64,000 bases of DNA from Spartobacteria bacterium (GTDB lineage Bacteria > Verrucomicrobiota > Verrucomicrobiia > Chthoniobacterales > UBA10450), in the NCBI GenBank assembly GCA_003134785.1, contig PLCN01000020.1, forward strand, positions 372,819 to 436,818, read 5' to 3'. Under the pieces are notes generated by a model. The model saw nothing but the letters and a program-made list of their open reading frames with translations. It did not search any database and was not told the DNA's origin. Position numbers and translations under genes: made by a program. Each line of letters begins with the position of its first letter. Position 1 is the first letter of the stretch. This document shows positions 1 to 64,000 of the stretch, in pieces.

Positions 1-659
1 GCCGGAGACGTTTTGCATTTTTCTCCGCGGCCGAACACGATCGCGTCCCAGGCTTTTTTTGTGCGGTCCCAACGACGATCGCGATCCATCGCAAAATAAC
101 GGCCGACGACAGTCGCGATCTGCGCGCCGCTTTTTGCCAAGCCGGCGGAACACGCGTCGAGAAAACCCGCGCCACCGGTCGGAGATGTATCCCGTCCATC
201 CGTGAACGCGTGCACGAGAATGTCAGTCACACCGGCATCTCGCGCTTGCTGCGCCAGGGCAATGAGATGCTGATAATGACTGTGCACGCCGCCGTCGGAA
301 ACCAATCCGAGAAAGTGGAGCCGATGGCCGCGTGCGCGCACAAAGGTTTCCAAGGCGATCGGATTTCGGGCGAGTTCTCCTTCGGCGATTGCCTTGTTGA
401 TTCTAGTGAGATCCTGATAAACGATCCGGCCCGCGCCGAGATTGAGATGGCCTACTTCTGAGTTTCCCATTTGCCCTTCGGGCAATCCAACATCGAGACC
501 GCTCGCGCTCAACTTGCCGCCCGGATATTCCCGATAAAGCCAGTCGTGGAAAGGCGTGCGCGCCAGCAAAGTCGCGTCGCCGTTTTCTTCGCGCTTTTCC
601 TTGCCGCCAGGGTTGATGCCCCAGCCATCGCGAATGATGAGCACAATCGGTTTCGCCAC
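1..659 (-). CDS. gpmI: 2,3-bisphosphoglycerate-independent phosphoglycerate mutase, 5' part (3' end outside window)
   Basis: About 219 codons of the cofactor-independent phosphoglycerate mutase are visible; the C-terminus lies before base 1. The enzyme interconverts 3- and 2-phosphoglycerate in glycolysis and gluconeogenesis, using Mn and a phosphoserine intermediate. The N-terminus reads VLIIRDGWGINPGG. GQMGNSEVGHLNLGAGR carries the catalytic serine and VSDGGVHSH and HAFTDGRDTSP are family motifs. GTG at 659 is the only sensible start, because an in-frame TGA lies about 24 bases upstream. No strong ribosome binding site is seen. The gene is divergent from the phosphatase-like gene, with about 85 bp between the starts. 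Confidence 0.93.
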   Translation of the reverse strand, partial: MAKPIVLIIRDGWGINPGGKEKREENGDATLLARTPFHDWLYREYPGGKLSASGLDVGLPEGQMGNSEVGHLNLGAGRIVYQDLTRINKAIAEGELARNPIALETFVRARGHRLHFLGLVSDGGVHSHYQHLIALAQQARDAGVTDILVHAFTDGRDTSPTGGAGFLDACSAGLAKSGAQIATVVGRYFAMDRDRRWDRTKKAWDAIVFGRGEKCKTSP

Positions 660-744
660 GGTGGCGCAGTTTGCCGACGATCACGTGGGGGCACAAGCGG
701 TTCTTTCGTTGACAAGGCGAGGCACGCGCTCCTACATCGCCTTC

Positions 745-2016
745 ATGAAATGGCGCAACCAGTTGCTCGCGCTTTTCTGCCTCATCGCATTTGCCGTAGG
801 CGGCGTCTTCTATTTCCAGCACTGGGTCGTCCAGAAACCGTTCGGAATTATTCTTTTTATCGGGGAAGGCCTGACGCCCGGGCGTTTGGCCTCAACCCGC
901 ACCTACGCCGCGGGCGCGGATACTGAACTCGCGCTTGATTCCATGCCCTATCTTGCCCTGCTTCGGAACTACTCGAATGATTTCGCAGCGCCGGACCAAG
1001 CCGCAGCCGCGACCGCTCTCGCGACGGGAGTAAAAGTAAACAATCGATTAGTCGGTTGCGACTCGGAAGGAAAGGCCCTCACCAATCTCATCGAGCTCGC
1101 GCGGCGGACGGGACGTGCCACCGGCCTGGTCACAAACGCGAACCTGACTGATCCGACGGCGGCGGCTTTCTCCGCGCACACTGTCGATCAAAACGACAAG
1201 CTAACCATTGCGCGTCAGATCGCCGAAAGTTTGAGAGTCGATCTGGTGCTGGGCGGAGGCGCGGCTGATTTTTTACCGGAGTCGAAAGGCGGACATCGCA
1301 AGGACGATCGCGATCTGCTTTTGGAAATGCGCCGGAACGGTTGTGATCTCGTTCGATCCAAGGCGGAACTCGAGGCGATACCCGGGTGGCGCCGGCCGAA
1401 ACTTTTCGGCGCGTTCAGCCAGGCCGAACTGGCCTATGCAGATCAAATCGAGGCGCGCGGCGAACAGCCGACTCTTTCAGACATGGTCCGGCGCGCGATT
1501 GAACTCCTTCAATTCAATCGGACCGGATATTTTCTCGTTGTGGACGCCGGGTTGATGCGGAAGGCGGCGGAGAAAAACAATGGCGAGCACACCCTCGCTG
1601 AGACCCTGGAATTGGATAGAGCCCTCGCTCTCGCGCGACGATATGCGGGCGGAAAATCCGCCGTCTTTGTCTGCGGCGATGTCGGAATTGGTGGATTGAA
1701 CTTGAACGGATATCCGTTTCGAAAAGATCGCGGAATCGCGGTGCTCGGCCTGAACTCCGCCGGGGATCCATGGTTCTCCTGGGCGACGGGACCGAATGGC
1801 GGAAAATATTATGGAGCTGCCAAGCTGGCGGCCTCACAGGAACCGCCGGCTCCTTCGCCGTCGGAACAACCGCAGGAACCAGGCGCTTTTTACGCGCCGA
1901 CGGCGCTAAATACAGTGGATGACGTCGTCGTTATCGGAACTGGTCCGGGCGCTGACGCATTGCACGGCTCTATGGATAGCACCGCGCTCTTTCAGATAAT
2001 CCGCGATAATTTTTGA
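745..2016 (+). CDS. Alkaline phosphatase-superfamily protein, probably catalytically inactive
   Basis: 423 residues, with an N-terminal membrane anchor or signal (QLLALFCLIAFAVGGVFYF). The fold is that of PhoA-type alkaline phosphatase: ATALATGVKVNN near residue 90, a central LAETLELDRALA helix and a C-terminal TGPGADALHGSMDST. The active-site residues are replaced. FIGDG is FIGEG. The nucleophile motif DSAAS is DQAAA, so the serine is lost. The usual D...H pair before the ETL helix is absent (VDAGLMRKAAEKNNGEHT). The D-H motif is GDVGIGG. The C-terminal H-T-G is NTV. It is therefore probably a periplasmic pseudo-enzyme. ATG at 745 is chosen because it begins the hydrophobic signal; the same frame is open upstream to 556 but overlaps gpmI. 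Confidence 0.85.
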   Translation: MKWRNQLLALFCLIAFAVGGVFYFQHWVVQKPFGIILFIGEGLTPGRLASTRTYAAGADTELALDSMPYLALLRNYSNDFAAPDQAAAATALATGVKVNNRLVGCDSEGKALTNLIELARRTGRATGLVTNANLTDPTAAAFSAHTVDQNDKLTIARQIAESLRVDLVLGGGAADFLPESKGGHRKDDRDLLLEMRRNGCDLVRSKAELEAIPGWRRPKLFGAFSQAELAYADQIEARGEQPTLSDMVRRAIELLQFNRTGYFLVVDAGLMRKAAEKNNGEHTLAETLELDRALALARRYAGGKSAVFVCGDVGIGGLNLNGYPFRKDRGIAVLGLNSAGDPWFSWATGPNGGKYYGAAKLAASQEPPAPSPSEQPQEPGAFYAPTALNTVDDVVVIGTGPGADALHGSMDSTALFQIIRDNF

Positions 2017-2044
2017 GCCCCCCCCGTGGCCGACGCGGAAACAA

Positions 2045-2082
2045 AAAGCCCGCCGATCGGTTTGCGCCGATGAGCGGGCTTT
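2045..2082. terminator. Hairpin terminator between convergent genes
   Basis: AAAGCCCGC pairs exactly with GCGGGCTTT, with an inner near-complementary CGATCGG/CCGATGA. It lies between the convergent ends of the phosphatase-like gene and the discoidin-like gene. A-rich and T-rich flanks suit termination in both directions. Confidence 0.8.
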
Positions 2083-2099
2083 CGGAAAGGAGCGATCGG

Positions 2100-2957
2100 T
2101 TAGGGACTGGCCGGAACCAGCTGAGGAATAAACGTGAACGGAGGCGGATCGGGAAGCGTCGGCGGAGGGCCTTCAGCAGGAGGCGCGGGTGGACCTTCCG
2201 AAGGGATATCTTTGTTGTCAGCCATATCCTTGGAATCAGCTACGTCCTTCGAATCGGAAACAAGCTTGCGCTCCGAAGTGGTGCTGGAGAAGTTCCCGCT
2301 CGAAGCGATCAGGTTTCTCTGGTCGGGACCCGAAGCTGTCAGTTCAGCAACGGTAAACGGACTGTCAGAATGCGATGCTGGAATCCAGCGCATCATCACA
2401 TAACGGCCAGTTGCCGCTGGAAAATCGATCGCAGCGCGACCCCGAGTGCCGTCATCGATCGTTGACCCCACAGGCTTCAAACTCGCAAACGCATTGCTGT
2501 CGAGCTTGAGGATATCCGGGGAATTGTCGCGATCGGTGCCCGGTAAAGATTTCATGACATAGAAATCAATGCTGCCCGGACGTGCGGAATAAATCGCAGA
2601 GAGATGCCGGACCGTGCAAACTTTTCCCAGATCAATTACCGCCGTCGGCGAGCTATCGTCCGCAGCGAAACCAAAGGAGGTCGCGGTTTGATCGTCGATC
2701 ATGCTGTTCGCCAGTTTTAGATCGTTGCCGGAGCTCACGTAAAGTGCGCGCGCCTTATTTTTCAGACTGTAATTGATCAGGGCGAAGGTTGCCTGAGGCC
2801 CGAGGCGGGATTGCTTGAGATTGGCGGCTGCTTTTTCAACCGTCACCTCCGGCACCTTTTGCAAGGTCACGTCGGATGCGAACGCACTGGAGGCGGCGCA
2901 CAGAAGGATGCAAGCGGAACCGTAAACTTTGCTGAGCGAAGAAGTAAATGTTCTCAT
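2100..2957 (-). CDS. Secreted discoidin-like (F5/8 type C-like) protein with proline-rich tail
   Basis: 285 residues from ATG at 2957, which starts a signal peptide ending near AASSAFASD. An open frame extends upstream to 3074, but this ATG gives the clean export signal. Residues about 85-215 look like a galactose-binding jelly-roll: TATSFGFAADDSSPTAVIDL, then a VRHLSAIYSARPGSIDFYV strand pair and ATGRYVMMRWIPA. The tail holds a short repeat of SKDVADSKDMADNKD followed by a proline-rich stretch to the end. No catalytic motif is seen. It could bind carbohydrate or sit in the envelope; substrate unknown. Confidence 0.75.
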   Translation of the reverse strand: MRTFTSSLSKVYGSACILLCAASSAFASDVTLQKVPEVTVEKAAANLKQSRLGPQATFALINYSLKNKARALYVSSGNDLKLANSMIDDQTATSFGFAADDSSPTAVIDLGKVCTVRHLSAIYSARPGSIDFYVMKSLPGTDRDNSPDILKLDSNAFASLKPVGSTIDDGTRGRAAIDFPAATGRYVMMRWIPASHSDSPFTVAELTASGPDQRNLIASSGNFSSTTSERKLVSDSKDVADSKDMADNKDIPSEGPPAPPAEGPPPTLPDPPPFTFIPQLVPASP

Positions 2958-3297
2958 AATTTCCATATCCACAAAAAAGATAGTAGGACGTTTGCGTTTT
3001 TTCCGCAATAAAAATCTTTCGGGATCGTGAATTTTTTTGCAGCCCACCGCCACGCCTTGGAAACAGACTGACACAAACCGGATTCTATTGCTCGCTTTTT
3101 TTGCAGAAAAGCGAACCCAGATCGATCTCCGTTACCGAGCACTTCCGTTCGCGAAGCAATTGATCCAAAGAGCGCGGCTCGCTTGGAAAAATCTAATTGG
3201 AATAGATCGATAGGAGAAGTGCGCCCGAACCTTTGATTGCCTGCCTAAAGCAATGCGTAAAATGGAAGGAACGATTTGTGTTTCTATCTTCTCCGAA
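2958..3297. other. Intergenic region, nothing recognised
   Basis: Upstream region of the discoidin-like gene, with AT-rich tracts around 2980-3040 on the side of its start. I see no RNA gene, no convincing open frame and no paired repeat. It probably holds the promoter of the minus-strand gene, but I cannot place the elements. Confidence 0.4.
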
Positions 3298-3651
3298 TCA
3301 TTCACCGTTCAATTGGTGTTCGCTCCCAGATGCCTGGTGCGTCGCCGGTTTCCAAACGGAGCGATGCAAATTCCTTGTCGTTATTTGCAGGATGATCATC
3401 GGTGCCCATTGAGGGGTTTGGCAGATCGAGAACGAAAAGTTCCGTCGCCGTCCGGTATTGGGGCGCTCGCCATCTGTGGGCGCGAAGAAGGCAGGTTGCC
3501 CCTGATTCACCACTCGATGGTTGTGAGAAGCGGGGTGCAGGCTCATGAAAATCGAGTCGGCGAAGCAGACTGCCGAGGAGAGCCCCAGTAAGGCCACGAT
3601 CAAAACCAATATTTTTCGGAAGGCGAATGGATGGATGCTGATCAAAACCAT
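3298..3651 (-). CDS. Hypothetical small secreted protein
   Basis: 117 residues from ATG at 3651. The N-terminus is a good signal peptide (KILVLIVALLGLSSAVCFA), followed by about 85 residues with no recognised domain. The mature part contains SLHPASHNHRVVNQGQPAFF and an Arg/Ser-rich middle. No family is recognised, and the C-terminal half could be frame-shifted or spurious. The export signal is the main support. Confidence 0.4.
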   Translation of the reverse strand: MVLISIHPFAFRKILVLIVALLGLSSAVCFADSIFMSLHPASHNHRVVNQGQPAFFAPTDGERPNTGRRRNFSFSICQTPQWAPMIILQITTRNLHRSVWKPATHQASGSEHQLNGE

Positions 3652-3785
3652 ATTATGGTTATTATAAGCAACGGGCATGCCACACCGAACCGTCAATGTA
3701 GCGGGTCGGCGGCGTTACCGGCGTGATCTGCGTAGCGGTGGTCGCGAAAGCCGCTTCGGTCGGGCTCGTCAAATTTGTGCGACGG

Positions 3786-5522
3786 CTAACGCCCGGCGAG
3801 GGTGCGTGCGAAGCTCAGATTTTCCTTCGCCGCCCGATAGTCCGGTTGAATGCGAAGTGCTGCCTCGTAATGAGCAATGGCTGAATCGTACTCGCCATCG
3901 CCGCAAAGTATGTCCGCAAGTTCCTTGTGAGCGATCTGGAGGTCGGGCGTGACGGACAGGCTGTGTTCGTAATGGTGCCGCGCTTCAGCCCGCATCCCCT
4001 TCGAAACGAAAATTGTGGCGAGGTTGGATTCGCACTTGCCATTCTTAGGATCAAGAACGAGCGAGCGCTGATAGTGCTCGATTGCTCGATCCAGATTTCC
4101 CAGATCGCTCCAAGCCAGCCCCAGAAAAAACTCGGCGTCTGCTAGGGACGGCTTGCGATTAATTGCGAACTCATATCTACTGATCGCTTCCTCCACACGC
4201 CCCGCCTCGTGCAACGCTTTTCCGTAGTTTAGTTGTGCTTGAGCATCTTGCGGCAGCACCTCCGCAACCTTTGCGCTGCGCTCAATGAGCGGCACGACAC
4301 GACCGATAAGCTGCGTGGCGCAGAGCGCTCCAAACGGAATCACCAGCACCGCCCACCGCAGGCTGTGCCGAACCCACGCCGGCCAAAGTCGAGGTGATGC
4401 CAGCGCAGCCGCACCAGCCCCTTCGATTCCAAGCATACTGCGCGTTTGCGCTTCACGAACTTTCCAAATGAATCCGTCGTAATAAAAATGCAGCAAGGCG
4501 GAGGCAGTCACGATGCCGATTAGGCCGTGTCGGATCCATTCTGCCGAAATGGCCGATTGGGTTAAACCTATTGCTCCGTAAGCCATAACCAAGCCGACAT
4601 AGACTCCAATCAGCGCACCACTGCGTCGAAAAACAAAGCGCATGAATCCACCGATATTTTTGTCCCGCTCCACGCGAGTCCGATTATAGATCCAGACGAT
4701 AGCAAGATATTGCACGTCATGGAAAACCTCGAAGAGCGCGATCCCGACCAGGATATTCTGGACGCCGTTATTGCAGTACCACCAAAACGCAATGCTGCTG
4801 ACGAGAAGCGTTATCTTTACGGGACTGGCGCCACGGGCCGCCCGCCAGTCACTCCACTGACGCCATAAGAAGACAATTGTCACCACCCCCAACGCGGCCA
4901 CCACCGCCGTGCGAATGGCCACGACAGCAGCCGATGCGACCACCGGACCGCCGCTCTCATAGTACAGCTCGAACAACGTCCTGAAACGCATGGGCGAGAG
5001 AAGCACAGCCGCCGAGAACCATGCGAAACAAAGCGCCAAGTCCACCCGGGCTCGGGTTGCTGCTCGGGCGGAAGCTTTGGCATCATAAATTCGGCAAAAC
5101 CCGTAGGTCTGCATCATCCCGTGCCAGATTCCCCATGCCATCGCCACCAACTGCACCGCCTGGATATCGTAAATAGAGGACCAGACGCAAACCGCCAGGA
5201 TAGCCAATGGCGCGACGACAAACCGAATCTTAAAACGTTCGAACAATGCTGGATCGCCATAGGCCCGGATCATGCCCGGCAAGTGATGACCCATCGCGCC
5301 GAAGGCACCCACAAAGAGGAAAATATCCTGCGCACTCCAACGTGCCTGGGCGGCCGTAAAGATCGGGATGAGCAGTACTGGTGTGCCGACAAAGAGAACC
5401 AAATCCCGCCAGCGATCCAAAATCCACGGGGATGACTTCAGGGGCGCGGAAGACGCGGATTGTTTTTTCGCGCTGACCTTCGATCGAGGGACCTTCGCCA
5501 GCGGCAGTGCGTGCGTCGCCAT
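3786..5522 (-). CDS. Polytopic membrane protein with C-terminal TPR repeats and conserved histidines
   Basis: 578 residues. Residues 1-35 are a basic cytoplasmic tail. About eight to ten hydrophobic segments follow to residue 400. Residues about 410-578 form four TPR units (LNYGKALHEAGRVEEAISRY, FFLGLAWSDLGNLDRAIEHY, EARHHYEHSLSVTPD, DSAIAHYEAALRIQPDYRAA). Histidines are placed in the membrane part as GHHLPG, WHGMMQ, FHDVQY and LHFYYDGFIWK, a pattern that could bind a metal as in membrane oxygenases or hydroxylases. That function is a guess. The gene is monocistronic, with its own start at 5522 and no close neighbour. Confidence 0.8.
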   Translation of the reverse strand: MATHALPLAKVPRSKVSAKKQSASSAPLKSSPWILDRWRDLVLFVGTPVLLIPIFTAAQARWSAQDIFLFVGAFGAMGHHLPGMIRAYGDPALFERFKIRFVVAPLAILAVCVWSSIYDIQAVQLVAMAWGIWHGMMQTYGFCRIYDAKASARAATRARVDLALCFAWFSAAVLLSPMRFRTLFELYYESGGPVVASAAVVAIRTAVVAALGVVTIVFLWRQWSDWRAARGASPVKITLLVSSIAFWWYCNNGVQNILVGIALFEVFHDVQYLAIVWIYNRTRVERDKNIGGFMRFVFRRSGALIGVYVGLVMAYGAIGLTQSAISAEWIRHGLIGIVTASALLHFYYDGFIWKVREAQTRSMLGIEGAGAAALASPRLWPAWVRHSLRWAVLVIPFGALCATQLIGRVVPLIERSAKVAEVLPQDAQAQLNYGKALHEAGRVEEAISRYEFAINRKPSLADAEFFLGLAWSDLGNLDRAIEHYQRSLVLDPKNGKCESNLATIFVSKGMRAEARHHYEHSLSVTPDLQIAHKELADILCGDGEYDSAIAHYEAALRIQPDYRAAKENLSFARTLAGR

Positions 5523-5684
5523 GTTTCGTTTTGATAATTCAAATTGTCCTCAAAGACAAGTTGGTTTGCGCCTGGCTGGGGGACTATCTTTTGCGTCGCC
5601 TCATCATCTGAAAGCGAACGCTGGCTCAAGAGAGTCTCGTCCTGCCAGAAGCAGGCGACTTCCCGCGCTCTTTCCTGCCCACAC

Positions 5685-5720
5685 AAAACAAAAGGCGGGT
5701 GGCATTTCTGCCACCCGCCT
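5685..5720 (-). terminator. Rho-independent terminator of the TonB-dependent receptor gene
   Basis: On the minus strand GGCGGGTGGCA and TGCCACCCGCC form a perfect 11-bp stem with a 4-base loop, followed by TTTTGTTTTG. It lies 25 bases after the receptor stop codon. Confidence 0.92.
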
Positions 5721-5744
5721 GATGCAATTGTTATCGACTCGGGC

Positions 5745-8700
5745 TTAGAACTTTTTGTCCAAGCTCACGTACCAGTAACGGTTACGAATCGAGTAGTTCG
5801 AAGTATCGTAGTTGTCGTTAAACGCGCCCAGGACGATTGGCGGGTTCCGATCAAATGCGTTGTTCACGCCCACGGTGAGCTTGGTGCCCCAGAGCATCCG
5901 CTGCCAGATCGACGAGGTTTCCGCCGCTGTCTGCATAACGTTCTTGCTGTCCTTCGCGTCCTTCGCGTAGGTAGGCGGAGCTTCGACAGCTGGCTTCACG
6001 AACTCGTAGCTCAACTGCATGTCAAGCGTAATGTAGCTGTCTACCAGGCGATGGAACCGGAAGTTCGGCTCCTGGAGCGTTCCCGGATTACCAACAACCA
6101 AACCATTGCCAAGGATGAAGTTGGGATCATCAAAGTAATCGCCAATGTAATTACCCGTAGCTATGAAGTCGAAGTGATGCCATTCCCATTCCCCGCGCAC
6201 AAACGCCTTGTTGAATGGAATACCGCCAGGAGCCAGCGGAAGTGTGGCGCTATAGTCGCCCAGGAAGTTGTGCGTCCCCAAGCCATCGCCCGGCTCTGCT
6301 TTCCAGATAAACACGTGGTTATAACCGCCCGAGAGCGTGAACTTGCCGAAGCGTTCGGTCGGAATCTCGTAAACCGCCGTGACATCTATTCCTTCGACGA
6401 GGCGCTTGCCTGCGTTGAGGTTATTAGCGTCAATACAATCCAGCGTGCCGTCCGCCAGGCGCGTTATGCCAACAGCTGGGCCTCCAGGGACGCCTGACGC
6501 TCCGGAGTTTCCAGACCCACCGCCGCAGCCGTCTGGATCTATCACGCCTTGCGAGAGTAATACTTGCGCAGCATTCGCCGCAGGTAGTAACAGATTCTTG
6601 GTATACAGCTGATAGGCGTCCGCCGTCATCGTGAACCCCGGAACGAATTTCGGCGTCCAAACGATACCCATGGTATAGCTGTCCGTCTTTTCAGGCGTCA
6701 GAGCTGAGTTCCCACCTTGGAAAACACCGCTCGGCGGCTGAAGTGTTACTCTGTTAACCGGGTCAAACACCACTGGGAAGTTTTGTGTGACCGGGTTAAA
6801 CAATGCGGTCGGGGACGGGGACAAGAATGACTGACCCCATGAAGCCCGCAACGTTATGTCGGCGATCGGCTGATAGCGCAATGTCACACGCGGGGTGCCG
6901 CCGAAATTTTCGTTGGGATTCGAGTTGTCAAAACTTGCGGTTCTGTTTGCCGGGTTCAGGGGTTCCTGATCTGTGTCATTGAATTTCTCGTACCGCCACG
7001 CCACTGAGAAATCCAAGGAACGCACGAATGGAACGTTCATCGTGGAGGTGACCAGCGGAACGCTCAATTCAGTAAAGAATGAGTCGACCTCCTGAAGGGT
7101 CTTCGAATTTGGGGAGGCGTTAAATCCGAGTTGATCTCCATTTGCCTGAACTGGATCGGGCACTGAATGCAGCGCGATATTGCGATGTTCGTAGCCAGCC
7201 GCAAAATCGACACCACCATTCCACAGGTTCGGAAAGAGATGGGCATTGATCTTGGCGTCATAGAGGTAATCACGCTCGTAGAATTCCGAATGACCGAGAT
7301 ACGAAGCGCGTAGCGCCGCAGCTCTATTGTCGTATGCCGCCGTGCCGGTTTGGACTCCGGCCGCGTTGTAAACCGGAGCAGTGCCAGCGGTTGGCGCACT
7401 CTGACCGATGTACGGATCGAAGTTTCCAGCCGCGATTTCAGCCGCAAGCGGGGTAAACTGCGCGTCACCGCCGTCTATGCGTAGCTGGTCGAAGCGTTCG
7501 TAGACAAAACCCGAGTCGTAGCCAAAGCGGCTGATAAATCCGTTATCCTTGATGTTGAAATCTCCGTTGATTCCAGCGGTGTAGCGATAGTAATCAGAAT
7601 CGAAGAAGGACTTACGGAGCCCCAGTTCGTTGACGAGCCGATATCTCACCTGAGTGGTAAGCGGACCAAAGGGGTTGAACGGTGAGGACCGCGCAACTCC
7701 ACCGGGAAGAGCGAAGGGAGAGGCCGCGAGACCGTTGTCCTGTTTCGTCTTCGAATACATGATGTCTCCGTAGAGCTGAAGGCCATCGCCGAAAATCTTG
7801 TACCGGCCGGTAACATAATAATTCGCTTTCTCCACCGCCGGGATCGCCGGGGTGAAATCACGGAAGTTGAATCGGCTCGGATCCGTTCCAGCCGGAACGT
7901 CAAACGGGCGATAGCTCGCTGCCGTGGGCGCATTGTTTGAGGGGTTTATGAGAACAAGCTGTCCCCGGCCAGTGACAGCAATGCGACCGGCGAAGGTAGG
8001 ACTGTTGTTATTGATGCCGCCCTGTTGAAGGCCGGTCGGATTATTGCTCAAATCGCCGGTCGTGGCGATGGAACGATCCCGCGAGAATAGGTTCGCGCGG
8101 GAATAATATTCGCCAGCCGCCGCAATGGAGACTTTGCCGTCCAAACCTGTGACACCACCGCGGAGGTAAACCTGGCGGACATGGGCATCGCTGTCGGTGG
8201 TGTTTCCGTAGAGGGCGAAAAGTTCCGCTCCTTCATAGGGCTTTTCTCCCGGCCCATTGAGCATGATGAAGTTGACTACGCCCGAAACTGCATCCGAGCC
8301 ATAAATGGCCGAGGCGCCATCTTTCAGAACTTCAGTGCGGCTGAGACCGCCAATCGAAATGGCGTTGATGTCGGGACCCACCCCTTGCAAGCCCTCTCCG
8401 AGGAACGCACGACGACCGTTAATCAGGACCAGGACGTTCTGCGAACCAATTCCGCGAAGGTTAATAGTCGCCTGGCCGTTACCGCCGTTCGAATCATTTT
8501 CCGTCGCAGCGTTTCCGATGAAGGAAGGCAGTTGGCGCAATCCTTCTACCGGGGTGCTGGCCCCAGCCTTCTGGATGACCTCAGCGGTGTAAACAGTAAC
8601 CGGCAGGGCCGATTCCGTTTCCGCAGTGGGAATGTAGGAACCGGTGACGATGACTCGTTCGGTTGTCGCTTCAGGGGCGGGTGCAGGCGCCTGCGCGTAG

Positions 8701-8789
8701 GCGCTGGCTGCCACGAGGAAAGGAAGTCCGACGCCGACTGCGAGAGCCGAGCGGAAGGATCCTAACGTTTTCAGTACGTATCTTATCAT
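5745..8789 (-). CDS. TonB-dependent outer-membrane receptor
   Basis: About 1014 residues. It has a signal peptide (VGLPFLVAASAYAQA), a TonB-box-like ERVIVTGSYIP, and a plug domain from about residue 55 to 170 with LRGIGSQNVLVLINGRR and LKDGASAIYGSDAVSGVVNF. A 22-strand-type barrel follows, ending in RYWYVSLDKKF with the terminal Phe typical of Bam substrates. It imports a scarce substrate, such as a siderophore or a glycan, which the sequence does not reveal. ATG at 8789 is preferred over ATG at 8801: GGAG lies six bases before it, inside the region the upstream start would code. A TonB-domain protein is encoded just upstream. Confidence 0.93.
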   Translation of the reverse strand: MIRYVLKTLGSFRSALAVGVGLPFLVAASAYAQAPAPAPEATTERVIVTGSYIPTAETESALPVTVYTAEVIQKAGASTPVEGLRQLPSFIGNAATENDSNGGNGQATINLRGIGSQNVLVLINGRRAFLGEGLQGVGPDINAISIGGLSRTEVLKDGASAIYGSDAVSGVVNFIMLNGPGEKPYEGAELFALYGNTTDSDAHVRQVYLRGGVTGLDGKVSIAAAGEYYSRANLFSRDRSIATTGDLSNNPTGLQQGGINNNSPTFAGRIAVTGRGQLVLINPSNNAPTAASYRPFDVPAGTDPSRFNFRDFTPAIPAVEKANYYVTGRYKIFGDGLQLYGDIMYSKTKQDNGLAASPFALPGGVARSSPFNPFGPLTTQVRYRLVNELGLRKSFFDSDYYRYTAGINGDFNIKDNGFISRFGYDSGFVYERFDQLRIDGGDAQFTPLAAEIAAGNFDPYIGQSAPTAGTAPVYNAAGVQTGTAAYDNRAAALRASYLGHSEFYERDYLYDAKINAHLFPNLWNGGVDFAAGYEHRNIALHSVPDPVQANGDQLGFNASPNSKTLQEVDSFFTELSVPLVTSTMNVPFVRSLDFSVAWRYEKFNDTDQEPLNPANRTASFDNSNPNENFGGTPRVTLRYQPIADITLRASWGQSFLSPSPTALFNPVTQNFPVVFDPVNRVTLQPPSGVFQGGNSALTPEKTDSYTMGIVWTPKFVPGFTMTADAYQLYTKNLLLPAANAAQVLLSQGVIDPDGCGGGSGNSGASGVPGGPAVGITRLADGTLDCIDANNLNAGKRLVEGIDVTAVYEIPTERFGKFTLSGGYNHVFIWKAEPGDGLGTHNFLGDYSATLPLAPGGIPFNKAFVRGEWEWHHFDFIATGNYIGDYFDDPNFILGNGLVVGNPGTLQEPNFRFHRLVDSYITLDMQLSYEFVKPAVEAPPTYAKDAKDSKNVMQTAAETSSIWQRMLWGTKLTVGVNNAFDRNPPIVLGAFNDNYDTSNYSIRNRYWYVSLDKKF

Positions 8790-8970
8790 TAGTTTCTCCA
8801 TTGGTTTGGTTAGGTTTGGCGGTGAGGATTAACGACGTTTTAAAGGCATGACAAGCCTTTTTTTCATTTTTTTTAAAATATTTTGAACGGACGTGGACAG
8901 AGTGATGTCGTGGGCCCCCACGAGTCAAGCGTGTTTTTTTGCAAATATTTGAGAACGGAGAGCGGTTCCC

Positions 8971-9744
8971 CTAGGGCGAGTAATACACCGGCAGGGTGAT
9001 GTTGCACTCGACCGGTTTCCCATTTCGAAAGGCGGGAATGAATCGCGCGACTCTGAAATCTTCCGCCGCCGCGCGTCCGAATCCGGCGAGCGGCGGGTAC
9101 TCCGAAACCAGCTTCAGCTCCTTCAGATTTCCGTCGCCATCAATCTTCATTCCTAATTCCACCAGGCCAGAAACCGATGCCGTCAGCACGTCGCTTGGAT
9201 AGTGCAATCCTTCGAACTTCGAATCGCGCCCAACAAATGGTTGCGGGCCAACAAAGTCATTTTCGTTTTTCAATTCTTCCTTTTCCTGGTTCGCAAAAAT
9301 TCGGAGCCGGGACTTTCCGTTCACAACCTTGAAACTCACCGTTCCAAAAAAAAGCACGTGGACCGTTTGGTGATTGTAGATCGCTGGAACGAAGACGGCC
9401 GTATCCAGGCAAAACAATACATCTTGCTCCAGCGCGGAGGACTCGGGTGTCGCGCGATAGACCCAGCTATTCGCGATCTCTCCCGTCTTGGTGACAGAGC
9501 AACAAAAATTGAGAGTCGCATCTTTCTGGCCGTTGCGAATTAACCCCTGCGTATCAATTCGGTTGATGACCGAGAACGGACCAGTTCCGAGGAGCGCAGG
9601 CCGATATTGCGGCAAAGCTACAGCGGGAGTGGCCGAGGGGGCTTTGGTTGGCCCGGGTTTCGTCGGCCCTATCTGCACCTCGGCGGCGAATAGGTTCGCC
9701 CAACTGAGTAAAAACGCCGCGGATGACAAAACCAGTGCACGCAT
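8971..9744 (-). CDS. Secreted protein with C-terminal TonB-like domain
   Basis: 257 residues from ATG at 9744, which begins a signal peptide (LVLSSAAFLLSWANLFAAEV). A Pro/Thr-rich linker (IGPTKPGPTKAPSATP) is followed by two related regions. The last, SGLVELGMKIDGDGNLKELK to PAFRNGKPVECNITLPVYY, matches the TonB C-terminal fold in which the periplasmic domain contacts receptor TonB boxes. The hydrophobic N-terminus could instead be an uncleaved anchor. It lies upstream of the TonB-dependent receptor on the same strand, with a 180-bp gap, so it may be its dedicated partner. No ExbB or ExbD genes are seen. Confidence 0.75.
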   Translation of the reverse strand: MRALVLSSAAFLLSWANLFAAEVQIGPTKPGPTKAPSATPAVALPQYRPALLGTGPFSVINRIDTQGLIRNGQKDATLNFCCSVTKTGEIANSWVYRATPESSALEQDVLFCLDTAVFVPAIYNHQTVHVLFFGTVSFKVVNGKSRLRIFANQEKEELKNENDFVGPQPFVGRDSKFEGLHYPSDVLTASVSGLVELGMKIDGDGNLKELKLVSEYPPLAGFGRAAAEDFRVARFIPAFRNGKPVECNITLPVYYSP

Positions 9745-9972
9745 GAGTGCCCAAGCAACGCAGTGCCCGCAGTTTCGCAAGATCAATTTCGGACTGCAGG
9801 CAATCAGTCGGCTCTCGATCGCAAATGGTCATGAGTTCACGCGGACAAGAATTGCAAGTTAACTGGTCGTTAGGCCGTGAACCCCACCGATCCCGGCATC
9901 GCGCTGCCCGGCGCTTCGCGCGGCTAAGCGGCACCAGTTTGCGCAGCCTCCGTTCAACGCGATCTTGGCACG

Positions 9973-10578
9973 ATGTTCACTGGTCTGATTGAAGAAATAG
10001 GCAGTGTCATTTTGCTCGAGACTGGAGAGCGAGGCGCGCAACTTAAAATCGTCGCGCCGCATGTTGCGGAGAAAATTCAAATCGGCGATAGCATCGCGGT
10101 CGACGGCTGCTGCCTAACGGTCGCCGCTCACCGCGGCGATCAACTCACTTTCGATCTGCTCGAAGAAACTTTGGACCGGACAAACTTAAAGGCGCTACGC
10201 CGCGACAGCCGCGTCAATCTCGAGCGCGCGCTTGCGGCCGACGGCCGTCTCGGCGGCCATTTCATGCAAGGCCACGTGGATTGCGCCGCGCGCATTCTGG
10301 CTACCGAAACGACCGATGCCGAACAACGACTCGAATTCGAATTGCCCGCTGCGTTCGCGCATTATGTCGCCTACAAAGGATCCATCGCAGTCAACGGAGT
10401 CAGCCTGACCGTGGCTGAATTACTCCCGCAAAGTTTCTCGGTTTGGATCATCCCGCACACCAAAGCGCAAACAAATCTCGGCGCGGCGCGCGTCGGTGAT
10501 TTGGTCAACCTCGAGTTCGATCTCATCGCGAAGTACCTGGAGCGGATGCTGGATCGCAAAGCGGTTCATTCGGAATGA
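9973..10578 (+). CDS. ribE: Riboflavin synthase, alpha subunit
   Basis: 201 residues, the full family length, made of two Lum-binding beta-barrel repeats. It converts two 6,7-dimethyl-8-ribityllumazine molecules to riboflavin and a pyrimidine. It begins MFTGLIEEIG; repeat 1 has DSIAVDGCCLTV and repeat 2 has GSIAVNGVSLTVAEL; GHFMQGHVD sits at the joint. The stop overlaps the start of aroD by four bases (ATGA), so the two are co-translated. No FMN riboswitch is evident in the 228-base upstream gap. Confidence 0.96.
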   Translation: MFTGLIEEIGSVILLETGERGAQLKIVAPHVAEKIQIGDSIAVDGCCLTVAAHRGDQLTFDLLEETLDRTNLKALRRDSRVNLERALAADGRLGGHFMQGHVDCAARILATETTDAEQRLEFELPAAFAHYVAYKGSIAVNGVSLTVAELLPQSFSVWIIPHTKAQTNLGAARVGDLVNLEFDLIAKYLERMLDRKAVHSE

Positions 10579-11240
10579 CGAACCCGACGGTCCCGCAAAT
10601 CGTCGGCGTGATTTCTTCCCGCGCAGATTTGCGGCGCGCGGTCGGGATGCGAAATCCACCTGATCTTTTCGAGCTGCGGCTGGATGCCGCAGTGGCGCGA
10701 ATCGAAGAAATTAAAGACGCGATGGGAGAATTGCGAGCGCCGGTGATCATCACAGCACGCCATCCCCGGGAAGGCGGTTTCAACGATTTGTCTTCGCGGG
10801 CGCGTTGCGGTTTGCTTCGGAGATTTCTTCCGTACGCGGACTATGTGGACATCGAACTGCGCTCGACCCGTCCGCTCGCACCCGTGCTCGAGGAGGCCCG
10901 CAAAAAAAAAATCCGCACGATCATTTCATTTCACGATTTCAGCGACACCCCCCGCCCCGCGCGTTTGGATGAAATCGCGCGCGGGGCCCACTCGTTAGGC
11001 GCCGATTTCCTGAAGATCTCCACGCGAACCGACACGCAGCGTCAATTGACCCGGCTGCTCGATTTCTTCGAGCAGCATCGCGTGGAAATAAAAATCGCGG
11101 CCATGGGAATTGGACGGCTCGGCCAAATCTCACGCCTGGAGTTTGCCCAGCTCGGTTCCGCTTTGAACTACGCGCACCTTGGGAAGCCACAAACCGCAGG
11201 TCAGCTTTCGATCGCTCAATTGCGCCGCGCTCTAAAATAG
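10575..11240 (+). CDS. aroD: Type I 3-dehydroquinate dehydratase
   Basis: 221 residues. It dehydrates 3-dehydroquinate to 3-dehydroshikimate in the shikimate pathway through a Schiff-base lysine. The TIM-barrel landmarks are FELRLDAA, VIITARHPREGG, the catalytic histidine in ISFHDFSDTP and the lysine in DFLKISTRTD. The end, AMGIGRLGQISR to LGKPQTAGQ, fits the family. It is translationally coupled to ribE. The protein is at the short end for the family but looks complete. Confidence 0.9.
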   Translation: MTNPTVPQIVGVISSRADLRRAVGMRNPPDLFELRLDAAVARIEEIKDAMGELRAPVIITARHPREGGFNDLSSRARCGLLRRFLPYADYVDIELRSTRPLAPVLEEARKKKIRTIISFHDFSDTPRPARLDEIARGAHSLGADFLKISTRTDTQRQLTRLLDFFEQHRVEIKIAAMGIGRLGQISRLEFAQLGSALNYAHLGKPQTAGQLSIAQLRRALK

Positions 11241-11302
11241 CTCCAGCATCTTGCCGACTCTTCCGCTCGTATATAGTTAGAGACGTTTCCGTCCCCAATA
11301 AT

Positions 11303-11932
11303 ATGGACGATTCCATCACACTGCCAGACCGGGTCCCTGTCATGCCGCTTCCTGGCGCGCTTCTCTTCCCGCAAGCCCTCTTGCCGCTTTACATTTTCGA
11401 GCCGCGTTATCAGGAAATGCTCGCGCTCGCCTTGAGCGAGCACCGGATGTTTTGCGTTGCGTTGCTCAAGCCGCAGCGCTCGCAATGGAAATCGACCAAC
11501 GATTTTTTTCACATCGCCGGAGTCGGATTGATCCGCGCCTGCGTGGGGCGCGGCGACGGCACCTCGAATTTGATCTTGCAAGGTTTGCGCCGCGTCCGCT
11601 TCTCCGCCTTCGAACAAAGCGCTCCGTTTCCCATTTCCCGAATCGAGCCGCTGGAATCCAAGGCGACGCCATCCGTGGAGACCGATGCTCTCGGCGCCAA
11701 AGTGCTCGAGCTTTACTCCAAGATAAAGGAGAGCGGCCGCCAGTTGCCCGACAAAGTTGACCAGTATCTTTCCCGCCTGGGCGATACCGAAATGCTCGCG
11801 GATCTGATGGCGGCCACGTTCATCAACGACCCGCTTCGCCGGCAACAAATCCTGGAAGAACTCTCCGTGAATCAACGACTCCGGCTCGTGATCCAATATC
11901 TCCACGAGGAGACCGGCAGCGCCGCGGCATAA
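11303..11932 (+). CDS. LON substrate-binding-domain protein
   Basis: 209 residues. It resembles only the N-terminal domain of Lon protease: VPVMPLPGALLFPQALLPL, YIFEPRYQEML and the FHIAGVGLIRAC beta sheet, then an alpha-helical segment to the end. It has neither ATPase nor Ser-Lys protease domain, so it is a stand-alone LON-domain protein, probably a substrate or client binder. It lies after aroD on the same strand with 62 bp between. Confidence 0.88.
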   Translation: MDDSITLPDRVPVMPLPGALLFPQALLPLYIFEPRYQEMLALALSEHRMFCVALLKPQRSQWKSTNDFFHIAGVGLIRACVGRGDGTSNLILQGLRRVRFSAFEQSAPFPISRIEPLESKATPSVETDALGAKVLELYSKIKESGRQLPDKVDQYLSRLGDTEMLADLMAATFINDPLRRQQILEELSVNQRLRLVIQYLHEETGSAAA

Positions 11933-11970
11933 TTCAACGCCGCCGACCCGCGCTTCGCACAGCGAAGCGG

Positions 11971-13137
11971 CTACAGGCCTCTGAGCCGCGCGTGTTCCTC
12001 CAATAAATACCGATCCGTCATCCCCGCGATATAATCGCAAATCGTTCGGTGCAGCCCTTCGTTCTCGATTCGTTTCGCAGCCGCGTCGCCCAACCGATCG
12101 GGCGCGAGCACGTAGGCCGCGAAAACCGACCGCAACATCTCACAAGCCTGGCGATTCACCTCCGCCACCCGCGGATGGTAATAGACGTTCTTATATAAGA
12201 AGCGGCGCAACTCGCGGTTCGCCTCGAGCAATTTTTCGCTGTAGGAAATGAGGGGGGCGGGTTGCCGTCGCACTTCGTCCGCGCTCCGCACGCCGGCGTT
12301 CGCGATCGTTTCGGCGCTGGTGGTGATCACGTCCCGCACCTGCACATCAATGATGTCGCGAATGATGATCTGGTGCAGTTCCGGCTCACGGACCTCCGGA
12401 TAACGCTCGACGACTGATTGCTGGCTGGCGCGCCAAACGGCGCTTTCCTCTAATTGACTGGGGCTGAGAATTTCGAAGTCGACCGCATCGTCGAGATCGT
12501 GGCTGTAGTACGTGATCTCATCCGCGAGATTGGCGATCTGCGCTTCCAGCGAGGGGCAACGATATTTTTCCTCGCCCTCCACCGGCGGATCGTAAAACGC
12601 CTGATGCTTTTGCAAGCCTTCGCAAACTTCGAAGGTCAAATTCAATCCGGGAAAATTCGGATACGCCGCCTCGAGCAACTCGACCACGCGCAGGCTCTGC
12701 CGGTTATGATCGAATCCGCCATGTTCCTGCATGCATTCGGCCAACATCTCTTCGCCGGAATGTCCAAAGGGCGAATGCCCGAGATCGTGCGCGAGCGCGA
12801 TCGCCTCAGCCAAATCTTCGTTTAACGACAACGCGCGCGCGATCGTGCGGCTGATCGAGGCCACTTCGATCGAGTGCGTCAGCCGCGTGCGGAGATGATC
12901 GCCGGTCCCGTTGAGGAAAACCTGCGTTTTATATTCCAGCCGCCGAAATGCGCGCGAGTGAATGATGCGCGCGCGGTCGCGCTGAAACTCCGTGCGGTAA
13001 GCATGGCTCGCCTCGGAGTATTTTCGTCCCCGCGATTCGCCGGACTTCTGCGCAAACGGCGCCAGCACGCCGCGTTCGTCCGCCTCCATTTTTTCCCGCG
13101 TTTTCCAGCCCTCGCGCTCGCGCGAATCGTTCGTCAC
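11971..13137 (-). CDS. dgt: dGTP triphosphohydrolase (HD superfamily)
   Basis: 388 residues. It hydrolyses dNTPs to nucleoside and triphosphate. The HD core is seen in RIIHSRAFRRLEYKTQVF, RTRLTHSIEVASI, ALAHDLGHSPFGHSGEE and DEITYYSHDLDDAVD, which supply the metal-binding His/Asp set. The length fits the shorter bacterial dGTPase-like class. ATG at 13137 is the upstream choice; ATG at 13089 (MEADERGVLAPFA) is an alternative closer to the usual start of the family. Confidence 0.92.
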   Translation of the reverse strand: MTNDSREREGWKTREKMEADERGVLAPFAQKSGESRGRKYSEASHAYRTEFQRDRARIIHSRAFRRLEYKTQVFLNGTGDHLRTRLTHSIEVASISRTIARALSLNEDLAEAIALAHDLGHSPFGHSGEEMLAECMQEHGGFDHNRQSLRVVELLEAAYPNFPGLNLTFEVCEGLQKHQAFYDPPVEGEEKYRCPSLEAQIANLADEITYYSHDLDDAVDFEILSPSQLEESAVWRASQQSVVERYPEVREPELHQIIIRDIIDVQVRDVITTSAETIANAGVRSADEVRRQPAPLISYSEKLLEANRELRRFLYKNVYYHPRVAEVNRQACEMLRSVFAAYVLAPDRLGDAAAKRIENEGLHRTICDYIAGMTDRYLLEEHARLRGL

Positions 13138-13230
13138 AACGAAGACTTATCCTTCGCCCTGTCTATTTTCGAGTCCGGAGTTTGTGCCTGTGGTGGCCGC
13201 GATTACAACCCGCCTGAAAGCCGGCCGCCT

Positions 13231-13590
13231 CTATCGTTCGTCCTGCGCGCTCCGCGACCCCGGATCTGATTTTGAAAATTCTTCCCGGACAGCTTTCCGC
13301 GCTGCTCGCGCTTGCGCCCGGATCAGCAGCATATCCAAGAGCGCCAACAACAGGGCCAACAATGTGTCCCACGCGCACGCGAACCAGAACAGAATGAACC
13401 GCCACGGATGTTCGTGGGGGTTGAGCCAGGAACGTAAAACTGTTAACCCGGCGACCAGCATAACAACCGCCACGAGCAGCGAGATCGCCATGGTTTTTCG
13501 GCGCGAGTTCGCGTCGCGCAGCAATCCGCGCGTGGCGTGAATCGCGAACGGCACCATCCAGAAACTCTTGTTCGGCGGCCGAGTTTCCAT
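13231..13590 (-). CDS. Small membrane protein at the end of the pdh operon
   Basis: 119 residues with two hydrophobic segments (AISLLVAVVMLVAGLTVL and FILFWFACAWDTLLALLLAL) and a charged C-terminal tail. No family is recognised. It starts 10 bases after the pdhC stop and so is probably co-transcribed with the pyruvate dehydrogenase genes. A metabolic link to the complex is not shown. Confidence 0.65.
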   Translation of the reverse strand: METRPPNKSFWMVPFAIHATRGLLRDANSRRKTMAISLLVAVVMLVAGLTVLRSWLNPHEHPWRFILFWFACAWDTLLALLLALLDMLLIRAQARAARKAVREEFSKSDPGSRSAQDER

Positions 13591-13600
13591 GGCCTAACGA

Positions 13601-14953
13601 CTAGATCAGAAGCAACGCCGGGTTCTCGAGCAGCTGCCGGAGTTCCTTGAGGTATTCCGCGCCGAGAGCGCCATCGATCACGCGATGATCGCAGCTCATG
13701 CCGATGCTCATCCGCTGACCGGCCACGATCTGGTCGCAATCGTCGATCACCGCTTTCTTTACGATCGCGCCGATCGAAAGGATGAATCCCTGTGGTGGAT
13801 TGATGATCGCGGAAAAGCTGTCGATGCCGTAGCTGCCAAGATTTGAAACGGTGAAGGTGCCGCCTTGGAATTCCTCCGGCTTCATCCGCTTGTTCCTTGC
13901 GCGATGGGCCAGGTCTTTCACGGCTTCACTGATTTCGCGCAGCGACTTGCTCTGCGCGGCTCGAATGACTGGAGTGACGAGACCGTCTTCAATCGCCACC
14001 GCGATGGCAAGATTTACGTCGCTGTATTGGACGATCGCGTCTACGTCGAAGGATGCGTTTGCTTTCGGCACGCGCACCGCAGCTTCGACGGAAGCTTTCA
14101 GCACAAAATCGTTTACGGTGATCTTCGCCGAATCCGACCCTTCACCCGCCGATTTCAGTTCGGCCCGCGCGCTCATCAGCGGCCCGGCATCGATCTCGAT
14201 GTTGAGATAGAAATGCGGAACCGGCCCCTTGCTCGCGACCAAACGTTCCGCGATCACTTTGCGCATTCCGCTGAGATTGATCCGCGCGCCTTCGCCGGCC
14301 TGGATCTGCGCAGCGGGCGGTGGTGTTGGCCCGCCTTTCGACTTAACCGCCGCGCGGACGTCGGTTTCGGTAACACGGCCTTCGGGTCCCGTGCCCTTAA
14401 TCGCAGAGATATCGACGCCTTGCTCGGCCGCGACTCGACGCGCGAGTGGGGAAGCTTTCACGCGCGCTTCGCCGCTGCTTTCGCTTGTTGATTCGGCAGC
14501 CGGCTTTGCCGGAGCCGCGGATTTTTTTGGTGCGGCCGATTTCTTCTCGGCCTTCTCAATCTCCGGCGGCGGAGCGGTCTCGGCTTGTTTTTCGTCTGCT
14601 GGCGCGGGTTTCTCCGTTTCGGCCGGCTCTTTCTTTATCGGTGCCGCCTTTTTTTCTTCTTTCGCTTCGGGCTCCGATTTTTTCTTCTCTTCCTTCGCCT
14701 CAGCCGGCGCGGACTCTCCTTCCCCGCTAATGAACGCGATCTTGTCGCCAACGTTTACCTTGCCGCCTTCTTCCACGTAGATTTCGGTGAGGGTTCCGTC
14801 TTCGGGTGATTCCCATTCCATCGTCGCCTTGTCGGTTTCGATCTCGGCGATGACATCGCCCGTGGAAACCTTGTCTCCCTTCTTCTTCTTCCAGGCGACG
14901 AGCGTGCCCTCGGTCATCGTGTCGCTCAGCTTCGGCATTTGAATTTCAGGCAT
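13601..14953 (-). CDS. pdhC: Pyruvate dehydrogenase E2, dihydrolipoamide acetyltransferase
   Basis: 450 residues. One N-terminal lipoyl domain has the lipoylated lysine at about residue 42 (EIETDKATMEWESPEDG). A long Ala/Pro/Lys/Glu linker follows, then a peripheral-subunit-binding domain (VKASPLARRVAAEQGVDI) near residue 165. The C-terminal catalytic domain carries GMSCDHRVIDGALGAEY, with the active-site histidine. It transfers acetyl from lipoamide to CoA. It is the third gene of the pdhA-pdhB-pdhC run. E3 (lpd) is not in the window. Confidence 0.95.
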   Translation of the reverse strand: MPEIQMPKLSDTMTEGTLVAWKKKKGDKVSTGDVIAEIETDKATMEWESPEDGTLTEIYVEEGGKVNVGDKIAFISGEGESAPAEAKEEKKKSEPEAKEEKKAAPIKKEPAETEKPAPADEKQAETAPPPEIEKAEKKSAAPKKSAAPAKPAAESTSESSGEARVKASPLARRVAAEQGVDISAIKGTGPEGRVTETDVRAAVKSKGGPTPPPAAQIQAGEGARINLSGMRKVIAERLVASKGPVPHFYLNIEIDAGPLMSARAELKSAGEGSDSAKITVNDFVLKASVEAAVRVPKANASFDVDAIVQYSDVNLAIAVAIEDGLVTPVIRAAQSKSLREISEAVKDLAHRARNKRMKPEEFQGGTFTVSNLGSYGIDSFSAIINPPQGFILSIGAIVKKAVIDDCDQIVAGQRMSIGMSCDHRVIDGALGAEYLKELRQLLENPALLLI

Positions 14954-14965
14954 GGCGATTAGTCG

Positions 14966-15952
14966 TTAGGTGTAACAAACTTTCTTCACGGCGGCGATTA
15001 ACTTCTCCGCGCTGGGCAGCACCGCTTTCTCCAGCCGTTCGTTGTAGGGCATCGGTACATCTTCCTGCGCCACGCGGAGGATTGGCGCGTCGAGCCCATC
15101 GAACATTTCTTTCTGAATGCGGTAGGACACTTCCGCGCCCACTCCGCAGAAAGGCCGATCCTGCTCGACGATTACGACGCGATGCGTTTTCGAAACCGAC
15201 TTGAGAATAGCTTCAAGGTCGAGCGGTTTGATCGAGCGCAGGTCAAGCACCTCGGCGCTGATCTCTTCTTCCTCCTCGAGTCTTTCCGCGGTCGCGAGCG
15301 CCAGCGGAACGGTCTGGGCGTAGCAGATAATCGTGACGTCGCCGCCTTCCCGTTTCACTTCCGCTTCGCCGAGCGGTATGAGCAAGTCGACATCTTCTTC
15401 TTCGACCAATCCCTTCGAGCTGTAGAGAAGTTCCACCTCCAGGACCAGCACCGGGTTGTTGTCGCGGATCGCCGTCTTGAGCAAGCCTTTCGCATCGCGC
15501 GGTGTCGCTGGCGTGCAGATTTTCAAGCCCGGGATGTTGGCGAAAAGGCATTCGGTCGCGTGCGAATGAGTGGCGCCGAGTTGATGGGCCGGACCGTTTG
15601 GTCCGCGGAATGTGATTGGAATATTGAACTGGCCGCCGGACATCGTGAGCATGTTGGGCGCGTTGTTCACGACCTGATCGAACGCAACCAGCGAGAAACT
15701 GAAGGTCATGAATTCGATGATTGGCCGAAGTCCCACCATCGCGGCGCCAATGCCTAGCCCAGCGAAACCGTTTTCACTGATGGGCGTGTCGATGATGCGC
15801 CTGGGACCGAAGCGTTCGAGCAAGCCCTGGCTTACTTTGTAGGCGCCGTTGTATTCCGCGACTTCCTCGCCCATGAGGAAGACATCCGGATCGCGCGCCA
15901 GTTCCTCGGCGAGCGCTTCATTGAGCGCCTGGCGGTAAGTGATTTCTCTCAC
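14966..15952 (-). CDS. pdhB: Pyruvate dehydrogenase E1 beta subunit
   Basis: 328 residues. It is the transketolase-like beta subunit that completes the thiamine diphosphate site with E1 alpha. Markers are the N-terminal ITYRQALNEALAEELARD, FLMGEEVAEYNGAYKVSQGL, FAGLGIGAAMVGLRPIIEFM and the C-terminal VVIVEQDRPFCGVGAEVS. Its start overlaps the pdhA stop by four bases and pdhC starts 12 bases after its stop, so the three are translationally linked. Confidence 0.95.
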   Translation of the reverse strand: MREITYRQALNEALAEELARDPDVFLMGEEVAEYNGAYKVSQGLLERFGPRRIIDTPISENGFAGLGIGAAMVGLRPIIEFMTFSFSLVAFDQVVNNAPNMLTMSGGQFNIPITFRGPNGPAHQLGATHSHATECLFANIPGLKICTPATPRDAKGLLKTAIRDNNPVLVLEVELLYSSKGLVEEEDVDLLIPLGEAEVKREGGDVTIICYAQTVPLALATAERLEEEEEISAEVLDLRSIKPLDLEAILKSVSKTHRVVIVEQDRPFCGVGAEVSYRIQKEMFDGLDAPILRVAQEDVPMPYNERLEKAVLPSAEKLIAAVKKVCYT

Positions 15953-16926
15953 GCGCTCGCTCCGTTCACGTAGGTGTAGTCGTAAAGCTTCTCTAAAGGC
16001 GGCTCGGGACTTTCCTCGGCAAATTTCACGCTGGCGAGCGCAGTTTCTTTCGCCTGCTTGTCCATCTTATCGAACTGCTCGTTCGAGAGTTTTTCCTCGC
16101 GCGTAAGCTGCGCGCGCAGACGCGTGATCGGATCATCCAGGCGGTATTTTTCGAGCTGCTCCTTCGTGCGATAGCTCGCCGGATCGGACATGGAATGGCC
16201 GCGATAACGATAGGTGCGAATCTCCGCAAACGCCGGGTGCGGATCTTTGCGGATCCCATCGATGATCTTGGCGAGCGCATCGCGCACTTCCCGAAAGTTC
16301 ATCCCGTCGATCACCGCCCCGGGGATTTCGTAACCTTCCGCGCGTTCGACGATTTCCTTCAGCGCGGTCGAACGCTCCACACTGGTCCCCATGGCGAAGA
16401 GATTGTTTTCGCAAACGAAGATGATCGGCAATTTGTAAAGCGCGGCGAGGTTCAGCGCCTCATGGAATCCTCCCTGGTTGATCGCACCGTCGCCGAAAAA
16501 GCAAAGCGTGACGCGGTCTTCGTCGCGATATTTGGAAGCGAACGCCAGCCCCACGCCGAGCGGAACATGCGCGCCGACGATAGCGTGCCCGCCGTACATG
16601 TGATGCTCGCGATCGAAATAATGCATGGAACCGCCGAGGCCGTGGGAGCAACCCGTGGCTTTGCCGAAAAGCTCTGCCATGCAAGCGTCCGCGCTCGTGC
16701 CGCGGGCGAGCGCGTGCGCATGATCGCGGTAAGCCGTTATGAGGTAATCATCCGGTCGTGCCGCCGCGACCGCGCCACAGACCACGGCTTCCTGACCGAT
16801 GTAGAGATGGCAGAACCCGCCAATTTTTTGCGCTTGATATTGTTGACTCGCGCGCTCCTCGAAACGCCGGATCAACAGCATCAGCGAGAGCATCTCGACT
16901 TCGTCGCGTTGCTCCGGCTGCTGCAT
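15949..16926 (-). CDS. pdhA: Pyruvate dehydrogenase E1 alpha subunit
   Basis: 325 residues. It decarboxylates pyruvate with thiamine diphosphate and reductively acetylates E2 lipoyl groups. The TPP motif is FFGDGAINQGGFHEALNLAA ending in CENN; GGSMHYF and the loop YRYRGHSMSDP are typical of heterotetrameric E1. It starts six bases after the upstream membrane-protein gene, an unusual partner for a pdh operon. Confidence 0.95.
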   Translation of the reverse strand: MQQPEQRDEVEMLSLMLLIRRFEERASQQYQAQKIGGFCHLYIGQEAVVCGAVAAARPDDYLITAYRDHAHALARGTSADACMAELFGKATGCSHGLGGSMHYFDREHHMYGGHAIVGAHVPLGVGLAFASKYRDEDRVTLCFFGDGAINQGGFHEALNLAALYKLPIIFVCENNLFAMGTSVERSTALKEIVERAEGYEIPGAVIDGMNFREVRDALAKIIDGIRKDPHPAFAEIRTYRYRGHSMSDPASYRTKEQLEKYRLDDPITRLRAQLTREEKLSNEQFDKMDKQAKETALASVKFAEESPEPPLEKLYDYTYVNGASA

Positions 16927-16932
16927 GCCGGT

Positions 16933-17526
16933 TTAAGCAGTGTGCGGAAGGACGGAAGCCGCGCGGGCGCGTTCCGAACTGCGAACGAAAGTCGTGCAAA
17001 GAACGAAAAGCCCGGTGAAAAGAAGATCGCTGACGACGGAGTTCCGGAAAAACATCCAGGTCGGCGTAGTGCTATATTGGGGCAAACCAACCGTGAGCGC
17101 TTGAATCAATCCGGCGAAGTTCTTCACGTACCCCGGATCGCTCAGCCAAGAGAAAATGTTCGTAATGACGTAGAAAAGCGTGGAACCGGCGAGCGAAGCG
17201 GGAAGCAAGGTTTTCCACGAAGGCCGATTGGCGATGAAGAGGCCGAGCCAGCCCACGAGTGCCAGCGCGAAATAGCGGCAAATGATCTCCGGAACGAGAA
17301 GCGGCGCGCCGTAATGCACGTTGAGCACGACGTCGGAAAGATAGAGAGCGAGAAGCGGCACGGTGAACTTGAGTTTCGGCGGAAAATAAACGGCGCCGCA
17401 TAGTGCGATCGCGGCGAGCGGCGCGAAGTTCGACAGCCAGGTCGAACCGGAAATAATGGCGAGTCCGGTCACGATCCGATAGGCGACCGCAGCGAGAATA
17501 AGAATGAGAGCGGGAATCATCGGCAT
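16933..17526 (-). CDS. DUF6580-like integral membrane protein
   Basis: 197 residues with five to six hydrophobic helices. It resembles the small bacterial membrane family DUF6580 (assignment from memory of the family): LILILAAVAYRI, NFAPLAAIALCGAVYFP, LYLSDVVLNVHYG and FARYFALALVGWLGL-like helices, then ASLAGSTLFYVITNIFSWL. The topology recalls ECF-transporter substrate-binding components, so a vitamin or cofactor uptake role for PDH would make sense, but this is speculation. It is the first gene of the pdhABC transcription unit. Confidence 0.7.
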   Translation of the reverse strand: MPMIPALILILAAVAYRIVTGLAIISGSTWLSNFAPLAAIALCGAVYFPPKLKFTVPLLALYLSDVVLNVHYGAPLLVPEIICRYFALALVGWLGLFIANRPSWKTLLPASLAGSTLFYVITNIFSWLSDPGYVKNFAGLIQALTVGLPQYSTTPTWMFFRNSVVSDLLFTGLFVLCTTFVRSSERARAASVLPHTA

Positions 17527-17580
17527 GAATTTTATCCTTCCTGAGAGATATGCAATCCCCTTTTGGGTCTCTTCTGCTTC

Positions 17581-17639
17581 CTCCTACTCGTGCTCGTGCT
17601 CGTGATCGAAAAAGCAATCGATCACGAGTAGGAGCACGA
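17581..17639. repeat. Degenerate hexamer repeats forming an inverted pair
   Basis: The left arm is three CTCGTG hexamers after CTCCTA; the right arm reads GATCAC GAGTAG GAGCAC. The inner CTCGTGATCG (17599-17608) and CGATCACGAG (17619-17628) pair perfectly over 10 bp. It lies between rpsT and the membrane gene, so it could also act as a weak rpsT terminator. A relative without a pair lies at 35784-35810. Confidence 0.7.
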
Positions 17640-17672
17640 CAACGCAATCGGTGCTGTGAAAAAACGAGACGC

Positions 17673-17942
17673 TTAGGCGGCAGGAGCCGCGGTCGCGGGA
17701 GTGGTGAGCGATTTGTTCAAGCGGGCTTTGCGACGGTTGGCGGCATTCTTATGAATGATGCCGCGCTTCGCCGCCTTATCGATGGCTGAAATCATCGCGT
17801 GCACATCGTTTGGCTCAGCTTTCGACGTCGTGCTCGAAATGCCTTTTTGCATTTTCCGTAAGCGGGTCAGGACACTGCGATTGCGGAGAGAGCGGACGGC
17901 GGTCTGACGCGCGCGTTTGCCGGCGGATTTGGTATTAGCCAT
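17673..17942 (-). CDS. rpsT: 30S ribosomal protein S20
   Basis: 89 residues, the normal size for bS20. It begins MANTKSAGKRARQTAVR, with the three-helix basic core and DKAAKRGIIHKNAANRRKAR near the C-terminus. It binds 16S rRNA early in 30S assembly. The Ala/Pro-rich tail (TTPATAAPAA) is a little longer than usual. Confidence 0.96.
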   Translation of the reverse strand: MANTKSAGKRARQTAVRSLRNRSVLTRLRKMQKGISSTTSKAEPNDVHAMISAIDKAAKRGIIHKNAANRRKARLNKSLTTPATAAPAA

Positions 17943-18025
17943 TGTTGAAAGCGGAAATTTTGTGAACGTGGAGGCTCGCGGACGCGCGCGCGCGTGTCAA
18001 GCGATGCGAAACAGAGCCGCCCCAA

Positions 18026-18721
18026 CTACGCGCCGCGGCCCAGGTGAGGCGGTTCCTCCGGCTCCGCACTTTTGCGGACGGTCGAAGCAGGTGTCTTTTC
18101 CGGAGCTTGGGGCTCTTCTATTTTTTCGGGGGCAGGCGCAGGCTTTGGCGCTTCCAAGGTGAACACCGCGCCCTTCGCAGCTTTCGGGACTTTCGGCAAT
18201 TTATCTGGCACGATCTCCACGATTGCTCCGATCGGAATCTGAGCATAGAGATCGGCGACATCGCGCGATTTCATGCGGATGCAGCCATAGCTCGCCGGAC
18301 GGCCAATGTATTTCTCCTCGGGCGTTCCGTGGATGTAAATGCACCGGCTGAAGGCGTGGGCGTTCGATGGTTGCAGGCCGCGCAGCCAGATAATCCTGGT
18401 GATGACCGGGTCGCGTCCGGGAGCATTCGGCTTGATGATTTCGCCGGTAAAACGCCGGTTGCGAAAGACCGCTCCGACCGGGGCGTGATCGCCAATCTTT
18501 TCCGCGACTTGGAGGAAACCGAGCGGTGTCGTCATGCGGCCCCAGTTGTCGCCGACTCCAAACTTGGAAGTGGAAACGGGATACGTGGCTAATTTCTCAC
18601 CGTTGCCGATGACCATCAGTTTTTGGTCGCGCACGCTGACGATGACGCGACTAGGACCATCCGCAAGCGCGGCCGATGACACCGCCACCAACGCGGTGAC
18701 AACCAACGAAAGGCGAATCAT
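18026..18721 (-). CDS. L,D-transpeptidase (YkuD domain)
   Basis: 231 residues from ATG at 18721, which opens a signal peptide (LVVTALVAVSSAALADG). An open frame runs upstream into the glycosyltransferase gene but lacks coding character. The YkuD domain spans about residues 25-165 and ends in the catalytic motif YIHGTPEEKYIGRPASYGC, followed by IRMKSRDV, with the nucleophile Cys and the upstream His. Such enzymes form 3-3 peptidoglycan crosslinks or attach proteins to the wall. The tail is rich in Pro, Ala and Glu. Confidence 0.92.
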   Translation of the reverse strand: MIRLSLVVTALVAVSSAALADGPSRVIVSVRDQKLMVIGNGEKLATYPVSTSKFGVGDNWGRMTTPLGFLQVAEKIGDHAPVGAVFRNRRFTGEIIKPNAPGRDPVITRIIWLRGLQPSNAHAFSRCIYIHGTPEEKYIGRPASYGCIRMKSRDVADLYAQIPIGAIVEIVPDKLPKVPKAAKGAVFTLEAPKPAPAPEKIEEPQAPEKTPASTVRKSAEPEEPPHLGRGA

Positions 18722-18753
18722 CACTGGCGTTCTTACGGCAAAAGAGACGTTTG

Positions 18754-20262
18754 TCACGCGGGAATTGTGATCTCGGCTGCACGCTGGCTGCCAAGGCTGA
18801 TCCTCGGAAACCATTGGCCCATCGAGGAAAGCGAAACGTACAGGAAGCCCAATTGGAACATGGCCAGGAACGGAACCGAGAGGAATTGGCGGTGCTGAAT
18901 CGCGAACCAAACGAAATAAGTGAAGTAAATCGCGAAGGTCATTTCCGCGAGCGGGAGCAGCGATTTGAGGGGCATGTACTTGCAACTGCGCCAGGGCTGC
19001 TCCTTGCGTTCGATGCCGTATTTCGGCGTGCGCGCGAAATCCGATTTGTGATTGAAGACGGCTTCGAGAACGGCGCGCGCATTATTAAGGGAGAGACCGA
19101 CGCCGAGCGCGAGCAAGGCCGGCAAGAGGAGGATTTCCTTCATCCAGGTGCGCGGATTCAATTCACGCTGGGCGCAAATGTAAAAGACCGCGACGGAAAC
19201 GGACGCGGTCATGAAGATCGGAACATCGAGAAGAAATGTCCGCATCCAGCCTGCTTGCGGCCCACCAGTTGAAGGATGGAGAAGCACGCATAAACAAGCT
19301 AGCAAGAGGTATGCGAAGTTGGAGGTTAAATGAGCCGTCGCTTCGATTTTGATCGGCAGCGAGAGATCGCTGCGCCAGATCGTGGGCAATAATTTCTTGC
19401 AGGTCTGGATCGAACCTTTCGTCCAGCGATGCTGCTGCGACTTGAAGCCGTTCATATCCACCGGCAACTCTGCCGGCGTGATCACGTCGGGCAGGAAAAT
19501 AAACTTCCAGCCCGCGAGCTGCGCGCGATAACTCAAATCCAGGTCTTCGGTCAGCGTGTCGTGCTGCCAACCGCCGGACTCATCGATGCACGACCGGCGC
19601 CACAGTCCCGCCGTGCCGTTGAAATTGAAAAAACGGCCGCTCCGGCTCCGGGCCGTTTGTTCGAGCAAGAGATGTCCATCGAGAAACATCGCCTGCACGC
19701 GCGTGAGCAGCGAGTAGCCGCGGTTCAAATGACCCCAGCGCGTCTGGATCATGCCGACTTTCGGGTCCGTAAAAAAATGGATCGTCTTGCGCAGCAAATC
19801 CGGTTGCGGAACGAAGTCGGCATCGAGAATGCAAACGAAGTCGCCTTCAGCCGACCCAAGCCCGGTTTCGAGCGCTCCGGCTTTGAAGCCGGTGCGGTCA
19901 GTGCGGTGGATCAGCTCGACGTTGAACCCGCGGCTCTGCAACTTGTCCACGCAAGCGACGGTCAATTCCCGGGTGTCGTCGGTAGAATCATCCAGCACCT
20001 GGATCTGGAGCCGATCTTTCGGATAATCGATTTCGCTGACCGATTTGAGCAGCCGCTCGACGACGTAGACTTCGTTGAAGATCGGCAACTGCATCGTCAC
20101 AATCGGCAACTGCTCGAAATAGCCCGCCGCCATCATCGGCCGCTTTCTGTTTTTCAGGAAAAGGTAAATAATCACATAACGGTGAATCCCGTACGCGGAG
20201 AGGCCGATGAGCACACTTAAGTAGCAAACCGTCCAGATGATAGAGCCAACGCTTCCTTGCAT
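18754..20262 (-). CDS. Processive family 2 glycosyltransferase (cellulose synthase-like)
   Basis: 502 residues from ATG at 20262. An N-terminal membrane helix precedes a cytosolic GT2 domain with VLDDSTDDT, CILDADFVPQ, TEDLDLSYRAQ and the processive QQHRWTKGS motif. Four to five C-terminal membrane helices follow. This is the D,D,D,QxxRW set of polymerising beta-glycosyltransferases. No PilZ domain and no bcs genes are present, so the product could be a glucan, mannan or another envelope polysaccharide. It lies upstream of the L,D-transpeptidase on the same strand. Confidence 0.9.
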   Translation of the reverse strand: MQGSVGSIIWTVCYLSVLIGLSAYGIHRYVIIYLFLKNRKRPMMAAGYFEQLPIVTMQLPIFNEVYVVERLLKSVSEIDYPKDRLQIQVLDDSTDDTRELTVACVDKLQSRGFNVELIHRTDRTGFKAGALETGLGSAEGDFVCILDADFVPQPDLLRKTIHFFTDPKVGMIQTRWGHLNRGYSLLTRVQAMFLDGHLLLEQTARSRSGRFFNFNGTAGLWRRSCIDESGGWQHDTLTEDLDLSYRAQLAGWKFIFLPDVITPAELPVDMNGFKSQQHRWTKGSIQTCKKLLPTIWRSDLSLPIKIEATAHLTSNFAYLLLACLCVLLHPSTGGPQAGWMRTFLLDVPIFMTASVSVAVFYICAQRELNPRTWMKEILLLPALLALGVGLSLNNARAVLEAVFNHKSDFARTPKYGIERKEQPWRSCKYMPLKSLLPLAEMTFAIYFTYFVWFAIQHRQFLSVPFLAMFQLGFLYVSLSSMGQWFPRISLGSQRAAEITIPA

Positions 20263-20472
20263 ATCGGGGATAAAGAAATTGCCGCAAAGGCGACAAGGGC
20301 GACATGATGCCGCTTCCGACGCGCCCGTCAAATCAAAAATGGCGGGTTGTTCCAGCCAAACCGAACGCTTTTCCAGCTGGAGAGCGGCCAGAAAGGAAAC
20401 CGGATTATCTCAGCCAGGCTCACTTGGCTCGGGATGCAAGCAACTGCGAGTCACCACTCGATTCAGAAAGGA

Positions 20473-21300
20473 ATGAAAGCACCCACTCTGTCCGGGCTGA
20501 CTCTTACTATAATATGTACGCTGTTCGCGGCGGGACGCTCCGGAGCGCCTCTTCTTGCCCAGGAAAAGCCCGAGACCGCCGCGGAATACGAGCGGGAAGA
20601 ATTGGGAGTGAATCCATATACGGCGCCATCCGTGGCCGATATTTTTCAGCAACTCGACGACCTCAAGCCCCTGCCCTTCGAACAACTCAAACGCGAATTC
20701 CCGCAAGCGACACCTTCCGGGCGCGAGCAGATGGGCCTGATCTTTGGCGGACTGGTTGGCGACGGCTTTCTGATTGTGGAATGCCAAAAGCAAAATCTGG
20801 TGGAGGACCTTGGCCGCGTCTTGTTGCGGCAAGCGCGCAGTCTCGGGGTCGGCGATCGGGTGATGCGCCACAGTGCGAGCCTCACCGAGCTGGGCAAGCG
20901 GGGCGACTGGACCGCAGTGCGGCGCGAATTGATCGCGACGCAGGATGACGTCGAGCAAGCGATGACGGGGTTGCGCGATCAGAAAATGGCGCACTTCATC
21001 AGCCTCGGCGGATGGCTGCGCGGTCTGGAAATTACCTCGGGCGCGGTCGAAGCCAAATACTCGCCCGAACGCGCCGCCGTGCTCTGGCAACGCGATTTGA
21101 TTAATTATTTTGGCGAGGAAATGAAGACGCTTCCGCCCCCGCTCGCGCGCACGCCTCTCTTCGAAAAAATTCGCGCCGGAATCGGCGTGATTCGCACCTT
21201 ATTGAATCACGCGCCGCCGGATAAGATGAGCCTTGACGAGGTCAAGACGCTGCACGCGCAAGCGAAGGAATTGAACCTGGCCATCGTTGCCGGGCAGTAG
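20473..21300 (+). CDS. Hypothetical exported protein
   Basis: 275 residues. AGAAAGGA lies directly before ATG at 20473, which starts a signal peptide (LTLTIICTLFAAGRSGAPLL). The mature part is mostly helical: FQQLDDLKPLPFEQLKREFP, a small Gly-rich turn (GLIFGGLVGDGFL) and a C-terminal LDEVKTLHAQAKELNLAIV. No family is recognised. It lies 50 bases upstream of the hybrid histidine kinase and could be a periplasmic accessory to it. Confidence 0.75.
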   Translation: MKAPTLSGLTLTIICTLFAAGRSGAPLLAQEKPETAAEYEREELGVNPYTAPSVADIFQQLDDLKPLPFEQLKREFPQATPSGREQMGLIFGGLVGDGFLIVECQKQNLVEDLGRVLLRQARSLGVGDRVMRHSASLTELGKRGDWTAVRRELIATQDDVEQAMTGLRDQKMAHFISLGGWLRGLEITSGAVEAKYSPERAAVLWQRDLINYFGEEMKTLPPPLARTPLFEKIRAGIGVIRTLLNHAPPDKMSLDEVKTLHAQAKELNLAIVAGQ

Positions 21301-21350
21301 CGAACGGTATTTAGGGCCTTGCCGCAGCGGGAGAGAGAGCCGAGTTTTCG

Positions 21351-23876
21351 ATGGCGATGTTCCGGAACAAGTCGATCCCATTTCTAGCCGGGTGGAAACG
21401 CCGCGACCGCGACCGGTTCGAGCGTTTCAACATCGTGATCGCCATCCTGCTCGCGGGCTGGGTGCCGTCGATCCTGATGCTGGTGGTTTCCTACACCATC
21501 CTGAGGAACACGCTCGAATCGAAAATCCTGCACGACCGACAGACTTTCGTGCAATTGATCGCGCATCTGGTGGGCGACGACCTCAGCCGGACCGGCAGCG
21601 TGATCGAATATTATCAGACGCAACCGGATGTCGTGAAAATGTTGTCGGCGCCCAGTCCGGGCGTGTCGGCTCAGCAATGGCTGGCCCAAACATTTTATTC
21701 CCATCCACGAATTGACGGCATGTTCCTCGCCGCGCCCGATGGACGGCTCGTTGCCTCATTGCCGGTGATTGCCGAGCCTGAAAATTTCTCCTCTGTTCTT
21801 TGGCGTGAAGGCGCCGCTGGATCGCCCGATGTGTATGTCTCGCCGGTCCATCCACGGCAGCCGGACAACCGCATGACGACGGACATCGTCGGCGCCGTCC
21901 GAACGCCCGAGGGCGTAGTCGTGGGATACCTCGGGGTCTCGGTCTTGGTGGAAAGAATTGGGCGCCGGCTTTCCACCATCGAAATTGCAGAGCAATCGAT
22001 TTGTCAGGTGCTCGATCAAACTGGCACCGCACTTTTCGCCAACAATTTTGTGCCCAACTCGGGAACGGTTGCGCCGCAGCCGGATAGTCTGACCCAGGAG
22101 ATTCGTCAGAATAAGACAGGGTACATCGAGCGGAACGGAAATCTGTATTCGTTCACGACCATCGACACGACGGGCTGGACGACAATGGTGCAACAACCCA
22201 AGGCCGTGGCCTACAAACCGGTCCGCGATCTTTTGGACAAGATCACCATTCCCGCGCTCTGGCTGATCGTCCTCACTGCGGTCGGCGCGTGGTTCGCGGG
22301 AAAGTTCGCCAGGCGCCAGGCGGAAGCAGCGCGACGAATCGAGCGCGAAGTTATTTTCAACGAAAAAATCCTGGCGAACATGCCCAGCGGCATCGCGTTG
22401 ATCGATCCCGAATCCCGGCACTTTCTTCAAGCCAATCAAGCGTTCAGCGAAATGGCGAAACGCTTCGGCGAACTGCACCCGGACAAAGACATCCACGACG
22501 CCAGCTATGATGAAGTGAAGATCGCTTCCGCGGAAGCGATCGAGAAGGTGCTCGCATTCGGTGCGCCCTTCCAAAGTGTCGAGCAGCCGTTCACCGATCG
22601 GACCGGGATGACTCGCTTCGTTAATGTGAATCTGCTTCGGCTGCAGAGTTCGGAGGAGACAATCCAAGGCGTCCTATACCTCGTGGAAGACAAGACGCGT
22701 GACGTAACGCTGCGACAGGAATTGATCGGCGCGAACGCCTCGAAGGACCAGTTTCTTGCCTTGCTCTCGCACGAATTACGCAATCCGCTTTCACCGGTGA
22801 TCGCGATGGTGGGCGAGCTCGAAGCGAGCGCTCCGGATACGCCCGAAGTGCGCCGCGCGCTTGAAGTTATCCGCCGCAACGTCGAACTCGAAGCGCGTTT
22901 GATCGACGATCTGCTTGACGTGACGCGCATCTCGAAAGGCAAGCTCCAGCTCAGCCTCGAAACCGTGGGCGTGCACGAGATTTTGCAGCGCTCTTACGAA
23001 ATCTGCCGCGAGGAGATTGCCGCGAAAAATCTCGGGATCGAATTCCGTCTGCGAGCGGAACGCGCTTACGTCGAAGGCGACCCCGCTCGCTTGCAGCAGG
23101 TCTTTTGGAACCTGATCAAGAACAGCGTGAAATTCACCCCGGCCAATGGCCGCATCGTCATCGAAACTTTCAATCCATCACCGGAGTCGATCGAGATCCG
23201 GACCACGGACACCGGCATCGGGATTGCGCCCGATAAGATGGAAACAATTTTCAATGCGTTCGAGCAGGGCCAAAGCTCGATTACGCGTCGGTTCGGCGGT
23301 CTCGGCCTCGGTCTCGCCATTTCCAAAGCGATGGTCGCGGCGCACGGGGGCGTGATTAAGGCCGAGAGCCACGGAAAAGACAGCGGTGCCACGTTCATCG
23401 TGATTCTCGATACGGTGGTGGCGCCAGTGGCAGCATCGAGCGGCGGTCGCAAGAAACCGGTCAGAGAAGTGGATGGCCAACGCGCTCAAGCGAAGAAGCC
23501 GGCGCATAGCGTCCTCGTGGTGGACGATCATGTCGATACCTGCACCGGAATGAAAATGATGCTCGAGCGCCGTGGATATCGGGTCACGGTCGCGCACTCG
23601 GCAGATCAGGCGGTGGAGAAAACGCTGCACGAAGAATTCGATCTCGTGATCAGCGACATCGGCCTCCCCGATCGATCCGGCTATGAGCTCATGCGGGAAT
23701 TGAGCGCGACGAAAGGGTTGCGCGGGATCGCCCTGAGCGGGTTCGGCATGGAAAACGACGTGAGCCGCGCCCGGGCCGCGGGTTTCTCGGAACACCTAAC
23801 CAAACCGATCAACTTCGACCGCCTGGAAGAATCGATCCAAAACCTCCTCGAACCAGAGCCGGCGATTCCCTCCTAG
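21351..23876 (+). CDS. Hybrid sensor histidine kinase with C-terminal receiver
   Basis: 841 residues. A membrane helix at about 28-50 and another at about 298-318 enclose a periplasmic dCache-like sensor. A PAS-like domain spans about 335-450. HisKA carries LLSHELRNPLSP, with the phosphorylated His near 473. The HATPase domain has FWNLIKNSVKFTP, TDTGIGIAP and FGGLGLGLAISKAMV. The receiver has VLVVDDHVDT and the acceptor Asp of LVISDIGLPDRSGYE near 769. The signal is unknown. A clear terminator follows at 23884-23912. Confidence 0.95.
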   Translation: MAMFRNKSIPFLAGWKRRDRDRFERFNIVIAILLAGWVPSILMLVVSYTILRNTLESKILHDRQTFVQLIAHLVGDDLSRTGSVIEYYQTQPDVVKMLSAPSPGVSAQQWLAQTFYSHPRIDGMFLAAPDGRLVASLPVIAEPENFSSVLWREGAAGSPDVYVSPVHPRQPDNRMTTDIVGAVRTPEGVVVGYLGVSVLVERIGRRLSTIEIAEQSICQVLDQTGTALFANNFVPNSGTVAPQPDSLTQEIRQNKTGYIERNGNLYSFTTIDTTGWTTMVQQPKAVAYKPVRDLLDKITIPALWLIVLTAVGAWFAGKFARRQAEAARRIEREVIFNEKILANMPSGIALIDPESRHFLQANQAFSEMAKRFGELHPDKDIHDASYDEVKIASAEAIEKVLAFGAPFQSVEQPFTDRTGMTRFVNVNLLRLQSSEETIQGVLYLVEDKTRDVTLRQELIGANASKDQFLALLSHELRNPLSPVIAMVGELEASAPDTPEVRRALEVIRRNVELEARLIDDLLDVTRISKGKLQLSLETVGVHEILQRSYEICREEIAAKNLGIEFRLRAERAYVEGDPARLQQVFWNLIKNSVKFTPANGRIVIETFNPSPESIEIRTTDTGIGIAPDKMETIFNAFEQGQSSITRRFGGLGLGLAISKAMVAAHGGVIKAESHGKDSGATFIVILDTVVAPVAASSGGRKKPVREVDGQRAQAKKPAHSVLVVDDHVDTCTGMKMMLERRGYRVTVAHSADQAVEKTLHEEFDLVISDIGLPDRSGYELMRELSATKGLRGIALSGFGMENDVSRARAAGFSEHLTKPINFDRLEESIQNLLEPEPAIPS

Positions 23877-23883
23877 AATCGGA

Positions 23884-23912
23884 GGGACATGCTTCCTCAT
23901 GTCCCACTTTTT
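23884..23912 (+). terminator. Terminator of the histidine kinase gene
   Basis: GGGACATG and CATGTCCC form an 8-bp stem around a six-base loop, followed by ACTTTTT. It starts seven bases after the stop codon. Confidence 0.85.
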
Positions 23913-23924
23913 AGACCGGTGCAG

Positions 23925-24305
23925 CTATTGCGCGCTGCTACTGCCGCTGGTGCTGGTCCCACCGGCGGCCTCACGTTCGGCCGCCTGCTTCTCCGAGGCT
24001 TCCTTCAATTCGCGCGACAATTTTTCCACGCGCTGCCGCATGATCTTTCCCGCCTTAAACTTGACGGTAGCGCGAGGAGGAATGACAAAACTGCTGCCCG
24101 GTTCGTTTGGATTGCGTCCCACGCGAGGCTTCGTCAAGCGCGTCTGGAACACGCCAAAATTTCGCAACTCGACCGCGACATTATTCGCCAGGCTACTGGT
24201 GATATGGTCGAGGGTCCGCTGCACAACTTCAAAGACATCGTGCTGGACCATTCCCGTCTGATTACTGATGGCCACGACAATATCTCTCTTCGTGAGCTTG
24301 GGCAT
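23925..24305 (-). CDS. HU/IHF-family DNA-binding protein with charged tail
   Basis: 126 residues from ATG at 24305 (MPKLTKRDIVVAI). The HU/IHF dimer fold is complete by about residue 95: VQRTLDHITSSLANNVAVEL, NFGVFQTRLTKPRVGRNP and VIPPRATVKFKAGK. The body is closer to IHF alpha than to HU. An extra tail of about 30 residues is rich in Glu, Ala, Gly and Ser. It bends DNA and supports nucleoid structure. A stable hairpin at 24323-24346 lies 18 bases before the start. Confidence 0.92.
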   Translation of the reverse strand: MPKLTKRDIVVAISNQTGMVQHDVFEVVQRTLDHITSSLANNVAVELRNFGVFQTRLTKPRVGRNPNEPGSSFVIPPRATVKFKAGKIMRQRVEKLSRELKEASEKQAAEREAAGGTSTSGSSSAQ

Positions 24306-24322
24306 ATTCACTAACGAATCGT

Positions 24323-24346
24323 GCCCCACCCCGAAGATGGTGGGGC
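24323..24346. repeat. Hairpin upstream of the HU/IHF gene
   Basis: GCCCCACC and GGTGGGGC form a perfect 8-bp stem around CCGAAGAT. It has no T tract on either side, so it is not a typical terminator. It lies in the leader of the HU/IHF gene and downstream of the coiled-coil gene that ends at 24403. Confidence 0.6.
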
Positions 24347-24402
24347 GCAATCGCAATAAAATTTGCCTCAGTTATGCCGGGCAATTCCGCAAATAAAGTG
24401 GA

Positions 24403-24855
24403 TCAAGCCCGGCCGAAGCGCCGGTTCGCGGGATCCAGCGCGGGGAAAATTCGCGTAAGGTAATAAGTGAGCGGGGTTTGCCCAGCCAGAACCTTCCGTT
24501 TCGATTTCAACTGGCCCTGCACCACCCCGAGTTTTGTGAAAACGCCGTTCCACTCCGATTCCAGCCGCCGCACTTCGTCGTTCGATAATTCGCGCACGCC
24601 TCGCACAGACACGCAACGCTGGAGCACGTTCATCGCGCGCCCCGAAAGCTCCGCGAGAATGCCGAGTTCGCCGAAAACATGTTCGGTCTCCTGCAATAAA
24701 TTCGCGCGTATCTCCGTAAACTGACGCTCCCGTTCCGCCGAGATCATCGGCTTGGTCTTGTCGAGACCGTACGTGATCACGTCATGGAGTTTTTTCCAAT
24801 TATCCAGCTGCAACGTCAGCAGCCTCAAATGAGTTTCGACGACTTTGTCTCTCAT
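24403..24855 (-). CDS. Hypothetical helical protein coupled to the DUF4388 protein
   Basis: 150 residues, almost all alpha-helical with heptad-like spacing (LLTLQLDNWKKLHDVITYGL, TEIRANLLQETEHVFGEL). No family is recognised and there are no membrane segments. Its start overlaps the stop of the DUF4388 gene by four bases (ATGA), so the two are made together and may form a complex. Confidence 0.75.
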   Translation of the reverse strand: MRDKVVETHLRLLTLQLDNWKKLHDVITYGLDKTKPMISAERERQFTEIRANLLQETEHVFGELGILAELSGRAMNVLQRCVSVRGVRELSNDEVRRLESEWNGVFTKLGVVQGQLKSKRKVLAGQTPLTYYLTRIFPALDPANRRFGRA

Positions 24856-25586
24856 GCGGGCCCCGTCGCTGAAAGTTCAAGGGTCTCATCGAGCTTCTGC
24901 AAATTGTCGATCAGGAGATGCGCCCAGGGACGATCCACGCTCTGGACTTGGCTGATGATTCCTTCTTCAAAATAAAACCGGCCCTGGCGCCAGCGGAAAA
25001 TTTCCGCGACGGCGGACTCTCCCTCCAGCGATCCGAAGACGGCATGCCGCACCGAACCGTGAGCGAGGTAAATCTCACTGTTGCCCCGGCCCGACTTGAA
25101 AGTGAACCGGCCGCTGCGCTGCCCGAGGCAGCTCATTTGCAAAATCTCCGCGGCGGAAAATTGATTGAGATTTCCGATGAGGGAATGACACGGATCGATG
25201 CCCTCGGCGGGTATGCCGCATTGACCGAGCGAACGCACAAACGAATTCAATTGCCGGCGCAAGGTTCGCTCGCTGCCGTTCGTCGCAATTCGCGTGATCT
25301 TTTGCTGCTCCGCCGTTTGGACAAAATCCGTGTCGTGCGGCGCCGGCGCGAGCAAGATGATGTTCAACGATGGGAAATGCTGCCGCGCGTTGGTCGCCTG
25401 CTCGAGGGCAACGGGGGTTTCGCCTTCCACGACAAATCCGTCAAAATTTTCGGCCAGCAGGATGGAGACGGCCTCCGGCAGCCTTCGCACGACCCGCAGC
25501 TCGACGTCGTCGATCTCGTCGAAAATGCCAAGCGCACGGTCCTGAAAGACCGGATCAGCGTTCAGAATAAGGAGCCTGGTTTCCAC
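24852..25586 (-). CDS. Receiver-like/DUF4388 regulatory protein
   Basis: 244 residues. Residues 1-115 resemble a CheY-like fold (RLLILNADPVFQDRALGIF, NIILLAPAPHDTDFV) but lack the usual acidic pocket and acceptor Asp, so it is probably a pseudo-receiver. Residues 130-235 match DUF4388, the PATAN-type domain: GNLNQFSAAEILQMSCLGQR, GRFTFKSG, IYLAHGSVRHAVFGSLEGE and GRFYFEEG. Such proteins act in signalling and often in surface motility. It is translationally coupled to the next gene. Confidence 0.82.
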   Translation of the reverse strand: METRLLILNADPVFQDRALGIFDEIDDVELRVVRRLPEAVSILLAENFDGFVVEGETPVALEQATNARQHFPSLNIILLAPAPHDTDFVQTAEQQKITRIATNGSERTLRRQLNSFVRSLGQCGIPAEGIDPCHSLIGNLNQFSAAEILQMSCLGQRSGRFTFKSGRGNSEIYLAHGSVRHAVFGSLEGESAVAEIFRWRQGRFYFEEGIISQVQSVDRPWAHLLIDNLQKLDETLELSATGPA

Positions 25587-25655
25587 AATTGCGAGTCTGC
25601 GCTAAGAGATTGTTAGCAGGAACCTTGCCCGCTGGTTCCGAAGCTTTGCCGCTGT

Positions 25656-26603
25656 TTACCTGCGCCATTCGCGGCGGGGCGGCGGCGCCGCATAACTCCC
25701 AGGCGCAATCTCGTGCGCCGTGCGAAAATGCACTTTCGCGAATTTCCGCAGCACATCGGGGCCCTCCGCCTCAACCAGCTTCCTCGCCGTCTCCTTGACC
25801 TGCGCCGAAACGCCGCGGCCAAGCTTCGCCCCGATCGCTTTCCCTCGGCGCTCGAGCGAATCAATAAAAGCTTCCCGCGCCAGGATCGAGGCCGCGGCTA
25901 CGGCGAGATCGGATTCCGCTTTAGTCCTTTGCTCCAGCTTGATCGCCTGGCCGTGCTGCAGCAGGGCGTTTTCGATCACTTTCGCATCCGCGAATTTGTC
26001 CGACAGCGCTCGCGGACATTCGGGCTTTTTCGCCAGCAGATTTTCGATTACCCGCGCGTGGCCCCAACCCAGCAGGCTATTGAGATTGCCGAATTTTTCG
26101 TAGAGATCGTTGTAGCGCTCGGGCCCGATGGCGACGGTATCAATCGCCACGCCAGGTGTGGTCCGGATGATTTTCGCGAGGGCACGAATCCGCGCATCCG
26201 ATCCGATCCGTTTGCTGTCCTGGATGCCGGCGTCGAGAAATTTTCGCGCGATAGTTCCATCCACGTAAACGCCGGCGATGACGAGCGGACCAAAGAAATC
26301 GCCTTTGCCGCTTTCATCGATGCCGAAATGCGGCTCGAACATTTCCGGCGAATGCACCTCCTCGTAGCCGAGCGTGGCTTGTTCGAGAATTTTTGGCTCG
26401 AGCTCGAACTGGACAAACTCCTCAATCCCCTTCCCCTGCAATAAAATCTTCGGCCCCTTCTCGTACACGGCAACGCTGAGCTTGTTCTTTTGTGCGGAAA
26501 AAAGGGTGTAAGGCTTCGGGGAAAAGTCGTAGCCGAGATCCTGCAGCAAGCCGCGAAGCTTCGTCGCCTGATCCGTTGAGAGCGGGTGAGTGTAAGAGTT
26601 CAT
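25656..26603 (-). CDS. rnhC: Ribonuclease HIII
   Basis: 315 residues. It cleaves the RNA strand of RNA-DNA hybrids. The N-terminal TBP-like substrate-binding domain (about 1-88) is the mark of HIII. The catalytic domain starts at HFGIDESGKGDFFGPLVIAG, then QDSKRIGSD and ASILAREAFIDSLE. The tail (APPPRREWRR) is basic. It is divergent from mutY; a 29-bp inverted heptamer repeat lies between their starts. Confidence 0.93.
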   Translation of the reverse strand: MNSYTHPLSTDQATKLRGLLQDLGYDFSPKPYTLFSAQKNKLSVAVYEKGPKILLQGKGIEEFVQFELEPKILEQATLGYEEVHSPEMFEPHFGIDESGKGDFFGPLVIAGVYVDGTIARKFLDAGIQDSKRIGSDARIRALAKIIRTTPGVAIDTVAIGPERYNDLYEKFGNLNSLLGWGHARVIENLLAKKPECPRALSDKFADAKVIENALLQHGQAIKLEQRTKAESDLAVAAASILAREAFIDSLERRGKAIGAKLGRGVSAQVKETARKLVEAEGPDVLRKFAKVHFRTAHEIAPGSYAAPPPRREWRR

Positions 26604-26619
26604 CCTTCGCGGCAGAGAA

Positions 26620-26704
26620 CGCCTAACGTCTAACGCCTAACGCCTAACGTCCAACGAAAGACTTTGGAATTAGGTGTTGGACGTTAGGCGTTGGGCGTTA
26701 GACG
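26620..26704. repeat. Heptamer array forming a 29-bp inverted repeat
   Basis: Tandem heptamers of the type AACGCCT/AACGTCT/AACGTCC. The left arm at 26627-26655 and the right arm at 26676-26704 are reverse complements at 28 of 29 positions, separated by 20 bases. It sits between the divergent starts of rnhC and mutY and contains four of the CGCCTAACG 9-mers found elsewhere in the window. Confidence 0.9.
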
Positions 26705-26717
26705 TTTCTTCATCTAC

Positions 26718-27707
26718 GTGAACCCTGCCTTATACGCCGCCTCTTTCCGGCGTTCTCTCCTCCATTGGTACCGCAAGAACGGCCGCGATCTCCCCTGGAG
26801 GCGCACTCGCAATCCCTACGCGATTCTGGTCTCCGAGTTCATGCTCCAGCAGACTCAAGTCGCGACGGTCATCCCTTATTATAATGAGTGGATGCGGCGC
26901 TTCCCCAATTTCGCCGCTCTCGCCGCTGCTTCAGAACATGAAGTTCTGCACGCCTGGCAGGGGCTTGGCTATTATGCGCGTGCCCGTAATCTCCGCGCGA
27001 CCGCGATCGTCGTAACCCAAAAACACGGAGGTTCTTTTCCCCGGTCGCCGGATGCGATTCAGAATCTCCCGGGGATTGGCCGTTACACCGCCAACGCCGT
27101 CGCGGCGTTCGCCTTCAATCAATCCGTCCCAATCGTCGAAGCCAACATCGCGCGTTTGCTCGCTCGACTGCTCGATCTTCAAATCCCGATCGATACCAGC
27201 GCAGGTCGCGCCGCGTTATGGGCGCATGCCGCCGCGTTGCTTCCGCTTCACGACGCCGGCGCGCATAACTCCGCGCTGATGGAGCTGGGCGCGCTGGTCT
27301 GCGGATCGCGGCCAAAATGCGAAGTATGCCCGGTCAAAAGATTCTGCCGCGCATCGGAACCATTGATGCTTCCACGAAAAAAGGCGCGACCAACGATCAA
27401 GCTTCAGACCGAACATCACAGCTTTGCATTTCGACGCAGTCGCGTCTTGCTCGAGCAATCGCAGGATCGATGGCGCGGGATGTGGATGCTCCCAAGATTG
27501 GAAACCGCGCCAACGGGCTGCATGCCTCTGCATGTCTCGAAATTTCCTTTTACCAATCATCGCATCACCTTGACCGTCTTCAGGCACACAGCTCCCGCGC
27601 CTGCATTAAAATCCTCACAGCGCTGGTTTTCTCTCGCCGCGCTCTCTTCCCTCCCCCTTCCGTCGCCTCATCGTCGGGCGTTGGAGGCAATCATCCCGCG
27701 GACTTGA
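26718..27707 (+). CDS. mutY: A/G-specific adenine glycosylase, variant active site
   Basis: 329 residues. It removes adenine opposite 8-oxoguanine. The catalytic Glu lies in [10 protein letters not shown]; the helix-hairpin-helix is [13 protein letters not shown]. Where the family has DGN with the catalytic Asp, this protein has [11 protein letters not shown], a Glu. The iron-sulphur ligands are [16 protein letters not shown], with the first spacing one residue shorter than usual. A NUDIX-like C-terminal domain follows ([11 protein letters not shown]). GTG at 26718 is chosen: a TTG at 26691 would put the heptamer repeat into the N-terminus. Confidence 0.88.
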
Positions 27708-27756
27708 GCCAACCTCTAATACAGGTAACCTCCCATCGCCGAATCGGCCTAACGAG

Positions 27757-28935
27757 ATGATTGAGACACTACCGGATGCGCGCGGCCACTTTGGACCGTA
27801 TGGCGGGATGTTCGTGCCCGAGACACTCATGTCGGCGCTCGACGAGCTGACGGCGGAATACGAAAGGGCGAAGAATGATCCGGCGTTTCGGAGCGAGCTG
27901 GATGAATTGCTGCGGAACTTTGCCGGGCGCCCCACCCCGCTTTATCTGGCGGAACGGCTCCTGAAAGATCTCGGCGGCGCGAAGATTTATTTGAAACGGG
28001 AGGACCTTCTCCACACCGGCGCGCACAAAATCAACAACGCCCTCGGCCAAATTCTGCTCGCACGGCGGATGGGAAAAAAACGCATCATCGCGGAGACGGG
28101 CGCCGGCCAGCACGGTGTGGCCACGGCGACCGTGGCCGCGCGCTTCGGCTGCGAATGCATCATTTATATGGGCTCCGTCGACATGGAGCGGCAATCGCTC
28201 AATGTCGCGCGCATGCGTTTCCTCGGCGCGAAGGTCGTCGCCGTTACCGCAGGCCAGGCCACCCTGAAGGAAGCGATCAATGAGGCGATGCGCGATTGGG
28301 TCACGAACGTTCGCACCACCCATTATATTCTCGGCTCAGCGCTCGGTTCACACCCTTACCCGATGATGGTACGCGATTTTCATCGCGTAATCGGGATCGA
28401 AGCGCGCCGGCAAATTCTCGAACGAGAGGAACGACTGCCGGACCTGCTCGTCGCGTGTGTCGGCGGGGGTAGCAACGCGATCGGGCTTTTCCATCCGTTC
28501 TTGAACGACGAATCGGTGAAGATGATAGGCGTCGAAGCTGGCGGCGAAGGCATCCGCACCGGTAAACACGCCGCGCGTTTTCAAGGCGGCAGGCTGGGAG
28601 TTCTCCAAGGCACGAAAACATTTCTTCTTGCTAACGACGACGGTCAGATCGAACTGACGCATTCCGTTTCGGCGGGTCTCGACTACGCCGCGGTTGGTCC
28701 GGAGCACAGTTATCTCCGTGACGCCGGCCGGATCGAATACGATTACGCGACCGACGACGAAGCGCTCGCCGCTTTCCGTACACTCGCGGAAACCGAAGGC
28801 ATCATTCCCGCTCTGGAAACCGCGCACGCCATTGCGCACGTGATTAAGATCGCACCGGCCATGCCGCCCGATAAACTCATCATCATCAATTGCTCGGGAC
28901 GAGGCGACAAAGACGCCGGCCATTTTGGAATTTAG
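27757..28935 (+). CDS. trpB: Tryptophan synthase beta subunit
   Basis: 392 residues, normal length. It joins indole and serine with PLP. The PLP lysine is in [28 protein letters not shown] N-terminus, [29 protein letters not shown] and [10 protein letters not shown] confirm TrpB1. trpA is not next to it. The last codons (FGI and the TAG stop) lie inside a heptamer repeat arm, 28921-28952, which brackets the following gene. Confidence 0.96.
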
Positions 28936-28952
28936 ATTTTGGATTTTGGATT
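28921..28952. repeat. Left inverted heptamer arm of the IVS-type gene cassette
   Basis: The reverse complement of this arm matches 29323-29354 at 30 of 32 positions, 22 of them in a row. The unit is AAAATCC/AAAATCT. The arm includes the trpB stop codon. Confidence 0.9.
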
Positions 28953-28962
28953 AAAAGAAAAG

Positions 28963-28974
28963 ATGCCCGGGCAT
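28963..28974. repeat. 12-bp perfect palindrome at the start of the IVS-type gene
   Basis: ATGCCCGGGCAT is its own reverse complement and runs into the ATG at 28973. It could mask the ribosome binding site or serve as an operator; both are guesses. Confidence 0.5.
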
Positions 28975-29350
28975 GGACGAGCAGCAATTTAAGCAGCGGA
29001 CAAAAGCCATTGCCTTGCGTGTGATCAAACTGATTGGCGCCCTGCCGAGAGGCCGGGCAGAGGACGTTCTGGCGCGTCAGTTGATGCGATCTGCCACTTC
29101 GATCGGCGCAAATTATCGTGCAGCTTGTCGTGGCCGCTCTGCAGCTGACATGATCGCGCGGCTTTCAGTCGTTGAAGAGGAAGCCGACGAAGCAATCTAT
29201 TGGATCGAGTTGCTAACTGAATCCGATTACGTTCCCGCGAAGAAGGTTGAACCCCTGAGGAACGAAATTCACGAAATTGTCTCGATGACGGTCGCCTCGA
29301 TCAAAACGCTGCGATCACGCGCAATCCAAAATCCAAAATCTAAAATCTAA
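28973..29350 (+). CDS. Four-helix-bundle protein of the 23S rRNA intervening-sequence type
   Basis: 125 residues. It matches the S23/IVS four-helix-bundle family: an N-terminal QRTKAIALRVIKLIGALPRG, the signature LMRSATSIGANYRAACRGRS, ADMIARLSVVEEEADEAIYW and LRNEIHEIVSMTVASIKTL. Homologues are encoded in insertions in bacterial 23S rRNA and are related to the Avd protein of diversity-generating retroelements; they bind nucleic acid as pentamers. Here the gene is outside rRNA. It is flanked by inverted heptamer arms, and its last residues (NPKSKI) are encoded by the right arm. It separates trpB from yicC. Confidence 0.9.
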   Translation: MDEQQFKQRTKAIALRVIKLIGALPRGRAEDVLARQLMRSATSIGANYRAACRGRSAADMIARLSVVEEEADEAIYWIELLTESDYVPAKKVEPLRNEIHEIVSMTVASIKTLRSRAIQNPKSKI

Positions 29351-29354
29351 AATG
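29323..29354. repeat. Right inverted heptamer arm of the IVS-type gene cassette
   Basis: Tandem AATCCAA/AATCTAA heptamers. The arm encodes the C-terminus of the IVS-type protein and ends exactly on the ATG of yicC (29352-29354). Confidence 0.9.
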
Positions 29355-30227
29355 CGCAGCATGACCGGTTATGGCCGTGGTGAAGCCGATCACGGCGGGA
29401 CGAAATTCAGCGTCGAGTTGAATTCGGTGAATCGGAAGCAAAGCGACATCGTCATGAATCTTCCGCGTGATCTCACCGAGTTGGAGCCGCGTATCCGACA
29501 AGCCATCAATGAAAAAATTTCACGTGGCCGCTTGAATGTGGTGGTCGCGTTGCACGAAGGCGCAAACAGCTCGCACAAGCTTGCGCTCGATACTGCGCTG
29601 GCCCGCTCCTACCACGAAGCGATGCTCACGCTGCAAAAGGAATTGAGCGCACCCGGTGAAATCACCATCGGCACAATTTTGCAGGCGCCGGGCGTGATGC
29701 GTTCGCCGGAACACAGCGTCAATGCCGACGAAGTCTGGCCGGTGGTGCAGCGGGCCTTGGTGGCGGCGTTAAGCGAGCTGATCAAAATGCGCGAGCGTGA
29801 AGGTAAACATCTCGCGAAGGATTTGATCCATCGCTTGAAAGTCTTGCGCAAAGAGCTCAAGGAGATCCGCGCCTTATATCCTGAAGTCGTGAAGAAATAT
29901 CGAGGGGCGTTGGTCGAGCGCATTGAGAAGTCGGGTATCAATCTCCCGATCGAGGATGAACGATTGCTGAAAGAAATCACTTTCTTCGCCGATCGCTCCG
30001 ACATCTCGGAAGAATTGACGCGGCTGGAAAGTCACCTCGCCCAGTTTGCGCATCATCTTCGCGAGAACGAGCCTGTCGGCCGCACCCTCGAATTCATCAC
30101 GCAGGAGATTTTCCGGGAGCTGAATACGCTGGGCGCGAAATCGAACGACGCCGGCATTTCCCAACATGTCGTGGCCTGCAAATCGGAATTGGAAAAAATC
30201 CGCGAGCAAATCCAAAACCTTGAGTAA
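29352..30227 (+). CDS. yicC: YicC-family endoribonuclease
   Basis: 291 residues. It begins MRSMTGYGRGEA and has VELNSVNRKQSDIVMNLPRD, both typical of YicC N-terminal domains. The C-terminal DUF1732 region has VGRTLEFITQEIFRELNTLG and KSNDAGISQHVVACKSELEK. YicC-type proteins degrade small RNAs and sometimes sit next to gmk, as here. The start codon is the last three bases of the heptamer arm. Its stop overlaps the start of gmk. Confidence 0.93.
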   Translation: MRSMTGYGRGEADHGGTKFSVELNSVNRKQSDIVMNLPRDLTELEPRIRQAINEKISRGRLNVVVALHEGANSSHKLALDTALARSYHEAMLTLQKELSAPGEITIGTILQAPGVMRSPEHSVNADEVWPVVQRALVAALSELIKMREREGKHLAKDLIHRLKVLRKELKEIRALYPEVVKKYRGALVERIEKSGINLPIEDERLLKEITFFADRSDISEELTRLESHLAQFAHHLRENEPVGRTLEFITQEIFRELNTLGAKSNDAGISQHVVACKSELEKIREQIQNLE

Positions 30228-30831
30228 CCAATTCACGCGCACCGGAATTCTCTTCGTCGTCTCCGCGCCTTCCGGCGCGGGCAAGACCACGCTCTGCGAT
30301 GCGCTGCGGCAGACGCCTGATTTTGTCTACTCTGTTTCCTGCACCACGCGGCCTCCGCGCGCTGGCGAAATCGAAGGCGAAGATTATCATTTTTTACCCG
30401 AGCCGGATTTTCGCGCACGCGTCGAGGCCGGCGAATTTTTGGAATTCGCCAAGGTGCATGAACATTACTACGGCACACTGCGCAAGCCACTCGTGGCCAA
30501 TTTGCAAAATGGCGTGGATGTCCTGATCGACGTCGATATCCAGGGCGCGGCGGCGATCCGATCCTACGACGACGAAACAATCCGGCGCGCGCTCTGCGAT
30601 GTTTTTATCATGCCGCCTGATCTCGAGGAGTTGCGCCGGCGCCTGACCAAACGCGGAACGGAAACGCCCCAACAGATCGAGTTGCGCATCGTGACCGCCG
30701 CGCGCGAGATGCAACTTTGGCGCGACTATCGCTACACCATCATCAGCAAATCGATGGAAGAAGATCTGCAAAAATTTCGAAACATCATGGGCGCGGAACG
30801 CTACTTGAGCAGGCGGCTGGCCTTGAGCTAA
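30220..30831 (+). CDS. gmk: Guanylate kinase
   Basis: 203 residues from TTG at 30220, which overlaps the yicC stop by eight bases. The same frame has an ATG at 30166, but the TTG gives the usual distance to the P-loop. It phosphorylates GMP to GDP. The P-loop is VVSAPSGAGKTTL. SCTTRPPRAGE and EFLEFAKVHEHYYGT bind GMP, and VLIDVDIQGA is Walker B-like. A separate rpoZ, which often follows gmk, is not seen. Confidence 0.93.
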   Translation: MSNQFTRTGILFVVSAPSGAGKTTLCDALRQTPDFVYSVSCTTRPPRAGEIEGEDYHFLPEPDFRARVEAGEFLEFAKVHEHYYGTLRKPLVANLQNGVDVLIDVDIQGAAAIRSYDDETIRRALCDVFIMPPDLEELRRRLTKRGTETPQQIELRIVTAAREMQLWRDYRYTIISKSMEEDLQKFRNIMGAERYLSRRLALS

Positions 30832-30838
30832 TACATCG

Positions 30839-31426
30839 ATGGCCAGCAATCCAAAATCCAAAATCCAAAATCCAAAATGCGTTGTGCTCGGCGTCACGGG
30901 TTCCATCGCTGCCTACAAATCCGCCGAGCTGGCCAGCCTGCTCGTGAAGCAAGGCCATGACGTTTTCGTCGTGATGACGCGCGATGCAATCGAGTTCATC
31001 ACGCCGCTCACGTTGCAAACTCTTTCCAAGAATCCAGTCACCACGAGTTTCTTCGATGAAAAAGAAAACTGGCGGCCGGGACATATCGAGTTGGCCGATC
31101 GCGCGAATCTTCTCCTCATCGCGCCCGCGACCGCGAATGTCGTCGCTGAGCTCGCGCACGGACTGGCCGGTCATCCTCTCGCCGCCATCGCGCTCGCGAC
31201 TCGCGCGCCAATTCTAATGGCACCAGCGATGAATGGAAAAATGTGGGAGCACGCTGCCACGCAGAAAAATGTGGAGACCTTGAAAGCGCGCGGCGTCGAG
31301 TTCATCGGGCCGGAAGAAGGAATGCTGGCGTGCGGATACGAGGGCGTCGGCCGTTTGTGGAAAGTGGATGACATCGCTTTCCGCGCGGAGTTTTTGCTGG
31401 CGCGCCAGGATAATTTGATCGCGTGA
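30839..31426 (+). CDS. coaC: Phosphopantothenoylcysteine decarboxylase
   Basis: 195 residues, an HFCD flavoprotein that makes 4'-phosphopantetheine in CoA synthesis. It has [17 protein letters not shown], the catalytic His in [29 protein letters not shown] and the active-site Cys in [13 protein letters not shown]. Residues 4-13 ([10 protein letters not shown]) come from four AATCCAA heptamers at 30848-30879, so an alternative start is GTG at 30884, right after the repeat. The decarboxylase and the ligase are separate genes here, overlapping by four bases. Confidence 0.9.
30848..30879 (+). repeat. Four AATCCAA heptamers in the 5' end of coaC
   Basis: Four exact copies of AATCCAA followed by AATG. 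Same family as the arms at 28921-28952 and 29323-29354. Read in frame they give NPKSKIQ repeats. Confidence 0.9.
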
Positions 31427-32049
31427 GGTTCGTCGTCACCGCCGGTCCGACGCGCGAAGCAATCGATCCCGTTCGCTTCATCAGCAATCGCTCCTCGGGT
31501 AAAATGGGATACGCGATTGCGGAAGCGGCGATCGCCGCCGGACACGACGTGAAGCTGATCTCCGGTCCGGTGAGTATCGCGCCACTGGCCGGCGCTCAAT
31601 TCATTCCGATCACCACGAGCGACGAACTTCATGATGAGGTCCATCGCGCCGTGCAGGGATGCGACGTGCTGGTGATGTGCGCCGCGGTTTCAGATTACAA
31701 ACCTGCGAGAGTCGCGCCGCGGAAAATGAAGAAGCGAAAACATCCGCTCGCACTGGAGTTGATCCCGACGCGCGACATTCTCGCTTCGCTCCCAAAAGAA
31801 AATCGCAACTATCTCGTCGTCGGTTTCGCGGCGGAGACACACGATCTGGAAACGAACGCGCGAAGAAAACTCCGGAAGAAAAATTGCGACCTCATCGTCG
31901 CGAACGACGTGAGCAAAATCGATTCCGGAATGGAAAGTGATGAAAATGCGGTGACGATTTTTTTTCGAAACGGGGAATCGAAAAAAATTTCGCGCACCTC
32001 CAAAAAAATTATCGCGCGCGAACTCATGAAAATAATTTCAAAGATGTGA
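31423..32049 (+). CDS. coaB: Phosphopantothenate-cysteine ligase
   Basis: 208 residues from GTG at 31423, overlapping the coaC stop. It joins 4'-phosphopantothenate to cysteine with CTP in most bacteria. [49 protein letters not shown] and LIVANDVS are the expected motifs. Most bacteria have a fused CoaBC; here the order is coaC then coaB as separate, coupled genes. Confidence 0.93.
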
Positions 32050-32159
32050 CAAAAATGTTTGACAAAAAAACAGTGGTGATTACTGACAACATGTAAGTGA
32101 AGTTCAAAAAATCCTTCACCAACCCACCGCGTTAGCGGATCGAAAGGGGGGATTGTCTT

Positions 32160-32228
32160 ATGGCAAAGAAAAAAGCTGCAAAAAAACCAGCCGCCAAGAA
32201 AAAGGCCGCGAAGAAAAAGAAACATTAG
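32160..32228 (+). CDS. 22-residue Lys/Ala-rich basic peptide
   Basis: ATG at 32160 is preceded by a strong purine-rich site (GAAAGGGGGGA) and followed by a 22-codon frame: MAKKKAAKKPAAKKKAAKKK plus two residues. It is nearly all Lys and Ala, like the tail of histone H1 or chlamydial Hc proteins, so it may bind DNA or RNA. It has its own gap of about 110 bases on the 5' side, with a TTGACA hexamer at 32059, a hairpin at 32252-32270 and a strong terminator at 32290-32327, so it looks like a free-standing transcription unit. No homologue is named. Confidence 0.7.
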   Translation: MAKKKAAKKPAAKKKAAKKKKH

Positions 32229-32251
32229 TTTCTAAGTAATCCGGTCACGAG

Positions 32252-32270
32252 CTACGAAAGCTTTTCGTAG
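32252..32270 (+). repeat. Hairpin after the basic peptide gene
   Basis: CTACGAAA and TTTCGTAG form an 8-bp stem with a three-base loop, 23 bases after the stop codon and 20 bases before the terminator stem. Confidence 0.6.
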
Positions 32271-32289
32271 TTCCAACCCTAACTTCAAC

Positions 32290-32327
32290 CCGGGAGGAGG
32301 ATTCAATTTCTCCTCCCGGTTTTTTTT
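32290..32327 (+). terminator. Strong Rho-independent terminator
   Basis: CCGGGAGGAG pairs with CTCCTCCCGG over 10 bp around a 10-base loop, followed by eight T. It ends the unit holding the basic peptide. Confidence 0.95.
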
Positions 32328-32389
32328 GCCGACTAGTCCGGGTGAAATCATTTGGCAGGGCGAGTGCGCAATCCTATTAATCATCCGTC

Positions 32390-33136
32390 ATGACGCATTA
32401 CCTCGACGCGGCGGTCGAAGCGGCGCGCGCCGCGGGCGAATTGCTCCGGCGCGATTTTCAAAAACCGCTCCGCGTTAATTCTTCCGAGGCGCACGACATC
32501 AAACTCGAGATCGATGTGCGCACCCAGGAGTTGATCACCCATTCGCTGCTAAAAAAATTTCCCGAGCACGCGCTCTACGGCGAGGAAGGAATCGTGGGCG
32601 ATCAGAAAAGCGATCATCAATGGGTGGTCGATCCGCTCGACGGCACCGTGAACTATTTTTACGGCATTCCGCATTTCTGCGTTTCGATCGCACTGCGATT
32701 CATGGGCGAAATAATCGTCGGAGTAATTTACGATCCAATGCGCGAAGAAATTTGGGCGACGCAAAAAGGCGGCAAGGCGACGCTGAACGGCAAACCATTT
32801 CGCGTGAGCGAGCGCGCCGATCTCGCGGAAGCAGTGATATCAGTCGGGCTTTCCAAGACTGGCGTCACGATCGCGGCAGGTCTGCCGCTGCTCCAGGAAA
32901 TGGTCCATCGCGCGCGCAAGTGCCGGCTCATGGGAAGTGCCGCGCTCGACATGGCGTACGTCGCTTGCGGACGTTTCGATGCTTATATCGAACAGGGAAT
33001 CAGTCTGTGGGATATAGCGGCGGGTTGGATTCTCGTGGAGAATGCGGGCGGGACAGTCGAGATGAAACCGCGGACCGACATGAAAGAGAAATACAGCATC
33101 ATCGCGTCCAACGGTGTGATCGATTTGAAACTGTAA
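32390..33136 (+). CDS. Inositol monophosphatase-family protein
   Basis: 248 residues. The Li-sensitive phosphatase motifs are present: LYGEEG, the metal-binding VVDPLDGTVNYFYGIPHFCV and LWDIAAGWILVENAGG. The family hydrolyses inositol-1-phosphate or related sugar phosphates with Mg; SuhB also acts in rRNA transcription. Three bases separate it from ispF, so it heads an operon with ispF and cysS. Confidence 0.92.
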   Translation: MTHYLDAAVEAARAAGELLRRDFQKPLRVNSSEAHDIKLEIDVRTQELITHSLLKKFPEHALYGEEGIVGDQKSDHQWVVDPLDGTVNYFYGIPHFCVSIALRFMGEIIVGVIYDPMREEIWATQKGGKATLNGKPFRVSERADLAEAVISVGLSKTGVTIAAGLPLLQEMVHRARKCRLMGSAALDMAYVACGRFDAYIEQGISLWDIAAGWILVENAGGTVEMKPRTDMKEKYSIIASNGVIDLKL

Positions 33137-33139
33137 GAC

Positions 33140-33619
33140 ATGATCAGGTGTGGAACTGGTTACGACGCGCATCGGCTTGCGCGAGACCGCAAACTAATTC
33201 TCGGCGGCGTCGAGATTCCGCATGATCGCGGATTGGAAGGACACTCCGATGCGGATGTTCTCTGCCACGCGATCGCCGATGCGCTGCTCGGTGCGATCGG
33301 TGAAAACGATATCGGTCATCACTTTCCGAACACGGACGAATCGATTCGCGGGATCAGCAGTATCGAAATTTTGCGGAAAGTGAATTCGGTGCTTGGTCGG
33401 CAGAAAGCGCGTGCGGTGAACGTCGATGCGACGTTGATCGCCGAGGCACCGAAGATCGCGCCGCATATTCCAGCGATGCGGGAGAAGATTGCAGCGGCGC
33501 TGAATCTCGAAACTTCACGAGTCAGCATCAAAGCCACTACGAACGAAGGCCTCGGTGCGATCGGCCGCGGCGAAGGCATGGCCGCGATGGCGGTGGCCAC
33601 GGTCGAGACGACAAATTAA
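33140..33619 (+). CDS. ispF: 2-C-methyl-D-erythritol 2,4-cyclodiphosphate synthase
   Basis: 159 residues, the normal length. It forms the cyclodiphosphate in the MEP isoprenoid pathway as a trimer with Zn. Motifs are GTGYDAHRL, LEGHSDADVLCHAIADALLG, HHFPNTDES and TTNEGLGAIGRGEGMAA. It works in the same pathway as dxs at 45384. Its stop overlaps the cysS start by one base. Confidence 0.96.
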   Translation: MIRCGTGYDAHRLARDRKLILGGVEIPHDRGLEGHSDADVLCHAIADALLGAIGENDIGHHFPNTDESIRGISSIEILRKVNSVLGRQKARAVNVDATLIAEAPKIAPHIPAMREKIAAALNLETSRVSIKATTNEGLGAIGRGEGMAAMAVATVETTN

Positions 33620-35070
33620 TGCCGCTTCGATTCTTTAATACTTACTCGCGCGCGCTCGAGGAATTTCATCCGCTCGATCCAACGGGACGCGAAGTGAAGA
33701 TGTACACGTGCGGGCCGACGGTTTACAGCCATGCGCACATTGGAAATTTCCGCGCGTATCTTTTCGAAGATTTGTTGCAGCGACATCTCGAACTGCGCGA
33801 GTTCAAGGTGCATCGCGTGATGAACATCACGGATGTGGACGATAAAACGATCCTGGGCTCGCGAAGCGCGGGCGTTCCGCTGGCGGAATTTACCGCGCCC
33901 TTCAAGCAGGCGTTCTTCGAAGACCTCGACACTCTTCGGATCGAGCGCGCTGATTCTTTTCCCGAAGCGACGGATCCGCGCCAGATCGCGGCCATGATCG
34001 AGATGATCAAGACGCTGATGGCGCGCGATCTCGTGTACCAAGCGGACGACAAATCAGTTTATTATCGGATCAACAAATTTCCGGAGTATGGCCACCTCGC
34101 GCATTTCGATTTGTCGGAACTGCGTTCGACCGGAAGGGTGAAGAGCGACGAATACGACAAGGAACACGTCGGCGATTTCGCACTCTGGAAAGCTTGGGAC
34201 GAAGCTGATGGGCCGGTGAAATGGGAAAGTCCGTGGGGGCCCGGCCGGCCGGGATGGCACATCGAGTGCAGCGCGATGGCAACGCAGCTTCTCGGCGAGC
34301 AGCTCGATATTCATTGTGGAGGAGTGGACAACATCTTTCCGCATCACGAAGCGGAGATCGCGCAGACGGAGGGATGCACCGGAAAGAAATTTGTTCGCTA
34401 TTGGATGCACTGCGCGCACCTGATGGTCGACGGGCAGAAGATGTCGAAGTCGCTCGGGAATTTCTACACGTTGCGCGACGTGCTCGCGAAAGGCTACAGC
34501 GGACGCGAGGTGCGCTATGCGCTGATGCGGGTGCATTATCGCGCGCCGCTGAATTTCACCTGGGAAGGAATGGAGGAATCGCGGGAGGCGTTGCGCAGGA
34601 TTGATGATTGGCTGGCGCGGCTGCGGGCCAAAGCCGAAGAAGATAACGTCCAACGTCCAACTCCGAAAGCGTTCGCGAGCGGGGCGTCCAACATCCAACG
34701 TCCAACGGAAGAGGGATCGGGGTTCGAAGACGCCTTGGATGATGATCTCAACATTTCGGGTGCGCTCGGTGTTTTGTTCGAGACGATTCGCGAAACGAAT
34801 CGAGCGCTCGATTTGGGCATGCTCGATCCAAATGCTGCGAGTTCGTGGCTCCAATGGTGGCAGCGGATCGACCGCGTTCTGGCGATCAGTGGTGAAGAGA
34901 CGGCCGCGCTGTCGGCCGAGATTTCGGCGATCGCCGAAGCACGCGTGCAGGCGAGGCTTGCAAAGGATTGGCGAAAAAGTGATGAATTGCGCGACGAACT
35001 CGCCGCGAAAGGTTGGGAGGCCCGCGATACGAAGGACGGGCAGAAGATCACACGGCGCGACGGAGTTTAG
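33619..35070 (+). CDS. cysS: Cysteinyl-tRNA synthetase with repeat-encoded insertion
   Basis: 483 residues. It charges tRNA-Cys. The Zn/HIGH region is MYTCGPTVYSHAHIGNFRAY, the KMSKS loop is QKMSKSLGNFYT, and the other Zn ligands lie in IECSAMA and FPHHEAEIAQTE. Between the catalytic core and the DALRD-type helical domain (FEDALDDDLNIS) lies an insertion of about 30 residues rich in Gln, Pro and Thr. It is encoded by AACGTCC heptamers at 34645-34707 in two clusters. The frame stays open, so the enzyme is probably functional. Confidence 0.94.
   Translation: MPLRFFNTYSRALEEFHPLDPTGREVKMYTCGPTVYSHAHIGNFRAYLFEDLLQRHLELREFKVHRVMNITDVDDKTILGSRSAGVPLAEFTAPFKQAFFEDLDTLRIERADSFPEATDPRQIAAMIEMIKTLMARDLVYQADDKSVYYRINKFPEYGHLAHFDLSELRSTGRVKSDEYDKEHVGDFALWKAWDEADGPVKWESPWGPGRPGWHIECSAMATQLLGEQLDIHCGGVDNIFPHHEAEIAQTEGCTGKKFVRYWMHCAHLMVDGQKMSKSLGNFYTLRDVLAKGYSGREVRYALMRVHYRAPLNFTWEGMEESREALRRIDDWLARLRAKAEEDNVQRPTPKAFASGASNIQRPTEEGSGFEDALDDDLNISGALGVLFETIRETNRALDLGMLDPNAASSWLQWWQRIDRVLAISGEETAALSAEISAIAEARVQARLAKDWRKSDELRDELAAKGWEARDTKDGQKITRRDGV
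34645..34707 (+). repeat. Heptamer clusters inside cysS
   Basis: AACGTCC-type heptamers at 34645-34662 and 34685-34707, with a non-repeat spacer. Same degenerate family as 26620-26704. They encode NVQRPT and NIQRPT. Confidence 0.85.
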
Positions 35071-35082
35071 TTCACCGAAAAA

Positions 35083-35772
35083 ATGTTTTCGCCGGCGGAA
35101 TTCCTCAGCCTCGAACACACGGCGCACCCCAAGCTGTTTGAATCGCAGAAGTATGTTTGGGACGCGCTCAAACAGATCGCGAGGTATTTGCAATTTCGTT
35201 TGAAGCCGGCGGTACTCGGCGAGCTGGTCGGAAAACCGTTTATCAGCAACGCGGTATTTGTCGGTGCGGGGACGATCATCGAACAAGGCGCGGTTTTGAA
35301 GGGACCGGCGTGGATCGGGGAGAACTGCCACATTCGCAGCGGCTGTTACGTGCGCGAGAACGTGATCGCCGGCGACGGCGTGGTGATGGGGAACTCGTGC
35401 GAATTCAAGAACTGCATCCTGTTCGATGAAGCGCAGGTGCCGCATTTCAATTACGTCGGCGATTCCATTCTCGGATTCCGCGCGCATCTGGGGGCGGGCG
35501 TGATTCTTTCGAATGTAAAATTGGATCATGGCGAGATTCACGTGAGCGCGATCGATGGAGATATCGCGACGGGATTGGCGAAATTTGGCGCGATCGTGGG
35601 AGACCGGACGGAGATCGGATGTAATGCGGTGATCAATCCGGGTTCGGTCCTCGGTCGCGATTGTCTGATCTATCCGGGCGCGAATTTTCGCGGCGTTTTG
35701 CCGAATGCGAGCGTGGTGAAGTTTCGGCAGAATCTTCAGGTGTTGCCGCGGCGAGCGATTGAGACGAAGTGA
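35083..35772 (+). CDS. Left-handed beta-helix (hexapeptide) protein, GlmU C-terminal-like
   Basis: 229 residues. A short helical N-terminus (FSPAEFLSLEHTAHPKLFES) is followed by hexapeptide repeats (VFVGAGTIIEQGAVLKGP, WIGENCHIRSGCYVRENVIA). It ends in IGCNAVINPGSVLGRDCLIY. It resembles the acyltransferase half of GlmU and related nucleotidyltransferase-associated enzymes, but there is no nucleotidyltransferase domain. It probably acetylates or binds a sugar phosphate. It starts 12 bases after cysS. Confidence 0.85.
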   Translation: MFSPAEFLSLEHTAHPKLFESQKYVWDALKQIARYLQFRLKPAVLGELVGKPFISNAVFVGAGTIIEQGAVLKGPAWIGENCHIRSGCYVRENVIAGDGVVMGNSCEFKNCILFDEAQVPHFNYVGDSILGFRAHLGAGVILSNVKLDHGEIHVSAIDGDIATGLAKFGAIVGDRTEIGCNAVINPGSVLGRDCLIYPGANFRGVLPNASVVKFRQNLQVLPRRAIETK

Positions 35773-35783
35773 GAAACGCGCGC

Positions 35784-35810
35784 GATCAGGATCAGGAGTA
35801 CGAGTAAGAG
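35784..35810. repeat. Degenerate hexamers next to the tRNA
   Basis: GATCAG GATCAG GAGTAC GAGTAA GAG, the same degenerate hexamer type as 17581-17639. It lies between the beta-helix gene and the 3' end of tRNA-Ser. Confidence 0.6.
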
Positions 35811-35815
35811 AGGAA

Positions 35816-35900
35816 CGGATGGGCAGGGATTCGAACCCTGGTTGCCTTTCGGCAAACACGCTTTCCAGGCGTGCGCATTAGACCACTCTGCCACCCATCC
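35816..35900 (-). tRNA. tRNA-Ser (GGA)
   Basis: 85 bases. The acceptor arms GGATGGG and CCCATCC pair over 7 bp with discriminator G. The anticodon arm is CACGC-CTGGAAA-GCGTG, giving anticodon GGA, which reads UCC and UCU. A long variable arm (TTGCCGAAAGGCAA) marks a class II serine tRNA. The T arm is CAGGG-TTCGAAT-CCCTG. The CCA end is not encoded. Confidence 0.97.
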
Positions 35901-35907
35901 TTGTAGT

Positions 35908-35972
35908 TGTAGCGGCGGACCGCCGGCGTCGCTGCAACAGAAACGATTCGACGGTCATAGACCGCCGCTACA
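35908..35972. repeat. REP-like palindromic element
   Basis: TGTAGCGGCGG (35908-35918) and CCGCCGCTACA (35962-35972) are exact inverted ends. Inner parts are related as well (CCGGCGTCG and CGACGGTC). It fills the gap between tRNA-Ser and hemQ. Confidence 0.8.
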
Positions 35973-35983
35973 GAAAAAAGCAT

Positions 35984-36805
35984 TTAAAGCTGCAACCGGC
36001 GGAACAGTTCGTCGAGCGGCAGTTGCAAGCCGATGTAAAATTCGCCGAAGTCGCCGTAGACCGCGCTCACTTCGTCGAAGCGCATTTGGTAAACGATCGC
36101 TTTGATCTGAAAAGTATCGCGCGCGAAAAGAGTCACGCCCCATTCAGCATCATCGAGGCCGCTCGAGCCGGTGATGAGCTGCTTGATTTTGCCCGCGTAT
36201 TCGCGCCCAACCTTTGCGTGACCGGCCATGAGACGCCGGCGTTCGGTGTAGGGAAGTGTGTACCAGTTGCGCTCCTCGCCGCGGCGTTTGCTCATATTGT
36301 AAAAGCAGACGACCGGCCAATCGGGCAACGTGGGATAAACGCGTTCGTGGCGGTACTTCGCCATGCGCTCGCGGAATGCGGTCATCGCTTGTGCGAACTC
36401 GGGAGACTCGGGTTTCAGCTTTTCCTCCGTCTCCAGTATGTGCGCGTGTTCTTCGTCGCTGGTGGCGTACTCGCTTTCTTCCGTGAGCGAGAGATAACTG
36501 TAAACGGGAACGAGAACGTCGGCGCCGAGCGCGAGCGTCAATTGTTTCTCGATTCGATTGGCGGCGTGCAGGTCGGGTGTGATCAACATGAACCCGAGAT
36601 CCGCTTTCGGCGTCACGATGCTCAACGTGAGGAGCTGCGTGGATTCGAAGGCGCGGATTTCCTGGACCAGCGCGGAGAGCGCCACTTTTGCGGCGCGCTG
36701 CTCCTCCGCGCTGAGAAGTTGCCATTGGCTGAACTCGATCCGGTAATAGAGATGCAGACAATGCCAGCCTTGTTCGGGCACCAGCGCTGGTTCTTTATCG
36801 CTCAT
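35984..36805 (-). CDS. hemQ: Coproheme decarboxylase (chlorite-dismutase family)
   Basis: 273 residues from ATG at 36805. It makes protoheme from coproheme in the coproporphyrin-dependent pathway. Markers are CFYNMSKRRGEERNWYTLPY and ERRRLMAGHAKVGREYAGKI with the proximal histidine. SGLDDAEWGVTLFARD and the C-terminal FDEVSAVYGDFGEFYIG follow. A longer frame upstream to 36916 would overlap the rhomboid-like gene. It lies 69 bases after that gene on the same strand. Confidence 0.93.
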   Translation of the reverse strand: MSDKEPALVPEQGWHCLHLYYRIEFSQWQLLSAEEQRAAKVALSALVQEIRAFESTQLLTLSIVTPKADLGFMLITPDLHAANRIEKQLTLALGADVLVPVYSYLSLTEESEYATSDEEHAHILETEEKLKPESPEFAQAMTAFRERMAKYRHERVYPTLPDWPVVCFYNMSKRRGEERNWYTLPYTERRRLMAGHAKVGREYAGKIKQLITGSSGLDDAEWGVTLFARDTFQIKAIVYQMRFDEVSAVYGDFGEFYIGLQLPLDELFRRLQL

Positions 36806-36873
36806 CGCGGCAGTGTCATGGTCGAGCGGAACTGGGTCAAGCGACGCGCGAACAGAAGCGCGCCCCTCCGAGT

Positions 36874-37656
36874 TCAGACTGCAGCGTTCGCCGCGCGCGG
36901 AAGATGGGCGATGCAATATTCTTCACCATCGCGGGCCACGCGAAACTCGAGATTCGGATCGGTTATTTCCGTCGCGCCACAGGTGGCGCATTTGTGGAGC
37001 GGCTCTTCTTCACCGCGCGATTGAACCTCGAAGCGGTTTCGCCGGACCGCGACCTCCTTGCGTTGTCGGAGGTGGCGAATCACTCCAGGCATAAAAAAGA
37101 TGAGATAATTGCTCAGCGCCACGATGAGGGCCAGCCGGTAGGAATTCGACTGGGTCGCAAAGCCGAGCAAAAGGAAACCCGCGTAAGCCCAGGCGATCCA
37201 TTTTACTTTCAGCGGCAGAATGAAAAAAACATAAATGATCTCTTCGGGATAAAAGTGCGCGAAGGCGAAGAAGAGCGTGGTGAAAAGCATCTGGCTGGAG
37301 AACTGACTGTTGGAGAGAACGGCGGCGACCGTTGTTCCGATCATTCCGACCAGGAAATAAAGCGTGAGGCGGAAGGGTCCCCACGCGCGCTCGACACCGT
37401 CGCCGATGAACCAGAGAAACCAGAGCGCGACGACGACCAGCAGAAAATGGCCGGTCTGCGGAACGAAAATGTAGGTGACGAGCCGCCAGACTTCACCCGC
37501 CCGAATCCGGGCGATGTCGAGAGCGAGATAAGAATCGAAGCCCTTGTTCAAGAGAACGAGAACGAAGACGAGCGCGTTCAAGGTCACGACGGCGCGGATC
37601 AATCCGGGGATCGCAATGAAGCCAAGACGCCGTTCGAGTTTATCCAGAAAGCTCAT
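36874..37656 (-). CDS. Rhomboid-like membrane protein without protease motif, C-terminal zinc-ribbon-like tail
   Basis: 260 residues from ATG at 37656. Six hydrophobic segments keep rhomboid features: GEVWRLVTYIFVP and WFIGDGVERAWG. Where active rhomboids carry GxSG, this one has NSQFSSQMLFTTLFFAFAHF, so the serine-histidine dyad is not evident and it is likely a derlin- or iRhom-type pseudoprotease. The tail has CATCGATE and EYCIAHLP, a possible metal site. It is upstream of hemQ and divergent from gcvT. Confidence 0.8.
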   Translation of the reverse strand: MSFLDKLERRLGFIAIPGLIRAVVTLNALVFVLVLLNKGFDSYLALDIARIRAGEVWRLVTYIFVPQTGHFLLVVVALWFLWFIGDGVERAWGPFRLTLYFLVGMIGTTVAAVLSNSQFSSQMLFTTLFFAFAHFYPEEIIYVFFILPLKVKWIAWAYAGFLLLGFATQSNSYRLALIVALSNYLIFFMPGVIRHLRQRKEVAVRRNRFEVQSRGEEEPLHKCATCGATEITDPNLEFRVARDGEEYCIAHLPRAANAAV

Positions 37657-37760
37657 CGTTGCGTTCACGGTAGCGGGGCAAAGCGGCTCTTCAAGCGAAC
37701 CGGTTATCAAGCGCACGCGGCTTGATTGACAGGCAGAACTCGGCGTCTAGGATGACGCGA

Positions 37761-38861
37761 ATGAGTGACGCCGCGCAGAAAAAAACGCCGCTCTACGAGG
37801 AACATGTGCGGCTCGGCGCGAAGATGATCCCTTTCGGCGATTGGATCATGCCGGTGCAATACTCGAGCATCATGGAGGAGCACCAGGCGGTGCGAAACAA
37901 CGTGGGCATGTTCGATATTTCGCACATGGGGCAGGTGGTCGCGACGGGTGCGGCGGCGGCCGAATGGCTCAACGAGATGCTGACCAATAACGTGGAGAAA
38001 CTCGAGGTCGGCACCGGTCAATACACGTTTTTGCTGAATGAAAGCGGCGGCATCATCGACGACTTGATCGTTTATCGTACGGCACCTGAGGAATTCCTGT
38101 TGGTGGTGAACGCGTCTCGGGCGGGGGAAGATTTCGCGTGGCTGGAGCGGCATCGTGCTGAGAATGTTTCTCTTTCCAATCGCAGCGCAGGCTTTGGCGG
38201 AGTGGCTATTCAAGGTCCGCGCGTGGTGGAGCTTTTTCATGCGCTGCTCGGGGACGAGATCGAGCTGCCGGCGCGCAATCATATCGTCGATTGTAAACTG
38301 AACGGAATGGATATCTCGATCGCCCGCACTGGTTACACGGGCGAAGACGGAGTCGAGGTTTTCTTCTTCGCGAAAGATGCGGCGAAGTTTTGGAACACGG
38401 TCCTGAAAACGGGCGAGCAGTTTGGAATCAAGCCTTGCGGTCTCGGCTCGCGCGATACGCTCCGGCTTGAGATGTGTTATCCGCTGAATGGCTCCGATCT
38501 TTCGCCGGAACACAATCCGATCGAAGCCGGGCTGGGATTCTTCGTCGATCTGAAGAAACCGAAATTCATCGGGCGCGAGGTGCTGGTGCAGGCGAAGGAA
38601 AACGGAACGGCCCACCGGCTCGTCCCCTTCCGCATGAAAAGCAAAGGACCGCCGCCGCGTCCGCATTACGGGGTCTGGCTCGCCAGCGAGCAGATCGGGG
38701 AAGCGACGAGCGGCACGTTATCGCCGAGCTTGAATCAGGGAATCGGGATGGCTTACCTTCCGACGCCGCAGGCCCGCGCCGGCACGGAAATCGAGATCGA
38801 AATTCGCGGGCAAAAATTTCCCGCCGTTATTGAGAAAAAACCGCTCTACAAAAAACCATGA
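37761..38861 (+). CDS. gcvT: Aminomethyltransferase, glycine cleavage T protein
   Basis: 366 residues from ATG at 37761 (MSDAAQKKTPLYEEH); an in-frame ATG at 37752 is an alternative. It takes the methylamine group from lipoylated GcvH to tetrahydrofolate. IPFGDWIMPVQYSSIMEEH, FDISHMGQ, RTGYTGEDGVEVF, LGSRDTLRLEMCYPLNGSD and IGMAYLP are T-protein motifs. Its stop overlaps the gcvH start by four bases. gcvP is not in the window. Confidence 0.95.
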   Translation: MSDAAQKKTPLYEEHVRLGAKMIPFGDWIMPVQYSSIMEEHQAVRNNVGMFDISHMGQVVATGAAAAEWLNEMLTNNVEKLEVGTGQYTFLLNESGGIIDDLIVYRTAPEEFLLVVNASRAGEDFAWLERHRAENVSLSNRSAGFGGVAIQGPRVVELFHALLGDEIELPARNHIVDCKLNGMDISIARTGYTGEDGVEVFFFAKDAAKFWNTVLKTGEQFGIKPCGLGSRDTLRLEMCYPLNGSDLSPEHNPIEAGLGFFVDLKKPKFIGREVLVQAKENGTAHRLVPFRMKSKGPPPRPHYGVWLASEQIGEATSGTLSPSLNQGIGMAYLPTPQARAGTEIEIEIRGQKFPAVIEKKPLYKKP

Positions 38862-39235
38862 ATGTTCCCGACGATCTTTTTTACACCGAATCGCACGAAT
38901 GGGTCCGCCGCGAAGGCGACAATGCGCGCGTCGGCATTACCGATCACGCGCAAGCGGAGCTGACCGATGTCGTTTATGTCGAGCTGCCGAAAGTCGGCGC
39001 GCAGGCGGAGGCACGCGGACAGATCGCGGTCGTTGAATCAGTGAAGGCGGCCAGCGACATTTACGCGCCGGTTAAGGGAACGGTCCTGGAAGTGAACAAA
39101 GCGCTGGAAGGCAATCCGGCGTTGATCAATACCGATCCATTTGGCGAAGGCTGGATCTTTGTCCTGAAGATGGCTTCGCCGGACGACGTCAAGCAGCTCA
39201 AAGGCGCGGCCGCCTATCGCGCGGCGATCGCGTGA
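38858..39235 (+). CDS. gcvH: Glycine cleavage H protein
   Basis: 125 residues. It carries the lipoyl group that shuttles methylamine between the P and T proteins. The lipoylated lysine lies in AVVESVKAASDIYAPVKG. It begins FYTESHEWVRREGD and ends with FGEGWIFVLKMASPDD. It is coupled to gcvT. A large inverted repeat (39242-39310) follows directly. Confidence 0.97.
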   Translation: MNVPDDLFYTESHEWVRREGDNARVGITDHAQAELTDVVYVELPKVGAQAEARGQIAVVESVKAASDIYAPVKGTVLEVNKALEGNPALINTDPFGEGWIFVLKMASPDDVKQLKGAAAYRAAIA

Positions 39236-39241
39236 GACTGT

Positions 39242-39310
39242 AATGTAGAGGCGCTTGTGCCAAGCTGCCTGTCTAGTTCGGTAGGCGCTTGGCACAAGCG
39301 CCTCTACATT
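39242..39310. repeat. 23-bp perfect inverted repeat between gcvH and the response regulator
   Basis: 39242-39264 and 39288-39310 are exact reverse complements (AATGTAGAGGCGCTTGTGCC and three more), around a 23-base loop. It probably ends both convergent transcripts. The stop codon of the response regulator (39304-39306) lies in its right arm. Confidence 0.92.
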
Positions 39311-39708
39311 CGCCTCCGTTTGGTAGGAGCGGGAAACAGCATTTCGTCGACACAACGGATCAGATCATCGAGCGAAAGCGAGGTGGCAAGGAAGCTGTAG
39401 CCACTGATGAATCCACCTGTCACCACCTTTTTTTCGGGAGTTGGATTCCCGCTCAAAAAAAGGAACGGCGTGTCTTTTAGCGTCGGCTCGGATTGGAGCT
39501 GGCGATTTACCTCTTCGCTCTCGACCTCTGCCTTCTCCGCATCGAGCAAAACCAGATCGGGCAAAAACCAAGGCGCAGCATGCAAGGCGAGGCGGCTGTC
39601 GTGTTCCACCCTCACGAGATATTTGCCCGTGCCTTCGAGCGCGCGCCTGACCAGCGCCGTCACTTTCGGCTCATGATCCACCAGCAGGATCTTTTTCAAA
39701 AACGTCAT
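39304..39708 (-). CDS. Single-domain response regulator
   Basis: 134 residues from ATG at 39708. A lone receiver fold: KKILLVDHEPKVTALVRRAL with the acidic start, the likely acceptor Asp in PDLVLLDAEKA, and TPFLFLSGN with the conserved Ser position. The second acidic residue is His-Glu rather than Asp-Asp. No output domain. A basic PTKRRRM tail ends inside an inverted repeat. Partner kinase unknown. Confidence 0.85.
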   Translation of the reverse strand: MTFLKKILLVDHEPKVTALVRRALEGTGKYLVRVEHDSRLALHAAPWFLPDLVLLDAEKAEVESEEVNRQLQSEPTLKDTPFLFLSGNPTPEKKVVTGGFISGYSFLATSLSLDDLIRCVDEMLFPAPTKRRRM

Positions 39709-39777
39709 CGCGCGGTCTTCACTCTGGCACTGACTTAGCATCGTGTATGCCAGAGGAGCGCGGGCGAAAGAATGGGG

Positions 39778-40455
39778 TCAGAGCAAGGTCGAGACGGTGT
39801 TGATGGTGAGCGCGAGAATCACGGTGTTGAATCCGAAGGAGAGCATGCCGTGCAGGAGCACGAGCTTGCGGAATTCGCGCGAGGTGATCTGAACGTCGGA
39901 GACTTGAAACGTCATCCCGATGACGAACGAGAAGTAGGCGAAATCCATGTAGTCGGGGTCGCGGCCGCCGGGAAACTCCAGTCCGCCCGCGTGCTGCTGC
40001 GGTCCGGCCGGGCCGTCGGGATCGCCGTAAAAGGTGTGGGCGTAACGCAAACCGAAAACGGTGTGCACGAGCATCCAGGAAGAGACGACCGCGACCAGAC
40101 TCATCAACAGGCGAAGAACAAAGTGCGGGTGTTGCACGTTCTTGTTGGCGAAAAAGAGGAAGCCTACCGCGAACAACCCGGCGCACGCTGCCACCACCAC
40201 GAAGACAAAAATAACGGTGCGACTGACATCCTGCATCTGCGCGCGCGATCGACATTTGTGCGCAGGCGTGGTGACGATTGTCATCCAGGCGAGGGCGAGG
40301 ATGCAGAAAGCAAAGACGTCCCAGGTGGCGATCGATTGGGTGGAACGTTGCACCCGGCCATACAGGCCAAACCAAACCAGGGCGGCAACAAGGAGCGAAA
40401 TGACCAGCCGATGCCGGGCGTCCTGTTTTTCAATCCAGTTCAGCGCGCTCGTCAT
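39778..40455 (-). CDS. DUF1345 membrane protein
   Basis: 225 residues from ATG at 40455, with five to six membrane helices. It matches DUF1345: SIATWDVFAFCILALAWM, FVLRLLMSLVAVVSSWMLVH, DYMDFAYFSFVIGMTFQVSD and the terminal ILALTINTV. Function unknown. It follows the response regulator on the upstream side with 69 bp between. Confidence 0.88.
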   Translation of the reverse strand: MTSALNWIEKQDARHRLVISLLVAALVWFGLYGRVQRSTQSIATWDVFAFCILALAWMTIVTTPAHKCRSRAQMQDVSRTVIFVFVVVAACAGLFAVGFLFFANKNVQHPHFVLRLLMSLVAVVSSWMLVHTVFGLRYAHTFYGDPDGPAGPQQHAGGLEFPGGRDPDYMDFAYFSFVIGMTFQVSDVQITSREFRKLVLLHGMLSFGFNTVILALTINTVSTLL

Positions 40456-40531
40456 GATTTCGAATTCAGTAATTCGCCTAACGCAGAGATCGCGCAAGGA
40501 GGAAGACAACTATTTGCGGTGCTTGGCGCTG

Positions 40532-40691
40532 TCATCCCGAGCCGCGCAGACGGCGAGGGACCTCGCAACCGCCGATCGATTTTCTGCAAACCAGAGATGG
40601 GCCACGCACATGAGTGATGGAACGTTTCCCCCTTCATGATGGCGCGAGATTTTGTTGTGAGGTCCCTCGCCGTCTGCGCGGCTCGGGATGA
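40532..40691. repeat. 33-bp perfect inverted repeat element
   Basis: 40532-40564 and 40659-40691 are exact reverse complements (TCATCCCGAGCCGCGCAGAC and 13 more), separated by 94 bases without a gene. It fills the gap between the DUF1345 gene and the end of the DUF1501 gene. It resembles non-autonomous palindromic elements (MITE-like). Confidence 0.92.
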
Positions 40692-40701
40692 TAAGCGGCG
40701 G

Positions 40702-42063
40702 CTAAGCAAAGATTCCGAGATTCGGGTGAGCGAACCGTCCAATGTTCGGCAGAACGGTCGGCAGATCCGAAGCGCTGACGCCGAACCACGTCGCCATGGT
40801 CGCGGAGAATTCGTCGACCGAGGTCGTGGGAATCCAGCGGCCTTGCCCGGTATCGTCGGGTCCGTTGACGGCGAGCGTCGGGAAAGTTCCGAACAAGCGG
40901 CCGCCCTGGACAGCGCCGCCGAGAACGAATTGATGACTGCCCCACCCGTGATCGGAGCCGGAACCGTTCGTCGGAAAGGTGCGGCCAAAATCCGAAGCGG
41001 TAAAAGCCGTGACCTGCTCCGCGACGCCCATCTCGCCGGTGGCGGAATAGAACGCATTCAGCGCCTGGCTCAGTTCCGTGAACAAATTGGACTGACCGGT
41101 GAGCTGATCGCCATGAGTATCGTAACCGCCGACCGAACAGAAAAAGATCTGGCGACTCATGCCGAGGCTGGTTCGCGCCGCGATGAGTTTTGCGACCATG
41201 TTCAGCTGTTGGGCGAGCGCGGTGTTGGGGAAGACCGTTTGCAGCGGCGGAACGCCGGCCAGCGCCGAGGTAAGCAGCTCGTTCGCCGCGATCGATCGCG
41301 AGACGGTGTCGGAATAAGCCTGCTCGAACAAGTTGTTATGCGGCAAAGCCAGGAGGTCCTTAAAGGCTTGCAAACGCACATTCGCATTCGCGCTCCCATC
41401 GAATCCGGCCAGCCCAACGCTTCCATTGGGGGAGACGCTGTAGGGAATCACGGTGTTTCCAACTTCAAAAGTATTCGTGCCGGCGATTGAGATGGAGAGA
41501 GAAATCTTCGACGCGCCGTTGAGTGAGTGAAGCAAATCCGCCATTCGTCCACCCCAGCCGGTTTGCGACACCTGGTCTGGCACCGACGTTTGCCATTGGA
41601 CCGATTGGTCGGCGTGCGAGAAAAGCTGCGGCGGCACGGCGGCTCCGTGCGCGAGATATTGGGCGCGCGTGACCGGCCCCACGAGCGTGCCGACGTTCGC
41701 GACGATGCCGAGGTGGCCCTGGTTAAAAAGGGTCTGCAATTCCGAGAGGTTCGGATGAAATGCAAAATCGCGGCCGTCGCCACCCTGCAATGTCAGAGGC
41801 AAAAGCGATGCCTGCGGAATCGCGAGGATGCCTCGCGCGGCGGCGTAAGAATTGTAACCGGCCGTATCGTGCGGAATGATGACGTTGTTGGCGTCGTTGC
41901 CGCCGTAGAGAAAGAGGCAAACGAGCGCCTTGTAGTCGCCGGTATTCGCGATGGTGGCGGCGCTCAATCGGCGCAGATCGAAGATGGTGTTGAGCAACCC
42001 GGAGGTGGTGAGCGCGGCGCAAGCAGCCTGGCGAATGAAGGTGCGGCGAGTAGGTGAATACAT
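40702..42063 (-). CDS. DUF1501 sulfatase-like exported protein
   Basis: 453 residues. A twin-arginine-like N-terminus (SPTRRTFIRQAACAALTTSG) is followed by the DUF1501 fold: ALVCLFLYGGNDANNVIIPH, LFSHADQSVQWQTS, FFCSVGGYDTHGDQ, FTASDFGRTFPTNGSGSDHG and WG. These are alkaline-phosphatase-superfamily relatives of unknown substrate. It starts two bases after the DUF1800 stop, so the two form an operon. This pairing is common in Verrucomicrobia and Planctomycetes. Confidence 0.92.
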   Translation of the reverse strand: MYSPTRRTFIRQAACAALTTSGLLNTIFDLRRLSAATIANTGDYKALVCLFLYGGNDANNVIIPHDTAGYNSYAAARGILAIPQASLLPLTLQGGDGRDFAFHPNLSELQTLFNQGHLGIVANVGTLVGPVTRAQYLAHGAAVPPQLFSHADQSVQWQTSVPDQVSQTGWGGRMADLLHSLNGASKISLSISIAGTNTFEVGNTVIPYSVSPNGSVGLAGFDGSANANVRLQAFKDLLALPHNNLFEQAYSDTVSRSIAANELLTSALAGVPPLQTVFPNTALAQQLNMVAKLIAARTSLGMSRQIFFCSVGGYDTHGDQLTGQSNLFTELSQALNAFYSATGEMGVAEQVTAFTASDFGRTFPTNGSGSDHGWGSHQFVLGGAVQGGRLFGTFPTLAVNGPDDTGQGRWIPTTSVDEFSATMATWFGVSASDLPTVLPNIGRFAHPNLGIFA

Positions 42064-42065
42064 AA

Positions 42066-44873
42066 CTATTTGTCCACGGTGAACTCGGGCGAGTTGATCA
42101 CGAGGTAGATGGCGGTCTTGGCGCGCTCCGCAGGGTTGGACGCGGAGATTTGGGTGATCGCATTGATCAACGTGGTCCGCATGCTGGAGGACATGTTGCC
42201 GGCCATGAGCACGGTATTTAAATGATCCACTAACTGAGCCGGGTTGGCCGCCAGCGTCTGCTCATTGGAAAGATTCAGTGTGATCTTGTCGGTCGATGGT
42301 CCGAGCGATCCGTAAATCGCGTTTCGGAGATAGTTCGCGATTGTCACCACCGTCGTTTCCGTCGTGATTTCAAATTCGGGGCTGAGAAGACCGGCTTCGG
42401 CGATTGCACCCTCCGCCTCGTAATCTGGAGAGAAGAAGTTGAAGACGGTGGGCGAATGGAATTCTTCCTCCGCGAAGGCGGCATAGGCTCCCTGCACGGA
42501 AAATTTCCCATCAGGCGATGAGGCACTGAAGGTCCGCAGGAGATTCGTTAGGCGAATGACAGGCTCGCGCAATCTGCCGGCTCCCTGCTCGGTCTTCGCG
42601 CTGCCGCGGGCGTCGTAATCCATCAAGACGGCGCGTACAACCGCTTTCAAATCGCCGCGGACGCCTTGCCCGTTATCGTTGAAAACCGAGGCGACTCGAT
42701 AAACATAACCAGGGCTCGGATTGCTCGTGACCAGCCTCTGGATCAATTGCTTGCAGAAGAACGGACCAACGTTCGGGTGATTGAAAATGGTGTCGAGCGT
42801 CGCCTTCAGATCCTGGGCCGCCGTCTGGCCGCTGGGAAGGGTAACGCCGTTCAGAATCGTCTTGGAATCGGTGGAATGGTGATTGGCCACATTAACCATC
42901 GGGTCCCGCCAATCAGCGGGGGGATTGAAGATCGGTGGATTAGTCGTCTGCCCATAAGTCCAGCCGGTAAGGACCGCGGCCGTGCCCAGTATGGCGTCCT
43001 GATTATAGGTCACGATGGGGAAACCGCTGGCATTGAGCGTCAGACTTCCATCAAGATTCAAATCGTAAAGTCCGATCGTAAACAACTGCATGACCTCACG
43101 CGCGTAGTTCTCGTTAGGCAGCCTCGTCTTGTCGGCGCTCGCCTTGTCGTTTTTCAGCATGTTGAGATACGCGCCCATCGCCGGACTCAACGTGACATCC
43201 TCGAGCAACTGCCGGAAATTTCCGAACGCACCCTTGACCAACACATCCATGTAGGCCGGCAAGGCGCCCGGCTGGTTACCCAGGTTTCCGGTGGTATTGC
43301 CGACGACAAAATGTTCGCCCAAAGCGAAGGCGACTCGCTGCCTTAGTTGGTCGGGTGCGGAAATCGCATAGGTCCACCAGGCATCGGTGGTTTGTTGAAT
43401 GGTCAGGGGATTGACCCCGGAGGCATCGACGAACGCGAGATGTGACGAGACCGGCGCCGCAAACTGCTCGTCCAGGAACGCGTCAAAGCCCTCACTCTGA
43501 ACTTTGGTAATCAACGCATCGGTCGCGCCGAAGGTGGCTTGAGAAAGGAAGCGGCCGGCATCCGCGGCGGTGGGAGTGCCGGACGCGAGCGGTGGCGGCG
43601 GGGTTGGCGTAGGCGCCGTCTGGCCGCCGGAAGAAAGATTGTAGGCGCCGCCGATCTCTCCGGTCGGATGCCCGGAGGTTTGGATGACGAACGAGACCTG
43701 GCCCGATTTGATCGCCGCAATAATGTCAGCCACGGAGAACGTTCCGCGCGGCGCAAAAATCCAATTGTATGAGCCGTCCGGCTGCGCAAACGAAGCCGAG
43801 ATGTCGAACAAAAGCTGACCTAATTGGCCATCGGATCCCAAGCTGTAAATCGCGATGCCGCTAACCGGCGATGACAAGTTCGAGAATTCGAAATTGACCA
43901 CGGCTGATGTCTCGTCTCCCGACATCCGCAGCGTCGATGTGCCCGAGCCGCCTGAGACAATGCCTTTCTCCGGACGCAACTGCGCGATGTAAAGCGTTGA
44001 GCCGTCCGCTTGCGGCGGTTGATCGAGATCGTACATCTCAATCAGCGCGACGCCGGTCGTATCGCCAGCTCCGCGAACGATCGCGGTGTAATTGCCTGGA
44101 CTCAGCCCGGCGATGAGCGCCGGTTCGCGGTCGTCGCTCGGCGCCAAGGTGCTGGCTGCGATTTCCGCGCCCTGGTCACTGCGCCAGTTGTCATTTTGCT
44201 GAAGAAGAACGCCATTGGCGTCACGGAGCTCCAACGTCGGATCCAGCAGCCGTCCGCTGATCGGCGTACCGTTCAAGCTGAGCGTCGGCCCCGCCACGCG
44301 CACCAGCATTTGTTTGGTGACATCGCCGCGAATGATGAACCCACCGATCATCACGTTGTCGCCGACGAGGACGTCGCCTCGGGTAGAAATGTTGGCCAGG
44401 CGCGAGGCCGGCGTCCCGGCGTCCAGATCATAGACTTCAACGAGCGCGACGCCCGTCGCATTATTTACTCCGCGGACGACGACCGTGTAACTGCCCGGAC
44501 TGAGCGTCGCGAGTAAGGCGGAATCGTTGTCGTTTGCGGGCGCCAAACCGGCCGCGATGATTGCGTCTTGCTGAGTCGAGCGCCAGTTGTCGTTCGTAGT
44601 GATGGTCCGCCCACTGCCGTCGTGTAACTCGAGCACGGGATCGCTCAGCGCTCCGGGAACCGGCAGCGACGGTCCGATCGCACGGAGTCCGACATTTTTC
44701 TGGCCGGTGCCGGAGATGATGAACCCGGCGATCAAAACGTTATCGCCCGTTTCCACTACCATGCGCGTGGAAATATTCACCGCGCTGGAAACTGCGTGAG
44801 CCGAACCGGCCCAAAAAGATAAAGCGACTGCGAACGCAGCCGAACGTCCTGCATATTGAAACAAACGCCTCAT
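42066..44873 (-). CDS. Large DUF1800 protein with two pre-peptidase-like repeats and a CHRD domain
   Basis: 935 residues. A signal peptide (AFAVALSFWAGSAHAVSS) precedes two tandem beta domains (about 30-145 and 155-270), each reading GDNVLIAGF or GDNVMIGGF, then LAPANDNDSALLATLSPGSY-like and GVALVEVYDLD. A CHRD domain (about 285-400) has STLYIAQLRPEKG and TGEIGGAY. After a Thr/Pro linker the DUF1800 catalytic-like region runs to the end, with RFLSQATFGATDALI, NENYAREVMQLFTIGLYDL and FFCKQLIQRLV. It heads the operon with DUF1501 and is probably exported; substrate unknown. Confidence 0.9.
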   Translation of the reverse strand: MRRLFQYAGRSAAFAVALSFWAGSAHAVSSAVNISTRMVVETGDNVLIAGFIISGTGQKNVGLRAIGPSLPVPGALSDPVLELHDGSGRTITTNDNWRSTQQDAIIAAGLAPANDNDSALLATLSPGSYTVVVRGVNNATGVALVEVYDLDAGTPASRLANISTRGDVLVGDNVMIGGFIIRGDVTKQMLVRVAGPTLSLNGTPISGRLLDPTLELRDANGVLLQQNDNWRSDQGAEIAASTLAPSDDREPALIAGLSPGNYTAIVRGAGDTTGVALIEMYDLDQPPQADGSTLYIAQLRPEKGIVSGGSGTSTLRMSGDETSAVVNFEFSNLSSPVSGIAIYSLGSDGQLGQLLFDISASFAQPDGSYNWIFAPRGTFSVADIIAAIKSGQVSFVIQTSGHPTGEIGGAYNLSSGGQTAPTPTPPPPLASGTPTAADAGRFLSQATFGATDALITKVQSEGFDAFLDEQFAAPVSSHLAFVDASGVNPLTIQQTTDAWWTYAISAPDQLRQRVAFALGEHFVVGNTTGNLGNQPGALPAYMDVLVKGAFGNFRQLLEDVTLSPAMGAYLNMLKNDKASADKTRLPNENYAREVMQLFTIGLYDLNLDGSLTLNASGFPIVTYNQDAILGTAAVLTGWTYGQTTNPPIFNPPADWRDPMVNVANHHSTDSKTILNGVTLPSGQTAAQDLKATLDTIFNHPNVGPFFCKQLIQRLVTSNPSPGYVYRVASVFNDNGQGVRGDLKAVVRAVLMDYDARGSAKTEQGAGRLREPVIRLTNLLRTFSASSPDGKFSVQGAYAAFAEEEFHSPTVFNFFSPDYEAEGAIAEAGLLSPEFEITTETTVVTIANYLRNAIYGSLGPSTDKITLNLSNEQTLAANPAQLVDHLNTVLMAGNMSSSMRTTLINAITQISASNPAERAKTAIYLVINSPEFTVDK

Positions 44874-45088
44874 ATATTAATAGAGCCGCAGCCGCAGGAG
44901 AGCCTCAGACCGCTGAGGAGGCATTGGTTTCTGCATAGGAATTGGAGCAGATATTGAACCAATTTGCGGGCGGGTTTTGCGAGATTTTTCTCCGGGGTCG
45001 AGGGATGGCACGGCGATGAAACCCGAGTTGCGCGGAGAAGTCGCGCTTTTTATCCAACCGTCGCTATGCTTAATTACCAGCTCTCGAT
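44874..45088. other. Divergent intergenic region
   Basis: Separates the DUF1800 gene from xseB. A small inverted sequence CCTCAGACCGCTGAGG is seen near 44905-44920 in the DUF1800 leader. Otherwise I see no RNA gene or open frame with coding character. Confidence 0.4.
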
Positions 45089-45406
45089 ATGCCGACCCCC
45101 GCCAAAAAAAACGAACCGGAACAGAACTTTGAAGGCGCGATGGACCGGCTGGAGGAAATCGTGGAGCAAATGGAATCTGGCAAAATGATGCTGGAAGAAT
45201 TGATCGTGCGCTACGAAGAAGGAATGAAGCTGGTCAAGGTTTGCCAGGAACGGCTCACCAGCGCCGAACAAAGGATCGAGATCATCACCCGTAATCATGC
45301 CGGTAAACCAGTGGTAAAGGACTTCGAACCGGCGGCAGAAAAAGAACGCGCAGGGAAATCGGAGCAAAAGGGAGAAACCGCAAATGACGAAGTCAGACTT
45401 TTCTAA
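45089..45406 (+). CDS. xseB: Exodeoxyribonuclease VII small subunit
   Basis: 105 residues. The helical-hairpin core is FEGAMDRLEEIVEQMESGKM followed by LEELIVRYEEGMKLVKVCQE and RLTSAEQRIEI, the family signature. It is longer than most XseB because of a charged tail. It overlaps the start of dxs by 23 bases, a gene order seen in many bacteria. xseA is not in the window. Confidence 0.94.
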   Translation: MPTPAKKNEPEQNFEGAMDRLEEIVEQMESGKMMLEELIVRYEEGMKLVKVCQERLTSAEQRIEIITRNHAGKPVVKDFEPAAEKERAGKSEQKGETANDEVRLF

Positions 45407-47312
45407 CGCCGAAAGCGCACCGGGATTGCTGGCCGGCATCCATTCGCCGGCCGACATAAAAACACTGAAGGAGCAGGACTTGCCCCAGCTTGCGCAGGAA
45501 GTGCGCGATGAACTCATCCGCGTCTTGTCGCAAACCGGCGGGCATCTCGGACCGAATCTCGGTGTGGTAGAGCTAACGATCGCCTTGCATCGCGTCTTCG
45601 AAACACCAAAGGATAGATTTGTCTTCGACGTGAGCCATCAAGGCTACGTGCACAAAATGTTTACGGGTCGTCTCGATCGCATCGGTACGATGCGGCAATA
45701 CCAGGGGCTCAATGGTTTTCTGCTCCGGACCGAGAGCGAACATGATTGCTACGGCGCCGGCCACGCAGGGACGGCGTTGTCTGCCGGTCTCGGCATGGCA
45801 GTCGGACGCGATCTTCGTGGCGGCGACGAGAACGTCGTGGTGGTGGCGGGCGATGCCGCGTTCACCTGCGGCATTAGTTACGAGGCGCTCAACAACGCGA
45901 AATCACAAACGCGCCGGTTCATTGTCGTCCTGAACGATAACGAATGGTCCATCGCTAAGAATGTCGGCGCGATCGCGAGCTACCTGAACAATATCGTCGC
46001 GAACCCGACCTACGCCGGGCTGCATGACAAGGCGCGGCGCTTTATCGAAGCGATCGCCGGCCGCGGCGCGGTCGAGTTCGCCCATAAAGTTGAGGAGGGC
46101 GTGAAGAATCTTTTGGTGCCGAGCGTGATCTTCGAGGAGCTGGGTTTGCGTTATTACGGACCGATCGATGGCCACGACATCCCGCTCCTGATCAAGACGT
46201 TCGAGTTTTTGAAGAGCCAGGACGAGCCGGTGCTGCTGCACATTTTAACCAAGAAGGGAAAAGGCTACGAGCCGGCGATCGCCAAGCCGGACAAATTCCA
46301 CGGCCTCGGAAAATTTGCGCGGGATACCGGGGAAACCGCGGCCGCGGCGACGCCCACCTATTCGGAACTGATGGGGAAGACGCTGGCGAAGTTCGCCGAT
46401 TCAAATCAGAAGATCGTCGCGATCACCGCCGCCATGCCCAGCGGAACCGGGCTCGGATTTTTCCAGGCGCAACATCCGACCCGTTACTTCGATGTCGGGA
46501 TCGCGGAGGAACATGCAGCGCTTTTCGCCTGCGGTCTGGCCACGCAAGGCCTGAAGCCTTTCCTAACCATTTACTCAACTTTCATGCAGCGCGCTTACGA
46601 CATGATCATCCATGACATCGCACTGCAAAACCTGAACGTCGCGCTCTGCATGGATCGCGCAGGTTTGAGCGGAGACGACGGCCCGACGCATCACGGCCTT
46701 TTCGATATCGGTTATCTCCGGCACGTCCCCAACTTCGTGCACATGCAGCCGAAGGATGAAGATGAATTCGTCGACATGCTTTGGACGATCGCGAACTACA
46801 ATTCCGGCCCGATTGCAATTCGTTATCCGCGCGGCGCCGGCACGGGCGCAGTGCCAAAGGCCGCGCCGAGACTTCTCGAGGTCGGCAAAGCCGAGGTCGT
46901 GCAACACGGCCGCGAAGTGGCGATCTTCGGATTGGGAAACATGTTCGAGATCGCGCAGGAGGCGGCACGCAAGCTGGAGGAAAAAGGCATTTCGGTCGCC
47001 CTTATCAATCCGCGATGGATAAAACCGATCGATACCGGGACCCTGGAATTCTTCGCGCGCGCCGTGGACGTCGTTTGTACGATCGAGGACCACGTCCTGC
47101 ACAACGGTTTTGGTTGCGCCGTGATGGAACATCTCCACTCGCAGATGATCAACACCCCGGTGGTCCGAATCGGCTGGCCCGATCAGTTCGTCGAACACGG
47201 AACGATTCCGATCCTCCGGAAGAAACACGGCATCACCGCGGACGCGCTCGTGGAAAAGGTCCTGCCGCTTCTGAAGAAGAAAGGGCCGAAGGCCCAGCCC
47301 AGCGCAGCTTAA
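45384..47312 (+). CDS. dxs: 1-deoxy-D-xylulose-5-phosphate synthase
   Basis: 642 residues. It condenses pyruvate and glyceraldehyde 3-phosphate with thiamine diphosphate, the first step of the MEP pathway (ispF lies at 33140). FDVSHQGYVHKMFTGR, the TPP motif VVVAGDAAFTCGISYEALNN, FHGLGKF, DVGIAEEHAALFACGLA and DGPTHHGLFDIGYL are seen. The His/Gln motif is a variant of the common GHQAYPHK, which points to the shorter Dxs-like branch. Confidence 0.93.
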   Translation: MTKSDFSNAESAPGLLAGIHSPADIKTLKEQDLPQLAQEVRDELIRVLSQTGGHLGPNLGVVELTIALHRVFETPKDRFVFDVSHQGYVHKMFTGRLDRIGTMRQYQGLNGFLLRTESEHDCYGAGHAGTALSAGLGMAVGRDLRGGDENVVVVAGDAAFTCGISYEALNNAKSQTRRFIVVLNDNEWSIAKNVGAIASYLNNIVANPTYAGLHDKARRFIEAIAGRGAVEFAHKVEEGVKNLLVPSVIFEELGLRYYGPIDGHDIPLLIKTFEFLKSQDEPVLLHILTKKGKGYEPAIAKPDKFHGLGKFARDTGETAAAATPTYSELMGKTLAKFADSNQKIVAITAAMPSGTGLGFFQAQHPTRYFDVGIAEEHAALFACGLATQGLKPFLTIYSTFMQRAYDMIIHDIALQNLNVALCMDRAGLSGDDGPTHHGLFDIGYLRHVPNFVHMQPKDEDEFVDMLWTIANYNSGPIAIRYPRGAGTGAVPKAAPRLLEVGKAEVVQHGREVAIFGLGNMFEIAQEAARKLEEKGISVALINPRWIKPIDTGTLEFFARAVDVVCTIEDHVLHNGFGCAVMEHLHSQMINTPVVRIGWPDQFVEHGTIPILRKKHGITADALVEKVLPLLKKKGPKAQPSAA

Positions 47313-47352
47313 ACGTCGAGGGAGCGACGTACGATCGCTCCGGCGGAGCCAC

Positions 47353-48375
47353 ATGAGCGTCATCGAAACGCGCGGTCTGACCAAGATCTATCGGACCTAC
47401 CGGAAGGAAAGCGGTCTTCGGGGTTCGATTAAAGGACTCGTTAGGCGAAAGTACGACGAAACCCGCGCGGCGGACGACGTCACTTTCACGATCGAAGAAG
47501 GAGAGCTGGTGGGGTTCCTGGGTCCGAATGGCGCGGGCAAGACGACTGTCCTGAAAATGCTTTCGGGGCTGCTCAATCCCAGCTCGGGCGAGGCGCGCGT
47601 CCTCGGTTTCGTCCCATGGGAGCGGAGCAACGATTTGAAGAGGCAGTTCAGCCTCGTCATGGGCCAAAAGAACGCGCTTTGGTGGGACTTGCCCGCACAG
47701 GAATCGCTCGAGCTCAATCGCGCCATCTATGGGATCGACCGCGATCGTTTCAAGAAAGTAGTGGGCGGGCTGAGCGAGCTGCTCGACGTGCAAGACAAGA
47801 TGAATGTGATGGTGCGGGAGCTGTCGTTAGGCGAGCGCATGAAAATGGAATTGATCTCGGCGCTCATTCACGAGCCACGCGTTCTCTTTCTCGACGAGCC
47901 CACTATCGGTCTTGATGTCGTGAGTCAGAAGCGCGTGCGCGAATTCCTTCGGCTCTACAATTCCGAGCACCGGATTGTGACGATGCTCACCAGCCATTAC
48001 ATGCAGGACATCGAAGAGCTTTGCGATCGCGTGATCATTATCGATCACGGCAAGATTTTTTTCGATGGACCACTCAATTCCATCATCGATCGGTTTTCCG
48101 GATACAAAATCATCAGCCTCACTTTCGAAACGCCAGACGCGCGGGATTTCTCGCCGCTGGGGGAAGTCGTGCAGCAGACTCCGGTTTCGGTGCAGCTAAA
48201 AGTGCCGCGCGCGAAGGTGACCGAAACCTGCCGACGCGTGCTCGAAGGCTGCGCCGTGATCGATATCAACGTTCAGGAATTGCCGGTCGAAGAAGTCATT
48301 CGCCAGCTTTTTGGCGAGCGCGACACTTTGCGCGACGCGGCGGTGGCGTCAGTTGCTGCCGGCGCCATAGGCTAA
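47353..48375 (+). CDS. ABC transporter ATP-binding protein (ABC-2/NatA type), permease not adjacent
   Basis: 340 residues. Walker A is GPNGAGKTTVLKML, the signature is ELSLGERMKMELISA, Walker B is VLFLDEPTIGLD and the H-loop lies in TMLTSHYMQDIEELCD. A C-terminal extension of about 90 residues (ISLTFETPDARDFSPLG onward) fits DrrA/NatA-type exporters. It follows dxs by 40 bases. The next gene is on the other strand, so the membrane partner must be encoded elsewhere. Confidence 0.9.
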   Translation: MSVIETRGLTKIYRTYRKESGLRGSIKGLVRRKYDETRAADDVTFTIEEGELVGFLGPNGAGKTTVLKMLSGLLNPSSGEARVLGFVPWERSNDLKRQFSLVMGQKNALWWDLPAQESLELNRAIYGIDRDRFKKVVGGLSELLDVQDKMNVMVRELSLGERMKMELISALIHEPRVLFLDEPTIGLDVVSQKRVREFLRLYNSEHRIVTMLTSHYMQDIEELCDRVIIIDHGKIFFDGPLNSIIDRFSGYKIISLTFETPDARDFSPLGEVVQQTPVSVQLKVPRAKVTETCRRVLEGCAVIDINVQELPVEEVIRQLFGERDTLRDAAVASVAAGAIG

Positions 48376-48379
48376 TCGT

Positions 48380-48643
48380 TTAGCGGCGAAGCGCCTGCTT
48401 TAATTCCGAGACATAAGACGGATTCACTTCGAATGCCGTCACCGGCATCTCAGCGATCTGCACTTCCTCGCAAAATGGGATGCTCTCGACGTATCCAGCC
48501 GACATCAGGCCGTTGAGCGTGTCGGTAACGTCTTCCACATCCATGCGGGTGTAGTCTTGAATTTCGGCGCCCATCATCGCTTCGGCGAAGCCAATCGAGC
48601 GCACCACCGTTGCCTCTCGGCCGCTGAGTCTGATGTGACGCAT
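48380..48643 (-). CDS. Hypothetical small protein with winged-helix character
   Basis: 87 residues. The helical part RLSGREATVVRSIGFAEAMM followed by MDVEDVTDTLNGLMSAGYVE and a short beta tail resembles a winged-helix, but no family is assigned. It is convergent with the ABC gene (4 bases between stops) and lies 42 bases after the SDR gene, so it probably belongs to the rodA-scpA-SDR transcript. Confidence 0.6.
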   Translation of the reverse strand: MRHIRLSGREATVVRSIGFAEAMMGAEIQDYTRMDVEDVTDTLNGLMSAGYVESIPFCEEVQIAEMPVTAFEVNPSYVSELKQALRR

Positions 48644-48685
48644 ACCGGTTTTTTAGCAGCTTCCATACCGGCGGGAAACGCCCGT

Positions 48686-49546
48686 TCAAAGATCGAAACC
48701 GAAGCTCGGGAGAATATTTTCGCTCATGGCGACGGCGATTTTTGGGTATCGCGGCTCCCAACCCAGCGCGCGCAGCTTCCTGTTGCTTACGCGCTTGTTA
48801 CTCTCCCCGCGCTTCCGGGACGACGCGGCCTTTCCCATTCGGGGCAACGGCCGATTCAAGTGCAAGCTCAACCATTCATAAATCTCGCGCGCCACGATCG
48901 GCTGATCGTCCACCACATTATAGATTTGTCCTTTCGACTCCCCTCGGCGCTCAGCCAGAAGAAACAAGGCTGAGATGATGTCATCACGATGCACTTGGTT
49001 GATAAAGTGAGAGTCCTGGCGATCGAGCACCGCTTCGCCCGCGAGAAACTTGCGGAGCAGAAAAGAACGGCTTGGGCCATAAATTCCTCCGAGACGCGCC
49101 ACGATTCCGCTGTGCGCCAGAACCAGCTCTTCGGTTTCGCGCAGGATCCGGCCCTTTTCGTGAGCGGGTTCCGCTGGACTGATCTCATCCACATCGTCTC
49201 CATCGTTCTGCGCGTAGACGCTCGTGCTACTTGTGAAAAGAAATGCGGCCCTCGGAAACGCTCGGAGAAGATTTCGCGCGCCAGCCAAGTAAACCCGGCG
49301 ATATTTTTCCGCGTCGCCGCCGCCGGAGCTGGCACACTGAAGGACTACATCGGATTCCCGGCTAGCGGTCGCCACCGCCGCGGCATCAGTAATGTCCACG
49401 CCCCGGACTGAATACGGTTTGGCCGACAACTGTGAGGCCGATTGGGCGGAAGCCGTCCATCCCTCCACTTCCCATTGTCGCTCGTGAAACAAATCAGCCG
49501 CCGCCCCGCCCACGTAGCCGCAACCAGCTATCAAGATTCGCGGCAT
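48686..49546 (-). CDS. NAD(P)-dependent epimerase/dehydratase (extended SDR)
   Basis: 286 residues. The Rossmann motif is ILIAGCGYVGGAAADLFHER, a variant of GxxGxxG. LFTSSTSVYAQN holds the catalytic-region Ser, while the usual YxxxK is not clear (HEKGRILRETEE). IVARLGGIYGPSRS and INQVHRDDII match SDR proteins of the YeeZ/SDR_a5 type that act on sugar nucleotides or similar. Its start lies 19 bases after scpA. Confidence 0.82.
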   Translation of the reverse strand: MPRILIAGCGYVGGAAADLFHERQWEVEGWTASAQSASQLSAKPYSVRGVDITDAAAVATASRESDVVLQCASSGGGDAEKYRRVYLAGARNLLRAFPRAAFLFTSSTSVYAQNDGDDVDEISPAEPAHEKGRILRETEELVLAHSGIVARLGGIYGPSRSFLLRKFLAGEAVLDRQDSHFINQVHRDDIISALFLLAERRGESKGQIYNVVDDQPIVAREIYEWLSLHLNRPLPRMGKAASSRKRGESNKRVSNRKLRALGWEPRYPKIAVAMSENILPSFGFDL

Positions 49547-49565
49547 TCCCCTCGCTCTCCCTTTT

Positions 49566-50294
49566 CTAATTTGCAGTCGCCGCGATCTCGATTTCGTCGA
49601 ACGGATTTGACTGCGTGACCCGTACCTGTTTGAGGCGAATCAACTCAAGCAAGGCTAGAAATGTCACGACGATCTCAATCCGTCCCGCAATCTCGGCGAA
49701 CAGCTCCGAAAACTTCAACGTCACACCATTCGAGACGCGCTGCAAAATTACCTCGATCTTGTCGGAGACGGTGAAGTGTTCGCCGAAAATTTCCCGCAAA
49801 TCCTCGCGCGCTTCAATCCGTTTGATCACGGTCTGGAGTGCATTGATCAACTGGAAAATCCCGACTTCGCCCAATGGCAGAGGCGCAAGAGTGATGGCGC
49901 CTGCGTTCATGCCGGTGCGCGCGAAGATTCGTTCCTGTTCCAGCGCGCGATCATGCAACTGCGCGGCGGCTTCCTTGAACTTTTTGTATTCGATCAACTG
50001 CCGAATCAGGTCCCACCGAGGATCGTCCTCCGCGGCATCTTCATCGGGCGGCTGTTGATCTACCGGCAGAAGGCTCCGGCTTTTCAGGTAGATCAAGTTC
50101 GCGGCCATGACGATGAATTCCCCTGCGATATCGATGTTCAATTCCTTGAAAGCCTGAAGGTATTCGAGGTAATGGCTGGTGATCCGCTCGAGTGAAATGT
50201 CGTAGATGTCGATTTCGTCCCGCTTGATCAGATAGAGGAGCAGATCGAGCGGACCTTCGAAAATCTCGAGCTTGACCTTGTAATCGGTTTCCAT
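49566..50294 (-). CDS. scpA: Segregation and condensation protein A
   Basis: 242 residues. The kleisin subunit of bacterial condensin, which bridges the SMC heads. YKVKLEIFEGPLDLLLYLIK at the N-terminus and FLALLELIRLKQVRVTQ at the C-terminal winged helix are signatures. The middle (RSLLPVDQQPPDEDAAEDDP) is the usual variable linker. No scpB is next to it. Confidence 0.95.
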   Translation of the reverse strand: METDYKVKLEIFEGPLDLLLYLIKRDEIDIYDISLERITSHYLEYLQAFKELNIDIAGEFIVMAANLIYLKSRSLLPVDQQPPDEDAAEDDPRWDLIRQLIEYKKFKEAAAQLHDRALEQERIFARTGMNAGAITLAPLPLGEVGIFQLINALQTVIKRIEAREDLREIFGEHFTVSDKIEVILQRVSNGVTLKFSELFAEIAGRIEIVVTFLALLELIRLKQVRVTQSNPFDEIEIAATAN

Positions 50295-50362
50295 GCGGCG
50301 CCGCGAATTTTAGGGACGCGGCAGACGAAAGTAAACTGCGCCGCCTGAGCCCGCTGCGGAAC

Positions 50363-51478
50363 TCAGCGGGCCGCTTCCTTCCGATGCACCCACACGCTGT
50401 TCACGATGCCGAGGCCGAACATGATCATGAGGACGAAGGAACCGCTATAACTGATCAGCGGCAACGGCACACCTGTGATAGGCAGCAGCGAAATAGTCAT
50501 TCCGACGTTCTGAAAAATGTGGGTGAAAATGAGCGCGGTAATTCCGATCACCAGAAGCAGCCCAAATTGGTCCCCGGCGAAGAACGCGACGAAGAGACAG
50601 GTCAGGAGTAGCAGTCCGAAGGCGCCGATCAAAAACATTCCGCCGACGAAGCCCCATTGTTCTCCAATGGCTGAGAAAATGTAATCATTATGCACGGCGG
50701 TAGCTGGCAGAAAGCCGAGTTCGATTTGCGTATTCGGCGCCTTAAACCCTTTGCCGGACCAACCGCCCGATCCGATGGCAATGAGCGATTGATTGATCGC
50801 CCAGGCCGCGCCTCTCGGATCGATTTCCGGATGAACAAACGCCGTGAGCCGTTCCTGTTGGTAAGTTTTCAACCCAAGATTTGCCGCGATGGGGATCGCG
50901 GTCGCGACGATGAGGAGAATGCAAACCAGATAGCGAAGTGGGATGCCGCCGACAAAGAGCAACGCCAGCAAGACCGGCCCCCAAATAATGGTTTCTCCCA
51001 AATCGGGTTGCATCAAAATGAGAAGACACGGCGCTCCCACGATGACGCCGCAAAGCAGCAGACGAAGCATGGGATGCATTTCGCGGAACTGACTGAGAAA
51101 CAAGGCGAGCACCATGATTCCGGCGATCACGGCAACTTGGGCCGGCTGGAAGTTGATCGGCCCGAGATGCAACCAGCTGCGCGCTCCATAAACCTTTGTG
51201 CCGACAAATTTGGTCAAGACCAAAAAGACCAACCCCGCCACATACATCGGGAGAGCGCCCCAGCGAATCCATCGATAATCGATCAGGCTCGTGATCATGA
51301 ACGCGATAAAGCCGACGGCCACCCAATCGGCCTGCTTTCGCCAAAACTCCGCAGAGACCGAGTCTTCCCGCATATATGTCGCGCTGTAAATCGCGATGAC
51401 TCCGAAAACGGCGAGCGCGAGCATGGTCGCGAGGAGAAGCCAATTCAGTCCAAGCAATTTTCGCAGGAATGGAGTCAT
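50363..51478 (-). CDS. rodA: Rod-shape-determining peptidoglycan polymerase RodA
   Basis: 371 residues with about ten membrane helices, a SEDS glycosyltransferase that polymerises lipid II for side-wall growth. GARSWLHLGPINFQPAQVA, LMQPDLGETIIWGPVLLALL, SGGWSGKGFKAPNTQ, FLPATAVHNDYIFSAIGEQ and GVPLPLISYSGS are typical. It lies 68 bases upstream of scpA on the same strand. Confidence 0.95.
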   Translation of the reverse strand: MTPFLRKLLGLNWLLLATMLALAVFGVIAIYSATYMREDSVSAEFWRKQADWVAVGFIAFMITSLIDYRWIRWGALPMYVAGLVFLVLTKFVGTKVYGARSWLHLGPINFQPAQVAVIAGIMVLALFLSQFREMHPMLRLLLCGVIVGAPCLLILMQPDLGETIIWGPVLLALLFVGGIPLRYLVCILLIVATAIPIAANLGLKTYQQERLTAFVHPEIDPRGAAWAINQSLIAIGSGGWSGKGFKAPNTQIELGFLPATAVHNDYIFSAIGEQWGFVGGMFLIGAFGLLLLTCLFVAFFAGDQFGLLLVIGITALIFTHIFQNVGMTISLLPITGVPLPLISYSGSFVLMIMFGLGIVNSVWVHRKEAAR

Positions 51479-51889
51479 GTTCTATTCACTCGCTCGCCGT
51501 GACGTCGTGAGAAGAGCGCGGCGGACTATAAGCGTACTCTCGATTCTCGTAAATCGGGATCATGCTCGTAGCTCAATTCTGTCGATTCCCCTAATGGATC
51601 GCGCTCCCGGCCAAACTTATTCTTTCGTTTTCTCCATTTTCAGCGCGAGAGGTCGAAAAATTCCGTAGAGCGCTGATTTCCAGTCGTTTGGACCGATAAC
51701 GAAGCTACAATAGGGCGTCGATTTCTCAAATTCAGACCGCTTCTCGCGTTTGCGAGCTGCTTGCATCTAAGAACCTCAATGCAAGCGGCTTAACGATATG
51801 AAAGAAATTTTACACGCCTGCGCTTGTGAAGCCGAGTCGAGCCCACTAAACTGCTCAATAGTTGGGCGTTATTTCATCGAGGGACGATC
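51479..51889. other. 411-base divergent intergenic region, nothing recognised
   Basis: Between the divergent starts of rodA and the SprT-like gene. I looked for tRNA, small RNA stems and short coding frames and found none that stands out. It probably holds both promoters. Confidence 0.4.
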
Positions 51890-52342
51890 ATGGCCAAGAA
51901 AACAAAACGAAAAATAGCGCACCCGAAATTGCCGATGCAGCGGCAGCTCAACCTGCAGCATGAGGGAAAATATTTTGATCTGCGCGCGATTTTCGATCGG
52001 CTGAACGAACGGCATTTTCGTGGACGATTGCGCGGATACAAAGTGATGTGGGGCCGGCAGCGCAAACGGCGGCCGAAAGAGTATTTCATCTTCGGAACCA
52101 TTCAGGAAGAAGATCGCGTCATCCGGATCAACCCTCTTTTGGATCAACCCTTTGTTCCCCTTTGGTTTCTCCAATATGTGCTTTATCACGAAATGCTGCA
52201 CTCGGTGGTGCCGGATGAAGTCGGAAGGGACGGGCGCCGCCGCATTCACACCGAACAATTCTATCGCCGCGAACGCGAATTCCCGAGCTATCGGCGTGCG
52301 CGGCGATGGGAAGAGGACAATCTCGCGCGGTTCTTGCGCTAA
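51890..52342 (+). CDS. SprT-like zinc metalloprotein
   Basis: 150 residues. FDRLNERHFRGRLRGYKVMW opens the SprT-like domain. The zinc site HEMLH lies in LYHEMLHSVVPDEVG, with a third His in RRIHTEQFYRRE. The C-terminal zinc ribbon of SprT/Spartan is missing. The protein is strongly basic and may act near DNA. Its function as a protease is only inferred. Confidence 0.85.
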   Translation: MAKKTKRKIAHPKLPMQRQLNLQHEGKYFDLRAIFDRLNERHFRGRLRGYKVMWGRQRKRRPKEYFIFGTIQEEDRVIRINPLLDQPFVPLWFLQYVLYHEMLHSVVPDEVGRDGRRRIHTEQFYRREREFPSYRRARRWEEDNLARFLR

Positions 52343-52348
52343 CCGACG

Positions 52349-52507
52349 CTAGTGCTGGTCGTTAAGAACGGGTTGCCCTCCCTGCTCATCAGACAGCGAG
52401 GGTGTCGTTGCTACGTTCTTTTTGATGAGGTACCAAAGCGTTGTCGCGAGCAGCAGGGAGATCAACTTCGCGCGCCAATTGTTCAGGATCAGTTTCTTCA
52501 TCTTCAT
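52349..52507 (-). CDS. Mini YbbR/CdaR-like membrane peptide overlapping cdaA
   Basis: 52 residues from ATG at 52507 (a second ATG lies at 52501). It reads MKMKKLILNNWRAKLISLLL followed by ATTLWYLIKKNV, the N-terminal membrane segment of CdaR/YbbR proteins (KLISLLLATTLW is characteristic), then a short tail. The extracytoplasmic YbbR domains are absent. It lies in another frame over the last 119 bases of cdaA and ends 40 bases after the cdaA stop. CdaR normally regulates CdaA and is encoded next to it, so the context supports a real gene. Confidence 0.7.
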   Translation of the reverse strand: MKMKKLILNNWRAKLISLLLATTLWYLIKKNVATTPSLSDEQGGQPVLNDQH

Positions 52508-53270
52508 AAGGACCTTGGAGGAGAATTTCGCCAATGCGTTTGCGGAATGTTTCCGGAGTGAAACCACGCTCGATCCGGCGCCGGTGACAAATTGAGATGC
52601 CCCCGGTTTCTTCCGAAACAACCACCGCGATCGCATCGGATTCTTCGGTAATTCCCAAACCCGCGCGATGCCGCAGACCGAGACTGCGATCAAGCGTCTC
52701 CCGTTGGCTGACCGGGAAGATGCAGGCGGCCGCGGCGATGCGGCCGTTGCGCACGATCACTCCGCCATCATGCAGGGCGGCTTTAGGCTGAAACAGCGTC
52801 AAAAGAAGCTCGACCGAAAAAACGGAATCGATGATCACACCGGTCTCTTCGTAAACGCGAATAGAAGTATCGCGCTCGATCGCAATGAGCGCGCCGAATT
52901 GTTTGTTCGCCAGTTGGCTCACCGCCTCGGCGATATCGTGCACCGTCTCGCGCTTTTCACTCGTGAGCGAAAAAATTGGATGCCCGCCCAGTTCGGCGAG
53001 ACCGCGGCGCAGTTCCGGTTGGAAAATCACCACCAGCGCCACGGCAAGAAAAACGGAAAAGCTGCGGATGATCCAGCCGATGACGACGAGATTCAGTAAC
53101 TGCGAAATCAGCGTGAGAGTCAAAAACACGATCGCCAAACCGGTGAGAACTTTGGCGCCGCGGGTTCCGCGAAAGTAGAGATAGCCGTAATAAATTCCCA
53201 CGCTCAAGAGAATGACCTCGATGAGGCTTCTCCATTTACCGAGCCAGAGCTGAATGATTTGCTGGGTCAT
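52389..53270 (-). CDS. cdaA: Diadenylate cyclase CdaA
   Basis: 293 residues. It makes c-di-AMP from two ATP at the membrane. Three N-terminal helices (IEVILLSVGIYYGYLYFRG, LAIVFLTLTLISQLLNLVV, FSVFLAVALVVIFQP) precede the DAC domain with the DGA-type motif ALHDGGVIVRNG and the RHR motif LGLRHRAGLGITEESDA. The tail is long and charged. It overlaps the folP stop by four bases, giving a folP-cdaA-mini-YbbR operon like that reported for Chlamydiae and Firmicutes relatives. Confidence 0.95.
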   Translation of the reverse strand: MTQQIIQLWLGKWRSLIEVILLSVGIYYGYLYFRGTRGAKVLTGLAIVFLTLTLISQLLNLVVIGWIIRSFSVFLAVALVVIFQPELRRGLAELGGHPIFSLTSEKRETVHDIAEAVSQLANKQFGALIAIERDTSIRVYEETGVIIDSVFSVELLLTLFQPKAALHDGGVIVRNGRIAAAACIFPVSQRETLDRSLGLRHRAGLGITEESDAIAVVVSEETGGISICHRRRIERGFTPETFRKRIGEILLQGPYEDEETDPEQLAREVDLPAARDNALVPHQKERSNDTLAV

Positions 53271-54118
53271 GGCGCCGCTTCGAGCAATCGTTCGGTGACG
53301 CGCAGCGCCGCCACGTTTTCTTTGACGTCGTGCACTCGCAGGACGTTCGCGCCGCGCTCACGCAGTAAGGCCGTTAAGGCGATCGTCGGCGCCAGGCGAT
53401 CGCTCATCTCGGTAGAACCAATCATTTTGCCGAGAGAAGATTTCCGCGAAACTCCGACGACGATCGGCCGGTCATGGACATGGAGTCGCGAGAGATTGGC
53501 AAGCAGCGCGAGATTGTGCTCAACGGTTTTACCGAATCCAATTCCCGGATCAAACGCGATGGCCATGGAATCAATGCCGCACTCTAGGGCGCGCCCATAT
53601 TGTTGTCGAAAAAAATCAGCCACCTCGCCGACGACGTCATCGTAGTGCGGATCGGTCTGCATGGTTTGGGGAGATCCCTGCATATGCATGATGATGAAGG
53701 CAGCCTTCTTCTCGGCCGCGAGCGTCATCATCTTCGGATCAGCGCGACCGCCGCTGATGTCATTGATGATCGACGCGCCGGCTTCCAGTGCTCCACGCGC
53801 GACCGCAGCTTTGGTCGTGTCGATCGAAATTAGCGCGGAGACGCTCCGGCGTAATTTCGCGATCACGGGCAACACTCGCCCCAGCTCCTCTTCTGCTGAT
53901 ATCGGTTCCGCGCCGGGACGCGTGGACTGGCCGCCCACGTCGATAATTTGCGCGCCTTCCGCAGTCATCCGCACTCCGTGCTCGACTGCGTTCTCCGTCG
54001 CAAAAAATTCGCCACCGTCGGAAAATGAGTCCGGTGTGACATTGAGAACTCCCATGATGAGAGAATGCTGCGAGAGATCGATCGCGTGATCAGCGATTTG
54101 CCAGAGCATCCCACTCAT
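53267..54118 (-). CDS. folP: Dihydropteroate synthase
   Basis: 283 residues. It joins pABA to the pterin diphosphate in folate synthesis and is the sulfonamide target. IMGVLNVTPDSFSDGG, IDVGGQSTRPGAEPI, SIINDISGGRADPKM, MHMQGSPQTMQ and AFDPGIGFGKTVEHN are the expected motifs. It is the first gene of the cdaA operon, divergent from rnr. Confidence 0.96.
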   Translation of the reverse strand: MSGMLWQIADHAIDLSQHSLIMGVLNVTPDSFSDGGEFFATENAVEHGVRMTAEGAQIIDVGGQSTRPGAEPISAEEELGRVLPVIAKLRRSVSALISIDTTKAAVARGALEAGASIINDISGGRADPKMMTLAAEKKAAFIIMHMQGSPQTMQTDPHYDDVVGEVADFFRQQYGRALECGIDSMAIAFDPGIGFGKTVEHNLALLANLSRLHVHDRPIVVGVSRKSSLGKMIGSTEMSDRLAPTIALTALLRERGANVLRVHDVKENVAALRVTERLLEAAP

Positions 54119-54209
54119 TCAGGTGAGACTATCACGGAGCCGCTTTTATTCGACGCGCGGATACGGAAGTCACGTCCCAAAAATTGCATTCGTGCCGCGC
54201 GCCTTTCCC

Positions 54210-54236
54210 ATGAAGAGTAACAATTCGACATTTTGA
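54210..54236 (+). other. Possible 8-codon leader frame before rnr
   Basis: ATG at 54210 opens MKSNNSTF and stops with TGA at 54234, overlapping the TTG start of rnr (TTTTGA). The frame differs from rnr. It might couple translation or may be chance. Confidence 0.35.
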
Positions 54237-56434
54237 AATCAGAAAACGATCAACTGCGGCAGCAAATCCTGCGATTACTGAGCGCGCCGAAATATCGGCC
54301 TCTCGACAAGGCTGAGCTTGGAAAAGCTCTCGGCAGGAAGAGCGGCGTGCGCATGGGATTGAACGAGGTGCTCCGGCAACTCGAACAATCCGGGGAAATC
54401 GCCCGCATCAGAAAGAACCGCTACGTCCTGCCTTCCGAGGCGGATCTTGTTACCGGCAAATTGCACGTTCACCAGGCGGGCTATGCATTTCTCACTCGGG
54501 AAAAACCGGGGGAACAAGACCTTTTTATCGCGGCCGAAAACACGGGCACCGCAATGCACGGTGACAAAGTTGTCGCGCGCATCACGCGCGATGAACCTTA
54601 CTCTCGCGCGCGGGGCGGTCACGGTCGCACCGAAGGCCGAATCATCCGCATTCTCGAGCGCGCGCACGATTCGCTCGTCGGAACCCTGGAGCAATCGAAG
54701 AATTTTTTCTACGTCGTGCCGGATGATCCGCGCATCGTCCACAACGTTTACGTCCAGATCCCCCCGCAACCGCCGCTGCCTACAAGACCGAACCGCGGCG
54801 ACAAAGTGGTGGTCCGTCTCGAGCCGTGGGAATCGCGCCACGTCAATCCCGAGGGACAAATCATCGAGGTCCTCGGGCCCAGTTCCGCGCCCGGAGTGGA
54901 CATGCTTTCGATCATTCGGAAGTATCATCTCCCGACGCAATTTCCGAGGAACGTGCTCGAGGAAGCGGAGACAATTCCCGAGACGGTGGGCGAAGATATG
55001 CTCGAAGGGCGCGAAGATTTGCGCGATCAATTCATCGTCACGATCGATCCGGATGATGCCCGCGACTTTGATGACGCGATCAATGTCGAACGATTGCCTG
55101 GCGGCGGCTGGCGGCTCGGGGTGCATATTGCCGATGTCGCCGCTTACGTAAAACCGGGCGCCGCGCTCGATCGCGAAGCGTATCAGCGCGGCAACAGCGT
55201 TTACCTTCCCGACCGCGTCATCCCAATGTTGCCAGAGCGTCTCAGCAATGGCGTCTGCAGTTTGAAGCCCGGAGTGAATCGCCTCACCCATTCCGCCTTC
55301 ATCGAATTCACTAAAGATGGGCGAACAAAAAGTTGCCGGTTTGCCCGAACAGTCATCCGCAGTGCGCGCCGGCTGACTTACCGCGAGGCCTACGCCATCC
55401 TACAGTCTCCGCCTAACGACCAGTTGAGTGAGCGGCTGCACGTGGCTTGGGAGCTGGCTTCGTTTCTGCGTAAAAAACGCTTCCAGCAAGGATCGCTCGA
55501 CCTTGATTTCCCCGAAGTAAAAGTGCGGCTCGACGACGAAGGGAAGCCGATCCTGCTCGAGCGGATCGAGAACGATGAATCGCATCAACTGGTCGAAGAG
55601 TTCATGCTCGCGGCGAACGAAGCGGTCGCACGCGAGCTGAAAAATCGGTCCATCCCGGCGATCTATCGCGTGCACGAAAATCCTGATCTGGAAAAACTGG
55701 CGGAGTATCGCGAGCTTGTGCTGAGCTACAATTACAAGGTCGGAGATGTAACGAATCGCGCGGAATTGCAACGCCTGCTCGCCTCCCTCCGCGGTAAACC
55801 GGAAGAGCAAGCGCTCAAGATCGGCCTGCTGAAAAGTTTGAAACGCGCGCGCTACGCGCCGCAACCGCTCGGCCACTACGGGCTCGCGAAGACCAATTAC
55901 ACTCACTTCACCAGCCCGATCCGGCGTTATGCCGACTTGGTTGTCCATCGATCCCTGGCCGAGCTCGAGCAAACCCGCCGATCTCGCGCCGACATGGGGC
56001 AACTGGCGTCTACCGCCGAACACATCTCTATCACGGAACGGGTCGCGGCGGAGGCAGAGATGGATTCGGTGAAGATGAAGAAGCTCGAGTTTTTTCAGCG
56101 TCAGCTCGAGGCGCGCGATCCGCAGATCTTTCGCGCCGCGATTATCGACGTCCGGAATTACGGACTTCTGGTCGAGCTGCCGGACGTACTGCTGACCGGC
56201 CTCGTGCACGTCTCCTCGCTCAAAGACGACTTCTATGTTTTCCATCCCACGCAACGGCGATTCATCGGCCGGCTATCGCGGCGCCGATTTTCCGTCGGCG
56301 ATCAGCTGCGCGTTTTCGTGGCGCGGGTGGATGTCTTCAAACGCCAGGTCGATTTCGCGATTGCTGATGAGACAGCGTCAAAAAGAGACGGCGCCCGTCC
56401 CTCGACCCGCGATAAACGCGTCAGGCGTAATTAG
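54233..56434 (+). CDS. rnr: Ribonuclease R
   Basis: 733 residues from TTG at 54233. A 3'-5' exoribonuclease that degrades structured RNA. An N-terminal winged helix (LDKAELGKALGRKSGVRMG) and two cold-shock domains precede the RNB domain: TIDPDDARDFDDAINVE with the metal Asp residues, AIYRVHENPDLEKLAEY and YTHFTSPIRRYADLVVHR. The S1 domain is near NYGLLVELPDVLLTGLVHVS. It ends in a basic tail (STRDKRVRRN). Confidence 0.95.
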   Translation: MKSENDQLRQQILRLLSAPKYRPLDKAELGKALGRKSGVRMGLNEVLRQLEQSGEIARIRKNRYVLPSEADLVTGKLHVHQAGYAFLTREKPGEQDLFIAAENTGTAMHGDKVVARITRDEPYSRARGGHGRTEGRIIRILERAHDSLVGTLEQSKNFFYVVPDDPRIVHNVYVQIPPQPPLPTRPNRGDKVVVRLEPWESRHVNPEGQIIEVLGPSSAPGVDMLSIIRKYHLPTQFPRNVLEEAETIPETVGEDMLEGREDLRDQFIVTIDPDDARDFDDAINVERLPGGGWRLGVHIADVAAYVKPGAALDREAYQRGNSVYLPDRVIPMLPERLSNGVCSLKPGVNRLTHSAFIEFTKDGRTKSCRFARTVIRSARRLTYREAYAILQSPPNDQLSERLHVAWELASFLRKKRFQQGSLDLDFPEVKVRLDDEGKPILLERIENDESHQLVEEFMLAANEAVARELKNRSIPAIYRVHENPDLEKLAEYRELVLSYNYKVGDVTNRAELQRLLASLRGKPEEQALKIGLLKSLKRARYAPQPLGHYGLAKTNYTHFTSPIRRYADLVVHRSLAELEQTRRSRADMGQLASTAEHISITERVAAEAEMDSVKMKKLEFFQRQLEARDPQIFRAAIIDVRNYGLLVELPDVLLTGLVHVSSLKDDFYVFHPTQRRFIGRLSRRRFSVGDQLRVFVARVDVFKRQVDFAIADETASKRDGARPSTRDKRVRRN

Positions 56435-56529
56435 AACCCACTCCCGTCAAAGAGCTTGCGGCGCCGGAGCCCCGCGGAATTTGCTTCCAATTCGACGAAC
56501 GAGTTGGATAAACTCCGGTGGGTCTTCAA

Positions 56530-56742
56530 ATGGACAGCATTCTCGAAGCGAGAGAAGTTCAAATCGAACGGAAGCGATTTCATTTCGAATTTCGCGAGAA
56601 TGAGCGCGGAAGATTCCTGCGAATCACCGAGGAAGCGCATGGCCGGCGGAACACCATCATCGTCCCGAGCACGGGGTTGAACGATTTCACCGCCGCGATC
56701 GACGACGTTCTCGGGGCTGGCGGCCACCCCCAGAACACATAA
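56530..56742 (+). CDS. PUR-domain nucleic-acid-binding protein
   Basis: 70 residues from ATG at 56530; a GTG at 56518 is an alternative. One PUR repeat of the bacterial type: QIERKRFHFEFRENERGRFL, RITEEAHGRRNTIIVPSTG and LNDFTAAIDDVL. Such proteins (as in Borrelia and Bacteroidetes) bind single-stranded nucleic acid as dimers. The opposite strand is also open here but shows no such motif. Confidence 0.85.
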   Translation: MDSILEAREVQIERKRFHFEFRENERGRFLRITEEAHGRRNTIIVPSTGLNDFTAAIDDVLGAGGHPQNT

Positions 56743-56835
56743 ATCGGCATCTCGCGAACGCGTCGCGTTGACACCTCGGGGACGGGACTTAGCTTTGCGT
56801 CCGTTCGGCTCCGCCGTTCCTTTTTCATCGCTCGC

Positions 56836-59616
56836 ATGGCCAAAAAATCTTCTCCGCGCACATCACCGCGACCCACGAAATCCAAAACAGCTTCCAGGAA
56901 AGGGAAGACACCCCGGTTTGTTTATTATTTCGGCGATGGAAGGGCGGACGGTTCCGGCAGCATGAAGCCGCTCCTCGGCGGCAAAGGCGCAAATCTCGCG
57001 GAGATGACCCGGATCGGTCTTCCCGTTCCTCCGGGATTTACGATCACGACTGAAGTCTGCACTTATTTTTACGATCATAAGCGCACCTATCCGGCGTCGC
57101 TGCAGTCAGAGATAGAAAAGGGCGTAGCCAATATGGAGCGAATCATGGGCACCAAATTTGGAGACACCGGAAAAATGCCTCTGCTCGTAGCGGTCCGTTC
57201 GGGTGCGCGGGATTCGATGCCAGGCATGATGGACACGATTCTAAACCTCGGCCTGAACGATGAGACGGTGAAGGCTCTCGTCCAGGCGACAAAGAATGAG
57301 CGCTTCGCATGGGATTGTTACCGCCGTTTCATCCAGATGTATGGCGACGTGGTCATGGGGGTTCAGAAGCGGGCGGGCGACGATCACGATCCGTTTGAGT
57401 CGGTCATCGAGCACTACAAAGACAAGAAATACGGCCAGCACGATATCGACGATTCGAAACTGGACGCCTCCGACTACCAAGAGTTGGTGGTCCGTTTTAA
57501 AAAGCTGGTGAAAGAACGCACTGGGCGGGCTTTCCCAAATGATCCATGGGATCAGCTCAAAGGCGCCGCCGGAGCTGTCTTCGGCTCCTGGATGAATGAT
57601 CGCGCGATTGTGTATCGTCGGAAATACAACATCCCGCAGGACTGGGGCACGGCCGTCAACGTGCAGGCGATGGTCTATGGCAATACCGGCGCGAACTCCG
57701 GCTCCGGCGTCGCCTTCACGCGCAACCCGGCAAATGGTGTAAACGAATTCTACGGCGAGTTCCTGATCGACGCGCAAGGCGAAGATGTCGTGGCTGGGGT
57801 GCGCACGCCGCAGCCGGTCCTCGAATTGAAGAAGCTGATGCCGAAGTGCTACGCGGAATTGCTCAAGGTCCGCGCTACCCTCGAGAAGCATTTCAAGGAC
57901 GTGCAGGACGTCGAATTCACGATCCAGGACGGCAAGCTCTTCATGCTCCAGACGCGCAACGGCAAGCGGACCGCAGCGGCGGCGCTCAAGTTCGCCATGG
58001 ACATGTACAAGGAGAAGCTCATCGACTGGAAGACCGCCGTGATGCGCAATCCGGCGGACCAATTGGACCAGCTTCTCGCCCCGATCTTCGACGTCGCGGA
58101 CGTGAAGAAAGCGAAAGTGATCGCCAACGGTCTTCCCGCCGGTCCGGGCGCCGCTTCCGGCAAGATTTATTTGAACGCGGACCGCGCCGCCGCGGCGGCG
58201 GAGAAGGGCGAAAAAGTCCTGCTCGTGCGCAACGAAACGAGCCCCGAGGATTTGCGCGGGATGATCGCGGCGGAAGGCATTCTCACGGCGAGAGGTGGCG
58301 TCTCATCGCACGCCGCGCTCGTCGCGCGGCAGATGGGCAAGGTCTGCATCTGCGGCGCATCCGCGTTGCAGATCGATTACGGGAAGAAAACCGTGTCCGT
58401 GAAAGGGCAGACTTTCAAAGAAGGCGACTTTCTCTCCATCGACGGAACAGCCGGCACCGTTTACGCCGGCCAACTCGCCACGGCACCGAGCGAGATCATC
58501 ACCGGCATGCTGCACGGCGACAAAGCCGCGCAGAAAACGGAGAAGTTCAAATCGTTCAACCAGCTCATGAAATGGTGCTCGCGGGTCGCGCGTCTCGCTG
58601 TCCGCTGCAACGCCGATAATCCCGAGCAGACCGAGAACGCCCTCGCGTTCGGCGCGGTCGGCATCGGTCTCACCCGCACCGAGCACATGTTCTTCGAAGG
58701 CGATCGCATCGACGCGATGCGCGAAATGATTCTCGCCGACAATGTCGACGACCGGAAAGCCGCGCTCGCGAAACTTCTGCCTTATCAACGCGAAGATTTC
58801 GCCGGCATCTTCAAAGCGCTCAAAGGTTATCCCGCGACGATCCGCTTCCTCGACCCGCCGCTCCACGAATTCCTGCCGCACGATCCGGAATCACAAGCCG
58901 ACCTCGGAAAAAAGATGGGCGTGAGCGCGGAGAAGATCGCGCACCGCGTCGAACAGCTCTACGAATTCAACCCGATGCTCGGTCATCGCGGCTGCCGTCT
59001 CGGCATTGCCTACCCGGAGATCACCGAGATGCAGGCGCGCGCCGTCTTCGAAGCCGCGGCCGACGTCACGAAAAAGAAGATCAAGGTGAAACCGGAAATC
59101 ATGATTCCGCTCGTTGGATTCAAGAAAGAGTTCGATCTCCAAGCGGAGATCGTCCATCGCGTCGCAAAGCAGGTGATGTCGGAGAAGAAAGTGAAATTCG
59201 ATTATCTGGTTGGCACCATGATCGAAGTGCCGCGCGGGGCCCTCACCGCGGACGAAGTCGCGAAAAGCGCCGAGTTCTTCAGCTTCGGCACGAACGATCT
59301 TACGCAAATGGCGCTCGGCATCAGCCGCGACGACATGGGGAACTTCCTCATGCCCTACTTGGAGAACGAGATCTTCAAGAAGAACCCTTTCGCCACGCTC
59401 GATCAGACCGGCGTCGGCCAGCTCATGCAGATCGCAGTCGAGAAAGGCCGGAAGACCCGTCCCGACATCAAGCTCGGCATCTGCGGCGAGCACGGCGGCG
59501 ACCCCGAGAGCGTCACGTTTTGCCACCGCCTCGGACTAAACTACGTTAGTTGCAGTCCCTTCCGCGTCCCCATCGCCCGCCTTGCCGCAGCGCAAGCGGC
59601 GCTGACGACAAAGTAG
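56836..59616 (+). CDS. ppdK: Pyruvate, phosphate dikinase
   Basis: 926 residues. It interconverts pyruvate, ATP and Pi with PEP, AMP and PPi. An N-terminal basic tail of about 25 residues rich in Lys, Ser and Pro is unusual. The ATP-grasp part starts [20 protein letters not shown] and has [20 protein letters not shown]. The phospho-His lies in [20 protein letters not shown]. The C-terminal PEP-binding barrel has [39 protein letters not shown] and the catalytic Cys region [11 protein letters not shown]. Confidence 0.96.
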
Positions 59617-59632
59617 CGCGAGCCAGCGTCTC

Positions 59633-61555
59633 TTATTTGCCGGAAGGATTCGCCCGCTGACGCGCGTATTGTAGATTGTTCCGCGCCAATTCGAAGTCCG
59701 GCTTGGATCGCAACGCCTGCTCGCAGGCGGCGACGGCTTCATTGTAACGGCCCAGTTTGTTGTAGGCGGCACAGATGTTGTTCCAGGCTTCGGCGTAACC
59801 GGGCCGAAGGTCGAGCGCGCGCCGGCAGGCGACGATCGATTCGACATAGCGCTCTTCGCCATAGAACTGAAGACTCAGGTCGAGGTAATACTCCGGAGTC
59901 TGCGGCGCCGGTTGATTCGGTGCCTGAGCATCAGCCTGCGCGAGAAGATCGTGCGCCGTGAGGTCGGTTGGGCTCAGTTCCAGCGCGCTTTGCAGAAAGG
60001 CGCGCGCCTCATCGGTGCGCGAGTGCGCGAGCAAGTAACGCGCATAGTAGGTGTAGCTGTCGGGAGACGACGGGGCGAGGCGGAGCGCTTCCTTGAAATG
60101 TTGCTCGGCCTGCGCGCTCTGTTTCGTCGCATCTTCCGCGATCGCCAGATTGATCATCAGCACCGAATAGTGCGGCGTGAGCGGTTCGGCGCGATGGAAA
60201 TAATCGAGCGCGCCGGGGAAATCGCCTTTGGCCATTAAGGTGAGCCCGTAATTCATCAAACCTCTTCCATTGCGTGGACTCTTGAGCACCACGTCGCGCC
60301 AGAGCGATTCCTCGTCTTTCCAGACTTTGTTGCGCTGATAAGTCGCATACCCGTTGGCGGAAAGGAGGACAACCACGACGCATGCGGCTGCCATCTTCGC
60401 AAGCAAGCTGTAGTTACCACGCAGTCGAAGAACCAGCGAAGCAACACCAGCCATGGCAATGATCAGGCCGACATAGGGAAGGAATGTCCGGTGATCGTTC
60501 ATTACCTCGGCGAGGGGAAAGAGCGACGTCGGCAGAAGCGCGATGAGAAACCAAAGCAAACCGAATCCGATCACGCGCGTCTTTTTGAAAACGGCAGCCA
60601 CGATCGCCGCCGCGCTGATAAAGACGGCGAATGCGAAACCGATCCAAAAGCGCGGATCGTTGGTTGTGACGAACGGATTGAGGTCGTAGTCAGCGGAGAG
60701 CCCGGTAGGCCAGAAGAACGTTTTGAAATAGAGCAGCATCACGTACGACTGCGTGATCACGTAGTTGTGCGCGTTCGCCGCGCCGGCGACCCAACTGCGC
60801 GGCGTCATGTGCTGCACGAACAGCAACACCGCTAAGCAGATCACAAACGGTACGATAATTTGCCCGATACGCTGTAGCCGCGTCTCTGTGAGACGCGTCT
60901 TGTTCTGTTCGAACAACAGCCAATAGATCGCAAACAATACCGCAAAGATCGCGGCGGTCGGCTTTGCCAGGATCGCGATCGCTGCCGCGAGAACGTAAAG
61001 GTAGTAGCGGCGCAGTTGCGGGAACGCAAAGTAAGCCGCGAAGGACGCGATCACGCCGAGCGTCGAGATCACCTCGGACGATGCGATGATGTAGTTGACC
61101 GTGTCCGCGTTGGCGGGGTGAAGCCCATAACAAGCCGCGGCCGCCAGCGCGATCCAGCGATTGCGTGAGGAAGTCGCATCGCTCTCGACAAGGCGATGAA
61201 CGAAAAATGCCAGCAGCAGCGTGAGCGTGACGAAGAGCGCGAATATCGAAAGATGAAACCAGAACGGTTGTAGTCCGCCGAGACGGTAATCAACCGCGAG
61301 CAGCATCGAGACGAGCGGGCGATAGGATTGATTGCTCGGGAGCGAACTGAAGGTCGTCGCGTCGCGGAAGAAGAGCGGGATGTTCCGCAGCTCGCGGATG
61401 GCCGCGTTGTTTACGATCGTGTGTGCGTCATCGAAGTGGAAGCTGCTTTGAAAATGGTTCGCGTAAGCCGCAGGAAGAGCAACCAGCAGGAGTGCGCTGC
61501 CCAACAACGCGAACTTTTTTCTACGTAGCACAGCGGGCATGCGCTCAAACATCAA
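59633..61555 (-). CDS. TMTC-like GT-C membrane protein with TPR repeats
   Basis: 640 residues. About eleven membrane helices to residue 420, with an acidic pair in the first loop (SSFHFDDAHTIVNN), as in GT-C glycosyltransferases of the TMTC group. Residues about 430-635 hold TPR units (GLMNYGLTLMAKGDFPGALD, EQHFKEALRLAPSSPD, AWNNICAAYNKLGRYNEAVA). It may glycosylate exported proteins using a lipid-linked sugar; the donor and target are unknown. A palindromic repeat is embedded in the reading frame at 60879-60897. Confidence 0.85.
   Translation of the reverse strand: MMFERMPAVLRRKKFALLGSALLLVALPAAYANHFQSSFHFDDAHTIVNNAAIRELRNIPLFFRDATTFSSLPSNQSYRPLVSMLLAVDYRLGGLQPFWFHLSIFALFVTLTLLLAFFVHRLVESDATSSRNRWIALAAAACYGLHPANADTVNYIIASSEVISTLGVIASFAAYFAFPQLRRYYLYVLAAAIAILAKPTAAIFAVLFAIYWLLFEQNKTRLTETRLQRIGQIIVPFVICLAVLLFVQHMTPRSWVAGAANAHNYVITQSYVMLLYFKTFFWPTGLSADYDLNPFVTTNDPRFWIGFAFAVFISAAAIVAAVFKKTRVIGFGLLWFLIALLPTSLFPLAEVMNDHRTFLPYVGLIIAMAGVASLVLRLRGNYSLLAKMAAACVVVVLLSANGYATYQRNKVWKDEESLWRDVVLKSPRNGRGLMNYGLTLMAKGDFPGALDYFHRAEPLTPHYSVLMINLAIAEDATKQSAQAEQHFKEALRLAPSSPDSYTYYARYLLAHSRTDEARAFLQSALELSPTDLTAHDLLAQADAQAPNQPAPQTPEYYLDLSLQFYGEERYVESIVACRRALDLRPGYAEAWNNICAAYNKLGRYNEAVAACEQALRSKPDFELARNNLQYARQRANPSGK
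60879..60897. repeat. Palindromic repeat inside the TMTC-like gene
   Basis: CGCGTCTC-TGT-GAGACGCG is a perfect 8-bp hairpin. It encodes KTRLTETRLQ in a cytoplasmic loop between membrane helices. Confidence 0.7.
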
Positions 61556-61600
61556 ATCATTCGATCAACAGGCAGGCTAGTGCGACATGCCCCTCAGGAT

Positions 61601-61688
61601 TGACCGCTGATTACGCGGATTTCGCAGATAGGAAAAGGAATTTTGAATTCGAGCTTCTGATCGGCGTTATCCGCGCAATCCGCGGTTA
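61601..61688. repeat. Period-9 degenerate repeats in inverted arms at the end of the fibre gene
   Basis: Left arm 61601-61630 has GATTACGCG GATTTCGCA units; the right arm 61662-61688, reversed, has GATTGCGCG GATAACGCC units. The arms are imperfect reverse complements. The last three bases of the right arm are the stop codon (TAA) of the S74 fibre gene. Confidence 0.75.
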
Positions 61689-64000
61689 GGGGTGATTGTT
61701 CTCGACTGTTCGTGGCGCGGGTTTACTCAATTCCACCTTGTCGCTCACCATTTGAATCTTCGCGTCCTGTTCTTTGAGACGCGCAGTGAAATCTTTTTGC
61801 TGCTGCGCCGCCGTAGCTTTCAACTGGGTGACGGTAACTTCCAATTCCTCAACTTTTTTGTACTGTTTGAGGAACTCGTTGAGCAACATCGCGTTCACCG
61901 CTTCATAGCGCACGGTGAAGACTTTCCCTTCAGCGTCGCGAGCTACCAGATCGGGGTTCACCTTTTCCACTTCCTCGGCCACGAGGCCGAACTGCGGGAT
62001 GCCCTTGGGATCAAACTCACGCTTGTAGCGGAAGGTCACTGGTTTCAGCGAGAGGATTGCTTCGCTCGCCTTGTCCATGGGCTTGATCGCGTCCTTGAAA
62101 CGCTTGGAAGAAACTACCGTGCCTAGCTGACCGTTGGAATCAACAATCACTGGTACGCCACTTGCCACAATGACCCCGCTAATGCCGGCGACGAAAGTAA
62201 CTGTCTGCTGCCCCCCGCCGATGCGGATGGTGCTCGATTCGCCACCAACACCTGCGTTGCCGATGTCGATGTTGTTACTGCCCGTGGTCAACGCGCCGCC
62301 GGCGTTCACACCGATTGCAATATTGTCCTCGCCGGTATTGTTAAAGAGCGCCGAATAACCATCGGCCGTGTTGTTGGAGCCGGCTGTGTTGAAATAGAGC
62401 GCTTGTAAACCATTGGCCGTGTTGTTGGAGCCGCTTGCGTTGCTAAAGAGCGCCTCGCTACCGCTGGCCGTGTTGTAGGTGCCGAATGTGTTGCTCTGGA
62501 GCGCTTGGTAACCATTGGCCGTATTGAAGTCTTCATTGTTGTTTTGGAGCGCTTGGTAACCATTGGCCGTGTTGTTGGAGCCATTGTTGTTTTGGAGCGC
62601 TTCAAAACCGTTAGCCGTGTTGTTGTTGCCACTCGTATTTTCCAAGAGAGCCTGAAAACCGGTGCCTGTGTTGTAATTACCGGTTATGTTATTATTCATC
62701 GAATTTCGGCCGAGAGCGGTGTTGCCAGTACCGTTTGTATTACTGGAGAGCGCATAGGCACCAAACGCCGCGTTGTCGCCTGCCGTGTCGCTATAAAGCG
62801 CTTGCAAACCAACGGCTGTGTCGAAGCCTCTAGCCGTGCCGCTATAGAGGGCTTGATAACCCACAGCTGTGTTGCCTTGGCCAATGGTGTTGTTGAAGAG
62901 CGCTTGAGAACCAACCGCTGTGTTAGGTACATCGCCATCAGTCGTGTTGCTAAAAAGTGCCTGATAACCAACCGCCGTGTTGTCGGACGCAGTTGTGAGT
63001 TGTGATAAGGCCTGGTCACCCATTGCTGAGTTATGGGTTCCCGCAGTGAGGCTGACGAGAGCACTATTTCCCTCAGCCGTGTTGCCGTTGCCCAAGTCTC
63101 CATCCACCACTGGCGCAGCGGGACCAGTCGGGCCGATCGGGCCATCCGCACCAGTAGCGCCAGTCGCACCGTTCGTTCCATCGGTTCCATTCGTTCCGTT
63201 TGTGCCGTTTGTGCCGTTTGTTCCGTCAGTGCCATTGGCACCTGTCGGACCAGTCGCACCGGTCGGGCCTTGCAAGCTGCTCGCACTGCCAGTGCCGAGT
63301 TGGCCGTTCGCGTCGATGAACACGGGATTACCGCTGCTCTCATCGACTCCGTTTATGCCGGCGATGAACGTAGCGGTCTGCACTGCTGGGTGGCCGATGC
63401 GGATCGTATTGGACTCGCCCGCAACATCGCTGGAAGAACCAAGGTCGTTGCTCCAGTTGCCGATGTCAATATTAGCATCGCCCGTGGTGAGGTTGACACC
63501 AGCAGTAAAACCCAAGGCGACGTTGAAGGAGCCGGTTGTGTTGCTAATGAGCGCGTGAAAACCGTTGGCCGTATTTTTGTCGCCAGTGTTGTAAGCGAGC
63601 ACTTCAAAACCGTTGGCCGTATTGAAGGAGCCGGTTGTGTTGCTATAGAGCGCAAACTTACCGTTGGCCGTATTTTTGTTGCCGGTTGTGTTGAGAAAGA
63701 GCGCACCAACACCATTGGCCGTGTTGTCGGCACCGGTGAGGTTGCTATAGAGCGCTTGGTAACCATTAGCCGTGTTGTTGGCACCGGTTGTGTTGAAGTA
63801 GAGCGCCTGATAACCGTCGGCCGTGTTGTTGATCCCACCGTTTGGGCCATCAACACTCGAAAGTGCGCCTGTTCCTTCAGCGGTGTTACCATTGCCCAAG
63901 TCTCCATCCACGACTGGCGCAGCGGGACCAGTCGGGCCGATCGGGCCATCCGCACCAGTGGCGCCAGTCGCACCATCGGTTCCATTCGTTCCGTTTGTGC
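61686..64000 (-). CDS. Repetitive collagen-like fibre protein with S74 chaperone domain, 3' part (5' end outside window)
   Basis: At least 771 residues; the frame is open to the window edge. Two similar modules are seen, 804 bases apart. Each begins with collagen-like G-T-N/G-A-T/G-P triplets, a constant PAAPVVDGDLGNGNTAEG, then many 16-19-residue units of the type NTANGYQALYSNTTG, and ends in TIRIG...TFIAGI...GQLGT. The C-terminus has the S74 signature SSKRFKDAIKPMD and FRYKREFDPKGIPQFGLVAE, then a coiled coil. S74 domains trim themselves off after trimerisation of fibres. It is probably a surface or tail-like fibre. Confidence 0.9.
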   Translation of the reverse strand, partial: TNGTNGTDGATGATGADGPIGPTGPAAPVVDGDLGNGNTAEGTGALSSVDGPNGGINNTADGYQALYFNTTGANNTANGYQALYSNLTGADNTANGVGALFLNTTGNKNTANGKFALYSNTTGSFNTANGFEVLAYNTGDKNTANGFHALISNTTGSFNVALGFTAGVNLTTGDANIDIGNWSNDLGSSSDVAGESNTIRIGHPAVQTATFIAGINGVDESSGNPVFIDANGQLGTGSASSLQGPTGATGPTGANGTDGTNGTNGTNGTNGTDGTNGATGATGADGPIGPTGPAAPVVDGDLGNGNTAEGNSALVSLTAGTHNSAMGDQALSQLTTASDNTAVGYQALFSNTTDGDVPNTAVGSQALFNNTIGQGNTAVGYQALYSGTARGFDTAVGLQALYSDTAGDNAAFGAYALSSNTNGTGNTALGRNSMNNNITGNYNTGTGFQALLENTSGNNNTANGFEALQNNNGSNNTANGYQALQNNNEDFNTANGYQALQSNTFGTYNTASGSEALFSNASGSNNTANGLQALYFNTAGSNNTADGYSALFNNTGEDNIAIGVNAGGALTTGSNNIDIGNAGVGGESSTIRIGGGQQTVTFVAGISGVIVASGVPVIVDSNGQLGTVVSSKRFKDAIKPMDKASEAILSLKPVTFRYKREFDPKGIPQFGLVAEEVEKVNPDLVARDAEGKVFTVRYEAVNAMLLNEFLKQYKKVEELEVTVTQLKATAAQQQKDFTARLKEQDAKIQMVSDKVELSKPAPRTVENNHP

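Follow-up and report, generated by a model that had tools for sequence, protein, structure and literature searches.

An S23-family gene between inverted heptamer arms: evidence for a probable mobile cassette at gene junctions

Genes of the S23 family are annotated as 'four helix bundle protein' or '23S rRNA intervening sequence protein', and the locus described here raises the question of what such a gene is doing, bracketed by inverted repeats, between two protein genes. It lies in a 64,000-nt window (the whole stretch of DNA that was analysed, from contig PLCN01000020.1 of a Spartobacteria bacterium), in which an Rfam scan at the gathering threshold found no rRNA and one tRNA only. A sequence-only reading had proposed that the gene and its arms form a cassette fitted between codons and laid out as in the insertions of 23S rRNA. 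The locus is composed as follows.

27757..28935, plus strand: trpB, the upstream neighbour (TIGR00263, E 2.1e-185)
28921..28952, plus strand: left arm, CATTTTGGAATTTAGATTTTGGATTTTGGATT, holding the trpB stop (28933-28935); tandem period 7 over 28922-28952
28973..29350, plus strand: S23-family (23S rRNA IVS-type) four-helix-bundle gene, 125 aa (PF05635, TIGR02436, AlphaFold2, Foldseek)
29323..29354, plus strand: right arm, the reverse complement of the left arm, coding for the S23 C-terminus and ending on the yicC ATG
29352..30227, plus strand: yicC, the downstream neighbour (TIGR00255, E 2.8e-75)

The two arms, of 32 nt each with 370 nt between them, are built of AAAATCC heptamers (GATTTTG on the sense strand of the left arm) and frame the S23 gene exactly between trpB and yicC. 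As had been described, they are complementary at 30 of 32 positions (94%), with mismatches at arm positions 7 and 10 only, leaving 22 consecutive pairs. The fit of the boundary to stop and start codons also held: the trpB stop lies inside the left arm, and the right arm encodes the end of the S23 protein (AIQNPKSKI) and closes on the yicC ATG at 29352. The likeness to 23S rRNA insertions stood for the S23 gene within complementary arms but not for the site, which is outside any 23S rRNA gene. Inverted pairs of this geometry scored at least 15 at 8 of 7474 overlapping placements in 464 kb of this genome; these represent 6 distinct places, among which the window cassette has the top score (27.0). 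In 4.39 Mb there are 12 exact copies of the 13-mer AAAATCCAAAATC (in 9 arrays, counted by hand) and none of its reversed control; it is therefore no common repeat. Just before the left arm (window 28900-28935) 12 nt are missing, trpB ending here in KDAGHFGI where a congener reads KDVSQAATHFGF.

The S23 open reading frame matched PF05635 with 62.2 bits (curated cut-off 33.8, E 6e-17) and TIGR02436 with 87.8 bits (curated cut-off 24, E 5.2e-25). Its AlphaFold2 model has four helices (pLDDT 92.8), and the best Foldseek match was 2rld (E 5.8e-6), a solved S23 member titled as of unknown function, followed by 2gsc (Xcc0516, E 3e-3). Each of these entries lists five chains (A-E), and the title of the 2gsc paper mentions five four-helix bundles; by analogy, a putative five-fold S23 ring would fit five heptamers. 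Same-site orthologues of the S23 gene gave a median pN/pS of 0.13 and a maximum of 0.20 (28 pairs; dS is saturated in 11, and in one pair flank homology is confined to a single side). The gene is under purifying selection.

We then asked how often S23 genes elsewhere carry such arms. This 4.39-Mb genome has 11 PF05635 matches, 10 of them above the cut-off, and arms scoring at least 15 were found at 8 of the 11 loci, with L013, L014 and L016 at 11.5 to 14. The units at these flanks are AAAATCC, GGAATKC, CCGGAAA, GGAAGGC, ATTTCAG, AACGTCC, GAAGGAA and a GTTGAGG-like unit present at two neighbouring copies; L015 has a six-letter unit and the fragment L023 an eight-letter one. AAAATCC as a fixed signature was ruled out by these other units at other S23 genes of the same genome. 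When this genome was taken together with 38 relatives, 32 of the 39 had S23 genes, as did 220 of 288 sampled genomes of the phylum, this one again included. When named genomes were scanned with the window's clade, the best 80 of the matches listed came from many phyla, and 61 of these best 80 had arms scoring at least 15 (against 886 of 6320 mispaired flanks, a control inflated by shared motifs).

Loci were then pooled from this genome (11), from 29 relatives (the best match of each), from the named-genome scan (the best 80 listed), from the phylum sample (the 30 best) and from other places in relatives (60, hand-chosen). These 210 loci yielded 208 distinct proteins and 206 loci with enough flank, a set of best-scoring loci and no random draw. 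Inverted arms scored at least 15 in 157 of the 206 and less in 49. As controls, windows displaced by 900 nt within these loci reached that score in 2 of 390 cases and mispaired flanks in 216 of 6000. Among the 157 armed loci, 137 had 7 as their best period; mean identity was 0.56 at lag 7 and 0.22 to 0.32 at the other lags from 4 to 12. Flanks of yicC, taken as an other-gene control, never scored above 11 (30 loci). Outside S23 flanks period-7 arrays were rare: at a score that 10 of 22 S23 flanks (160 nt each) attained, a 400-kb sample contained 9. The arms are linked to S23-type genes and are not placed at random (157/206 versus 2/390). An S23 cassette between inverted arms is a general architecture, and both its anatomy and its coupling to the S23 protein are firm.

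The association with AAAATCC itself did not survive: the arms are inverted tandem heptamers whose sequence tends to follow the protein clade and the strand across phyla, with no fixed heptamer. Protein identity correlated with unit similarity (Mantel r 0.40; null sd 0.028, largest of 2000 permutations 0.092, in a test that treats related genomes as if independent), and r fell to 0.09 when units were read on the opposite strand. Unit similarity was 0.51 below 30% protein identity, 0.47 at 30-40%, the level of random heptamers (0.47), and 0.94 above 80%. The largest protein cluster (88 loci, spanning about 12-14 hand-assigned phylum labels) has a GAWTNNN-like unit, with the G at 97% and the A at 99%. 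Loci of the same protein cluster under different phylum labels had a unit similarity of 0.631 (2669 pairs; labels of L103-L182 assigned by hand, other relatives counted as Verrucomicrobia by assumption), and different protein clusters in the same genome had 0.498 (86 pairs). Within the set, the seven proteins closest to that of the window cassette (60-64% identical) come from Acidobacteria, Chloroflexi, Planctomycetes, Cyanobacteria and Verrucomicrobia and carry GATTTTN-like units, mixed with others in two of them (L104 and L105). A column-by-column analysis of unit specificity was set aside, being probably dominated by shared descent.

Polarity is mostly fixed, GA occurring in 119 of 137 left-arm units and TC in 33 of 137; exceptions include the L022 type, with AACGTCC on the left, and both Planktothrix plasmid cassettes, with AATC-type left arms. 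These regularities bear on a neutral origin, in which replication slippage would make heptamer microsatellites that lie near S23 genes by chance. Many bacteria have an excess of heptameric repeats, for which slippage is a proposed origin (PMC4692102), yet as a whole account this is contradicted by the inverted pairing and fits neither the largely constant polarity nor a unit tied to protein clade across phyla. We regard it as scarcely credible, although slippage may lengthen the arms.

If the arms and gene form a unit that comes and goes, as had been suggested, close relatives should differ in it, and they do. The cassette before yicC is absent from 7/7 congeners (by eye, as are the junctions described next). 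In four of them the trpB stop lies directly on or overlaps the yicC start, one has trpB and a different short insert before yicC, and two have a mutY-like end instead of trpB (in G002 and G003, which we take to be mutY) with a trace of AAAATCC-like sequence. All seven lack the S23 gene here, and the gene without arms was never seen at these junctions. The empty site of congener G007, CATTTTGGATTCTAAATG, prompted the idea that the arms are copied from the target. We set this aside because relatives of this S23 protein in other phyla have like units; the 10-mer is present in only one of the four clean empty sites. The only Pfam match of the cassette open reading frame at E 0.001 was PF05635, with no transposase domain, and no transposase, recombinase or target-site duplication was identified for the cassette. 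When the four congeners' clean empty sites were compared by eye, the arms were seen to overlap the ends of both genes, so that no clear duplication can be called.

At other sites of the genus, orthologous cassettes are kept at one place while their arms change on both sides. At four sites the cassette has been swapped, one genome's S23 being 41-61% identical to that of the others and carrying other arms; L234 shares the other genomes' unit in its outermost arm, AAGTAGAAATTAC, and has a new inner arm (by eye). S23 genes of the L016 type (L016, L045, L046, L221, L226 and L268-L270, in 7 genomes) occupy sites with no detected flank homology. Their arms, where seen, are GAAGGAA/GAATTAA-like, and L045 and L046 score only 10 and 11. 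At the L016 site itself, congener L275 keeps both arms around a short loop with no gene (by eye), five other congeners have no such arm pair and one gave no match. For L226 no clean empty site was found, the matches being mostly to an unrelated short repeat. That repeat (L226 query 334-391), which bears no relation to the heptamers, gave 42 matches in G004 and 73 in G006, often in inverted pairs about 15-40 nt apart, and looks REP-like.

Plasmids also carry cassettes. In Gloeocapsa sp. PCC 7428 (L293) and Candidatus Chlorohelix the two neighbours are DUF1156 and Swt1-HEPN genes, in two Planktothrix they are drmD and a PglX or MmeI gene, and in Treponema saccharophilum a transporter gene and a DUF4832 gene. 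The plasmid regions examined (5 of 26 records) have seven-letter arms scoring 18 to 29, with the opposite polarity in Planktothrix. The neighbours in L293, L294, L295 and L296 (DUF1156/Swt1-HEPN; drmD, of DISARM, with PglX or MmeI) are likely anti-phage defence operons. Taken together, presence, absence and exchange, as read from these genomes, make it well supported that the cassette is a mobile element.

Arrays and hairpins of the same build also occur with no S23 gene, two of them close to the cassette.

26618..26706, no strand assigned: S23-less inverted heptamer hairpin of AACGCCT/AACGTCC units with a 22-nt loop, the cassette build without the gene
30848..30878, no strand assigned: solo AAAATCC array, whose only nearby inverted partner is the left arm of the cassette

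The solo array marks the beginning of the following gene, whether this is ORF 30839-31426 or starts at an ATG at the array's end. Four-fold GAWTNNN gave 57 matches in this genome (41 arrays, counted by hand) and the reversed control 1. Of 20 array regions fetched, 8 have an inverted downstream partner scoring at least 13, GA coming first in each; the loops are 21 to 46 nt in seven of these hairpins and about 150 nt in the eighth. The hairpin L311 is the window cassette's twin, with a 28-nt loop replacing the gene. None of the nine solo arrays of the 400-kb sample has an inverted partner within 2.5 kb, and an automatic census of 464 kb returned one period-7 hairpin, that of the window; gene-less hairpins are therefore few. 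Arrays occur inside genes too, as with the AACGTCC heptamers within a coding frame, presumably cysS, at window 34645-34726. Near position 701 of L298 and L306, different arrays in opposite orientation share the same place in long open reading frames that seem paralogous by eye. Degenerate 51-nt tandem repeats lie at window 62338-63831.

Across the 288 genomes, at least 5 GAWTNNN-array matches were found in 114 of 220 S23-bearing and 4 of 68 S23-less genomes, a comparison that treats related genomes as if independent. The reversed control increases with S23 number as well (any match in 81/220 versus 4/68; Spearman 0.37 against 0.45). Arrays with no S23 gene were seen in G043 (146), G124 (23), G319 (18) and G098 (6), and 8 or more S23 genes with no GAWT array in G244, G160, G248 and G290. 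G225, G317, G260 and G242 have 237 to 868 array matches and only 1 or 2 S23 genes.

If S23 were a regulator of array-bearing mRNAs or promoters, its own included, with autoregulatory arms and the solo arrays as its regulon, one would expect solo arrays built of the same types of unit to stand where genes start or end, as they do in this genome. Purifying selection on the gene agrees with such a role, as do the TAACTGA heptamers before start codons for which translational control has been suggested (PMC4679880). Autoregulation, however, needs no inverted arms on both sides of a gene, and the presence or absence and same-site swaps of cassettes in close relatives fit a mobile unit better, so we consider regulation rather improbable.

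Direction and position are biased as well. Among 97 of the 157 loci (8 without flank and 52 ambiguous ones left out), the S23 gene is sense with both neighbours in 77 and antisense to both in 3, with 13 and 4 mixed cases. The left arm starts between -10 and +20 nt from the upstream stop in 99 of the 157 loci (median -2; a fitting ORF was present at 145/157), and in 84 of 149 the first downstream start codon is at most 15 nt from the right arm, by a measure that favours near starts by construction. Selection among survivors can explain both biases, if an insert persists only when it is read through and leaves the two genes intact.

The sense bias would also be expected if the cassette were an RNA insert like the rRNA intervening sequences, in which the arms pair in the read-through mRNA, S23 is looped out and RNase III cuts the stem. 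The 23S IVS is an S23 gene within an RNase III-cut stem, and in that of Coxiella the 5' cut site carries GACAGAT heptamers in tandem (PMC4990558). In the window, the minimum free energy fold of the cassette RNA pairs the arms (z -4.28). Across loci, in-register arm identity was 0.887 compared with about 0.77 one unit off, partly by construction, since the aligner picks the register and so biases the test. In a fairer test, in which unit order was permuted at 83 loci, 35 loci exceeded at least 95% of the permutations (22 of them every one) and 5 were at or below the mean, which suggests that the two arms of one cassette are partly copies of each other. A selected RNA stem was tested through the mismatches and found no support, because selected pairing should give an excess of G.U, and none was seen: over the 157 loci there were 137 G.U, 144 A.C and 378 transversion mismatches, the transversions being as common as G.U and A.C together, and G.U was commoner in 50 loci versus 59 for A.C. 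Of the earlier proposal that the unit folds into one stem with the gene as its loop, the predicted folding stands but selection for the stem is not supported. We consider the RNA insert unlikely, if the most serious of the alternatives; with no preference for G.U, the arms are better read as predicted protein-binding ends that are kept alike on both sides.

Sense orientation is shared by one further alternative, in which S23 would help a reverse transcriptase as Avd does, a group II or DGR-type enzyme copying the sense RNA into new sites. Avd, of the DGR ribonucleoprotein, is a weaker Foldseek match of the S23 model (4dwl and 8ub7; E 0.05-0.1, query-normalised TM 0.72-0.73). The reverse-transcriptase domain PF00078 was found in 12/39 genomes only, this one included, whose single weak match (C24:51943-52419) lies about 320 kb from the window (start C24:372819), and there was none in the S23-rich G020, G006, G023, G001 and G003. 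A reverse-transcriptase partner was rejected as not general, and a helper of this kind is very improbable.

With somewhat better than even confidence, we read the cassette as a likely copy of a selfish element that is widespread and whose protein, in a predicted five-fold ring, would bind the arms of its own cassette. Heptamer binding by the S23 protein and the way the element moves are what we infer. Every subunit would recognise a single heptamer, which makes five units or 35 bp for the pentamer, and the ring would hold the two inverted ends together, like a transposon end-binding protein. The gene would be transcribed by read-through from the upstream gene and would thus need no promoter of its own. 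Host enzymes would break and join the strands, since no catalytic fold is known for the S23 protein. This genome's short hairpins without S23 would be non-autonomous relatives or remains.

A bolder claim goes beyond this selfish-element reading, and we advance it only tentatively, at clearly less than even confidence. It holds that such cassettes form a new class of bacterial mobile element without a catalytic protein, in which the pentamer recognises heptamers by a variable code (GAnnnnn in the main clade) and every protein lineage has a heptamer of its own. Sense cassettes would settle on stop codons inside operons, gene-less hairpins would be satellites, and its footprints would be the heptamer repeats of Xanthomonas, Nostoc, Beggiatoaceae and the Coxiella IVS, which were described without being explained. 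If true, the 23S rRNA IVS would be one habitat of a general gene-junction element and no rRNA oddity. The arms give the S23 family a testable target, each protein being expected to recognise its own heptamer, and the link between S23 and heptamers could explain why heptameric repeats are common in some bacteria.

Several known systems resemble the cassette in part. In REPIN-RAYT systems a gene for a Y1 (HUH) transposase is framed by its own short palindromic repeats. The cassette shares with them gene-less hairpins of the flanking-type repeat elsewhere in the genome (8/20 regions; window 26618-26706), whereas the S23 cassette has no Y1 transposase (only PF05635) and its repeats are tandem heptamers. 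Avd of diversity-generating retroelements has the four-helix-bundle fold, and the likeness of PF05635 to it has already been published (PMC10053308); unlike those retroelements, the S23 cassette has no adjoining reverse transcriptase. S23 genes have also been noted in cas loci (18 genes; PMC3936711). The tandem 7-mers GGGAATC of Xanthomonas, GGGGATT of Nostoc and TAACTGA of Beggiatoaceae are mostly intergenic and some are inverted (PMC4692102, PMC4679880), while the arrays described here are tied to S23 genes; S23 has 0 occurrences in the available texts of those two papers. In the open-licence literature, we found no report linking S23 genes to heptamer arms in title or abstract, the nearest being the tandem heptamers in the 5' arm of the Coxiella IVS (PMC4990558). 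The 23S rRNA IVS of Coxiella and Leptospira is likewise an S23-family gene inside complementary arms, and that of Coxiella is similar in length (428 nt versus 434 here) with heptameric repeats in its 5' arm (PMC4990558). The window cassette differs in lying between protein genes and not in rRNA, and cassette arms, with no sign of selection for RNA pairing, are tandem heptamers that vary with the protein clade.
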